DNA from: Pezizomycotina sp. ARF18
Lineage: Eukaryota > Ascomycota
Length of the DNA: 64,000 nt
Direction of reading: 5' to 3'
Assembly: GCA_002224055.1 (NCBI GenBank)
Contig: AZLU01000006.1
Span: 355,527-419,526 of the forward strand
Shown: positions 1 to 64,000 of the stretch, in pieces
Layout: each line of letters starts with the position of its first letter
Position numbering within the stretch: position 1 is the first letter of the stretch
The notes under the pieces: generated by a model
Told to the model about the DNA's origin: nothing
Database searches by the model: none
The model's input: the letters and a program-made list of their open reading frames with translations, nothing else
Translations under genes and position numbers: made by a program

Positions 1-3000
1 CGAGTCTGATGAACCGTATCATGTCCATGTATATCTACATTGTCATTGAGCAACTGGAACAAACCATCAGTATCTAAATCTATGGGAAGAACAAAGTGGT
101 TGGACTCTCGGGTTATACTAATCATTAATTATATCACTAGATTGCCCCGCTGCCGAATATAACTTTGTTAAACGGTCTTTCTTCTCGGTATACATCTAGA
201 TGCTTCGCGTGCTAACGGCGACGCATCTTTCTGTGTTGAACGGAAAGTCCTTTCGTAGCCCATAATCAAAAACCGCTTCTATGATAGAGTGGTATTCCTC
301 GTTCAATGCGCTTATTGACAATTTGTCGCAATACGTTCGAGGCCGTAATTATCAAACAATATAATAATAAATTGTATTCAATGCAATAATAAACATGTTT
401 CAAAACCGACGTTCATATAAATCCACGTTAACTTGCCAATCGGGCAAGTCACAAAAACCTATCAAAGTATATTCGTCATGGATTGTATATTTCAATCTCG
501 AAAAAAAAAAATTATAGAAATCATGAAAGAGGCGTATATGGATTATACTCATTCGTGCAGATAATATAGTGTAGTATTGATCCCTCTTAGCTTTCCTCCT
601 TTCTAAAACGTAACCCGTCAAGTCACAGAATCTCTCTTCGCCCCTTATAAGGGTTGCAGCCCTGTTTACAAAATCTTTAATGGAAGAACTCCTTTTTTCG
701 AATGTCTTGAAATCTCCAGGGTTGACCCCACGAATATGACTATTTTAGTGTTTTTAATATATTTGTTGTTTGTAAAACCGTGCTTTATATCTTTCTTCGA
801 TTGTTAAAGGAGCTCGAGAAGATTCTATTTCACTGGACTAGATTTTATCAAGACAGTAATACGTACCTGAAGAGTCAAGTCTCTCAAGAGAGTCAAATGA
901 AAAAAGATGTACTAGATAATAGATATCAACTCAATTTTACGATCTAGTCAGGAAGCTTCTGCCCAGTCCTAGAATTCTTCAGGAGAGTTCTCGTCAAGGC
1001 TAGTCTTTTAATATTCAAACCCCTATTATTATTATCAAATCCGGCCCTAAAATTTAATATCTCAACATCGTGAAATTCTGCGGATCTGCCTAGCCCTACT
1101 TTCGACTTCTTTAAGAAAGGTAATTAATATAATAAATCTCGGCACCCCTTTTTTCTTTCCATCAAAAGAACCCGTGAACTCCTCCTGCGGCCCTCGCCGT
1201 TCGGTTAAATGGCTACGACTACTTCAAGAAGCGATACTTATATACTTCTCGGAGGATCTTTTATTTTCCTTCTTTCTCTTTCTATTATTTTCTATTCTTC
1301 TTTTGTGATAACGGTAATTGTCAGTGATACTTTTCGTTATTGTCATAGACGTGTAATAATCTCAACAACTTCTGTAAGGTAATATCGTGAAAAAATAGCG
1401 AGCAACTGCCGTTCCAGTCCAATTGTCTATCGAATTATCCTTTTCAACACTCACTAACATAACCTTACAAGGCAGCATTACCTAGAATCTCCATTTTTTC
1501 TTCCTTTCGTATATATTGAAATTTATTGTCCGAGGTAACAAACGACGATGGTAGAGAGATGACATGAAACCTTCTAGAAGCGGGATATCCGGAATCGGGT
1601 ACAACCGCAATTTAACAATTTTGATTTTTCTCAATTTCCCGAACGTAGCGCTTTAAACCTTTAACCATTTTAACCCATGCTATTGCAGTATAGTGTGTGT
1701 GAGTGTTAAAACTCCAACCTCGTGATTTTTAAAAAATTTCAAGGTTTTTGGTATTTGATGCTCAATGCTGACGCTCTGAGTAAGGCTGGTTGGCATAATC
1801 CCAGCCATTATGATTATACGTAAGAATATTATTTGGCTAAAAATCAAACGGGCTAGGAGGCGGTTCGCCCTATCTAAGCACCTTTTACATCCTGCCGTTT
1901 CGATACGTTTCACAAGGTCCGTGGGGCATGGTAGTTTGTTGGTGGGCCAAGTGTTACTTTACTGAGACGAGACAAAAAACAATAGATTATAGAAATTTAG
2001 AAACGGAGGAGAATCGGTTCCGTTCGCATTCAGCCATATATATATCGAATATACGCTATAGTATCATGTACGTGCGTACGATTGTCGTTTCAATATTAGC
2101 GGATCTTTTTCGTATCTTTAACGCCGTTATTTTAGCACTATATGTAACCGCCGTCGAACATTTATGAATTTCACCCTCGCCTTTCAGCGCGAAGAAGGGA
2201 TTCCCTTTTCTCGCCGCTCGGAGTCTTTTTTTTTTTAGGTTGATCGTTGTTGGTTAATATATTTATATTGTCTTCGCTTACGTATCGTAATATATTACAG
2301 GTACAAAAGGGTAACAGGTTAAATAATCGCTCCGCAGTGTAATATTATAAAACGGTGCCTGAATTTCTTCGTAGACGAAAAGGATATCAATTCTACTTTG
2401 GAAATCACGGAAGTTAATATTAGAGGAAGGAAGGACTTTGTCACTATTTCACGCCTAGGCGTCACAGTCACAAGCTCAATTCAGGACAGGAACAGGTAGA
2501 TTAAGCAACAAAATATTAATGTTAGAGGCAAGCCCCCGAAAGGCGTCTCGCGGAGAGGGTGGAGATGATACAACGGAAATAAAGGGCTAACTTACCGTAT
2601 TTGATAAACGCAACTTCTTTTCCAATTTCACCTATTAAGGAGAACTTCAAAGTGTTTCACCGAGTTGCTCTTTGTCTCTCAAAGTCCTTGTTCCCCGAAA
2701 GAAGATGAATTCGTAATCATTCTGTCTGGCTTTAATACATATTGCCTATTGGCTGGTTTATATTATATTCCCCCCCCTTTTTTGTCTCCTTCGAAATATT
2801 GCTTGCGGAAATGTCAAATTTTTGGAGTTGAGGAATGAAGGGTACTGGAAGCATTGGCACAAAAATGTTACGCGATTTCTTTCAGTAACGCTTTACTGTC
2901 CAGCTCAAATTAAATTTCGGAGTTCATCTCGGCAGAGTGCTTACTGCTTTGGTTAGTTTTATTCTCTATCGTGTCCCGAATAGGATTAGTGAAAACTTTA

Positions 3001-6000
3001 TTTTAGCTCTTTTTGTTTGGCTGTGTATTATGTAAGCCAAGAAACTCCCAAAAGGAAAAAAATAAGCTTAACCTGATTTGGATTAATCCTAGTCCGATTC
3101 AAAAGAGCAAAGGAGGGGTGTTGCTGGACTCCAGACCAATCTAATCCATGGGATTTCCTTGTTAGTTGAGGCTCTTTTCATATATCAAAATAACAACAAT
3201 AACAATAAATATAAATAACGCGCGCAAAATTTCCCTCTAAAACTAACAGTGGTAACGCAGTTAAAATGTATGTAATATTGAAATGTTGATGTTGTCTTTA
3301 AAGGCTCCTCTCTGTTCATGTAGTCTCAATATCATTCCAAAATCACACCACCTCTTCGGCCGTTAAAAGAAAAACATGCATAGCTAGATGTACGGAATAT
3401 AGTCGTCTCCAGGTAGCTGGTTTTTTTTTTTTTTTTTTTTTTTTTCTGTTATCTGATTGTGTGTATCTGTATCTGCATCTTACAGCACGGGGGCTTTGGT
3501 CAGGTATGAAATTCTGAAGGCTCCGTGTATCGGTATGCTACGGTACAGTTAAGAGTTCGAAAGGAAGTTACTATTTTTTTAATTCCCACCTTTATTTAAT
3601 TAATTTACGCGTTTTTTCTGGAATAATAGACCGATGCTTTTTTTCTTTTCTGAGAAGCAGCTGAAAGGGTAGCGTAGCAGATAGGCTACTAGCGTAGCAG
3701 GATCATCAAACATTGCAAATCAAGAAGGTATTATAAAAAAAATATATATATATCTTTACGTCTTCTTCAAAGGATACTCTGAGAAGCACGCCACATCATT
3801 AACCCGTGGAAAGGGATACCCTTGTCTTTACCGTGGAAAGGTAAAAGGTAACAGGAATAACGTTTCTTGTCAAAGATAATTAGCTCTCTCTCTCCTCCAG
3901 ATTTTTTCTTCTTCATTTTGTTCTGATAGATCGTATTGTGCATGAAGCTCCTGGTTATATGAATGAAAATTTGGCTCTGGATAACATCTTGCCCATAGCT
4001 AGGGTTAGCTTGGTTGGATGGTTAGCTTGTTCGCAAGGGGAGAAAAGAAAAAAAAAAAAAAAAACTATTTTTAAACATACTATCAAATTGTACATCTCTG
4101 CTCTGCTGCTATATGACGGAGATATTAAGCGGCGGCAAAAGGATGGGGCAAGTGAAAAAAAAATTTTACCCACGAAGGAATACAAGGAAACAAAAAAAAA
4201 AAAAGGTCATTAGCAACTCGCAAGAAAGGAAGGCAGTATGATGTAAAGAATAAAAATGTTCAAAAGCAAAGAAAGAAGAAAGAGAATTGAATGATCCGAA
4301 CGAAATCAAGAATCACAGGCTTATTATTAGTGCAAAAAAGAGCCGTGTGAAGCTAGAAAAGCGACTTTTTTCCCATATAGGTGAGGCACAAGAATATGAG
4401 CCTAAAGGCTAGTGTCACTTCTGTCTGCCTGGTTCGGCCGCATTTTTCAAAAACACCACAAAGGAAGAAAAAAAAAAGAGAGAGGTGGGTTTTCGAAAAG
4501 CAAGAGAGCGAGAGAGATCTACACAAGCGTGAGGGGGCTTGCGTCGGTGTGCTCTCGGAGCTGAGGCAATGCAATGCGGAGGGTCTCTTCGTAAACCGGA
4601 CCAGCCTGCAGCAGCGCACAGTGCGATAATCCTCTTTTTCTTTCTTTTCCTTTTGAACCAGTTCCCACTCTAGGATCCCGGGTCAGAAGATTTGGTGCAT
4701 GGTGCATATGTTGCGTCCCTCTTTTTTCGCGATCGCGTGACGTCTTCTCTCTTTCTCAATTGTTGTGTGTTTTGGAAAGAAAAAAGCATTTGCTATGCAA
4801 GTGCGCCTTCAAGGACACGGTTCTTGGACCACCACTACGGCTATCCACTACCACACATCCCCCAACAACGCGTGTCGCGCGTTTTTTTTCGCGACATGGA
4901 ACGAGCCGGCAAATAATAATATGAAGTATATCTCGCAGTTGCTTAAATGTAAACAAACCTGGTTAAAGGCAAGGGAATATAGATGAATTTTAGTGTTTAG
5001 TGATTACGGAGAGTTCTTCCGACTGTCTCCGTTTCCTCATTTTTTTCTGGCGTGCATCTTCTTTTAAAAATCGAGCTTGGCATTAAGAGCTTTTTCGGAA
5101 GACTCTATGTCAGAATTGTAAATTTGTAACCCTTCTTCGGAGTTTTTGAAAGATTGAAGATGTAGGTCTAGAGTCTCTTTTTTCCTTCTTTCTTTCTTTT
5201 CAGCCAATATTCGTCGAGCAATTATACATTCGCTAAACGCTCGAATAGAATGTTTGAGATAATAATAATTCTTCTCAATTATATGTTTTGAGAAACGATA
5301 AGCCTTGTGTAAAAAATAGCGATGGCTCAATCGGAAGCTTCTGTTGCGAAAAAGATGCAATGTGCTTCAATTGGCGAGATATTGTGCCTTTGCCTTATGT
5401 GGAGAAGGAATCGTTAGAACTAAGAAAGAAGCTTGGAGGTGATAAACATACTACTGGTTATCATTTGCTCATATCTCCATTTTTATCTTTTTGTTCCCCA
5501 CTTTAACATGATTATTTACGCCGAGTTGGAATGTTGTGGTTTTTTGGAGCTTCTTCCCTTGGTTTTCGTTTACGCCATCGGAATACCAGAGCCAAAGAAA
5601 TAAAAAAAAATATTCCATGGGGGTCCGTTGTTGCGCACTGTGAAACCGACGCCAAGGAAGATAACTCCCGGGCAAATAGGAAACGGTTTTACGCCTCGCA
5701 TTAAAATGCTGAGTTTTTTCCTCCAATTCGTGTGACACATTGAAGACCGCGCAATGTGATTCGACAGAAAAACGTAGAGCAACGGATGGTAGATGAAGAT
5801 AGTAAGCAAGCAAGCAAACAATTCGCTTTGCTCGTCAAATCACGCCGCATCAAATGCTCTGAAGAGATGCACAAAGGAGTAAAGAGGTTGATCCATGAAC
5901 AATACAAAAACCTTACCTCACATCACAAGGGCATTGATTCAATGCAGAGCAAAGGTCTCTCCGTCCAGTCGTTGCCAAACAACGAAAAAGCTTGGGTTGC

Positions 6001-6437
6001 TGATTTGTCCGTTAACGCCTGCGAGCTGTTTATAGGAACTGCAGGCTCCACAAGGATGACAGCTAATTTTTTTCGATCTAGATCTCGAAAACCCGAAGGA
6101 TGCGATTATCCGGCTACACTCTCTCAAAATAAATCAGAGAGATCGAAAAATAGTAAGAATTAGTGAAAACGACTAGACATTTTCATCGTCGATTCGTTTA
6201 TCCAGCCTTTTTCTTTTTAATTATCGGAATTGGGGGGCTAATAGGTTGTCAGGAACGCGTGTGTTCGCGTTTTTGTTTCCCCTATACTAGCGTACTTTGC
6301 ACTTAATTCCTTGGTTATTGTTCACATCGTAGCGTTGAGAAAAGTCAGCCAACGAAGCAATTTGGCATGGGTGTTTATCTGGGGTTCGAACATATACCAC
6401 CCTATCCCGAACCTATCTTTTACGCGTTCAGAACAGC

Positions 6438-6470
<33 letters not shown>

Positions 6471-9400
6471 CTTACAATTGTTAAGTGGCATGCACTTTAC
6501 TATACCATCGCCACCACCTTCGGAGTCCGGACACCAACACTCAAACAGCACACCATAAGCGGCAATCTCTCGAACAAAAAAATTTGGGTTCTCCACTTTT
6601 TTCTCTGCTTCACCGTCTTCCTTGTCGTTTATGATGGATGATGGATGGCTACCTGGTCTAGGAGGCTTTTTTTTCTCTGCTTGATATTTGAGGATCAACC
6701 GGTAATAACGATGAGCTGATACGATGCCTCTTACTTCCTTATTTCTTTTTTTTTTTTTTTTTTTTTTTTTTCGCACCTTTAAAAGCAAATAGACGATTAG
6801 TGAGAAAGATACTTTCTATCCAACTATAGCCTCTATAATATTGCAGGTACCTGGCGTACACTAATTTCGGCTTGTTTTTTGCTTCGTCCCGTTTCGCTTA
6901 ACGAGGACCCCAATTTACCAATTATATCCTCGCAACGCAAGTGAGGAAAAAAGATTGAATGTGCCACAGTTGAGAGAAAAGTACTTGAAAGGATAATTAC
7001 GAACGGAAAATACTGGCGTAAAAGATCTTCTGAAGGGGAAGGTCCTCGAGAAGTCTGAGCCTTGAGGGCCGATCATTAAAAACTTCATACATATTGAAGG
7101 TGGGTCTTTTGCCTTAAACGTCCAGTCCCGAAGTACAAAAAAAAACAATGTCGACTTCTGTATTTCAAAGTTCGCTAGATAGTTCAAATATAGGGTAAAA
7201 CTAGTTGAATAGGGAGAGAGTGCTTATTATTATACCGATATACCGAAAGGTGGCTTTTCTTTTCTGGTTTCTTGAGGCGGTATAAAGCGCAGTGCCAGCA
7301 ATATACTCTCTGCTATTCCATTTCCGCCTTGATGCACTGGACGCTAATAATGTAAGTATCCAGCAATCGGCACGCAAAAAAAATAGGTTACCATGGGTCC
7401 AGATATGTAAGACCTAGGTCGCCAACTGCACTGTTTGATGAATATCGCTCTCGCCGAGGAGGGCAATTAAACAAACAAATCCAAAAGAAAAAAAGACAAA
7501 AAAAAGATTAGAATATAATTTCCTTACGCGGACTCCGTGGCCGTATAAATTCGAGAGGCTGAAATGGGATTACCGTGCATAGTGAAAACCGATAAAGTAG
7601 ATTGCGCCACATTGCATTGCGCGTGGCTGAGGACTTTGCGCTCGGATGATGGTTTCGTATAAAATGACTTACGATTTTTTCCCTTTTTCGCGATATAAAT
7701 CCGAGTGGCTGGACAAATGCGCACAAAGGAATTGCTTTTCGAGCTGAGCTTCACGATTTTGGAACTCCAAGAGCGGCATGTTTATCGAGATGAAAGAGCC
7801 TGCGGAAGCCGTCGAATCAGAAACATATATTCTGTCGCTCATTGCTTCCTTGACTTGATACCCAAGATACCATATCGATTTTTCAATGTAAGTTAACACA
7901 CTTTTTTTTTTTTTTTTTTTTTTGTTTCGGTAAGGATATTGCCCTATTGATACTTGTGAAAAAGAAAAGAAACAGAAAGAGGCCGGTCGTTCCAGGACGC
8001 CGCTTCTAGTTCCAGTGGGGTAATCGAGTAACGAAGAAAAATATTAACAATCAGCATCACTGACTTGTATAGAAGAGGCGAGAGATAATAATAATCAACA
8101 ATGCTTTATTTTAGATGTCTTTCTTTGCTTTTGTTTCATTCTGGTTCGGTAAAAGTTGTTTTTTATTTCGTCGCTTTTGGCACCCTACCAATTCTCGCAT
8201 TTTTAGATGTTTCTACGGAGATATCAATAAAACGCTGTAGTATAGGGCAGGGTTAAATTTTTTGTTTCCTTGCCTTTTTGCGACGCAGATGGTTAAAAAA
8301 TTCGTTTCTTGCTCCGCTGTGCTTGGATGGATAGACTATAACAAGACATAGCTATACAGCGTGCGGCAAAGATTAGTCTTTATTCGCATCTGAATAGAAT
8401 TGTATACCTTGCCACTCAGTGGAGCACATTTCGATAGAGGTTATATTGGTCCTTCCTATTAAGTGGGTAATCCCAAACGCAGTATAAGAATCAAACCTGG
8501 GGGAAATTTATATTAATTGGCCAAAATAAAATTGAGGGCTAGCCCAATAGACGCTGAAAATATACGAGATCGAAAGCTATTCATTTCCTCAGCGTTAAAA
8601 GAAAGAAATGGATGGTGGGAACTGACAAACTGATTTGATACCTTATGTTTACAAAAGGTTTTCCTTCTAGGCGTTTCATGATTGTTCTATATTCGTTCTC
8701 TTTAGATTTGCTCAACGTGGGTCGGTTGTGGCCAAGGGGATCGTAAGGCTTCTCCAATGTAGCTCGCAAATTTCTCGCCGTATGTCGCCGTTAGGGAGCG
8801 TTTAGGGCTTTGATACCTTGTCTCTTTTCGATAAAAAGAAAAGATCTTGGCTGGAGGGTTTTTTGTGATTATCAAAAAGAAGCAAAAATAGCTATTTAAC
8901 GTCTATTTTTGTGAAAAATAAAACCCCAAGGCTGGACTTTCAACTAATAGCAGAAAAATGAGTGTCAAGGAGAGCGCGAGAGGTGAGAAGTAGTTAAGTA
9001 TAAAAAGCGAAAGCGAATAGAGCAGATTAAGTTCGGAAGTTTAGGAGAGAGATTTTCACTTCTTTCGTGTTAGTGTTGAGTTAGAAAGCTGCTAGTTTGA
9101 CTTTGGAACGGGATCTCCTTTCAATCTCACAATTTGCTCAGCAACGCGCACTGAACGCGTGGGTACGTCCTATAGATCCTTTAGTTAACGTCTATTAAGG
9201 TTGTACGAAGCAAGAGCGTGGAGCGCGTTAAGTGCTATTAAGGATTAATATCTTAGGATGAGAAAGAACGGAAAAAGAAAAGAAAAAAAGAACTTCAGGC
9301 GTAATGTAGATATTTTATACTGTGTACCTTTTCATGCTTGCTTGTACGTGCAAGGAACGGAGTACCCGTGCCTAATGTAAGACGAAGTGAGGAGAGTAAC

Positions 9401-12400
9401 CGGGAATTTCACCTATATTTGGCCTCAATTCCTTGAAAAAGAATTAGGAGGAGGAGATATCTTGTTAACAAATAAGAATATCTCTTGTAAGAGATACAAA
9501 AGCACAAGAAAATCTTTGCTTGAGTTTAAATAAAAAGATAGATACTTGTTTAAATATCAGTATTATTCTGAGAAGCATTACGATTATTTGATTGATACAC
9601 GCACTATAATAACCAGGGGTCCCAATTTGGCCACCTTCTTTACCTCATTTCTTGTGGGCCCTGTTTCCTTTTAAGCAGCCAATTTGTCTTTCTCCTGGTT
9701 GAGGAAGCCCTTGTCCTCTTTTCAGCTCAAGGCAAGCATTCTGCGAATACAGCCAACTCCCTAATTATAATTTCACGGTTAGTGACGCTTCTGCAAGCAT
9801 GGCGAGGAAAATTTTTCTTCTCTCTTCTTGCTCTATGAAAAGTAGTAGGACTTGGGAATGAAGCTAGTACTATACCTACCTTGAACACTATTGTAACGTA
9901 CGACAACTTCGTCGGTGTGAGCTTATTGAAAACTGCGAAAAGTGTAATTAGAAATTCAATTGGGTTTTGAACCGCGAGCTGCAAAAGACGAGAAAGACCT
10001 AAACGCGGTTTTAGCAAGCGTCGATCCACAAAAATAGTAGTATACAATACTTTGCCTTGTAAAGCATGAGATCCTTGAAAGCCTCTCTTTTCACGAGTTC
10101 TTTTTTTGTAACTTTCGAAATTGGACGCTTGCAAAGGTTTTGAACAAAGACATGGACCATTACCACCGTAATTGGGATGGAGAATCGAATAAAATTTTAT
10201 CTGCTCGAGTGTCGAAACAAGACGGTTCCAATTTGAGCAGTATAGTCCCAAGCTTACGTTCTGATTGGAAGATAAATGGATGATAGGGCCAATAAGGGGA
10301 AAGCAGCCAAGGATGAGATAACAAGAAGTACTAATCCTACAAGTGGACTGTGGAAAGATACCTCAAATACCTTCACAGGGGTAGGTAAGGAGAAAACTTT
10401 TTTTCCCTCTCGAAAATTTCAATATTGGGAATTCTTCCTGATGAATCTCAATCTCAAGAGACGCTCTAATCAATAATTGATCGATGAAGTATGAAGAATT
10501 CTTATAGAGAAAGAGAATGGATCAGAGAAAGTAACTTTCATCAGTAGACTGGTGATCGCCTTCTTGAAGTAGAAATCTGATTATAGGTGTGAGAGAAGGC
10601 CCCGCCAAATGAAAAGCAGTCGCGAAAAGCCAAGAAAACTTTTAGAGAAAAAGCCAGTGGTAAAACGGCTCCTCGAGAAAGGCTTTCGACAGAAATACTA
10701 CTATAGTTAAATGTTCTATAGTATATATATACATATTTATTATATAAATTATCTTTCCTCTCTTGTTTTCGTCCGTATATCTTAATCATTTCCGTTCACG
10801 CAGCGTATAAATAGGGAGTATTGTTATATCAGAAATTCCGAGGGAAAAAACCTACGGCGGTGTCTTTAATACGAAGTCCATCCCTATTACTGTATAGGAG
10901 GAACCTTCGGTACTCGTTTTCTTGTGTGGTGGGTGTATATACCTGTAAGACGGAAGAACATCTCTAAAGTAAGTAATTCTCAAAATTGGATTTATTTCTG
11001 TGGGAAATATATAATCGAGAAATACTTATTGCTCACACATCTCTTGCTCAGAAAAATATATTCGGTGGCTTGAAATTTCTGGGATTAAATAAGACTGCGC
11101 AGAAAAAAACGATTTTAATAAATAAAAGGCAGCCGCAGCAATATCGCAATGTATATTTCGCTTTCCCATATAAGAGAGAGAAAAAAGGCCGGCCCGTATG
11201 GAAATACTGGTACGGCAATACCGCTAGCAGTCGAGAGAACGAACCCGGTGTTTTGGACGTAGGCCAGGAGAAGCCGTAATTGTTAATTTGGTGGCAGACA
11301 AGACTTTCCCTTTGTTCTTTCTCCTCTCTCCTGCAGGGTGCTTCCTTTCCAAGTTTAGGGGGGGGACAAAAGGAAATATCTTTGGGGGGCCACTGGACGG
11401 TACGTATCTATCCATCGTGGTTGTATGTCTATACAGTGATGAAATAAGTACCTTTTTCGACCCGGAACCCCCCAAGTTTCCCTCCTTTCTCTTCTTTTCT
11501 TTTCTTCTTTTTTTTCTTTTCTTTCTTTCTTTTTTTTTTTTTTTCAAAATAATTATTTCACTCTCCCACACTTCAAAAAGAATACAGGGCCGAGGCCTAG
11601 GGGAAAATAGGCAAAAGACGTGCAAAAAAAAAAAAAAGTATTTTATTTTATTTTATTATTTTTGCTAGTGGTATTAAGAAGAAGCAAAAGCGATTTATAG
11701 GAAAAAGAAAAGCAATGAGAAATACCAAGGCCAAAGAGCGCAATAGTAAGGAAAAAGTACGTACTGATTGTATACTATACCGATGTCTCTCTTTCTAGCT
11801 GACCCGAGATTTCATTTTCCCCCTCGGCTTTTGATTATTATTAGTGAAATTCTTGTATATACTGCTATAAAAAAAAAAAAAAAAAAAAGAATTTGGGAAT
11901 AATTTTTTTGGGGCTGCAAGAATACTACTAGTAATTATTTTTTACTACCACCACACCAGTTAGCATGTATAGATGGTGAATCCCTTAAAACTTCTTTTGC
12001 TCCCTTTTTTTCTTCTTTTTTTTTCCTTCTCTTCTCTTCACTCCCTTACTCCCCTTCACCCCCCTCATCCTCTCTCACCCGTTCAGGCCCGGAAAGGTCT
12101 TTTCACTATATTCGGGTTCTTGAGTAACGAAGAGTTTGAAAGGAAAAGGTGCTTCCAGGGGTTGAATTTTTTTTTTTTTTTTCCCTTGTCGGATAATTCC
12201 TTCTTTCGTTCTTTTCTATTTCAAACTTTTTTTTATTGTTAGCTTTTCCTTCTTCTCTCTTTAACAAAGCCCTAGCCAACAGGTCAAAAGGACGAAAAGG
12301 AAAGGATCTCAATAGAAAGGAGGAAAGTTTTCTCGAAGGAAAAGGAATCCATTCTCTCTCAGGGTTACGAAGAAGAGAAATTGGAAGGAAGGTTTAAAGA

Positions 12401-13678
12401 AAAGAAATCAAAGAGGAAAAAAGTCTTTTGCAACTGGCTCCTTTTCTCCTTGAACTCCTTCGGTCCGCCTCAGCCCAAGGATACGATCGGAGACAACAAA
12501 GACATTCAAGACTTTCTTCCATTCCTGGATTGACATTGTCTCTCCTTCTCTCTCCTTTCCCTCTTTTCTTAAAATCGGGCCTCTCCCTCTTCTCTTTCTC
12601 TTTTCTCTTTTTTTCTCTTCCTTCCTCTCACTCCGGCCTCACTATTAATCTCTCCCCCTTTCTCGCCTGAACTCTTCCACTCACCAGTTGATTAGGTTGT
12701 TCAAAGTCTTTGAACATCTGCTGGAAGGAAGCTCAACTTTGAAATACCGGTTTTTCTGGGTTGTAGTGGTCGAGCTTCGAAGTGGCACCTTTATTATATC
12801 GGCTAAATATATTTTTTCTTGCCTTGTTTTGTGATTAAATATTTATTCAGTAAAATATACCATTTGTAATTTGATATTAATTCTTTGGAGTATTGGTAAT
12901 ACCTCTTCCAGTTTCTCTCTCATCAATATCTCTGCTGCTTCTGTCCAGTCATTCCTTGATCTTTGTCTTTACATCATTGCGCTCTTTCATTCGTACGCTC
13001 GTTTGCTTGGTTGTGGTGGGGTGTCTCGAAGAAAGCGTCTGTCCTGTGGGAGATGCAGTTAGTCCTCGGAACCGGGCGATTCATGTACAATCGGAGAAAG
13101 AGGACAAGCAAAAACTCATGCAGGCACAACCTATAAAAAAGAGCCAACGTTGTTACGTTTGTCTGGGAGTATTCCTCCACCCCTTTCAAAGCCTTTCTTC
13201 AACTCCGAAACATTCTTCACTAGAACAAAGGTGAAGTAGTATTCGTTTCTCTGGCTATCCACGAAAGTGCCATTTGGTGCTTCGCTGTTTCCGCTGATGT
13301 TGGATGTGCTTCTCCTTGTTCTTTCTCATTGAAACGGGGAATGGTGTTTGAGAAAGAAAAAAGACCAAATTTTTCGTGTGGTGGTTGAAAAAAAAATTTT
13401 TTTTTTATTCGTGGGCCTTCCACCCTTTTTTGGTGGGGGTTGAGGAGAAAAAAAAATATTTTTTTTAAATAAAAATAAAACAAAGAGGATGAGAAATAGA
13501 AACGAGTGACAGAAATTGTGAAGTTAAAAAAGGGCGTTTGTATGGGATATGAAGATTTCTTCTTCCATAAGAAAGCATAAAGGGCTAAACGAGTAAAGGG
13601 AATCTTAAATAGAATTCTTTACTGTGTTTGTTTGGATGAATGGTGACGGCGCGATGGAGGTGGTGATGTTCCTTTCAG
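1..13678. other. Long stretch without a recognisable gene
   Basis: I see no conserved protein segment in any frame over the first 13.7 kb. The open frames are short, overlap on both strands and often run through homopolymers, for example the lysine- or phenylalanine-rich frames at 6420-6788 and 11224-11668. Long T runs occur at 3421-3445, 6438-6464, about 6747-6770 and 7901-7923. Modest open frames at 5756-6163 (+) and 9727-10251 (-) show no motif I recognise and may be chance. Because homopolymer-length errors break real genes elsewhere in the window, a divergent spliced gene here cannot be excluded. Confidence 0.6.
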
Positions 13679-14640
13679 TTGCAAGAAACATCCATACATC
13701 AAAACATCCCTCCTCCTTTCTTCACGACTTCCCTCCCTGAACATTACCCTCACCCTTCTCGTTATTCCCTAAGTTCCTATCTGTCTCTGGTTTTCCATCT
13801 CAATTGTCGAGGAGAGTGTATATATGTATATCCGAGACTGAGGTCTTCTACATTGCTTTCTCGTACCTCTTTTATCAACTTGGCAGCAGATCCTACTTCC
13901 CGATCTTATATACTTGTCTATGAAGGGTCGTTACCGGTGCTAACCTTCACCTATCTTCTCGCTTCTTTTTTACGTAGTGAACGCATTTTCTTTTATACGT
14001 CGAATAATCTGGGCCCACCTCAAAAACCTACTATATCTATAACACGCCGTCACGGAAGCACATACTTGCCCTGGAGCCGTCTGTCTGCGTGCATCATTGA
14101 ACATCGTGCTGCAGAAAACGGTCTGAGGAGACGTTATCGTTTATCCTTCCATCCTATACATTCAAGGAGTCATCGTGGATCTCTCATTTTTCAACAGCCC
14201 CCATCGTCCATTGATATCATTACTATCAACCAGGTTTTTGACCACGATACAAGTACGATAAATATTGGTATGATATTACACCCCTTTTGTTGCGTTTCCT
14301 GTAATTTTTCTTTCCTTGCTGTTTCTTTACTGACCAGTATAACATGGTTGGTAGATCGAATCGTGAATTTCTCTCATTTGTCCGTAGGAAAACCTCTTCA
14401 ACAATATTCAAGCTGGACAACCGTGTTAGAAACATCAAAATATTCGTAATTTCAAAGTCACTCTTTAGGCTTCGCTCTTTTTATCTTGTCGTTCACTACG
14501 AGTCGCTCGAGGAACTTTTGCAGAGAATAGTACTCTTTGCACCACTTCATTTACGGAAGCCTCTTAGTTTCGACGTCCACTCCTTTACATTTGGATTACC
14601 TTACTCAGGACACATTTGTGCAGTAGTATTTCAACTCATA
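11460..14640 (+). promoter_or_regulatory. Pyrimidine-rich region upstream of the cyclin gene
   Basis: The plus strand is strongly C/T-biased in long patches at about 11460-11560, 11990-12090, 12530-12670 and 13690-13800. CT-rich tracts of this kind are common in promoters and 5' leaders of filamentous ascomycete genes. G1 cyclin genes in fungi often have long leaders with upstream start codons, and several upstream ATGs with short or medium frames lie here. The function is inferred from position and base composition only; no binding site is identified. Confidence 0.35.
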
Positions 14641-14648
14641 ACAACATC

Positions 14649-15992
14649 ATGCTTACAATCACCCAACACCGTGCGGGCACCTCTTGTCCCAACACTACCT
14701 CCATGCGACACTTTCTTCGTCGAAACCCCCGAGGATCACAAGACGAGGCGGTATATCAACAAGAGACGGATAAAGGACGCCCGTCAGTTGCGTATGGACG
14801 AGGAAAGGCTCCAGCTAATGGCTGACGAGATGTCCCGCGCTGTTTGCGAGGAATACCAGGAGGATGTTCTCGACCACATGGAAGGAATGGAAAATGAGAC
14901 GGTTCCCGACGTGGATAGCATCGACATCCAGACAGAAATTCAATGGTTCATGCGGCCGTATCTTCTTGACTTCTCATCGAAGCCATATCGCCTTCCAACT
15001 ATTACCAGAGACGCTGTTTTTGACCGTTAACCTTCTCGATCGGTATTGCTCCAAGCGGGTCGTGTACAAGCGCCATTACCAGCTAGTCGGCTGCGCAGCT
15101 ATGCTTATAGCTTCGAAATACGGCGACAAGAAGGATCGGGTGCCTACAATCCGGGAACTAAGTCGATGTGCTGCGGCTTGTACGACGAAGATATGTTTAT
15201 CAATGGAATGGCACGTCTTGCAGAGCTGAACTGGATTATCGGTCATCCGACTGTTGACAGCTTCCTTCAGCTGGTCCTGTCTGAAGTCAGTTACGACCCC
15301 GAGGCGGAGCATATGGCCCAGTATATTAGTGAAATTGCTATGTTCCACAAGGAATTTGTCAGCACACGTCTTCAATCATGGCTCGATCATCGTTAGCTCT
15401 TGCCCGCCACATTCTCGGGAGAAACACCACCCGTCATTCGGATTGGGCTGCCAGTTACGACACCACGACATTGTGTTACTATCGCAGCACCTTCATCGGC
15501 CTTCTCAAGTGCTTGTCAGGAAATACTCGAGCAATAGCTACAATTCCGTAGCTGTCACTCTCGAAGAATTCATGGCTCGACAGGCTGCCATCGCCAGAAG
15601 GCATATGCCCGCAACACCTGCTGGGAATCAGACTTGCGGAGGCCACTTGACCGTCGTTGACAACAAAAATCTTGCAACGACTCCCCGCCGCACAAGGATG
15701 GAGTGCCTCAACACGCTTCTGCCCATGGTATATAACGCCACCAGAGACACCGAACGGTGACTACTCGATTACACCAAGCTCAGCAACAACACAATATGGA
15801 CCCCATGCTGTGTACAATCTCACACGCCTCTGCCTACCCCAGCGGTCAGTCTACCCGAATCATGTTCTTATTCTCACTAGTCAAATCCGAACTACTACGT
15901 CGACCAGTACCATTCATTTCATCAACATTCCATCAACACCTCCGCCTTCATCCGCCCATAAAGGTCATCGCTCCCGCCTCGAAACTACTTAG
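14649..15992 (+). CDS. CLN1: G1/S-specific cyclin, Cln/Puc1 family (frame-disrupted)
   Basis: This is a cyclin of the filamentous-ascomycete G1/S class, the regulatory subunit of a Cdc28/Cdk1-type kinase driving Start. The reading frame changes several times. An N-terminal segment (about 14720-14970) reads TPEDHKT, INKRRIKDARQLRMDEERL, then DIQTEIQWFMRPYLLDF. The next frame (about 14975-15160) carries the cyclin box ETLFLTVNLLDRYCSKR and YQLVGCAAMLIASKYGDKK. A third (about 15165-15370) reads MCCGLYDED and WIIGHPTVDSFLQLVLSE. Later pieces give MARSSLALARHILGR and VAVTLEEFMARQAAIARR, then a C-terminal tail with TPPETPNGDYSITP, a typical proline-directed phosphosite region. Breaks fit lost bases in short runs (CCC to CC near 14988, AAA to AA near 15164, CC to C near 15196 and 15227). 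The ATG at 14649 is the nearest plausible start but needs a frame change before TPEDHKT; the stop at 15990-15992 is one of two possible ends. Family identity is secure; the exact ends and the gene symbol are less so. Confidence 0.85.
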
Positions 15993-18321
15993 AAATTCTT
16001 CTTCGATCAATCCAATTTGTACTTCGAGAATATATTCGCCGATTTCGACAACGCCCAACGTTCACTATTTTCGAACATCACCAGCTATTTTTAAATTTCG
16101 ACCAGTTCGTTGGAGGTTACCCCATCACGAAATAACCCGAGAAAAACCAAAAAAAATTAAAAGTTGTACACGGAAGTCAAAAAAGTTACCAAAAAAAAGC
16201 TCCCCTTCCCCTAAGCACCCCAAGTGTTTTTTCTTTCGCCATCGGTCAAGGTTACTGCGTTCAGGAAAATAACCCCAAAAAGATATAAAAAAAAATCATA
16301 AAAGTTTCACCACAAAAAAAAAAAAGAAAGGTCCTTCTCGTCCAAGGAGTGGTCATCATGATTAAATCACTGGAGGAGCAAGATCTGTGTTTGCAGTTGT
16401 GTTAGCAAGTGGTATATTATGACTTGCACTGGCAATTTTCTCTCATCTTCCCTTGATTCGTTCGTCATATGTCATATTAGTTGGTCATTTGCGCGTATCT
16501 TTCTTTTTTTGTTTCCTTTGTTCGCCCTCGTCAATCATTGTTCAAGCTGCATTTGCATTTCAGTCCATTTTAGCGTTGTTGTTTTAGCGTTTTTGATATT
16601 GTCATCCTTATCATTTACCGCATGGAGGTCCGGGTCGCAGTCGTCTCGCCGAAAGGGAAACTCGTCAAGCAGCACCATTCCTTCGCTTCTTTCCTGGTCG
16701 GCGATCAGTCCTGGGTGGCCGCGAACACAAAGCAAAACTCGGTGCGCATTGCATGGATAATAATAATATTCGGGTCGATCGCGGTTGTATCCGTCATGTC
16801 TCCAGAATAAATTTGCTATCCTATCCTGGAATATACTTTACACGGTCTGGAGGAGTTGGAGAATGCGAAAGCTTCCTAGGGTATCAGTCCCCGTGGAGCA
16901 TGGGGTGGAAGAGGGTGGACACCGACGAAATATCGGTGCAACGCGACGAAATGTGTAGCTCAGGATTCTCGGGACCTTCTCCGTACTTCAATACACAGGA
17001 CTCACCAAGTTGAAGAAAGAGATCATTCCTTGACTCGTTACCATCATTAGTTGTTGCGTTTCTCGTTTCTTAGATGTTTTTGCTCGGTTTCTTACTTTCT
17101 TACTTTACTTCGTTCTTCTGCTGTTGCCCCCTTACAAGCAATGGATGCCCGATACCTTTGAAACTCTTGCTCTCTGCCTCTTTATCTCCCGTACATAGAA
17201 ACCTTTTATGCAAAAAGAAAAATTTTATTTTTTTTTTTAAAAAAAAAAAAAGTCATCTAAGATCTTTCACAGGTTCTTAAGTGTCTTCTCATCCTCGATC
17301 AGCCACTGCCTACCAGAATGGTCCAAAGACATTCTCGTCCCAGCAGCTTTTTTTGGTCTTCTTTTAAGACTGTCCGTTCCTTCCCTTATTTCCTTACTGT
17401 CTAACTAAAGTATTTATGTGGTATATCATTGTACTTTTTTATATACTTTCTTCCTCCATCTTATACATATACATAGTAGCCTTTTAATTCGTAATTTATT
17501 AATACTACACATACATCTACACTCATAATAACTTCCCCCATCCCCTCCCCGCCCTCTAGCCCTCATGTTCATATTTTATACTAACCCCCTCTATGTATGA
17601 TAACACATCTAGCATGCCCCTCAAACATTTGCTGAGCATTTTTACCATATTCTTCCAGATCACCAAAAAAAATACTACAGACACATTCGCTCCAGCTTCC
17701 CTAAAAGTTTTACTTTTCTTTTTTTTTTTTTTCGTTCTTTTTTTTTTCTATCCGACCCGTGTATTAAAAAAAAAAATTCTATCTTTAGCAGCTGGTAGCT
17801 TGTTAGAATACATATTTTGTAACTATATTACTAGTATATAACAAAAATTATATATCAAAGGCGGTTGTACATTTATTTTCCCCCAACGAAAAAGACGTAG
17901 AGATCGACTATTAAAAACGTGATTATAAGGTACTATACGTGATATTATTGTTTTTTTCTATTGTTATGATAAACATGAGCAACAATTCCATCTCGTGATG
18001 TTTGTTGATATTCCTTCTTTGTCTGTTTATCTTTTTCTTTTCTTTCTTGGGCGAAATGCAGTTTCTATTTTATATGCTAGTCATTGATTTTCGCGTTGTT
18101 TTTATCTTTTATCCGGTTGCCCTGCTGGAGAGAGACACACGGCTGGCCACCACTTCTACTTTCTCTTGGAGATACGAGAAAAAAGACTTGCGGCTTTGTC
18201 ACGAGCTAGCTCTCGCCACAACAAACAAAGGAAGACCTGCTTTATCTCTATTCTCTATCGCCGAATAAGTTACCTGTGCAGAAGAAAACTAGGATAGTAT
18301 ATTACACCTGCCAGCTCGACA

Positions 18322-18323
<2 letters not shown>

Positions 18324-18360
<37 letters not shown>
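18324..18360. repeat. Poly(T) tract of 37 bases
   Basis: This is an uninterrupted run of 37 T on the plus strand, the longest homopolymer in the window. Other A/T runs of 20 or more lie at 3421-3445, 6438-6464, 28893-28918, 31201-31231, 46855-46885, 55168-55196 and 63901-63927. Confidence 0.95.
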
Positions 18361-19539
18361 CTAGTCATAAAGCCTCATTCTTCGATTTATTATTGTTGTT
18401 GTTTTTATGCGCTCTGTCTCCGAGCCGTGTAGTCTAGAGCTCTCATAAAGCAACGATCCTTGAAAAGAGCTCGAGGATGGATGTGGGTAAGAAAGGGAAG
18501 GAAAAAACCATGGTACGGTGGCGCTTCATGACAGCGAGACGCGTAACGTAACGTAACGTAGATATAGTACTGTGAGTAAATATCCTTCCCTCTTGTCAAC
18601 ATCCTTTTCGAACAATAGACGGTGGAGGAGACTGAGATTGTGAGGAATCGATCTCTTTTCTTTCTCCACCTGCTGCCTCTTTCGAATTATCGTCGTACAA
18701 GTACGTGTATACAATGATAGCGACATGTCTATATTATTTGCTTTCTCCTTTACTTAAGAGCAAAGAAGGTATCTCTTTGAAGGACAACTTAGAACCTCTT
18801 CACAGGGTTAGATTAAAATAATGATAGTGGGGGAAATCAATACAAAACGAGGGCCAAATCAAAAAATGAACCAAAGGAAAGTAATCAACAAAAAAAAAAA
18901 AAAAAAAGGAGTCATGAAACCCGTACATGAAAGCATGCGCAAAAAGCAAAATAAAGCCAAGGTTATTATTACAGTCATAATAAATATGCACGAAGGGCGA
19001 TCGCTGAAGACAAACGAACGAACGAATAAAGAAGAGTCAAGTGGCGTTCTGGATCCCGTGTTACTGGAGTTTGAGTCAGTGATGCAATGTATCATGGACT
19101 TAGGTAGTTGGGTTTCTCTTTTTGTGGAGAAAACTCCTCGCAGCTATTACATGCAAAACCAAGGATATAGCTGCCGTACAGAAAAGTAAGCTACATTAAC
19201 GAATATACCTAGTAATTGGTTCCGAGAGTTCCATGTGCCCTTGTAGCTGAAAAAAAGGGGTGTTTCAGAGAAGGAAGTACTAACTAGATGTTTCGTTTTT
19301 GAGAAAAGTATTTAGTTGGTTGATACTGATGCATAAGTAGCTATTGGCGACGGATATTCGCGAATAGCCTTGCTAGGAGAATTGCGGTCCACAGACGCCA
19401 TCACGCCGTATTCTTGTTCGGCTCTTAACTGCATTCATGAAATATTACTGGGCTGGTAGATGACAATAACAATCGGTAGTATAACAACAGGCGTCCTGTT
19501 AGCTTCTGAGAAGATTTTCCCCCATAGGGTTTTCTTAAG

Positions 19540-19788
19540 CTATAGGTGAAGAATGGATTTAAATCCTTCGATCCACAGCTCTCGCTTCGTCGAAATTCTT
19601 ACCGAATCATAGAGAGCATTTAGGAAGAACGAATTTGATTTGATAATGGTCAACCGAGATGCAGTCCAGAGATTGATTGTCGCCGGGTATTGAATACTGC
19701 GTTTTGATTTGTCTCCCTGTAAACCATGTTCTGGCGGTATGCACAATGCCCAAATCATATACCTAAGGAATAGATATCCACTATTCAA
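19540..19788 (-). pseudogene. Possible decayed protein-kinase-like fragment
   Basis: The minus strand has an 82-codon open frame reading CIPPEHGLQGDKS, then INLWTASRLTIIKSNSFF and STKRELWIEGFK. The first two resemble kinase subdomains VIII-IX (an APE-like PPEH followed by a D-x-W-S-like INLWT). No catalytic loop (HRD) or DFG is visible nearby, the surroundings are AT-rich, and no extension is found. This is only a resemblance and may be chance; if real, it is a remnant, not a functional kinase. Confidence 0.2.
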
Positions 19789-20965
19789 GGAGTACCATTT
19801 GCGATTCGGTACATGCCTCAGCCAGCCATCCTAGGCGATAAATCTTCAATAATGAATGAAACACACCAAGGGTTCAATAGCATTATGATGTTATAATACA
19901 AGCTAAGATGGAGAGTAGGAGCCTTCGCAGCTAATATAACTAGATATATGTACATATAACATTGCATGTGCTGCGTAAATAGAGTCCATTTTTGTAGTTT
20001 CATTTCCTAATTCATTTGTAGAAAATACTTAATTTGAGGGGCAAAATCAAGAATGAAATTTAAATTCTGAATACGATACTCATATTTCGCACGAAAACGA
20101 GCTTGTAAAAACAACGAAAAACCATAAGATTTCTTAGAAGACTTGTAAAATGGTAAGCTCGATGTCTCACACGTTTCTGTTTGGATCCAATGAGCGGAAA
20201 GTGAGCGGAGTGAACAGAAAGTGTGTGGTTGAGCAGAACGTTAGCAAATATCGAGCAGTAAGAACTAAGTAAATAGGCAGAAAGTGAGCGAAAGGTCGTC
20301 TAGAGGTTCTTAGGGGCTTAGGCTTAGAGCATTCTACTAGGGCCTTAGCGCCTTCTATTCTTCTATAGAGCTATTTTATATAACTTTTAGCTATTCTCTA
20401 CAGCTTGAATTTCAGAGTTTCAGAGTCCACAATCTTATTGATTGGAGCTTTGGAACCCATTTAACGATGATGTGCTAGATCCCTTCGCGCTGAACCAATC
20501 TCTTATCGCAAACTTTCAAGCCACAGAGAATTTCCATCGGCCATATGGCAATATTTCGTCGGCTTTCAAGAAGTCTGCTCACATCACGTTATATAGGTAC
20601 GAAAATAGAAAGGAAGGTTTAGGCCCGGCCCAGGCAAATGATTTATTCGGTAATGAAACTAAGTAACAGACGCATGATGTGGTGAAGATATAGCCATCTA
20701 GAGAAGGTAAAGTCTTGAACAACAATATAATAGTATACAATAACAACTAGCACGGTTCCCCCTTTTGCTGGCTCCTGAGATTCTCAACTCTGCCATGTCC
20801 AGCCTTGTCCTGATAAGGTTGCTAGTGTTTCCCAGGGAGCTCGTGTGCCCTTGGTTAATGTTAGCCAATCCGCTATCATGTTTTCTCAGAACGAATGGTA
20901 ACTTACTTAGCTGCTCTTAAGCTCTTTAGTTGATCCATGCGCACCCGCTACCTGCGATCCGCAGT

Positions 20966-21280
20966 TCAGCTGTATTACAAAATGTTAGTCGCCTTGAAAC
21001 TTAACCAGAGAAGGGGGGGGGGGGGGGAGAACAAAAAAAAAAAAAACGTACGATAGAGTGCGCGCCATCCAGCCGCACTTCCAGTTCCCGCACGGCGAGA
21101 CCTGGCCACCGCACTTGCAGTTGTCGCCGCCGATGTACGTCGCGCCCTGGCAGTTTGGCAGATTGGCCCTGCAACCGCGGGCCTCGAGCGCGTGGCCGTC
21201 GCGCTTGTCGGTGATGGGCTCGGGAGAGCGAGGGCGCCAGCAGCGCAGAGGGCGAGGACGGAGAAGATGGTGAGCTGCAT
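20966..21280 (-). CDS. Small secreted cysteine-rich protein (effector-like)
   Basis: The start at 21280 gives a classic signal peptide, MQLTIFSVLALCAAGALA, followed by LP. The same frame then runs into alanine/arginine-rich nonsense. Shifting by one base just after the signal peptide (a CCC run where CCCC is expected) gives a coherent mature region. It has a Lys-Arg site of Kex2 type near residue 25 and six cysteines in order: one C, then C-x(6)-C, C-x-C, and a final C...WKC pair with GG and GNW between them. Exon 1 ends at 21052 at a GTACGT donor. The intron (20970-21051) contains a T14 and a C15 tract and ends CTAACATTTTGTAATACAG, a good branch point and acceptor. The frame then stops at once (TGA at 20966-20968), giving about 75-80 residues. 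I know no exact family; small secreted ascomycete proteins commonly have this pattern. A secreted role is inferred from the signal peptide. Confidence 0.75.
20970..21051 (-). other. Intron of the cysteine-rich protein gene, with T14 and C15 tracts
   Basis: The donor GTACGT is followed at once by a run of 14 T, a few bases, then 15 C. The 3' end is GACTAACATTTTGTAATACAG, a textbook ascomycete branch point and acceptor. A C15 homopolymer is unusual in otherwise AT-rich DNA and may vary in length between strains. Confidence 0.65.
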
Positions 21281-21356
21281 TTTAGAAGCTGTAAGAGGAC
21301 TGTGTTGTTGATCTTGGAAGATTGGTATGGGTGTGAAGAGATGAAATGATGCTGGA

Positions 21357-21395
21357 GAGTGATGCTTGAGAGTGATGATGGTGAGTGATGCTGGA
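21357..21395 (-). repeat. Three 13-bp tandem repeats in the 5' leader
   Basis: On the plus strand gagtgatg recurs at 21357, 21370 and 21383, an exact 13-bp period (CATCACTC on the coding strand). The array lies between the TATA box and the start codon of the secreted-protein gene, so it is probably transcribed leader. Confidence 0.75.
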
Positions 21396-21430
21396 TGGAA
21401 AGACTGTTTGGAAGAGGCGTGACAGAGCGG

Positions 21431-21438
21431 TTTATATA
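21431..21438 (-). promoter_or_regulatory. TATA box of the secreted cysteine-rich protein gene
   Basis: TATATAAA on the minus strand lies about 150 bases upstream of the start codon. Transcription starting about 30 bases downstream would give a leader of roughly 120 bases that includes the 13-bp repeats. Assigned by consensus and spacing. Confidence 0.55.
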
Positions 21439-21708
21439 GTTGTCGACTTGCCTCTAGATCTGCTCTCGTCCGTCACTATTTTTCGAAATCTTCCCTCGTA
21501 ACACCGTCCTCTAAGTCGACCTAGTCTACCATCCAGTTGCAGACGTGTACGCTGTGAACCATGGGTTATGTCCATATTCAGGCAGTGTCGAGTATCGTCG
21601 TCGAACAATTCGAAGTTCGTACCTGGATCCGAAGCTCCTACTCGCTTGTTAATAACTATCGGCCGATATGTAAAGAACCTCTGCCTTCCGTTTCCAGCCC
21701 CTGGTTAA

Positions 21709-21936
21709 CGTACTTCTCCCAGTTTATTCTCCGAACAGGGGGTTCACTTCGCCTCCATTGCCGTTTATGGTCGCACGGATATTGTCGACGATCTGTCCAA
21801 CGTAAGCCGCAACCTTGTCAAACTACATTACCCAGTTCGTCGCCTCTATACGGCTCCTCTTCGAAAAGTCCATGACAAGATATCTCTCGACTTACAAGCC
21901 AATACAACACAGTTTATTAAACGCTCGCCGGGATAA
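21709..21936 (+). other. Open frame without ATG, possible exon or gene fragment
   Basis: A 75-codon frame opens after a TAA at 21706 and stops at 21934-21936. It reads like folded protein, with GVHFASIAVYGRTDIVDDL and then SRNLVKLHYPVRRLY. An acceptor-like CCGAACAG ends at 21738, so it could be a 3' exon. I recognise no family; it might be a fragment of a mobile-element protein, given the repeat-like surroundings. Confidence 0.25.
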
Positions 21937-23691
21937 ACCTAGAAGGTAACTATTACAACCGAAGATATGCCCTAGTCTTCATGTAGCTCGTACAAAGTTC
22001 ATTCGAGGCCGTACATTCTCTTTCATCAATATTTATACGGAATTCTCGTGAGTTAATTATTTTGATTCTTCAATAGACTAGTTCTAATTGAAAGCGAGTC
22101 TCCGAGAATTCAATGTTCTAGAAACCTTCGGCGGCTGAGACGATGTCTGCTGTCTATAGGCGCTAGGTTAGAGCGTGGGGTGTAGTTAAATGGAAAAATT
22201 CAAATCGTTATTCTATTTTATCCTTATTATATAAGTTATACTTAAAAAATATATTTTAGCGCCTCGATTAGAATAGGATCTGATGCCGGGGTAGGCTGGG
22301 AATTTAGCTCAAGAATGGTATTCTCCTGCATTCCGCGTATAGTATCCTGCAATTACCATGTACTGCACTTAACGTTTTGAGTTTCGTTCCCACGCCAAGG
22401 CCTCGATTAAACCGGGGTGGGATTCGGAATGTCGTTTGTCCGGATATCAAGGATCTTCCGGGGCGTCGAAAGTAGATTTCCCCAATGGAGCGAAATGTGC
22501 CAGGTAAATCTGGTCCTCTTTCCTTCTTTTTCTTTTCTATTTCTTTAAGGAAGCGGAGGCAACAAAACTAGTACTTACGTGAGATAGTTATGACGGGGAC
22601 TTCGGATCCGAGCATGATATTGCTAAAAACCAATCAACCGGAGAAGAGAATTGCATTGGTAAAACTAAAAGATGCTAATCCATAGAATGAACTTCAGATG
22701 GTAGTTCAATCTTTGGGCATTAGCCACAACGATAGCGGGAAAGGCGCCGCCATGACACTGCTTCCTCTCGGTATCATGCCGTCATTCGCCCGAGATGTGA
22801 AACGACCCAACCACATGCGCGCACCCACAACTTACAAGAACCGTATAATGAAGACAATAGACAAGTTACAGCTTTCTCCTAGGATATTTCAATATTGAAC
22901 TTTGAGAACTCTGTCAAAGCGGAGATGACAGTTTACAATCACACGGGCATTGTACAGATTCAGCTTCGGGAACGAATAGAACGTCCTCCTCTAAGAGAGT
23001 GAAATTGATGATACTCTGAGATATTTGCAGATCTGCCCTCGATCACAAATATCGGGTCGCGCTTCCGTTGATTCCAGAACCGGTAAATTCACTTTCGGCC
23101 AAGGACAGTATACCGCGCGACCGTGTATACATGGGGCTCAAAGCACAATCTCGATTGAAGGAAATAAGGAAGGTTACAAGGTTCATGTCATTTGAGATGT
23201 GCGTCCTCGACAGGAAGACATCGCTTCCGGAATTTCTTTTCACCTCAAAATCCGTGGCCTGTAATCGTGAAAAGATCTTGGTGTGGGGGCCCCAGGGATC
23301 TGCGTTCTTGGTGGTCTGTATGTAACACAGAGGCTTTGCGCCTTACGGCCGTAAGGTAGAAATCGCATTCGTATTGCGGCGCTAAGCGCTAAATCTCGAG
23401 GCCAAGCGAAATTTCTTAGATAATATGCTAACGAGGCTATAAGGCATCTATTTACGGATAACAACTCTCTATATATCTTGGAATTATTAAATTACTACTT
23501 GGCGGGTGAATATAGCCCTGCGATTATAATTTGAATTTCATGTTTGGTTGACAGACTTCCTATAACGGATATCTGGACACGGTCTAAGTGCAGCTTAACA
23601 GATGCTTAGGGTATCGCATATATTATTTTAAAAAAAATTAAAAATTAAAAATTAGAGATGAAGAATTAATCATAAGCACACATCCGTTTTA

Positions 23692-23757
23692 GCGGTCTCG
23701 GACCCTACGACCCTACTTCGTCGGATCCGATCGCGATATCGGCGGATCCGAGACTGC
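23692..23757. repeat. GC-rich imperfect inverted repeat
   Basis: The arms GTCTCGGA (23695-23702) and TCCGAGAC (23747-23754) are perfect reverse complements, and outer bases pair partially (to 23692/23757). The loop contains two copies of CGGATCCG, TCGCGA, GATATC and a direct repeat of the accctacg type. It stands out as a GC-rich island in AT-rich DNA. It may be the end of a DNA transposon or a structured RNA; nothing confirms either. Confidence 0.6.
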
Positions 23758-25076
23758 AGTTTTAGAGACCTTTAAAACAATTCGATATAAATAAGGATCA
23801 ATTTTTAGCATTTCTGTTTTATATTGCACCTAAGCCGTACTGGAACTTTTGTCCAAACCCTTCGATTGAAACTGAAGTTGATATCGTTTACGAAGATGAT
23901 CCTTGCTACAACATAAAATGAACTTTTTTTTGGACTGAATGAACGCTACTTCAGAAACAGTGTAGATTGCTTGAAATATTCGAGCGGAATAAAACGGAAA
24001 TATAGAATCGAAAGTGATGGTCCGTATACTAAGGTAACCTGTTTATAAACTGGACGAATTCGAAACTAGGAAATCTCATTTCCTAACTGGAAGTACACAA
24101 TAAGTACTACTATATATATGTGCATGTATGTACACTTTCTATCGGTCGAATGATACCAACGGAAGAAATACCTATTGGTACGGAGTTTCCCACGATCGAA
24201 TAATATAGATTGACAAGCCTTTTCAAGTTGTAGTTAAAATATCAACGGATGTTACTGAAGAATTTTTCTTCTTCTTTTTCTTGATACTCCATATCGATAT
24301 CTCACTTACATGGCTCTCCCAGAGCTCAAGCTCTCGTGGTTATAATAGGTAATAATACTTTCACACACCAGGAAATATTCCACGGCTTATCATTCTCTTT
24401 TAGTGTATACAGCCGGCTTGGCGTATCTATCTTTTTTTTGTTCGGAAAGAATTTTTTTAATGATTATAAATACAAGATCAATCTTAGGATGAGATCATCT
24501 ATATAATATCTGCAGCAAATCGTCCTTCGTGAGCTCCTGTATGTTACTTTCTCTATCAGCTATCAGCCATTCTCCGGATCTTACGATTACGTTTTGAAGA
24601 AGTATCCGTATAACGTAGAGGGGCCCGTGCTTGCCACGAAAAAAAGTTCACAATGTGTCTTTGAAGCCTAGCTAATCAGTTAGCTAGCTAACCATAAAGT
24701 ATTAGAGTCGGTGATCACGTAGGCAGCTAACTCGGCTCTCTTTGAAATAACAAAGACTTTTTGTTGATAGGTTCAGCGGATCATCCTTGTGCACGAAAGT
24801 CCCCAGAATAGCTACTAGTGAATTTCCAATATGTAAAAGGTTCGTTGAATAGAAACTCCTGGTACTTAGTTCTTGTTTCATACTACGTCGGTGAATGTGT
24901 ACCTTGGAGGGAATAAATAAATAAATAAAAAACAGACGCAGAGATAGTATTCTCCGAAGCAGCCCAAGATTGAGTACTAGGATTTATTAACTTATATATA
25001 TCACTACGTGTAATAGCACTCTCGAGACTCCCCAGACTGTGCATGATTTCCAAAAAGTCCATTCCGGTGGATTTAG

Positions 25077-25180
25077 AAAAAATAAAAATAAAAATAAAAA
25101 TAAACCGCGGAGTGGATGGAGGTCTCGAACCTGGGAACAAAAGCATAAACCACTGATAACCGATCAGGTTCCAGTGGCCA
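25077..25180 (-). mobile_element. tRNA-like (SINE-like) remnant with TTTTA-type tail
   Basis: On the minus strand an A-box-like TATCAGTGGTT (25158-25148) is followed, after a short gap, by a good Pol III B-box GGTTCGAGACC (25131-25121). A simple-sequence tail of AAAAT repeats (plus strand, 25077-25103) follows. This order, A box, B box and simple tail, is typical of tRNA-derived SINEs. The spacing between boxes is too short for a whole tRNA, and no anticodon arm or cloverleaf forms. GC-richer DNA continues to about 25345 and may belong to the same element. Confidence 0.4.
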
Positions 25181-26399
25181 ATCAAAACCCCCCAAATCTA
25201 TTAGGGTATTGTGGTCCGGAGACTCGGGTTTTACATTGTAGGGTGTATCTGGTTACGGCTTCTCCTTAGGGCCACGCCTCGCAGGACCTGCTTACGTAAA
25301 CCAGCTTCTGAGAACGCCGGTTCATTAGGCTAGGCCCGTGGGCAGGTGATAGTTGAGTAGTCAATGGGGCATATGAGCTAGCTATGGAAAAAGGTGGTTG
25401 AATATTACGATGAATGGGTCTATCATGGGCTCTTGTAAGGAGAGCACTCTAGGTGAGCTCTGGCTGGCCTCTTGGGTTTCTCTCGGAGTACTACAGTGGA
25501 ATATACAAATATACAAATATCCGTAGCTGTCACTGCCCTAGCTATTGACTATTTAACCTCTGCTAGACAGTACTTGGATAAACACTGAGCGTACGGCCCA
25601 TAGAAAGACGCTTATACTTAACTTGACCACATACCGTGGGCATCTATAGCAACTACATACTTCAGATAGCTACTGTATTTTCTATTGATGCTCAGCCGCT
25701 ATTGCTACCCGAAGCTATACCGGGGTTCCTCATCATTGGCTTTGATGAACACTTCTCGAGGTGTGTTACTTTCGGCACTTATAATATGCTTCTTGAACCA
25801 TGTATAACATTCAGATCATAGCAAATCTTTTCATGCTATTATTATAATCATAACTTGGCCATATCATGCATCAATATTTGAGAGAAGTTCGTCAGTTCCA
25901 GTTCGGCTGGCACGTAGATATCCCAAGTTCCGGTTTCCCACCCTCGAATTTCTTCAGTCTGAAGTGGAACAGACAGCTGGTTCGACACATCAGCTTCACA
26001 GCCTTTCGAAAACAACTCTAGCAACGTCTGCCTTTCTAAATAACTGAATGCACTATCAACATCCGTTTTGTGTTTTGCTAGATGCTCATAAACCTCTTCG
26101 AATCTAAGAGTGAATATCGAACATGTTTAATCTTCTAGTACTACTTTGTTTAGAGCTGTGTATTTAGGGATAGAGTCTTCTTTTGACTGTTCCGTCGGAC
26201 TTAGGCTTTCTATAGAAACGTTTCTAGCCTTAAATGTCTATAGCACCAGTCCACATATCAATCTGTACATACCGTGGATGACTTTTCTTCTATAGGAGGG
26301 AGGGCCGAAAGTTAACGTAGGGAAGGGAAGCTAAATTGGAGAACAAAGGGCCAGTGAGAATGGAATGCTGAAACTAAGGACTTCAAATATGAGATAAAT

Positions 26400-26418
26400 A
26401 AATATATATATATGGAAT

Positions 26419-26462
<44 letters not shown>
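26400..26462. repeat. Compound (AT)n-(AC)n-(AT)n microsatellite
   Basis: A TA-rich run is followed by about 13 AC units and then about 9 AT units. Seen directly; probably length-variable. Confidence 0.95.
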
Positions 26463-27114
26463 GCCTCCACACGTATATCATGTAAATACGCAACGCTGAT
26501 GAATGGTGTTTAATGTATTGATATATGAAATCTCATCATATCGTCATACCCTGAAATCACACCACATGATTTTTCTTGGGTGTTATGCATCGAATATGAA
26601 ATGACAACTTTTCAGCTTCGCTTTTCAAGAACCCATCGTATATACAAGCCCAGCAGATCATCGACATTAACTTAAACCATTTTAGTAAATCAAGTAAAGT
26701 TTCAATATTAAACCGGACCGCTTCAACTTGTGTGCCCTTAAGCTTCAATCCTATCTTCCCAGCACACCTTCCGAAGAAAAATGCACAAGAACGCTCGTAT
26801 TCTGACTATTTGAAATGGACAAAAGAAGTGATCAAAGAGCACGATGGGATTGGGGTAACGGTTTGTTAATAGTATTAATAACCGAGCGCGGCATACTAAT
26901 ATATCACATAACGGTGAAACCGGTGAATCGAACTCGAAATTTGATACAAACCTGTAGTATGAAAACCGTCCATAGCTTGAAATAAAGTGAATTCTCGAGA
27001 AACAAAGGCGGCTTTCTTTCCTTCGCTTGAGTTACAGCCCTCTATAATAGGACAACTTATTCGGCATTCCGTCGATTATCCAAATTCCGTCAGTAGGGTA
27101 CAACTCACTAGATA

Positions 27115-27540
27115 TTGATAGTTTTCATACCTATATACGCATTTCAGCGACCAAGTCCCGAGAAGCAGCATCGGAAGGACGTCTATCGCCCCTTTCTCGA
27201 ACACGAAATTCGATATAACTGTCATAATCATTTCAACATGTTAAGGCTCGAACAAAGACAAAAGATTCTGACAGAAACTTACCGTCTTAAAGCGTGTGTC
27301 TATCATCACTGTGAACCCTGTTTCTCTAAAGAAGTGGCCGAGGCTATAAGGATGCAATCCGTAAATATTGGGGGAAATTCTCGAAGGAATCCACTTGAGC
27401 TTTTGGAGGGTACGGTCGATGCAGTATCTGGTTATACGCATGACGTTCTAGAAGAGCAGTACGCGGATTATAGGAGGTACGACGGTTACCAATTATTGGA
27501 GAAGGTCCAGAGCTTTACGCCTGATTATTCTAAAATATAA
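27115..27540 (+). CDS. Hypothetical protein, probable 3' exon, YxC-containing
   Basis: The frame is open for 141 codons in AT-rich DNA, which is uncommon here. Its first 11 codons end in TTTCAG, so the true exon may begin at 27148 with the start codon upstream. The product is hydrophilic and charged, with four cysteines: RYNCHNHF, then KACVYHHCEPC. The end reads EEQYADYRRYDGYQLLEKV. No signal peptide is visible in this piece. YxC near the N-terminus followed by a spaced cysteine recalls the layout of some powdery-mildew-type secreted proteins, but this is weak and I recognise no family. A short leading exon, perhaps frame-broken, would be expected between 26900 and 27110; none is convincing. 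Confidence 0.4.
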   Translation: MIVFIPIYAFQRPSPEKQHRKDVYRPFLEHEIRYNCHNHFNMLRLEQRQKILTETYRLKACVYHHCEPCFSKEVAEAIRMQSVNIGGNSRRNPLELLEGTVDAVSGYTHDVLEEQYADYRRYDGYQLLEKVQSFTPDYSKI

Positions 27541-27984
27541 AGGAATAAGTCAATTTTAAGTTCTAGTATGTCAGGGGGCACATTTTATATGTACAACTAA
27601 AAGGCACGTGAGCTGCTGTGTAGCTTAGTCTAGCATAGGAAGTATCAAAAACAAGGTTCAAAAATAAATAAAAAGGTATTGCCGGGGGGGGGGGGAATAT
27701 AGGAAAAACGGCAGCGATTGTATTGTTTAAACGAGCTGCTCTTAAGATTTGTATAACCCCTTCGGGAACACTGAGCCTTATTCGAACATGTTGGATAACC
27801 TTGTGGCTTCCTTTTCAAGTAATATTTGAACCAAAACGCCTATTATCCTTTAACCCAGACGTCTTTTGTAGAGTGGTGATGAAATTTCCCAAGCTTGAGT
27901 TGTATAGAATCCTAAGAACAATTTTCAGAAATATTCTTCCTTGATGTTAGTGTGAAGTTAACGTTCATAGGCGTACGTCAAGCT

Positions 27985-28322
27985 TCAATGTCCGTTCTTG
28001 CGATATCCCATGAATCCATTCCCCGTTTCTTCAACGGCCGCGGCCAGAGTACCCTGCCAGTACGCCATCCTGTTCTTGATCGATTCGAGCTCCGCCGAGT
28101 CCGTCGTCTCCATCGCTTTCCTTTGCAGCGCGAGCAGTTCCGCTTCAGCCCTGGCGACTGGATCGTTCTGCACGTTCGTGTGGCGGCGTTCTGCGCGCTG
28201 CCGTTGTTTCCACTGGTGTTGAGACCCGACATCAGCTGCTCCAGATCGCTCGTGTTGTGCCAGGACGGGACGAAGGCCTGCGCTTCCGGGTTTAGGCGGG
28301 GTTTTGTGGGTTGGGATGTCAT
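27985..28322 (-). CDS. Small conserved protein with PAM2-like motif (one frame break)
   Basis: The start at 28322 reads PRLNPEAQAFVPSW at residues 8-21. This matches the PAM2 consensus (a core of L-N-P-x-A-x-x-F-x-P) that binds the MLLE domain of poly(A)-binding protein. After a linker (NTSDLEQLMSGLNTSGNNG) the frame shifts by one base near 28180. It then continues as NDPVARAEAELLALQRKAM, a short predicted helix, and NRMAYWQGTLAAAVEETG, ending at 27985. Total length is about 112 residues. The C-terminal segment looks like a conserved ascomycete family of unknown function. The role is inferred from the motif: a cytoplasmic Pab1 ligand, perhaps acting on mRNA turnover or translation. The two halves lie in adjacent frames with no plausible intron, so a lost base is the simplest explanation. 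Confidence 0.65.
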
Positions 28323-29524
28323 ATTCTTTCTGAGTTGGTTGGATTGAGGATTTCCGACGCGTTCTTTGAAGATAAGTTGAGGATATACGGGAAGGAAATA
28401 ATGAGGGTAGCTTGATGATGATGTTTGACCCTTTCAACCACGTAGGGTGTAGAAATTTCTTTCTTTCTTTTTTTTTTTTTTTTTTTTTTTTTTGTGCGCG
28501 CCTGAATTTCTTTGACAGGGATGATCGTGATATTCCAACGAAGAAATTAGGCAACGAGAGCTTCAATTACCGAGGGAAGTCGTTACTACTTAGGCCTGGA
28601 GAAGTCGTAAACCCGTGGGACCCCGTGGATAATTATGAAAGCTGTCTTAAAGTATACGTGGAATATTTATAATAAAATTATATCATCCCACTTTGTTTCA
28701 AACCCGGGGAATAGCAATCAATCTCTTTAGAAAGGAATGGAGAAATATACCAGCTTGGGCATGTACAGGCGCGTTCTTATGTTGAACCTCGTCTAAACCA
28801 TCATGGTCATCAGATAGTATGTTCATTTGGAGGTTATGTGTTCAAATGGTGATTCGATGATGGGAGCCATAAGGACGAAAAGTTTATTTAGGAAAAAAAA
28901 AAAAAAAAAAAAAAAAAACACGCTTTCACTAAAGGAAACTTTCCCCGGTCGTATTTAAAACGCGTATCCCCCAGAAGTATGACGTCATGTGACCCGATAG
29001 ATAAGCATTTTGAGTTTGGCTAGCTTTGGCTTTGAATTTAGTGTAACGTGAACTCGTAACACTATCTAAGCTCTGGTCTCCCCTTAGTTCTGTATCACGA
29101 CTGAATACAAGGGAATGCATCTGTATTTGTGTTTATCCTGACGGGAATTTCAAGCCGAACGACAATTTTCAGCTGTTCAGAATGCTTTGAATTGAGCAAA
29201 ATACATTTAAGACACGAACTAGAGCTCCGTTTACCTGGTGTTTTCGGTTGTAAGTTTAAGTTCAATCCATCTAGGACGCAAGGATAAAATATCTAGCAAC
29301 GACTCGTAGTTGTGTTTCTAGGGCTCGAATATAGCTCTGAATGGCCTAGTTCATAGCTTTGAAGCTTGGCAACTATCTAGTAGAACGGTCCTCGGACGGG
29401 TCTTCAATGGATAGTACCTAAATGAGAGCTCAACAGCGCAGTCTACGATATACGCGGGAAGAAAAGCAGCTCGTTGAAGGTCACGAACAAACAGCCATAT
29501 ATTTACTTTTACACTTCTTAGGGC

Positions 29525-29560
<36 letters not shown>

Positions 29561-31196
29561 GTAACTATACTGAGTGAGTCGAAACAGGGTCGTTATAACT
29601 TACGCCAGCGATATCCATAACGTTACTCAACAGGATCAGAAGGGATTCACCGCCCAATTCCACCCAAGCTCAACAGAAACACGACGTTCTAAAGGGTTCT
29701 ACAGAAGGGACCGGAGTTGTGGTTGATAAACTCCTTAAAGCCCTGTTTTACGTTTTTATTTTTTGCCTCTTCGCTTAAACTTACGTTCTTCTTCTATAAA
29801 AGCCCTTATCTGTGCAACAACTTCAAACTTACAATATTTGTGCTCATGACGTCGGAGGCATGAATTATATACGTGGCGAATGGCGTTCGAATAAGCGATA
29901 TAGACAAAATGTCATCGTGCTATCCTCTATGTCTTGATGGTCTGAACTTTAATTGCGAGGAGAATTGCGGATTGGATTCGGATCTCCGACAGGGCCCTGA
30001 GTCGCCCCCTTATTTTGCTATTTTTGGCCGGACAAATGGAAGACGAAGGTATTTTTTTTGACAATTAGATATTATTGGAATTATCGTTTCATCCGAGGAT
30101 ATTAGAGGTTAACCGAGAAACGAAACGATAAAGTGTTAAAAACTCCCTATCATCCGTCGGTCGATGCTTTGCCGTTGATATTTTGCTAAGAATCAAGAAT
30201 TCAAACCGTGAAGAGACAGCGAAGAAGTCCGAAGAAAATCTCCCTTATAGCTTGAATCACTGGCCTATTCAGCTTGATAAGGAAACAAAGGCCCGTTTAT
30301 ATGTTTTTCTTGGCTGTGTATCAGCAAGTACCGGGCGTGTTAGTTTCGTCTGATAAGCTCAACTTTCCTTTTTTTAGTATTTGTTTTTCCTGCTTCGTTT
30401 AAGGGGCAAGTAATTAAAACACGCGACCAAGCGAAAGTCTCAAAAAGAAAAAACCACAAGAGAACAACGGGCACCCGTCGACCATCTAAGACAAAATTAG
30501 AAGGGAGATCGGGAAATCGTTATCGCGCTATCACGGACAGTAGTCAAGACTGACGCTATATCTGTCCAGGAGATTATATCTCGTGCGACGATGGAAATAG
30601 TGACTATTGATAGTCCGGTTCGCGTATGTACGAGAAAAACGCTCGCCAAAAAACTGTTTAATTAGGACTTAAAAAAAAAAAAAAAAGAATGGAAAACAAT
30701 ACCCCAATCGCCAAGGCCGTTTCGCGAGACGGGACGTAAGTTAGTGGCGTCCTGACTGATGATCTCTTGTGTTTTTTTGTCTTTCTTTCATTTGGCCTGC
30801 CGCTGTCCTGGGATGAGAAGACGCGATTCCGAGACATGGTTTCCTAAGAATAACTATACTATAAACTTTCTCCAGGCATCCAAATGAAGAGCAAGGACCT
30901 TGAGATGTTTTTTTTTGTCCGTCGTCTGAAGAAAACACTCTCGTCAGGATGCTCGTAAGTTCTCTCGAATATAAGAGAAACTAGATTCTCCGAAATAGTT
31001 CCTTTAGAGCTCCTAAAAAGTATAAGAGAGGACCTGTTAATGTCAGTCAGAGCCATTTAAATACGTTTTAAGTGATTCGTACGAGCTTAAGCGCTTTGGA
31101 AAAAACACTTGCATCGTGATCTTTTCTTTCTTTTTTAATTCTGTGCTTTCCCTGCTTGCCTTTTTCTTTTTTTCAGAACCGTGCACCTGCGCCTCC

Positions 31197-31234
<38 letters not shown>

Positions 31235-32701
31235 TCTCTAATGACTCGCGACTTTTGAGTCGGGGTTACCGGGTCTATAAAAACCGAGTTGACCGAACTA
31301 ACCGAAAGAAAAGATTTCTAATGTTTAGCTCTAGCAAAAAAGCGTTTCCACGCTTTCCAAAACATTTCCCAATTCTAACAAATCGTGGACAAGCCTTTTT
31401 TGTTAAAAAGAAGAATTATATTATATGATTGATTTATATCTTACCCTTTCAAGTAACTAGCCTGCTTATTGTCGGTTCGATTGACCTTGCTCTTCGTGTT
31501 CTGGTCCGGAGGTGGCGTTTTTTTTGATTTTTAAACGAAGCGAGACTGCCAATGCTTATACCCTTTCTTTTTTTTTTTTTTTCTTGGAAGTTCCGCGGTT
31601 CTTCTGTGCTTATTGTTGCAGTGTAGTTCTCTTGGTAAGGAACGCTCCAGAGCTCCATAGAGAAACCTTCAGCAAGAAAATTCTCTATATGGCCTTATTA
31701 TTGTTTTTTTTTTTAACTCGATTATTAGAACGAGTCGTGTAGTTCAAAGGTTGTGATAATCGAGTGTAGAAATCGCCGCGCACGGTGTAATCTGCAAATG
31801 GTCGCTCTGATCATATTTTCGGGTAAACCCGTAGATACGCAAGTTGGCAGAGGCAAAGTCGATCACCCAGGAGTAGTAGTGCCGCGTGCTTCCAGACGAA
31901 TAGACGATCGACTAGTGAAAAGAAAAAAAACGTACTTGGTAAGTTGATATCGAAATAGGTGTTAAAAAATGGTTAGTCCTACAGCTAGCTCAGATCATAA
32001 GACTTGGTGACGAAGAGGAACGGTTGCAGAGCTAGGGGGAAACAGACACCTTTTCGTACTAATAATTATTCTGTTGTATAGATTCCTAGAGTTATTTTCA
32101 TCTACCGACGGACATAAGCTGTATTATACGCGTAACTTTTTACTGCACACTTTCCGTGTTTCCAATTGAGTGCACAGATTTTTAGGCCGGACTTTGGCAA
32201 AATGGCTCCTAAGCCGTTAAGAGGACAAAAATATGGAGATTTATAATTGTAGTTTTATTAACAGTGGACGTCTAAATAAGACGTCGGCGGTCATCTAAAG
32301 CACCCTAAAGAGCGTGTGAAAGGAAACAGCAGCGTAACAAAAAAAACTCCTTGAAACAAACCAAAATGCGCAGAACAAGAAACCCCATTTTCCTGCTATA
32401 GGTACACAAGTTATCCTAATTATGCAGAAACCCGTTTCGCGAGGCTAAAAATAAAGGCGATTCGCGAAGTATACAATAATAACATATATGAAGAAAGAGC
32501 CAGAACGTCATTAAAAAATGGCATTAAACTCCGAAGATCGTCCTTCGGTGGGATAAGCGAAATAGAAAGAATAAAACAACCCTCAAAAAGACTTTTAAAC
32601 AATTACCAGGTGAACAACTCTGGCAAGCGACAATATCGCTTTCATACTCTAATCGCGTCTCATGAAGTTCTTTATAGACGCAACGCCAGGCACGGCTGCG
32701 C
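28323..32701. other. Intergenic stretch without a confident gene
   Basis: It holds an A26 run at 28893-28918, a GA-repeat at about 29526-29561, T31 at 31201-31231 and scattered short frames (for example 29873-30061 with several cysteines, 30859-31056, 31753-31947) that carry no recognised motif. It probably contains the promoter of the PAM2-like gene at its left end and the 3' flank of the transporter gene at its right end. Confidence 0.5.
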
Positions 32702-33587
32702 TTAGACAGCGCTGCGAGATTGCTTCTTCTTCTCGCTCCATGGGAAGTCATAGGCGGCGGGCTGGTAGAAGGTGTTCTGGGAGCTGAACAGACCGACAGC
32801 GGCGTTGTACCAGGCGATGAAGGCGGTGATAAGACCAAGGACACCACCAGCTTTGAGGCACTTACGTTCTCGGTTCCGTCGTTGTTGATAAGATGGCCAA
32901 TAGCGAGGAGGAGGAAGGTCAGGTCAAGGAAGAAGAAGGCAGGAAGAAGGCGAGGGTAGTCTTCAAGGTGCAATGAGAAGAATCGTGTTGAAGATGAACC
33001 AGCCAATCAAATAATATCCGAGCGCATTCTCGAGATCCTTCGGGTCAGTGTAACCAGCGATGACACCGTAGGAATTAGATCCGCCAGAGATGATGTAGGC
33101 GTAACTGATCCAGAATCCACCATATGACGAAAGAGCGGTCGCTCCAAATGTGTTGCCAACAGCAAATTCCCTGCGTAATGATGAATTAGACACTTATTGG
33201 ATATGAAAAGATAGTTTACTTGAGGCTAATTAAAAACTTACCACATGCCAGCGAGAAGCTGCACTAATCCACCATAGCCAAATGCGAGGCCAAGCACGAT
33301 ATTAGCTTCCTTTACGCCACGAGTTTGAACATTAATCAAGCTTAGCACAAAGGTGGTGAGCGCGAAAGCACAGAGACCGAGAGGCCGGGGTTGGCGAACT
33401 TTCGGTGGGCGAAGCTGTTGTTTTCTGTTAGTATGGAGAGAAACAAAATTTGATAACATGAATTCACGCGCGGGATAATCAGAGTCGGTTAGAGATAACA
33501 TAACGTACCGTCAAATTGATCTTGATGACGAATTGCGCTATGGTGGGTGGCATTGCCATACCCTTCCTTCTGAATTGACTCAGACAT
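32702..33587 (-). CDS. GPR1/FUN34/YaaH-family acetate transporter (Ato/AcpA type)
   Basis: This is a membrane transporter of the acetate uptake (Ato/AcpA/SatP) family, expected in the plasma membrane with six helices. The start at 33587 (MSESIQKEGYGNATHH) gives a 79-base exon 1. Intron 1 (about 33425-33508, donor GTACGT) leads in frame to ENNSFAHRKFANPG, the family's NPAPLGL-type signature seen here as NPG[P]LGL. Helical segments follow: LCAFALTTFVLSLINVQTRG, LGLAFGYGGLVQLLAGMW, then after intron 2 (33171-33241, donor GTAAGT) EFAVGNTFGATALSSYGGFW, YYLIGWFIFNTILLIA and FFFLDLTFLLLAIGHLI. The C-terminus reads ITAFIAWYNAAVGLFSS and EKKKQSRSAV, stop at 32702. Breaks fit lost C residues near 33385 and 32970 and further shifts at about 32950 and 32870. 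Spliced length is about 240-250 residues, normal for the family. Acetate, or possibly ammonium, as substrate is inferred from family. Confidence 0.88.
33171..33241 (-). other. Intron 2 of the acetate-transporter gene
   Basis: The donor GTAAGT splits a Trp codon (TG|G) and the acceptor is ACGCAG. Removing the 71 bases joins LLAGMW to EFAVGNTFG, the expected continuation in this family. Confidence 0.75.
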
Positions 33588-33883
33588 CGTGATTGTGAAG
33601 GTTGACAAACGTAGTGATTATAAAGATTGGGTTTTCTAAGGAGGGTATTCTGTAGAGGGCGCTCGTTCAAGGTGTATCGCTGTCTGGTCGTGTAATGGTT
33701 TTATAACTTCCCAGAATGAAAAACACCTTCGGAGGGAAGGCAGAGTCGTTTAAATAATAAATCTTCTGCCCTGTAAACCCTTCGATCATCCAGTGTATAC
33801 TCGAATTCAACACAGAGGGACGACCTTTTTTTTTTTGTTCAGGGAACTAAATCGGTTTCTTTTCCTTTCTTTTTTCTCATCCA

Positions 33884-33915
<32 letters not shown>

Positions 33916-36723
33916 GAAAGGAAAGGTGCGCTCTCCCCTTCGAATGACCCGCTTGCCGTGATGTCAGGGTACCTCTAGGTACCGATGGGCCGAAGGAAAA
34001 ATGCTACCTGCTCCTTCAAAATTTTCCTAGAGTCTCTCTCCCTTAACAAACGTGTAACCGGCGCTCCTTGATGCCTGCCCATGGACCTTGCAAAGGGGAG
34101 GCTTCAGATAGAGAGGAAGCGAAAATAAAAATAAAAAACTTGTTGCATCATGTCACTCCGAGTACCTCTTTTCCCAATCCTTGCATCCAAGTGAGTTGAA
34201 TGTTTCTCCAGAAAAAAAGGTGTGCAAAAATTGTGGATAACAAATATTTGACGATTCTTGATTTGCATATTTTCTTAACCTTTCGACTTCCTTTGTGTGA
34301 TACGGTTATAATTTTGGGGTCCTTTCTTTTCTTTTTTTCGTCCAAAAAGTAAAGTGGCAATAACTTATAAAACAGTCAGAAAAAAAGAAACCATAGACCG
34401 GTTAATACTAGCGGCTTTTAGGGAAACGCCGTCCACACCAATCGGCCAGATATCTTTTTAACGAGGCCATGAGAAACTTCCTTTGCCCACCGAAATTGGC
34501 CTGATTACGATGCTTCTGGACTGCAAGCCTCTCGTCTGCTTTTGCAAAACTCAAAACACCCCCCGCATTTTTTTTATACAACACCAGTCTGCAAACGTGT
34601 GCACAAAACTGCACGGAAGAATGGAAGTTCATTTCAACTGGGTGAGTGAGTGACCTGTTTTTTTTTTTTTTTTTTTTTTCTGGTTATTAAATCCACCCAG
34701 ACCCTAAGAGGCGGAGACCGAGTATCCGAGGGTGGAAGTGAACGGAGAAAAGGTGGGTCGCTTTTTCCAAAATTTGGAAAAGATAGTGACTATTGGCGGC
34801 AATAAAGATTCAAGGTGCAGGACTGAGACTTATTGTGCAATAGCTCCACCCGCAAAGAAAGAAGAAAGAACACATTTGCGGAGACGTCTATTATCTTTTG
34901 TTGATTGAAAAAGCCCATCGGACTTTGCTTGACCTTCTATCGGTTGGACGGAAGTTGAGAGACTTTTTTCTCTCCAACGTCGTTAGCTCTCCACAAAATC
35001 TTCTCCAGGCTAAGGGGAAGAAAGAAGAATGATTTTTTTTTCAATGGCATGACGTATCTCCACTCGAGGTCTCGGCGCTAGAGGAGAGGCGAAGAGGTCA
35101 AGGCACCTTGCTCCTGCTACTGAATATTCAATAGACACCAGAGGACCCTTCACTGTAGTAATCATTCCCCCGAATCTAGCTAAAAATATGCAGAACATCA
35201 TGTGTCTCTTGCGCAGAGCCAACAAAACTAGCTCCTCCTCCGTCCGTGTCCTGAAGGCTTGTTAAAAAAAAACATTTTGCGCTCACGATCCGCTAAACCA
35301 AAAAAAACCCGGTGGTTGCTTTTATTTTCCGTTAAAAATAATCCTAAGTGAGAGACGCTATAGTAGTAAATCCTCCGCGTAATCTTTTTCTCACTATACG
35401 TACTTAAAATATATACTGTTGCGAAGTTCGTATATTAGCGAAGAACATAGCGGTTTCAAGAAGGGGGCAGTAATCTTACTGTGCTCACCTGTGTTCGCAA
35501 ATATAAAAAATAAGTATATTAATCTTATATTATTATAAATATAAAATATACTTACCCATGGTGAAAAAAGGACTTGGATGTTTGCCCAAAGCCCATGTGG
35601 ATATTGCATCCGCTTATCCACAACATCAAAAAAGCTTAGGACGGTTTTCTTTGGGGCTTCTTTGATTGGGGGATATACTTTCTAGGCAATATATTCGCAC
35701 GCCATTTTATTGCATCCCGCCGAGAAAGGTGAGTGACTGTCGGGGATCCGACAAGCTTGCGCAATTGTGTGGTACAAGGAGGTACCATGGCCTCTAGAGC
35801 GGCCTTGTATTTCAGCGGCCATACCGCTGTCAAGCGGCCATTTTCTATTAATAATAATATTATAATACTCCTGTTAGTGCAGATATAAATCGTGGAAAAC
35901 AAGATTTTTAAACGTCATTTCTCTTCTTGGCTATTTTAGCGAGTTGAACCAGATATCACGATGTCCATGAGTAAGCGGAGCCAGAGAATCTTCTTAGGAG
36001 TTAATTGGAGTAATGGTTCGCCGAAACTCGAAGGAGCTGTTTCTGCAGATTGTGAAATAGCTTCGGGTGGCACTTTTGGTGTTTGAAAATGGCTCCTTGG
36101 TATTCATGGAGTAGATACTTCTGGAGAAGGAGGGTGGGGAATTTCAACGACAACACTCCGCGGAAAGCGGGTTTTCCTACTGTAATATAATATGGTACCA
36201 CAAATTAGTAAATATATACCAAAAAGGACATTATTTCAAGACGACCGAATACCTCGAAAACTCTCCTTTTCATGTGCCTTGATTTTCTCTTTAAAAAAAA
36301 ACACCCCCCATCCTTCAACGCAGTGGCCATGCTAGCCATGCATGCATGCTGCAAGGTCAACAAACCACGTTGTCGAGAGAATCCATTGACACCGCGCGGG
36401 TGGCTGGCCTACCAATGGATCTGGTCATTTTCCTGTGTTATATCGGTTAAAAACGTGAAGATCAAGCAATAACGAGGGAATTTCTAGAAAATTTGCAGCA
36501 GGGCACCCACAACGGAGACTGCTGAGAACAGAAACAGACGGCCGCTTTATTGCAAGGGCCTGCTTAAGTCAGCTAAGTGCATGAAAATCAGAGCAAGGTA
36601 CTTGCGAATTTGGTGAAGAAAAGGTGCTCACTATTAATTTCACTGCCTCTTGTCAAATTTCGCTTGGAAATTAAAACCAGTCTGGTGGTTTTTGTGAGCT
36701 CTTAAGAAAGTGATGTATAAATT

Positions 36724-36757
36724 GAAGAAGAAGAAGAAGAAGAAGAAGAAGAAGAAG
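36724..36757. repeat. (AAG)n microsatellite
   Basis: About 11 AAG units. Read on the minus strand it makes a run of phenylalanine or serine codons inside a chance frame. Confidence 0.9.
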
Positions 36758-37080
36758 AGGCGGTGATTCTCAACATGGCTGTCCGCATTATCACTGGCCT
36801 GAGAAATTGTGGGTCGATTATTTACTTTTCCTGCGCTTGTTCTGTAGCGATGAACATGAGCACTCATTCTCCGAAATAAATGCCAAGGTGCCACACTGCT
36901 CAAGCTTAACAAATTAGAAGGCATCTTACTCCGGTTTCGACTGCCGCAAGCTAGCTGCTGGTAGTTCATTTTTGGGTACTTTATCGACTGATCTTGCATG
37001 CGAATAGCGTCCAATTAGTGAAAAGCTTTGAATCTGGAGAGTTATTTTCGTTAGCTTAGCCTTACTGGTTGTTGGCCTGA

Positions 37081-37578
37081 CCCTCGGCTCGAGTTCTAGA
37101 ACACCCCAACTGGGGCTTTCTTACCCGGATCGAAGCCGCTACTAGTTCCCTGCGTCGAACGGACTCGGAGGTTTATTTGTCCACATGGCAACCTCCAGAT
37201 GTGGACCTTTTGGCCGTTAGCACCCCGACCCTACGCCTTGGAATCCCAAGGCCCAAGATTCCAAGAACCCTAGAGCATCAGGCGCATGCAGATCGAAACC
37301 AATTCTCCGCTGGCGGTCGAGATCTCAATCCTATAAACAACTTCCACGTCCGAGCCCAAATTGAGTTGAAGCCTCGGTTACCCTCAAGAGGAGACGGGAG
37401 CGAGCCAAACCTTCCTTACCCCAACGAGACCTACATCGAGCTTGGCCTTCATTCGAGAGGGCTCTTCGGAGCTCCGAAATGGCGTAAACTGGCGAGTGAC
37501 GAGCTGTTTACACTATATATCGAGATAAGGTTTGTTTGTTTTGGGCGGCGTAAGCCGAGGTGGTTGTTTATTCGGTGA
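37081..37578 (+). CDS. Unrecognised GC-rich open frame, possible exon
   Basis: The frame is open for 165 codons from just after a TGA at 37078 to the stop at 37576-37578, in a GC-rich island between AT-rich flanks. The product is proline- and leucine-rich (TWQPPDVDLLAVSTPTLRLG, GGRDLNPINNFHVRAQIELK, PNLPYPNETYIELGLHSRG), with no recognised domain and no ATG start in frame. The minus strand also has long openings, so GC content alone may explain it. Candidate coding exon or fragment; function unknown. Confidence 0.25.
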   Translation, partial: PSARVLEHPNWGFLTRIEAATSSLRRTDSEVYLSTWQPPDVDLLAVSTPTLRLGIPRPKIPRTLEHQAHADRNQFSAGGRDLNPINNFHVRAQIELKPRLPSRGDGSEPNLPYPNETYIELGLHSRGLFGAPKWRKLASDELFTLYIEIRFVCFGRRKPRWLFIR

Positions 37579-38499
37579 TGGAATTTGTTTATTTGATGTA
37601 TGATTTCTGGCGGTGGCGGTTTTGGTAGGCTTGTCCCATTGAGCGAACAGAAAAAAAAAAAAAAAAAAAAAACCAAGAGTTTGAAGTTCGTGAGATTTTG
37701 TCAATTTAATTTTAATTTAATTATTTTTTATTTATTTTTTTTTTTTTGGAAAAATAAACCAGAATGATATTTTCTCAAATGCAATACCTTACGAGACTGT
37801 GACATATTTATTCATTTCACTGGTTGTCCATTATAGCAATGCAGTCCTTAATTTTTCAGAAATGCCTCAACTTCAGCGTCCTAGGACGACCTCGATTAAG
37901 ATCTTCTCTTAATTTAATACAAATAGCTGGAGATCATCTCTATTTCCTTATTTTTTATATAAATATTTTAAAAAATTGGAGAACATCTCCGGTTTTGCTG
38001 GTAAATACAAACCATAGTGCCAAAATGACCTGGAGAAGTTTTGTTAAGGCCCTCCATGATATACTGTATCCTTCGGTGATTTCAAATTCTAATCCATCCT
38101 TTTCAGGTTCAGGACAACGGCTCCTCAAATGGAAAAGTCATCAGGATCTTTACATTTGTTTACAAGACTTCATTCCAGCTTGCTTCTAAGAGCTTGGTGA
38201 GTCAAAAATGCATGAAACATCATTCATGTCCAACACAAACGGAGAGCGGAGGTTGCAAGGATATTATTGAATGGACGAAGCAGGCCTCTTCCCTGTCTCT
38301 CGCGACCCGTGGATTGTTTTTCCAATCCCTTGTCAGACCCGAAGCTCTTTTTACAGTTCTCCGAAACGCATTCTTTTTTCAAAGAAATTTTTCTTATCAA
38401 GAACTAACGTGCGGGAAACCCGCGGGGAACATGAAACCCGCTTTTAAGGCTGCGAGCACCATTGGGGTTTTATGACAGGGGAAAAAAGACTCTCATGGT

Positions 38500-41400
38500 G
38501 GTACCATCGAGTACAATATCATATGACCGTGCACTTCTAACAGTAGCAGTGCGTCCCCAAGCGGGATTACCGTTAGACATTTTTTAATATATAACCCCCC
38601 GAGATTCATCTATTTTTTTCTATTTTTACAAATTTCCCCTGGGCTACACTAACTCCACAGCTTGTGTCGGGTATCTTCGGCACCGACTGATAGATGGGGT
38701 AATGTTCTCGAGGCGGGCCAAGGCAGAAACCTTCTGCGCTTCAGCTCTATGCTTTAGATGGCTCCATTGCCAATTCTATTTGTCAAAGAAGCTAAAGGAA
38801 TAGACATTTTCGAAACGCGGTTTGCTTTGGCCCTGGAAAGCTGATGAAGAGAAAGGATCCGGCATCAATTAGATTGAATAGCGATGTAAGAGTCCGCGAT
38901 AGTACGGAAATCCATCGAGAAAGTTCGAAAGACCTCGTTTGTACTTAGGGAAGAACGAGAAGATTATAGTTTCACGATGGATACATCTGATTGTTTCAGA
39001 AATTTCCGCAGTTGGATGCTTTATTCTTGCTTCAAATGTCTCTAAGATTACCAACAAAGCCAGCGATGTGTCTTGGACTACGGCAATGGGGCGTGTTTGA
39101 TACTACGAATATATATTAATACCTTAGATATATATCGAAGCTAGATATACATCCGTTGCGGTCGGAGATCTTGACGAATTCAAGTTTATATTTAGACCTG
39201 AACGCAAGCTGTAACGGCGTCCTTTTTTTATAATGAGCCATGACCACGGATCGCTGCTCGATCTCTGTATCCAGAGAACATACGAAAGTTTAAAGAAAAC
39301 TTCTAAAAGACGGAGGGATCGATAGGTGACTTATGTCCGATATGAGCCATTAGGTATACAAAGGAACCACAATAAAGCCATGCGAAGACCTATCTTTTTA
39401 CTCATGATCAATATTTGGAGCTCGAGGCGCAAAGTTGAAGGTTCCATTCACTATGGCTTCAGTCTTAGCTCAACATAGGAGAAAGGAATACGTACAGGCA
39501 GAGTTATCCTATTAGTAATTTGTTTCAAGAAATAGAACCATCAGACTAGCATACTTAGCCATGCATAGTGGTTGTGATATATCGATTACTGCTCTAGCTA
39601 GCCCCTCATTAACATTAGTAAGTCTACATTAATATTTTTGAGAATAGATACATCGGAAACGATCTGGTTCCTAACTAATGGTCATAACTAGACGAAAAAC
39701 GCTTCATTAAAGGATATATATACATCTCAACAAAGCATTGAGACGTAAGTGTACTGCATTTGCTTCCCTTTCATGATATCTTTCAGTTGCACATGAATTA
39801 ATAGATTACGTATACCTATGTTATTATTACAACCGTATCTACTTGCAAGGGCAGCTCCCGATTTTGAGCTCAATTGTGAGTAGTACTCCGGACACAGTAC
39901 AAAAATGCATCTGATATGTGAGACATCTATCCATTAGTTTTTCTTTTTTTTTAAAAAAAAAAAAATAAATAAAAAAGGGTGAAAGAAATAGCAAAAAGAG
40001 AAAACCACCAATTGAAGCCGCTTTCAGGTTTGGTGATAAAGAGGAAACCGGAATTAACAGGTTTGCTGCTTTTTTGTGCGAGCAATGAGGAGTGAATTTG
40101 TGAATTCAAGGAGAGCCGAATTAGGTTATTAATGGAGCTGCTTATGTAAAGTAGAGGGTTCTTTACACCATTTCACTTAGCTAACTCGGGTGTTCTTGAG
40201 GATGAAGGCTACTGATCAATTTCCCACTATAAAGGGTTATTGGAATCTGCTGTTCTTGATTGAACAGCTTCCTTGAACCTTGCCGTCCACTATTATTTAT
40301 ACATCATTAGATGGAATACGGTAATCGCTCAACAGAAGTATATTTGAAGTAAACTCGTTGTAGACAATCAAGGCTCAGATTTGGTGTGCAAGACCTGTTC
40401 CTAATTTCTTCGGTAGATTGAATACGGAAACTATGGACACACACTAACTCTTCGGTATTTCCGAAAACCCTTTCTATTGCTTTACCATGTAGCGTAGGCT
40501 CAAACTTTGCAAAGCGTATACGTATTGCTCAAAATGAATCCATTATATTAAGCGCGAAGAATAAATACATATAAAATAAGGCACGTCTGCTTTTAAATAT
40601 GCATAATACCTAGCCGGTATGACTGCGCATTAGCAACAGTGGGAAGAATGGTAGTCTACTTTGGCTAACTAAAGCTTTGACCTAGAGCTCTAGCTAACTG
40701 GGAAGATATCGCCATTGTTTATAATTTGGCGGTTATCGATATCTCAGGGAGGATTAAGCTTAGTAGGGATTGCACGCAAATATTTAGAAACCCGCACGTA
40801 TAACCACCAAGTATATCTTAGTAGAATACTAATCGACTCTGGTTAAAGATATTGGCCAACAATATAGGACTGAAGTTAAGGCAAGGCAGCACTAAAAACA
40901 GACGGCGTCTACCATTATGGGGTATCGATGTTGCAGGGAATAAATTAATTATACAGAGTAAATAATGAATCTTAGGCCATGTCTAGTCGGATCCTGAGAT
41001 CATCATTTCAGAAAATTCAAGTATTGTTTACCAGAACCAGCCCAAAGACAAGTTACACAAATATATTTGTATATATATTTTAAGCTCCTTCCTCCAGTTC
41101 CAAGAAAACAAAATGTCTTTGGGCTGATATTTACTGGCAGGGCTTCTGGAGCATTGCAATATTCCCGAATGGCTACAATGCCCTGATTTCTGCTGAGGTT
41201 TCCCTCATAAGTATGTCTTCAACCATTCATGTTCTTTATAGTCACATAAGCACAGAGGAGCGCACGAGGCTCACATTTGACGATGTATTTCATCGGGAAC
41301 ACTGAATAGCTAAACGGTAAAGCCATATAGTAGATATCGACATATTTTGACTGTGAAAGTATACTTGAAGCATTTAATATAACTATTACTTATTAATAAA

Positions 41401-43500
41401 AACCGTTATATACAATCAAGAAAGTGTTAAAAAAAAAACTTCGCCCTCATTGGTACATGCGCTAAGTACCAATTCTAGGAAGAGAATAATTGCTTAAGTA
41501 GCTTCTGGATGCTTAGTATTAATATTCGAAGATAAGCCGGCTCAACCACAGCGATAACGTGCCGTAAAATCAATCCGATAGTTTGTCCCCTAGCATCTAC
41601 AGGAAGCAAGTATCCCATTCCTAGTAGTGTAAACGCAATCAGAATACTTGCGTGGTTAATTTCGCTAACCCCCAAGAGTCCATTGATATCTGTGTCGGAT
41701 GTTTTTCGTTGGAGGTGGAGATTAAGGACGGAAACCTCATGAATGTTCATGACTGATTAATTACTATAATCTCCTCATTAACACTTGGAAGCAGGTCACT
41801 AGGAGCTAGACATGCCCTAAATAATGGTAGGATCCCCACATCAGCGTACATGATTGGGCAAATGGCTAGCGTGTGGACAAATTAATCATACTATGGAGCT
41901 CTAGAGTCACTACATCTACGTATGAGTAGGCAAGGGGAACGGTACGAATGGTGGCCTCATATCATAGTCGATAATCTACTGCCGTATGGCCATGGAGATA
42001 CGGAAACGTTTGATAGAACACCTGCAGACATAGCCTTTAAAATCTGTGGTGATTCTAGCAAGCAGCTATATGAGATGTTGATGTGTTCAAAGAGTAACAT
42101 AGCGTTGTCTGAGCTTAGGCCAAATATTATGATGTGATAGGTGAATACTTACGTCGGCGGCTGAAGTCCTAGCAACAGCGCTCTGGAATAAAAGTAGAGA
42201 TCTAGTACAAAGTCGAGGCCTGTTACCCTATAGAGCGCATAGAGTTGGTCAGAGGTAGGATAAAAGTTGACATTTGACAGAATGCGAAGTGGTATGGATA
42301 ACAGCGCTAGCAAGCTAACCTGAGGAATAGCTAAACGGGAGTTTCGAAAGATCTTCTAGGTGAAGGGGTTTCAATGGAGTCACAATGTTAGCCAACTGAA
42401 TACCTAATCTATGGACCATATATAATCTTCAATACATCTTGTATCTAAATATACATACATTTATAGTGCGACTTCGTGGTTTCATTCTTAGAGAGCTCTA
42501 AGTGGATGGTTAATTTTTTTGCGTCTTCCTCAAGGTATAACTTTCACGTTACTCATATATTAAAATTGTATTACTCCTGCATTACTGTTGCATTATAATT
42601 AATTACTACTGCATTACTACTGTATTACTACTGTATGACTACCGCATTACTACTGCATTACTGTCGCGTTTGTACTGCACTAATTCTCCGTTACTTCCAT
42701 GAGCTATCTTTTACAGGAGATCGAAGACGACGTTAAATTAGACAGATGGGTATAGAAGCGATGCCCTTCATATGTAGACAAGAAGCTGAAGAATTACGAC
42801 GCGAATGTTTAATCTACAGTCGACCGATTATGGAACGCTGAGCTTTCATCTCTACAGTTTTTTTTTTTGAAGGCTATACTTGTTAACAACCATCTAGCAA
42901 CATCTCCTACACTAAGCTAAGGAGGCGGCGGCATACTTCAAGGGTGAGATCGAAGACTTCTCAATTTCCGTATCCTGCATCCTTGCTCGTTTACATTCAC
43001 CACTCGCCACCTTCAATACTTAGAATAAAACCATCTTCAGTTTGCCTAAGCCATAGCTCTTGGGGCGCAGTATTCGATTTCAGACCGCCGGAACGTTATC
43101 TAGACTAGCCTATCCTTCATATACCATACACATTATGTATATAAGAACGAGGCTTCCCCCTCCAGTCTAGCCCTCAAGATCGATCCAGTAGAATACATGA
43201 TGTTCCAATACAGACCTATGTTAAATTCAACAGGTTTTATCTTTGAAAAGAAAGTATGGATAAATATTTCACATCATTTTGAACAGTAGTAGTAAACAAA
43301 AGCTCTCCAAGTTAGAATATAAATTCCACTGATAATCTATTCATTGCGAATTGTAGTAAACATCATCCGCGAATGCTCGACACAACTTTTCAGAGTCACC
43401 AAAAGCCCGAGAGAAACCACTTCGGATAACTGTCGTGGGCTATAATATTATGATCATAAACTGCAAACAACTTGAGACTTATCTTCTACAGTAAAGAGGG
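38500..43500. other. AT-rich block, probable decayed repeats
   Basis: Sequence composition changes to A/T-rich, with many TA-rich words and short frames only. One minus-strand frame (41475-41750) reads HASILIAFTLLGMGYLL and DARGQTIGLILR, faintly like the middle-homology region of fungal transcription factors. A plus-strand frame lies at 41922-42137. Neither is convincing. The block resembles repeat-induced or ageing-related decay, but I did not measure dinucleotide indices. Confidence 0.4.
42570..42678. repeat. 11-bp minisatellite, about nine imperfect copies
   Basis: The unit ATTACTACTGC (or ...TGT) recurs every 11 bases: two copies at 42570-42591, a 10-base interruption, then seven copies at 42602-42678 with a few substitutions each. 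It lies in non-coding AT-rich DNA. Confidence 0.85.
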
Positions 43501-46500
43501 AGCTTGAGCTTTGACCTCTTAACGCTATAGCTGTAAAGATTTGTCTTTTTTTCATAGCCACACAAGATCCCCCGTATATCCTAATTAAGCACCGAGGCTA
43601 GGAAGCTCCACTTTCCACGCCACAAAGACATCCAGGCGGAGTTAAAGCTATAGTTAGAAAGGAAAGATGCTCAAATCTTTTCCTCGAGCATGGAATAAAC
43701 CGAAAACTCGAGCTCGAGTTCGAAATATGTGAAAAAGTGTATATCACCACCGTTCTAGATCCTAAGTTTCTTTTCTTTCTTTCTTCTTTCTTTCTTTTTT
43801 TTTTTTTTTTTTTGCAGTGGTAGACAGGAATAGAAACGGTCATCGCCGTGCCAAAAGAGCTATATTCTAGAACCCTTTTCACAATCACGAGCTGTCGTAA
43901 ATGACGTTCATTAAACCTTTCTTTTCTTTTCTATTCCTACAGTGTCCCGAAAAATCGAGCTTGTGCTTCGGCTGCTTTCTCTAGGCTCTCACATTGGCTG
44001 TCTTCAAGTTCCATCTTTTGATCTCACATAAGGTATGTGCATGCGTTCCCGAGGCATACCGGCCGGCGCACGTTTTTTTCTTATTAGACAATCATATGTT
44101 CCGTTTTCACGGACTGGTTTTAAACCAATAAGTAATGCTTTTTCTATCTTTAGCCTCATCCCACTATTACATTATCAATGCATTACTATTAGTATAGAGG
44201 GGCAAAGAAAAAAAAAAAAGGGAGGGCAGCTTCCTATTCGCCTTTCACGAGCTTTAGAAACGCTTTATCGATGCCCCGCAAATGTTTCTAGATCTGTGCA
44301 TGCGGCATGTGGCGGTGTAAATATTTTTTTCTTACGAAAACGAAGCGAGAGGGGAGCGTGTGGGGGAGGCTGTGCTATAATACCGCGAATATTTCAATAT
44401 CGGCTTGTTTGTGTGAGTGAGTGTGTGTGAGACGCGTTATTCAACACGAAACGAACAGTGGATACCGGATTTATTTTCAGCTTCAGCTATCTTCCGTTGA
44501 GTATCTTGAGCTATAGCCGTGAAACGGCTTTAATAATTTTTGATAAAATATAATAATAATATAATATCATACCACGGGTAGTGCCAACGGTACCTTCTTC
44601 ATATTAATTAATCCTCTTCGTAATCAACTTTACAGTTATCTTTTCCAACGATAGAGCTCAAGGAGAAGAAAAAAAAAAAGCCAAAATGTTTCATCTATAT
44701 TACATGATATGATATGAAATGGGAAAAACTAGAAGATTGCACGTCTGTGCGCCGTAAACTGGGCAGTGCGAAATGTCAAAGATCTCAATTGCAATATCAT
44801 ACTGACAGGGAAAAATAACCACCATGGTAAAAATTAATACCCTCATATGGAATCTATAAAGGAGAGCGAATATATCCAAAACCGCCACTCTCGCCTATTC
44901 GCGATATATAGAAGTTCAGGCAAACATCCTATACATGCACGGGAAAGATAACAAACAATCTCAATACAGCTCACGCGATCGAACTGAACGGTTCTTGAGA
45001 TTTTTCGCATGAAATAACGTGCATTAGCTCATTTATAACGTGATTATCGTAGATTCTTTTGCATTTAAACGAAATTTCACGAGGCCAGTTAAGCGCCGAG
45101 AAACACCAACCATTCATTCATCTATCTAATAAATCCATTGGACCCAAAGTACAAGGATGATAACGGCTCCCCTTAAAAACCAGGAAATACACTTTAGCCT
45201 ATACCATATCTTACCTAAAGGCAAAAAACCGCCCGAATCGAAAAGAGCCTGGTTAATAGCGAACGAACATGTGAGCTCACGATCGCGATTGTTGAAAAAA
45301 AAAAAAAAAAATGTGTGCAGCGCCTCTCTCACGTTGCAAAGTTAATCAGATCTAGAAAAAAAACAGCACAACATAAAAAGCATTAGAAATAACGAATTTA
45401 CTACTAACTCGTACGAGAAGAAAGCGCTAATATGTACTAACAAGAAAAGTTATAGCGGTTATACTCCTCCCAAAGGAATGTAATCCATGGAAATAAAACT
45501 AAAATTCTCAACGCAGCACCGAAACGCTCAAGCGACAAAAAATAGCCTAGTATGATCAAATGGAAAACTGAAGCACAGCCTTCCTCTTCTTTTTCAGAAA
45601 AAGATTTATAGTTCATTGTGGGCCCACTAGTATTTGTAAAAGCCCTCCTGTCCGGTCCGGCGTCCGTACTGTGTAGTTGAGAGGAGAGCGAAGGCGAGAA
45701 AAAAACCATTAAACATATATCGCAGTATACATAGCGGCAGGGAGCACTAGGCTATGAGAACAGGGGACTAGACTGCGGTCCCGCATTCAAGGTGTTGCAC
45801 ATACCGATCAACTAGTGTCTCTCATGCACGGAAACCCAGAGAAAGAAGGCTTTTGAATGTAAAGAAGTAGTGTTTCATTATTACTAGGCTAATTGATATC
45901 CATGTCAAACTAAAAGCTAGATTGAAAGAAGAAACAGATTGAAACCTCCCGTCCAAAAGCGAAAAATCTTGCACGGTAGAACAAAGAAAAAGATGTATAA
46001 AGTGCAAAGGAAAAAAAAGTTTGTTTGGAAGAATAGGCGACGTCGCTGTCAGAATGAATTGAATCTAAGGAAATATAGAAAGAAACGAATTCATGTAATA
46101 GAAAAAAAAAATTGCCTACTATGCAAAATTTCCCTACCTCCTTTTCCAATGAACAAAAGAAAAAGAGAAACAAGAAAAAGGACCTGTATGACCATGAAAT
46201 GAAAGAGAACCCAGATTGACCAATGTTTGTTATATCGCCGAAAAGAAAATTGAGAAACCGCCGGTGCCGTGAACCAAAAGGAAAAAGCCGTTAAAGAAAA
46301 AAAGCAAATATACATGGAAGAAAAATGAAAGTGATATACACCAGGTAGTAATACAAGTAAATGAGAAACGAAAGTGACATGACATCGTTAAAATATTCGT
46401 TATAATATACCAAGTATGCAATGAAGTGATAATGCGAACCCCACCATGAGAAGAAAAAAAAAGGTTGAAAGATGTACAGGAGAAGACCGTAAATGCAAGA

Positions 46501-46850
46501 AAGAGAAGTATGAACCAGATATATGCTGTGGAAGAGAGATGATGGCAAAGCCAAGTTGCCTGTGTAGACCTTATTATGCCCGAGGATTGTGAATGCGCCG
46601 ATTCCTGTTGCCATCGCTTTGCCATATGAAAGACATAAGGAAAAAAAAAATTGTGTAGAAGAAATAAACATGAAAAGAAACAGAAAAGCACGGCGATAAA
46701 GTATTTTTGCTTGTTGCTTTTTGTCGTATTAATAAAAAGGAAAGCTCCCTTGCATCGGAGCATTGCGCAAACTTTTTTGACAATTGCCATAAGTTTACTC
46801 TTGTGTAACTGTTTGAACGTGCAATGGTTTTTTTTTTCTTCGTGATTTCT

Positions 46851-46889
<39 letters not shown>

Positions 46890-46977
46890 TTTTGCCCTTC
46901 TCAATTCCATCCGTAATCTTAACCTTAATAGAAAGGTTATACAAAAGGGAAAGAAGCATGCGACCCTTTTTGGATTA

Positions 46978-47635
46978 CTATTCAGACTCGTGTAATACTC
47001 CAGTATAGCTGTCGGTGCTGTCGCGCGCCGCGGGGAACTTTCCAATATCCTTCTTCCACTCCTCGTCCTCGGATTCTGACTCGTCAGTGAGCGTAGACTT
47101 GGCATCGTGGTGTACTACGACAATGCTAGCGCGCCTACTGGGACGCGGACCAAGGGTAGGAGTGCGGCAAGAGGGAGGGCTGCGAATACTACCCTTGGCC
47201 TCCTTGCGAAGAACGACGCACGATAGCGAGTTCCTCCTGTCGCGGCTGGCTGGGAGACTTAGTGGGTCCGAAGGGATGTAGGTAGAAGCTGGGAAGGTAT
47301 CCTCGGAGTAGCTTCCGTCGCGGGTCCAGCAGAGGGGCTCATGACCTGCAGCGGTCATTGTAGTCCTTCTCGCTCTTAATGACAATTGATTCGGAGCGGC
47401 GTGGAGCGGCAGAGGTGCCCTGCCGTTCTTCGTAAGTGTGCGCTCCGAAACGGTAGAGAACCGTCTGGACTGTCGTACTTCGATCTTGGTCGGCGAGATC
47501 ATTGAAACGAATGTGGTAGTGGTCGTACTCCTTGGCTCTTTGGCGAAAGAGGCGACCTCAGGTCCTTCTTCGAGGAGTAGAGTTGTGGATGATGATGAGG
47601 GAGGGGCGGCGAGGGGTTTGCTGAGCGGAAGGCAT
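46978..47635 (-). CDS. Phosphosite-rich basic protein of unknown function (frame break)
   Basis: The ATG at 47635, in good context (ACAACATGCC), gives MPSAQQTPRRPSLIIIHN. That frame stops after 25 codons, and the neighbouring frame carries on as LLLEEGPEVASFAKEPR to the stop at 46978, so a base is probably missing between about 47560 and 47630. The product is about 215-220 residues with no membrane segment. It has four Arg-Arg-x-Ser sites (RRPS, RRFS, RRNS, RRAS) typical of PKA/AGC kinases. The first and last are followed by a near-identical hydrophobic stretch (SLIIIH and SIVVVHH). The tail is acidic, TDESESEDEEWKKDIG. The family is not recognised. A phosphorylated regulatory or scaffold protein is inferred from composition only. 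The frame also runs upstream to 47790, but that part looks like 5' leader. Confidence 0.6.
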
Positions 47636-50600
47636 GTTGTTTGTAGTTGGGGTTTTATAGTAGACAAGGTCGAAAGATAGGAGAAAACTAATGAGGGGTG
47701 TTCGGAAGATATCGAGCTGGAAGGAGGGAGGGGCGAGCGAGTAAATAAATAAACGGTGTAAAGAAGGATTTGTTGTTGCGGTCCTCTCACGCTAACGTGA
47801 TCGACGTTTGTTTACACACCACAGACTACCACTATTCCTTTTTCCTGCTTGTGAAAAGTAGTGTGGGTGCTCAGCTTCCTATTAATGAGCTAGCTGCCTG
47901 CTGTGCCTTGTGGATGGGAGAGAAAGAGAGAGAGAAGGCCTGGGAGGCGAGAAAAAAAAATAAGAAAATAACAAAATAAATAAAAATAATCCTGGTAGTA
48001 AAAAAAAAAATACTGGTGTGGAGTTAATTGGGTGGTGCGGTAGAGCCCGGGACTACCCAAAAATAGCAAATTAACGAGGTAAAAGATGGAGAAAATACCA
48101 AGTAGAGAGGAACGATAGCAATAATACGCGTCGCGAAGGGAAACAAGAAGTGGCAGGAATGATAGAAGATATAGAGAAGTAGCACTGGTAATTATATTGC
48201 TATTTTAAGCGAATATGAGTTCAATTTTATAAAACAAGTAATAAGAAGGAGCGTATAGAGGTAAGGGTTGATGTATTTTTCGTGTTTTTAATAAAATCTC
48301 AGTGATCGTTCGTTCGCGTTCTCTTCCAAATCAAAATCAATTCGATATGAAATAAATATATATATATAATATAAGGCGTTGAAGAAATGTTTCTCTTCAA
48401 GAGTGAATACTCGTTAGTCGATATTTTATGACGAAACTGTTTACGGTGAGTAAAATAAATAAAATAAATAAATAAAAATGATGGGCGTTTGAAGAATATA
48501 TATATTAGCAGAATATTCAGAACAAAAGAAGCAGACAAAAATGGAGGGAAGGTACCGGTTATATTTTGAGGATTTGGGGATTGGAGGATGTTCATCGTCT
48601 CCAGTAATAATTAATAAGTAGGATAATACGGGAGGAAGGGGTAAGACCGTAAGAGAGAGATCTCTTTAGCAGTACGTGCTTTCTTTTCCATACTACTACT
48701 GTAGAATTACGATTTAAATCCACTTTAGCGGTAGAGAGACCAAGTTACGGTTTGGGCCCATTCCACTTTTTTGACGTCCATAGTGTTTTCTTTGTTTTAC
48801 CTACCCTCCTTCCTACTTCGTTCCCCGTCACATTCTATTCTTTCCTTTTTCCTTTTTCTCCCTAGGAACGGGAATTCCCTTGAACAAGGAGAGATGGAGC
48901 AAGCACCAGCAGGGCAGGCAAGCAGGGTTGGTAAGAAAAGAAAAGAAGAAAGGATCAAGAAAAAAAAAAAAAGGATAAGAAAAAAGAAAGCATACTGGTT
49001 GTGTGGTGATCGCTCCTCCGGTAAATTCTCAAACTAACTTGCCCACTTGCCTGGGTGTGAGTATTATTGTAAATTTGCAGTAACGAGAAGAAAAATAGTG
49101 TGAGAGAAAGAAGAAATGAAAGGCAGGAGTGCCCTCAGACAAGTCGCCAGTCGCCAAGATGCTTCAGATTACAGCGCGCGAAGTGTTGCTTGTGTTTCGA
49201 ATAAGGAACGCTCCGAAGCTCCCCAGCTCCCTTTTCTCCACGGTCGTAATTAATGAAAACTGTTCATTAGAATGTTGAAATACGCAGAGTAAAAAAGGGT
49301 TGGAATGGAATTGAAATCTCTCTAGCCCTTGTTTTTTGGTTCCTGGATGATTGTTATCTTTAGACGGCGCTCTCTTGCGTTTTTTGCTAAAGATTTTGTT
49401 CCACGTTCCCGATTATTAGCCGTGCGCGTCGAGAGACGAGGTGGTTAATATTATTAGTGCAGGTTGGATGATAGGACCAGAGAGTTTCTTGCAAAATTTC
49501 TCTCACGTTTTTTGCCTTCTTCTCGATCTTCTTAGTCTGCAGTGTGCACTTTCGTTTAAGGCACAACCTTCTGGGCAATCGTATAAACAAACCTCCATTG
49601 GCCAATAGCAGCAGTGAACTTAAAGATGTCTCGAGAAAAACGTTAATAAAGATTGTGTAAACAAATAAATTAAAAATCACGACCTCGAGAGGAAACTGAT
49701 CACCGCTTTGCTTGCACTCAAAAAGCCCTTCGGCGATCTTTGCGGGGAAAGGAAACGAACGTAAAATGTGCAACTCTGAAGGGCACGACCTGACTGATGG
49801 GATCTCCCTCTCGGACTTTTGTAAGGTGTGAGTGGGTTTAAGGGTGATGTTTCCTTCCTCAGAGGTGTGATAACGCAGATTCAATGAGCCGGCCATTCCG
49901 TAACTAAATTCTTTTTTCTCTTTTTCCTTCGAGTTGTAGGTGTGCTTGTCTTTTCCTACTTTCTTCCAAGCGAAAAAGAATCGCGATTGTAAGCAACAAA
50001 TGTTAAAAAAAGGCGCTGCAACAGATATATTCTCACAGTTGTTGTTAGGTATATTAGACCAATCGGCGCAAATGTTTCTATCGAGTTAAACCTTGAGAAA
50101 AGTAAGAACACGACTCTGTCCTCCTGTGGTTGCGTATTTCCTGCAAGAGGAGGATTCCAGCCATTCATGAACTTGGTATTGCCCTACGCGAACACGGGGA
50201 AAAAGCAGTACTAAGTAGTTACTGCAGTACTTTAACCCAAGCTTATGCGGCTGATGGCGGCGGTAGATCCATGAACGCACATACCAACAGACGCAAGCCG
50301 TATTAAAGAGAGAAGACAGGCCTAAGATAATTCGACAATCAAGATTCAATTTAACATTACGCCCTGCAAAATGTAAAAATAAAGGACTGGGGGAGGCAAA
50401 AGAAGTATTACTTACCAAAAACACCCTTCCCCAATCCAGCCTTCTGATTCGACAACAAAAGAAAAAAAAAAGAGCATATTTTAACTCCTCGACAGTGCAT
50501 GCGCCCAAAAATTTTAAAAATGCAAATGGCAAAAAAATCACACAATTTGTCGAAGCGGAAAAGGGATCGCGGACCAGGGAGAGATAGTGCAAGGTACGCT

Positions 50601-52649
50601 ATGCAGAATGCACTCTATATACCGCACGGTAAATATCTTTTTCATTTCTTTCCCCCCCGGGCAGCCTGAAAGTTCAATTCTTTTTTGCAAATCGGAAAAG
50701 AAGTGCGCTGTTGCTGCTTCCGATCTGTCGTATATTACCGGGACGGATTTATACCGCAGTCAGGAGTAAGCACCGGCCTATCTTTCCATCAAAAGCCTTT
50801 TGCTCTCGCGGCCCATCTTGCTGTTATTTTCACCAAAGGAATTAAGGCTTTTCGGAAGCAGTCGGGTTCGGGTCGTCCTGCCTTTTCGTGTCCCGTTACT
50901 GCTGTGTTAATCTGCGATATTTTTTTGGTTGCTCGTCATATTTAAATATAGATCACTCTATAATATCGTTGTTAAATTAGCTACCCCCAAACTTTAAGTC
51001 ACCGAAATGAATAGCTTTGCTCAAAGTGATTATCTCCAGAGATTGTACACGTGGTGGCCTATTTGGCGCTCTCAGGATCGTATTCGAATCCGCGATTGAC
51101 GAAAATCCAAGGGACGGGATCACTAAGGCAAAGAATTAAGGGGGTGTTTTGGGCTCCGGCCGAACTGATATTCGAATTAGGAGCTACAGGGCTGAGGCTG
51201 TCGCAATGCTGGGGAATTGTAATTGTTAGTAGCCAAAAACCACCCTTGTCAAGCTTAGATCTTATTCATTCCCTTGCAAGGCCATATACGTACTGGAACA
51301 TTAATAGAATAGCTTTTCTGATATTGACAGGGCCTCGTTCCCGTTTTTTCTCATTCTTTCAACCTATAGGAATAGCTACAAAGTTCATGGTCCCGCCTAT
51401 TGGAACTAGGATTTGTTGGCTTCTCACACCGACAAGAAAAACGTTAAACGTAACCCTTGCCGTGTCACCCGTGGTCCAGTTTAATGCTTTTATATTTTCT
51501 TGGAAGCTTTTCGTTATACGCCTTGTCTCGCCCTATAAAACACACTTCACAGCGACGAAAACGGGTCAGTGCGAATATTTGAAGGGCTGTGTTCGTAAAT
51601 TTCAATGCACATGCGCGTCGCGACGTCGAATTATTTCCGTCTGCTACCAGAGATGTGCGGAGAATGCATTGTTCCCTTTTTTTTTTTTTTTTTTTTTTTT
51701 TGGAAGCTCTCATGTTCGTGGATTTCGTTCCATCGTAACACCGCCGGACTCTTTTTTTTTTTTTGGTAAGTTTGTTTGCCGCGATTTGATGATCCAAACA
51801 CAGAAGCTCCTTTCATTGTGTAATGCTCTTGGTGAACTTCTCTCCTGAATTCTTTTGTCTAAATTAGTATAAATCTTCCAATCTTCAAGATTCCTCAGAA
51901 ACCTAGCCAGTGAGAACAACGCCTTTGCTTTCCTGCTACAATCTATTATTGCGCGTTTAAGCCTTTTCATTCGGGACATCTGGGAATGATGTACTTACCT
52001 AGATCGTTGGGTGCAATTTGGGGGATTCTCGAAAAAGTAGACCAGTAGTAAGTAGTTCCACTTACGATCCCGTGCAGCAAAGTCTCCAGGGATGCAGCAG
52101 CTAAATGACGATATGTTGGGTGATCGGAGATGTGTCTTAGTATTACGTGCAGGATCAAAGGCAAAAGGAATAAGGAATAGGTAAGGGGAAGGAACAATAC
52201 TTGCATATTTTGTGACATATATAATCCAATAATACGCCCCCCTTTCCGAACTGCAGTCTGCAGAACCCAAAATCAAGGCTTCTCGATCTTTTAGAACCAG
52301 AAACCCCCCTGAAAGAAAGGAAAAACGGAACCTTGGTAGCTCTGGAACATGCATCATTATTAGGATCCCTGGGATTTTTCTGATCGTTGTTTTCTCTTTG
52401 GCAAGGCAAGCATAACCACCGATTGCGACGAACAGGGCGGACCTTTCACTAGCGATACGATGACAGCGATAGCTTTGTGTAGCTTTTAGAAAGATGCCTT
52501 GAGTAAAAGAATCCTATCAGCCTCATAGTTCTCCCATGACAAGCATTCCAAGCTTTTAGAACATCTCCCTTTCCTCGGAGCTTTGAGTGAATTTTTGGAA
52601 AGGACTTGCAAGCTGTCACTTTTGGTCTCACGTCCACGTCAACAGAAAG

Positions 52650-52892
52650 ATGGAAATAAAAAAGAAGCTAGAAGAAGGATTTGCGGAATTGAACGGAAGA
52701 ATGGCTGCAATACCACTGTCGAATCCCCCGCGAAAGCTGACTCGAGACTTCATGAAGCTCTCAAAGTTTGGACCCGCAGGGATGATCGTCAAAAGGGTCG
52801 TCAATGCCGGAAGAACGCCGCAAAACGCCGCAGAGTTGCAAGTTGCCGGGGGTTGCGCGGGATGTGGAGTGAGTGGGAATGGAACAGCATGA
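52650..52892 (+). CDS. Candidate 80-residue protein, glycine-rich end
   Basis: The ATG at 52650 starts MEIKKKLEEGFAELNGRM, a likely amphipathic helix, followed by KLTRDFMKLSKFGPAGMIVK and RVVNAGRTPQNAAEL, then a Gly/Cys-rich tail (GGCAGCGVSGNGT) and stop. Composition looks protein-like, and local GC is higher than in the flanks. No family is recognised; it overlaps another open frame on the same strand. Could be chance. Confidence 0.3.
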   Translation: MEIKKKLEEGFAELNGRMAAIPLSNPPRKLTRDFMKLSKFGPAGMIVKRVVNAGRTPQNAAELQVAGGCAGCGVSGNGTA

Positions 52893-53231
52893 TAGAAATT
52901 GGAAAACCTGGTTTGTTATTTAGAGGGAAAGGAAAAAATTGCGAAATTACTAAGAGCAAGTAATCTAGCTTGTTTATTATCATCTGTTCTATATCGAATA
53001 CCGAAGTCGTTGATGATGATAAAGTTTTGTGACGGGGGTTTTAGATTCATTGGGGGCGTTTTGCTTGGTGGAAGCTCCTTCTGGAAGTTGATTGATATAC
53101 ACGATAAATTGCCGAATCACATTTTAAATTTTCCATGATACTTTACTATAAGAGGCATCACGTAATAATATATCACCGTATATACTTAAAATGGTCTTCC
53201 TTCTCTTCAGAAAAAAAAAAAAAAAAAAAAA

Positions 53232-53307
53232 TGTGCTCTGCAAACAATGACTCGGCCCGGTTCAAGCGCGAGATCTGAAGGGTCTGCCGTTTAATTAACA
53301 AGAACGG
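53232..53307. repeat. 76-bp repeat unit, copy 1, flanked by poly(A) on both sides
   Basis: The unit begins tgtgctctgcaaac, contains actcggcccggttcaag and ends ttaattaacaagaacgg. A21 precedes it and A23 follows. It is nearly identical to the copy at 53565-53640, with differences confined to one short A-rich position and a G-run length. Confidence 0.9.
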
Positions 53308-53564
53308 AAAAAAAAAAAAAAAAAAAAAAAGGAAGAAGAAGAATTCAAGAGGAAGCTTCCTGAATAGTCTAGACTTGTCATTTGTGAAGGTCTCCAGATT
53401 ACACCCGAGTCCCAAGGGGTTCTTCTGAAAAAAAGGAACTTTGACCTTCTGACACTATGATACAGCCCTTGTTTTAACTAGGTAATTTTGAAAATCTCGT
53501 CGGATTAGAACGCTCTTTTCTCCTCATTTTCACTAATTCTTAAAAAAAAAAAAAAAAAAAAAAA

Positions 53565-53640
53565 TGTGCTCTGCAAAATAATGACTCGGCCCGGTTCAAG
53601 CGCGAGATCTGAAGGTCTGCCGTTTAATTAACAAGAACGG
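53565..53640. repeat. 76-bp repeat unit, copy 2, preceded by poly(A)
   Basis: Second copy of the unit, 333 bases downstream in the same orientation. It also directly follows an A23 run, but continues into unrelated sequence on its right. The shared structure is poly(A) plus unit. Confidence 0.9.
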
Positions 53641-53795
53641 CGCGTGCTGTGCCCGTGATATTGCGCACATGTTCGATATGCAAGAGCTCCCCGCATCCCA
53701 TATCTTAAGGTCTAAAATCTAGAATTTTCTTAAAACATCGCTGCTGCTGACAGGGCAATGTTCTAGGAAGCTCGTCCGTTAGAGAAGAAAAAGGT

Positions 53796-53817
53796 GGGGC
53801 CTGGGCCTGGGGTTGGG
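53796..53817 (+). other. Canonical G-quadruplex motif
   Basis: Four G runs (GGGG, GGG, GGGG, GGG) are separated by loops of 3, 3 and 2 bases, fitting the G3+N1-7 rule. It stands out in an AT-rich intergenic region; any regulatory role is unknown. Confidence 0.75.
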
Positions 53818-55164
53818 AAAACGGGCTGAAAACAGTTTCTCTGGAAGAGCTCTCGGCTGTATTGCCGTGGAATGTGAGATGGATTGGTTCTCAGCTGCTC
53901 AAGGCAATCGCAATCCCCACCACCCAATCTAACCATAACGCGTGAGATTTATCCAGCTTCCGTTTGATAAGGATATGGAGGGGTCCGCCGAGAGGAACAA
54001 TGGAAAAAAAAAAAAAAAAAAAAGAGCAGAGAGAAAAGGATACGAGCTGAAGCTGAAGAGATGGAGGGGGGTAATCCTACCGAGGAGGAACCCCGAGGCT
54101 AGCGGCGAGAAAACAGACCTTGAAACTTCGGGCTCTCGCCGTAAAGAACTGCTTAAGGAAGGTGATCGAAATTGCCGTCCTCGCATATCTTCATTGCCTT
54201 GACTTTAAAACGGCATGAGATTATATCCTTTTACTTAAGCTTCCAAACGCATCCGAAATGTTTCCTCTCGAGGTGAAAAAAAGAGACAAATGATTCGTCG
54301 GATCATGTCATTGAGCTGTATTCACGGGCAAAATTTGAGCACTATCGATTGTGACAATGAGCGTCTTCTCGACTGTATCTGATCGCGAAGAAGATAAAAG
54401 ACGTAAGGCAACATTCCGAAAATCTACCTCAACAGGTTTTTTCTAATATTGAAATTTGGCTCGTACGTCCCGTGTGCTGCTTCAAGGCTCGGCAGTTGTA
54501 TCTCGCAGAAAGAAGAAGAAAAAGTTTCTCTAGATCGCGGATCCTCTAGCTACTACTAGAGAGATAACAAGAATAGATACTCTCAATTACTCCTACGCCA
54601 CCACTCCCAGCATCATCATCGAGCTCTTCAGCTTCGATCGGCTGGAACTAGACCGTCTCTCTCTTTCGCCCTCTACTTGGAATACTAATATGATATGCAA
54701 TAACGAAATTAAATTGAATTGCGTGCTAACATTCTACAACTGTGAGAGCTGATTGACTGGCCCTGCCGGGCAAACACCCAAGAATCGTAAGAGCTATAGT
54801 GTCGGAGTTTCTGTGCGGGTGCGATGCTTACATCGACGCTAATGTGAGTTTTAATTTAACGATCATGCAAGAACGCTTGACATTTTTGATCTTCTAGTTT
54901 ACTAGAAAGCCTGTCTTACAGGATGTAGAAATTAATTTAAGAAAGAAAGATAAATAGAGATAGAAAGTGTCCAATTGGCCTGGTTCTCGGAGTTAGCCAG
55001 CTAAGACATTGAAGATCCCGTTGATGATGCTCTTTTTTTCTAACAGAAGTTTACTCCCTATCTAAGATGTGAGAAGCTTGAGGAATAGCCCTTTATTTTA
55101 GAATAAAAAAAAGGATTTGTCGTTCTATCAATCGTTTAGAATATTCGTAAGATCATACAACAAA

Positions 55165-55196
<32 letters not shown>

Positions 55197-55731
55197 CACG
55201 GTTGTGGAATCATATAGCTAGCTATTTGTCGTGCAAAGAATATGCACGTGCAACAGTAATATCCTTCGCTTTGCTGCCTGTAAGAGTGATAAGCTATAGC
55301 TGCAAAGTACGGTAGCTGGGGCCCCGCGTCCCTCGTAATCTCGATCAAAAAAAGTATTATCGCTCAGTAGGGTGGTCACGTTGAACAAGAAGATAACAGT
55401 TTGTTCAAGACGCGATTGCGCAAAGGAAAAAACAAAAAAAGAAGAAAGGAAAAGAAAAGGCCTCGCTATGCAGGCTGCTTCCCCACAATAACACACAAAA
55501 AAAAAACCGGAATTTGACGCCTGCAGCCTGTTGCAGCCCTAAACAGGGAATAACAGGAGAAACAATTGCAATATCGAAGAAATAGAAAGGAAATAGAAAA
55601 TAAAAGGCAAAGGAAATATAGGTAGAGAATGAAGTGAGATATAGAGGAAGGAACCTTGATATGTATGAGTGATTTAGATCATAAAAAACTAAAGGTATCA
55701 TCAAACGGCAGATAGCTACTTGGAAGTGACC

Positions 55732-58700
55732 TTAGCTATTTGCCGTCTTTTGAGATTCTAGAGAGCGGTTTGCTTGCTCAATTGTCCGCGGGCCAACGGG
55801 ATCCCAACGGATTTGATCCAGGTCAACCGTGCGCTCGACTGTCTCCAGCAACTGCAAGAGGTGAAGAGTGAACATTAGCGATATCTCTATCAAACTAAGC
55901 GAACATTTGCACGGGCTTTTCTGTACACGGAAAACTTACTTCGGTGCCTCGAGAATAACAGTTCCATCGCCTCTCTAAACCGTCTCTTGTACTCCTTGGG
56001 CTTGTGATCGTCGGCCTATTCCGTCCACCACCCGCGATACCAGAAGCCTTGATAAGGTTTTCAAGCCGCTTATCAAAAGTATACGTGCGAACGCAATCGA
56101 TGAGGCCGACGACAAGCTCTTTCTTCTCCTCATCTATGCCAATCATGAGGAATAATCCATCACTGGTTCCGCTCCAAAAACAGTGTGTCGTTCCAGAGCG
56201 AAACACGAAGTAGCTTCTTCGAAGCTTCACGGATGAACAAGGGGTTCTCGAAGATAAACTCGACCATGTTTCGTCCAGGAGTACTTCGTTTTGCTCGCCG
56301 GTCTCTTGCGTGTAACGGTTGCGCATGGACCCTTTCAAATCGAAATCTGTGCAAAAAACAGTTAGAAGAGTTGGCTTGGAGATAGGAGGGATTTTAAAAA
56401 GAACTCACCCGTGACATCTTCTTCCGATCATAGAAGAGGTTCTCCATGACCAGAACATCCCACTTGATTTCAGCGCCGGTCAGCGAGTTCTTGATGTAAA
56501 TCTGGTAGAAGCCTAACATCTTGGCGATAGCAGTAGGAAGCTTTAAAGGCGTTAGTATTTCACTGGAAATGCAATGGCATTAAGAGAAATTGAACTAGAA
56601 TATAAAGCATACCTCTCTGAATAGTGCCTCAGACATGATGTGAAAGTAAGATGGCGCAAACTTCAAGAATGCCGTCGTCTCAACCGGCGAGAGCTGCTTG
56701 AGAACAATGCGGTCATCCAGAGTCTTAAGGAAGACTGATCGCGTTTTGCCGCCCTTTGAGTCCCACTTGATACAACGCGAGAGACTCTCTACGTATCGTT
56801 CAGCTACGCCGCATCTTCTCCGCAGCGCGTCAAATTGATCGCGAAGAATATCTTGCAAAACATCTTAGCCGAACCCTCTTGAAATTCTGGAAATCGGCAA
56901 TGTCATATTAGTATCATACCATTTTGAGGCAGCGAGAGAAATTGATGCGGCGTTAAACTTACGGTATTTCAAGTGAGTGCCTTTCTCGCTAAGAAGGGAC
57001 ATCTTCGTCGCTTGAGCGTCGAGACCAGCTTCGTCGAATGCCGTTCCCATATCTTCGGGTGGAGCATTTTGAATAGATTCAACTACCGATGCGCGCATGT
57101 CTCGAAGCTTCAGCGAGTAATCGTTACAGTTAAGAGCGAATGCGATAAGTGAGCTCGGTTCGTCTTCACGACGATAACATCCGAATCAGCAAAGACGTGA
57201 TCCGAAGGTTGCCTGTAACAGTACTATTAGCCTTAGTCGTTTGAGTAATAGAGCGTTTTGTACATACAAAGGATACTCCAGGGGGCCCATCCGCTCGCAG
57301 ACCGTTCAGACCAGAAGTTAGATAAGATTTTTCATCAGTGATGTCCGTTCGTGCTTCGGTAAATCAGCTTCGAGTTTTAGTTCGGATGGAATCTCGTTTC
57401 CAGGGTCGTAAGAACGTCCGCGACCTCGGCAGGTATCTTGAGGATTCATTGTCGCTCAAGAGAGAGAACTCCGTATCGCTTGCATCTCCTTCCCCTTCAC
57501 CTTCACCTTCGCCTTCGGTAGCGTTCTCCTGCTGCGTTGGCCGTTCCTCTGCAGCTTGGGAGCGTTGTATCCTCTTCCTTTGGCGGCGAGGAAGGTGTTT
57601 CGGTGGCATCTGCATCCTTGGACTCCACTGAGGTAGACGGCTCCGGAGAGACCTCGGCTTTATGGGCAGCCTGCTCTTGTTCTTTGGTAACTTCATCTTC
57701 CTTCTCGTCGTCGACATTGCCTGCACGGCTTGCTCAACGTTTCTGTAGACCTCAACGATGGGTTTCGAGGAAGCAACAGGAGAGGCCGAGAGCGACTATA
57801 CGCAAGCCGCCGCTTCGCTTTATTTTCCCTCTCCTTTTGAAACTCACGGCTAAGCTCCTCGAAATGTTTAGCAAGGCTGGTCACGTTCCTCTTCGAGTCG
57901 TTAGGGTGGGATCGGGGCACGGGAATCTGTGAAGTTGATTTCTTCCCGCTTAATGTTATCGACACTAGCCGGAGGCGTCTGGCAGCTTGTGCTTTTCGGC
58001 CTTTAGTTCCTTGATCGCCTTGTCTACTCTCCTTTCGAATTTAGACTTTTCAGATTTTGGCTTTATCTTGTCAACTGGCTTCGAACCGATACTTGACCGC
58101 TTCTCGGAACGCGAAGTAGACGGCCCGCCGGCTTCTGGGATTTTTGGGATTGCGCTCGGGGACGAATTGGTTCTACCTAAGTTCGTCGGAAGCGCGGTTT
58201 CCTGGTTGCGGTCGGAAGGCTCGACTTGGGGTTCTGCGAAGCACGCTTTTCGCTGCGTCGGAAAGAGGCGTAGGCTTCGCGGCAATCAATTTCACGGACT
58301 GATCGGCTGCGCAGCCTGCGTAGGAGTAGGAGTAGGGTAGGAGTGATATCAGGAGCAGGAGTCGTAGCAATAGCCGCAGGTTCAAAGTCCTTTGCGTGAA
58401 TAGAAGATTTGAGTTCGGGATTGCTCACTGATTCTTGAAGTGCCGGTGCGCTAGCCGACTTTTCAGGACTTAGCGACAGTTCCACGGAGGATTCAAGATT
58501 TGTTTCGGAGGCGGACTCATTTATTGTCGAGATAACTGAATGCTCTAGTGACTGCGAAGCCTCAGACTGGGCTTCCGCAGGAGAGGCTGGTACTTCTACA
58601 GGGGCCTCCGAAGAATCAGGAGGAACAGCAAGCAAAACCTCTGATATCTCTGCAGGATTATCCTTGATTGGTGGAGATTTACCCGTGTTCTCCTCAACGA

Positions 58701-61700
58701 CGGATGACATGAGGGAGTTTGCTTCGTCCACGCTTGAGTCTGCACTACAGGAATCGACTCTTCCGAGGGACTTCGCTAGCATCTTTATCGCCTAACGTGG
58801 AAGAATCCCCTAAGGTAGAAGAATCGCCTAAAGTGGAAGTTTCGCCTATAGTCGAAGCGTCTGCTTCGGTTGGTAGGTCGAAGTTGATGAATCTCTGTCC
58901 AAGAACATCCTTCTTAACTGCAGGGTAGCCATCCGCCGAATATCCTTTTCTGATGGGAAGAAGTTGAGATCAAACTCGGCGAACTCCTGTCCCAATCAAC
59001 AACCCGTTCTTGCATCGCTCTCATAGCGCGGTTCAGCGGAAGAACCTCAAAGTACTTGGAATTAGTGTACTTGTCTCTAAGCTTGTTGACGACCCACAAT
59101 CGTTCCTCTTCGGCTTTGACAAGAAGAGCAGCTATTTCTTCCTTGCAAGCGTCGAGCTTCTCCACGGCTACGGATTCGACGTTGATGTTCTTCAGGCGAA
59201 GAACCACGGAATCCCAAAATTTGTTGATCCTGTCGTACATTATATTGTAGATGCGATTCTTCATTTCGGTATCTAACTCTGGCTTCAGGTAACCTAGACC
59301 TCGGCGTAGATACCTCCATAAGATCGATAGAGTCGTACTCAAAACGGACGGCGAAGTCTTGGAAGCCGAAATAGCGGGTATGATCTCGGTGGAGGTCGTG
59401 CGGGCAGTTCTCTGTCCGCATCCGATGGGTTGACTCCAAAACGATAATTCCAAGTATTTGCCGAACGAGTATTTCCAGGTGCTCTCAGACATCGGCATGA
59501 CCGGCGTAGACTGTTGGTTCTTGCACATCTTGCAGTAGCTCCACATCAAGATCTGATTCTGCATGTTTCGTAGCGGACATTTGAACTCTTGGACGTGGAC
59601 GCTTACGCGAGCCTCCCCGTGGACGTACGAGCGATGATGGTCGATCATCCTCTTCTCGCAGCCGGATTCGCACATTAAATTCTTAGTTCTGATCAGATCC
59701 TCGATGTATTGACCAATGCTGCAGTCAGACTCCCTGTAATAGTCCTTGTCCTGAACTCGTCGTCGTTGGGTAATAATCGTTGTAAATTTAAACATAATCA
59801 TCTCTGGCCTCTGCACGTACTGAGGTCTGCGAACTGATCATGCTATAGAGAGTGGTGATTTCCTGATGCTCCATCGGATCGAAGAGGTGATCGTTCTGGG
59901 AAAGGTAAAGCTCCCAGCTCTTCTTCTGTGATTGGTAGGCGTGAAGAGCCTTATCGTACTCCACTTCGTGTACCGCTTTAAGCAGCTCTCTATATTTCTT
60001 GTTGTTCGAAGCAACAGGATTGTGGAGCATTTCTGGCGTGATGAGCTGGAATGTTCCTCTTCTTCCTTCTTCTCGCTGTCTTTGCGTTCTTCTTCCTTCT
60101 TCTTCTCGTTTTCTTCCCAGCGAAGATCCTCGTCACACAACCTTTTCACCCATTCTAGCCTGCGTTCATAGTTCCTGGCTCTAACAAGCTGATAAGGCTG
60201 GGCAAACTTTACGAAGGGTGAAGCTGACAAGATAGTGCTCTCGTGCTCTCTAATGTAGGCACCGTAGTAATTTGGAGGGGGAAGATCGTCAGGATACTCA
60301 TCCATGTTTAGCAAGGTGGTCACGGAAGGAGCGGTGCCATGGTGCTGGCCTTTCATCCAGTTCTTGCTTTCGGATGTGCTATCTAGCACTCGACCCTCTG
60401 GTTTTCGATCTCAGACGGCTTTATTGAATATGCTCGGCCGCTCTTTCGCTCTGTAATGTCCAAAGAGCCGACCTGGAACTTGGCGGGAATCGAGGCGAAC
60501 TGGTCTTATCAGGCAAGTCTCGAGCTTCAGATTGTAGACTACGTAGACCATGAATTCCACAATATGCTTGAGTTTCCTAAAGTCTCCATCTTCTCGCCTC
60601 TCAGACGATCGTACACCCGAGCTCCTTTTGGCAACCAGATAGGTATATGTAAATTTCCGGTTATTGCGTGTTGGAATGTCTGGGTGGACGTAGGTTTTGA
60701 CTTCGAAGGCTTCGCAGCGGCCGATCCTGTGAGGTTTCAAAGCTGTTTCCTCAGCAGAAAAAATGATATCTGCCTCGGCACACCTAGCAACGGCTTCAAT
60801 CACGGACGGTTTGACTGAAACAGCGTAGCAATACCGGCTGAATAAAGCTCCTAGCGCTAGCCTGCTCACATTCTTTTCGACGAGAAGCAGAGTTGGGTTG
60901 AGGCCAACTATTCGCTTGACGGTATTTTCGAGGTATCTTTTCTGAGCATAATGGGTTCTAAGCTCATGAAGGAGCTTTGCTGCTTGTGATACTCGATCGG
61001 AAAGCAGAACGGCTATTCTCGGCGCATTATCTGCCTCGGCATGCCCTTAACGCAAGTTCTTCGAGAAACCAATCCAGTCACATAGGCGGTATCGGCAGGT
61101 TTGCACAGGTATCCTCTTGACCTTGCAGAGTGCCTGAGGTCGATTGCATCGCCTCCTCGTACATCGGGGTTCAAATCGTCGTACATTTCAAAGAATAGGA
61201 ACTAGCGCATTCTCCAGGCTGGTATATTTTCGATCCTTGCTGATCTCAAAAGCTGACGAAGCAATCGCTTGACGTGAGACATGGATGCTGAATTTAGTTC
61301 AACGACTGGCACCAATGGCCGCGAGTGATGCGCTTCGTACAGGTGAAATCTTCGAGTTCGCGGCGCCACCCGGAGACGAAGAACCGAGATGCGAGCCCAT
61401 TGGATCTATAATGCGACTGAGGTCCGTCTGACTTCCGAGGAGATCTGGAGATATTGTCCCACTCAAATTTGGTTTCTCTTCGCTTTTCGAGGCGGAGCGG
61501 GCTATTTTCTGGAGAGACCAACGGCCGGACAGGCGTTTGGACTGTTCTGATCTTGACATTGCCGTTCCTCCGGGTTTAGGTTCGGCTTCATATCGGCTTC
61601 CATGACGTCCCTTAACGCTCGCAGCGACATTTGGGGCTGTATCGTTGGGGCGATAGTGGCGAATATTCCGACATGATGGGTTTCCTCCTCGCATCTTCAT

Positions 61701-63829
61701 CGCTCATATACGGCGAGCTAATTCGGTCGATAATGCTATCCTTTTGAATGGCCAACTGGTTTCCTCCGGCCGTTTTGGAACGGTGCTCGATCTTCTACGG
61801 AAGCGGATGGGTAGAGCTGAATATCGTCGACCACTTCCAGACGCGAATGTTGATGTCTTATGCCGTGGTGGTGATGATGGCCGTGTGGGAGGTTATGTCG
61901 CGGTCCCGTGATGGGCCTATTGGACCTGGCCTGCTTGCCGACTTGGGCTAGGAAGATCATTGTTAAATTCAATGATAGCACTTCTCCTGTCACCCCGCGG
62001 GGATCTTGGTGCGAGTCCCGGATTGCCATGAGTGGAGTTGCCTTTGGCGATGGTCTTTTGGCATATCGAATGCACGACAGCGACCTTCCGGTCAGAGCTG
62101 AAAGGTAGCCATCACGGAGTTGTACTGATTGGGTCGACCAGATGGCCCGTCCGAATCAGAGCTCTCGCTACGATAATCCTTGACAATCTCTAAACAGCTA
62201 TTGCACCCGCAATGCTTCAGAATATCCAAACGGGCACCGTTGATAGTGGGTTGGTACATTTGGAACAAAACATAACCGCAAAGTCCTATGTAATTGTTAG
62301 AATAGGTCTTTTGGGTAGAGCTCGTAAAGCTGACTTATGCAATGGTGTTTTCTTCGCATGTATTGAAAGGTCTATTGCAAGGAAGCATTCCTTGAAGTTT
62401 CGTCTTTCATCCAAAAGTCCCTAGTTAGCTCACCCTTTTAAGCTGCCGTAATGCGGATCCACCTTTGCTTCGCTGTCAACGGCCTTCCGGTTTTACTGCA
62501 GACCTTCCGAAGCCCACACATGACTTGTGAGCTCATTTTGTAACGCGGTTGATGCGGAACTTGAAGGAGGACCAGGATTTCGTTGGAAGTAGCCTTTCGT
62601 CGGCGAATCCAGGGGATGGCAGGTGATGTCAAGGAGGATACGGTGAGGTAGGGTATCGCCTGTGTACGTGAAAGGAGGGAGATCCTGCGGGCGTATTCAC
62701 TTTCGCGGCTATAGCTGCGGGGGATTGTAGCTTGAACAACGGCTTCGGCGAATGATGGTGGCACAACGGCGACTGCACTGCCGAGGGTGCAGCTGATGTT
62801 TGCCGTCGAGGCACTAATTTTGGAGTCGGTCGTGCCTCATAATATACTTCAGGGGCGTTGTTTTCTTCATGCCCGAACTACTTTACCTAGATACCCCCCT
62901 TTGCCCGCAACAGCCTCCTCTTCATCTGTGAATTTCGCTCCCTCCGTCATCGTCAAGGTCTTCGTAAACTTGTTCGTCTTCTGAGAGAACATTGGGGCTT
63001 TTCGCATTCTCTGCTTCGACGATACACCTGCGCCACCAGCGACATCTTCATGGCTGGTGATACCTTTCTTCCTCTCCATGTTGTCGGCATCTCGGGCATC
63101 TCGACCCCCATAGGTTACTATCAACCTCTAACGGCAATGTGATTCCATGTCGTCAGTCCAACAGTGGCGGTTCCAAGTACACTAGATGTGGCCGCGAGCG
63201 GAGCGAAGATGTCTAGACTGGGCCGCGTCTGCTCGCCGAAGCCTTCCTTTGCATAACCGGTTCGAACCTCCTCCGATCATCTCCTCCGGAGCTAACACTG
63301 GTTCTCTTGATTGCGGAGACGGCGGGCCGCGATGAGGGCGGCATTCCGGGTTCGTTTTCACGGTCGGAGATGTAAGCGCGACGAAGATGCCGAATAGTTC
63401 GGGAACGAGTATGTAGAAGAATTTAACTTCCAGCTTCTTCGTTTTGATTTGCGGGTTTATTATCCTTTCTTTGTCCTCTCTTTGCCGTTGTTGGGGCGGA
63501 GTCCTTTCCCGTACCATCGACAACCGCGGACGAGCGTATAGATCCGGTTCAGGCCAGCTCCGGAACTGGCGCGGTGGGCATCCTTCTGGGAAGACGGCGA
63601 ACCGAGGGAGAAGGTTCGTGAGGCGGACGGAAAGGGCTGAGCTTGCATGGATGTTATCAAGAACGGCGGAATCGAACGACCTGTTGCTGCTGTGACTGTT
63701 GCTGTTGTATTTGCTGTTGCAGTGTCGGAAGGCTGGGGGTGTCTTCGGTGGTTGTTAGCTTTCCTGCGTGATTCGTGGATTACCTGCAGTAGAGATGTTC
63801 TCCGGGACGGTCCGCCTCCTCACCTCCAT
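55732..63829 (-). CDS. FAB1: 1-phosphatidylinositol-3-phosphate 5-kinase Fab1 (PIKfyve), frame-disrupted
   Basis: Fab1 makes PtdIns(3,5)P2 on vacuole/endosome membranes and controls vacuole size, acidification and membrane recycling. Domains follow the family order. There is a Q- and S/P-rich N-terminus (CAG-rich at about 63670-63722). The FYVE zinc finger (62185-62424) has FWMKDE, a RRKHHC-type core and paired cysteines to CNSCLEIV. The Cpn60/TCP-1 region (about 60400-61250) reads VKPSVIEAVARCAEADII, RCEAFEVKTYVHPDIP and LKHIVEFMVYVVYNLKLETC. The cysteine-rich CCR region (about 59000-59900) reads YSFGKYLELSFWS and CPHDLHRDHTRYFGF. The C-terminal lipid kinase (about 55800-56860) has KWDSKGGKTRSVFLKTLDD, the ATP-site lysine in VLKQLS, DYSLMIGIDEE and the GLIDCVRTYTFDKRLENLIK loop. 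A final intron (55852-55939) precedes the last exon, stop at 55732. Length suits the roughly 2,300-2,600 residues usual in filamentous fungi. Frames alternate throughout. The start at 63829 is a guess; a true start beyond the window is possible. Confidence 0.92.
55852..55939 (-). other. Last intron of FAB1
   Basis: Donor GTAAGT and acceptor CTCTTGCAG, 88 bases. Removing it joins the conserved kinase segment YKRRFREAMELL to a final exon reading ERTVDLDQIRWDPVG. Reading through it instead gives a stop within about 20 codons. Confidence 0.65.
62320..62380 (-). other. Intron inside the FYVE zinc finger of FAB1
   Basis: The conserved HHC core is interrupted by about 50-55 bases starting TAAGTCAGC and ending TTCTAACAATTACATAG, with a clear branch point and acceptor. 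After removal the CGYVFCSKC-like half of the finger follows. The donor reads ATAAGT instead of GTAAGT, probably because of missing or miscalled G bases. Confidence 0.55.
63670..63722 (-). repeat. CAG/CAA-rich run coding polyglutamine in the FAB1 N-terminus
   Basis: On the coding strand the repeats give a glutamine-rich stretch (QQQIQQQQ-like) when read in the right frame. Length is probably variable; it lies in the disordered N-terminal region. Confidence 0.5.
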
Positions 63830-63900
63830 GTCCTGAAGAGCTCTCAATTTTGTCGACTGGCTTTCATGAACTTCCTTCGAAAGGGCGGGTGGTGACGGGG

Positions 63901-63927
63901 TTTTTTTTTTTTTTTTTTTTTTTTTTT
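63901..63927. repeat. Poly(T) tract next to the FAB1 5' end
   Basis: A run of 27 T on the plus strand lies about 70 bases upstream of the tentative FAB1 start, so it is an A27 run in the presumed leader or promoter on the coding strand. It breaks any in-frame extension into lysine codons. Confidence 0.9.
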
Positions 63928-64000
63928 CAACGGACGAAATCGACTCAAGTGGACGATACTGGTTAGCAGCTAATACAGCTCCAATTCGGAAGTACAAAAA

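What the first reader, a model, noticed from the sequence alone, without database searches (positions are those of the whole stretch)
20966..21280. Hidden secreted cysteine-rich protein in repeat-like AT-rich DNA
Simple ORF calling misses it because a one-base loss follows the signal peptide. The signal peptide, KR processing site, six paired cysteines, TATA box, consensus intron and an isolated setting all fit a fungal effector-like or antimicrobial-like gene. I recognise no named family.
Basis: partly seen in the sequence, partly recalled or inferred. Interest (0 to 1): 0.75.

Follow-up and report, generated by a model that had tools for sequence, protein, structure and literature searches.

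The report
Secreted fungal eight-cysteine protein gene
The stretch holds a real gene for a small, secreted, cysteine-rich fungal protein of an unnamed but conserved family, and the broken reading frame that hid it is most likely an error in this genome assembly.

Summary
The gene is real. On the minus strand, 21280 to 20926, lie a signal peptide, a cysteine-rich core, an 82-base intron and a short second exon. Database searches found 24 related proteins; the 13 with species names come from fungi that I recall as Sordariomycetes. Members share eight cysteines at nearly fixed spacing and an intron at the same place. None of those tested matched Pfam or a solved structure.

The KR site is not conserved, and no repeat copies of the flanks were found.

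The frame changes are probably assembly errors. HSP70 and CCT chaperonin genes of the same assembly break the same way (33 places in about 18.5 kb of aligned rows), and a cyclin gene in this window seems broken too. The window copy keeps all 24 residues invariant in alignment A5, which a long-dead gene would hardly do.

Function is not shown. My best guess is an extracellular disulfide-locked miniprotein used against competing microbes; a dedicated plant effector is less likely. Structure prediction failed (mean pLDDT 44.7 and 46.3).

The parts
21431..21438 (-). TATATAAA, TATA-box-like, about 150 bases upstream of the start codon
   Evidence: sequence; promoter function not tested
21221..21280 (-). 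Piece A: start codon and 20-residue signal-peptide-like stretch
   Evidence: 16 of 20 residues identical to the start of P0001; translated
21048..21221 (-). Piece B: leader and core with six cysteines, in a second frame; the match to the family covers 21221-21069
   Evidence: E 5.7e-16 to P0001; 33 of 46 identical; only place found in the assembly
21052..21069 (-). Piece C: last six residues before the intron, in a third frame
   Evidence: same six residues as in P0009, P0014 and P0017
20970..21051 (-). Intron, 82 bases, GTACGT donor, CTAAC branch site, ACAG acceptor
   Evidence: 10 of 24 relatives read into an intron at the same residue
20952..20969 (-). Piece D: start of exon 2, with cysteine 7
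   Evidence: same six residues as P0001, P0002, P0003, P0007, P0008, P0009
20926..20952 (-). Piece E: end of exon 2 in another frame, with cysteine 8 and the stop codon
   Evidence: 7 of 8 residues identical to the end of P0001

Best explanation
The locus is a two-exon gene, found once in the assembly, for a small secreted protein of an unnamed family conserved in Sordariomycetes. A signal peptide sends it out of the cell; a short, variable leader precedes a domain of about 55 residues that four disulfides probably hold together. The frame changes in this copy are most likely errors of this assembly, so the gene in the living fungus is probably intact. As to what it does, I commit to an extracellular antimicrobial or competition miniprotein that works like the ascomycete antifungal proteins without being a shown member of them. 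Shown: homology, gene structure, cysteine pattern, frequent frame breaks in conserved genes of the assembly. Inferred: secretion, disulfides, intactness, function.
For: Family: 24 proteins at E 7.9e-13 or better. Cysteine spacing 6,10,1,6,4,10,6 in 9 of 10 complete members examined. Intron at the same residue, with V (as a GT donor in phase 0 gives) first in 10 of 10 members that read into it. All 24 invariant columns of A5 are kept in the window pieces (compared by eye). Frame breaks in HSP70 and CCT genes: 20 and 13 places with fewer than 35 bases between segments, 26 of 33 of the one-base-short type. For the antimicrobial step: small, secreted, disulfide-rich build only.
Against: Three changes in about 270 coding bases is denser than the one per 280 to 560 bases seen elsewhere (Poisson by hand, about 0.01 to 0.08). 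Break zones in HSP70 genes are not significantly richer in base runs than random zones (274 of 2000 random draws as high). Antimicrobial role: net charge of the mature part runs from -4 to +4 in 10 members and the gamma-core motif is as common in shuffled sequences; no Pfam match; no usable model.
Confidence: 0.35

Rival explanations
1. A wall- or glycan-binding surface miniprotein: secreted, it binds the fungus's own wall or substrate polymers through its conserved tryptophans, and does not act on other organisms.
For: The N-W-K-C-x-W segment and the last tryptophan are invariant in the 11 members of A5. Conservation without conserved charge would fit binding to an unchanging polymer.
Against: No carbohydrate-binding Pfam family matches any of the 11 members scanned; no structure to compare.
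Confidence: 0.25
2. A dedicated effector that acts in a plant host.
For: Small, secreted, cysteine-rich; relatives occur in Diaporthe and Pestalotiopsis, plant-associated genera (recalled).
Against: The nearest complete relatives come from Cladorrhinum, Coniochaeta and Chaetomium-like fungi, which I recall as mainly saprobic; the sequence is strongly conserved, not diversified; one place found in the assembly.
Confidence: 0.15
3. A recently inactivated gene: the frame changes are in the organism's DNA and the protein is no longer made.
For: Three frame changes in about 270 coding bases, denser than in the conserved genes counted.
Against: Genes a fungus can hardly live without are broken in the same way; all 24 invariant residues are kept; third-position GC of the core is still 0.92.
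Confidence: 0.12

Closest known systems
Unnamed Sordariomycete family around QBC42DRAFT_308508 of Cladorrhinum samala (P0001-P0024)
   Same: Signal peptide, variable leader, eight cysteines in the same order, tryptophan-rich core, intron position, last residues
   Different: The window copy is spread over several frames; its KR pair is ER in P0001-P0005
Ascomycete antifungal proteins, bubble protein (BP)/PAFC clade (passages of PMC11423270)
   Same: Small, secreted, eight cysteines; a levomeric gamma-core-like motif in 10 of 10 members examined, though it occurs in 985 to 1265 of 2000 shuffles
   Different: No Pfam or PDB match; charge not consistently positive; one such motif where the review gives two for the BP clade
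Hydrophobins
   Same: Small, secreted, eight cysteines (family definition recalled)
   Different: No adjacent C-C pairs in the spacing of 10 members; no Pfam match in 11 members

Membership tests
Unnamed Sordariomycete eight-Cys family (P0001 family) | Significant sequence match of the core | tested here: met
   E 5.7e-16
Unnamed Sordariomycete eight-Cys family (P0001 family) | Eight cysteines in the family order | tested here: met
   six in piece B, one each in pieces D and E; spacing across the frame changes not tested because the pieces were not joined
Unnamed Sordariomycete eight-Cys family (P0001 family) | Intron directly after the -SI residues | tested here: met
   piece C ends at the donor and piece D begins at the acceptor; relatives; no RNA data
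Ascomycete antifungal proteins (PAF/AFP/BP/NFAP2 clades) | Sequence match to a described antifungal protein family or structure | tested here: not met
   no Pfam match at E up to 10 for 11 of 11 members; PDB profile search gave only Sec72 at E 0.51
Ascomycete antifungal proteins (PAF/AFP/BP/NFAP2 clades) | Cationic mature protein | tested here: not met
   K+R-D-E from -4 to +4 in 10 members, three at 0 and one negative
Ascomycete antifungal proteins (PAF/AFP/BP/NFAP2 clades) | Gamma-core motif | tested here: inconclusive
   levomeric form in 10 of 10, dextromeric in 0 of 10; both common in shuffles
Ascomycete antifungal proteins (PAF/AFP/BP/NFAP2 clades) | Disulfide-stabilised beta fold | tested here: inconclusive
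   two models with mean pLDDT 44.7 and 46.3
Hydrophobins | Two C-C doublets (recalled) | tested here: not met
   no spacing of 0 in 10 members
Plant-directed fungal effector | Expression in, and effect on, a host | not testable with these tools
   no expression data; species and host of the window's fungus unknown

The most novel reading that the evidence does not exclude
An undescribed family of secreted eight-cysteine miniproteins, perhaps with a fold of its own, kept nearly unchanged across Sordariomycetes of different life styles because it does a basic extracellular job, such as defending the colony against microbes or binding the fungus's own wall.
Probability: 0.2. Interest if true: 0.55.

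Novelty: new member of a known kind. Interest (0 to 1): 0.3.

Why it matters
It points to a conserved, unnamed protein family with a clear signature and a fixed intron that Pfam lacks; 10 of the 24 database relatives run into that intron, so the family is often recorded wrongly. It also warns that broken frames in this assembly are mostly not biology: pseudogene or gene-absence calls made from it are unsafe.

Tried and rejected
Structure: two AlphaFold2 jobs on database relatives (P0003 with 11 rows, P0008 with 14 rows) gave mean pLDDT 44.7 and 46.3, so I ran no fold search. Sequence searches of PDB, Pfam and NCBIfam gave no credible match; Sec72 at E 0.51 and ribosomal protein S5 at E 0.87 in 1 of 11 members are taken as chance.

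Gamma-core motif as evidence of antifungal kinship: rejected, as common in shuffles.

Base runs as the cause of the breaks: not significant in 13 HSP70 break zones (274 of 2000 random draws as high). I claim assembly error from its frequency in conserved genes, not from its context.

Repeat compartment: no copies of either flank found, but the search skips common words and old diverged copies could be missed. RIP: mixed and left open.

Naming the organism: not achieved; a text search on assembly size found 0 papers. The whole-genome search with PF01504 did not return the window's own PIP5K-like piece, so such searches miss things and 'found once' is not proof of single copy.

Literature: the core motif and six locus tags of relatives gave 0 papers. 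The library is open-access only, so this does not show that the family is unpublished. Papers were seen only as listing and abstract starts; of PMC11423270 I saw eight passages.

Rows dropped: cysteine, charge and motif counts use 10 of 24 relatives; P0022 (eight cysteines, truncated start) and 13 without a normal exon 2 were left out. The Pfam scan of the window used 20 of 63 frames of 110 aa or more, none of them between 17.0 and 28.0 kb. The frame-change census may count a few places twice where two frames match the same part of the profile (for example C20, C3, C99), and its aligned bases include overlapping rows.

Full report
What is there. The window lies in a 46.36 Mb assembly of 408 contigs, of an unnamed fungus. 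On the minus strand a start codon at 21280 opens a 20-residue signal-peptide-like stretch (piece A). In a second frame, 21221 to 21069, lies a leader and a core with six cysteines (piece B). Six residues before the intron lie in a third frame (piece C, 21069-21052). An 82-base intron follows (21051-20970) with a GTACGT donor, CTAAC branch site and ACAG acceptor. Exon 2 falls into two frames (piece D, 20969-20952, and piece E, 20952-20926), with cysteines 7 and 8 and the stop codon. TATATAAA lies at 21438-21431.

Not chance. Piece B found one protein in a database of 5.77 billion, P0001 of Cladorrhinum samala, at E 5.7e-16, with 33 of 46 residues identical. Piece A matches the start of the same protein, 16 of 20 identical, and piece E its last eight residues, 7 of 8 identical. 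Third-position GC of the core is 0.92, against an overall GC of 0.43 in 20400-20900. Piece B and the divergent relative P0018 each found only this place in the assembly.

The family. Searching with P0001 gave 11 proteins; a profile of eight of them gave 24 of 3314 candidates, the weakest at E 7.9e-13. Thirteen carry species names: Cladorrhinum, Coniochaeta, Monosporascus, Parachaetomium, Chaetomium and Pestalotiopsis (one each), Rhypophila (two) and Diaporthe (five). That these are Sordariomycetes is recalled, except for Cladorrhinum. In the 10 members with a complete leader and second exon, the spacing of the cysteines is 6,10,1,6,4,10,6 in nine and 7,10,1,6,4,10,6 in one. Of 24, 11 cross the exon junction normally, 10 read into an intron after the same residue with V first (as a GT donor in phase 0 gives), two follow another predicted splice and one ends earlier. 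This makes the window's intron credible without RNA data. None of 11 members scanned matches Pfam at E up to 10.

The frame changes. Two results say that they are mostly assembly errors. First, conserved genes are broken in the same way. Matches to the CCT/chaperonin family and the HSP70 family change frame with fewer than 35 bases between segments, too few for an intron, 13 and 20 times, in rows that sum to 9168 and 9339 bases. By frame arithmetic 26 of the 33 are of the one-base-short (or two-extra) type. Two HSP70 genes, on contigs C70 and C49, have six each within 1609 and 1783 bases; one search confirms the C70 piece as HSP70. In this window a cyclin gene seems to change frame between 15223 and 15247 (its Cyclin_C match, 19.5 bits, is below the cut-off of 22). 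Second, the window gene keeps all 24 invariant columns of alignment A5 (by eye), which a long-decaying pseudogene would hardly do. Against this, three changes in about 270 coding bases is more than the one per 280 to 560 bases found elsewhere; by hand, a Poisson chance of about 0.01 to 0.08. The census misses weakly conserved stretches but may count a few places twice. Break zones in HSP70 genes are not significantly richer in base runs than random zones.

Surroundings. Flanks of 1401 and 1461 bases match the assembly only at their own place. RIP indices are mixed: 5 of 14 bins of 500 bases between 18 and 25 kb pass the classical thresholds (recalled), including the bin just upstream, while the bin with the gene and the window as a whole do not. 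So an old, RIP-altered neighbourhood is not excluded. No other stop-to-stop frame of 110 aa or more lies between 19189 and 27112. Of 20 frames of the window scanned against Pfam, four matched at E 0.01 or better: Cyclin_C, Cpn60_TCP1 and GPR1/FUN34 below their cut-offs, and PIP5K above it.

Function. Secretion and disulfides are inferred from the signal peptide and the conserved cysteines. The KR pair is ER in P0001-P0005, while 8 of 11 members of A2 have R directly before the first cysteine, so the mature start is open. Antifungal proteins of the BP/PAFC kind are the nearest known thing in build (passages of PMC11423270), but sequence, charge and motif tests do not make this a member, and both structure predictions failed. 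Strong conservation in fungi of different life styles speaks against a dedicated plant effector. I rank an antimicrobial or competition role first (0.35), wall or glycan binding second (0.25) and effector third (0.15); separately, I give 0.12 to a true pseudogene.

Verdict. A real, conserved, unnamed family of a known kind. The striking part of the finding, a gene hidden by a base loss, is most likely an assembly artefact.

Noticed in passing
G000 contigs C70, C49, C3, C208, C303, C24, C54, C99, C53, C20, C139 (loci L002-L041): HSP70 and CCT chaperonin genes are split by many frame changes, most of them one base short, so the whole assembly seems rich in small deletions.
   Followed up: partly
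window 14984-15396 (+): A cyclin gene: Cyclin_N match at 14984-15223 and a weak Cyclin_C match from 15247 in another frame.
   Followed up: partly
window 55895-61046 (-): Pieces that look like one Fab1/PIKfyve-type lipid kinase gene (PIP5K match near 56 kb, weak chaperonin-like match at 60.4-61.0 kb), broken over several frames; the Fab1 label is recalled.
   Followed up: no
P0005, P0010-P0012, P0015-P0017, P0019, P0020, P0023: Ten database relatives run into the conserved intron and so carry a false C-terminus.
   Followed up: yes
window 21012-21047: The intron holds long runs of one base (C and T on the minus strand), unusual for so short an intron; their lengths may be inaccurate.
   Followed up: no
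window 21347-21395: A 13-base tandem repeat of 3.8 copies in the presumed 5' untranslated region.
   Followed up: no
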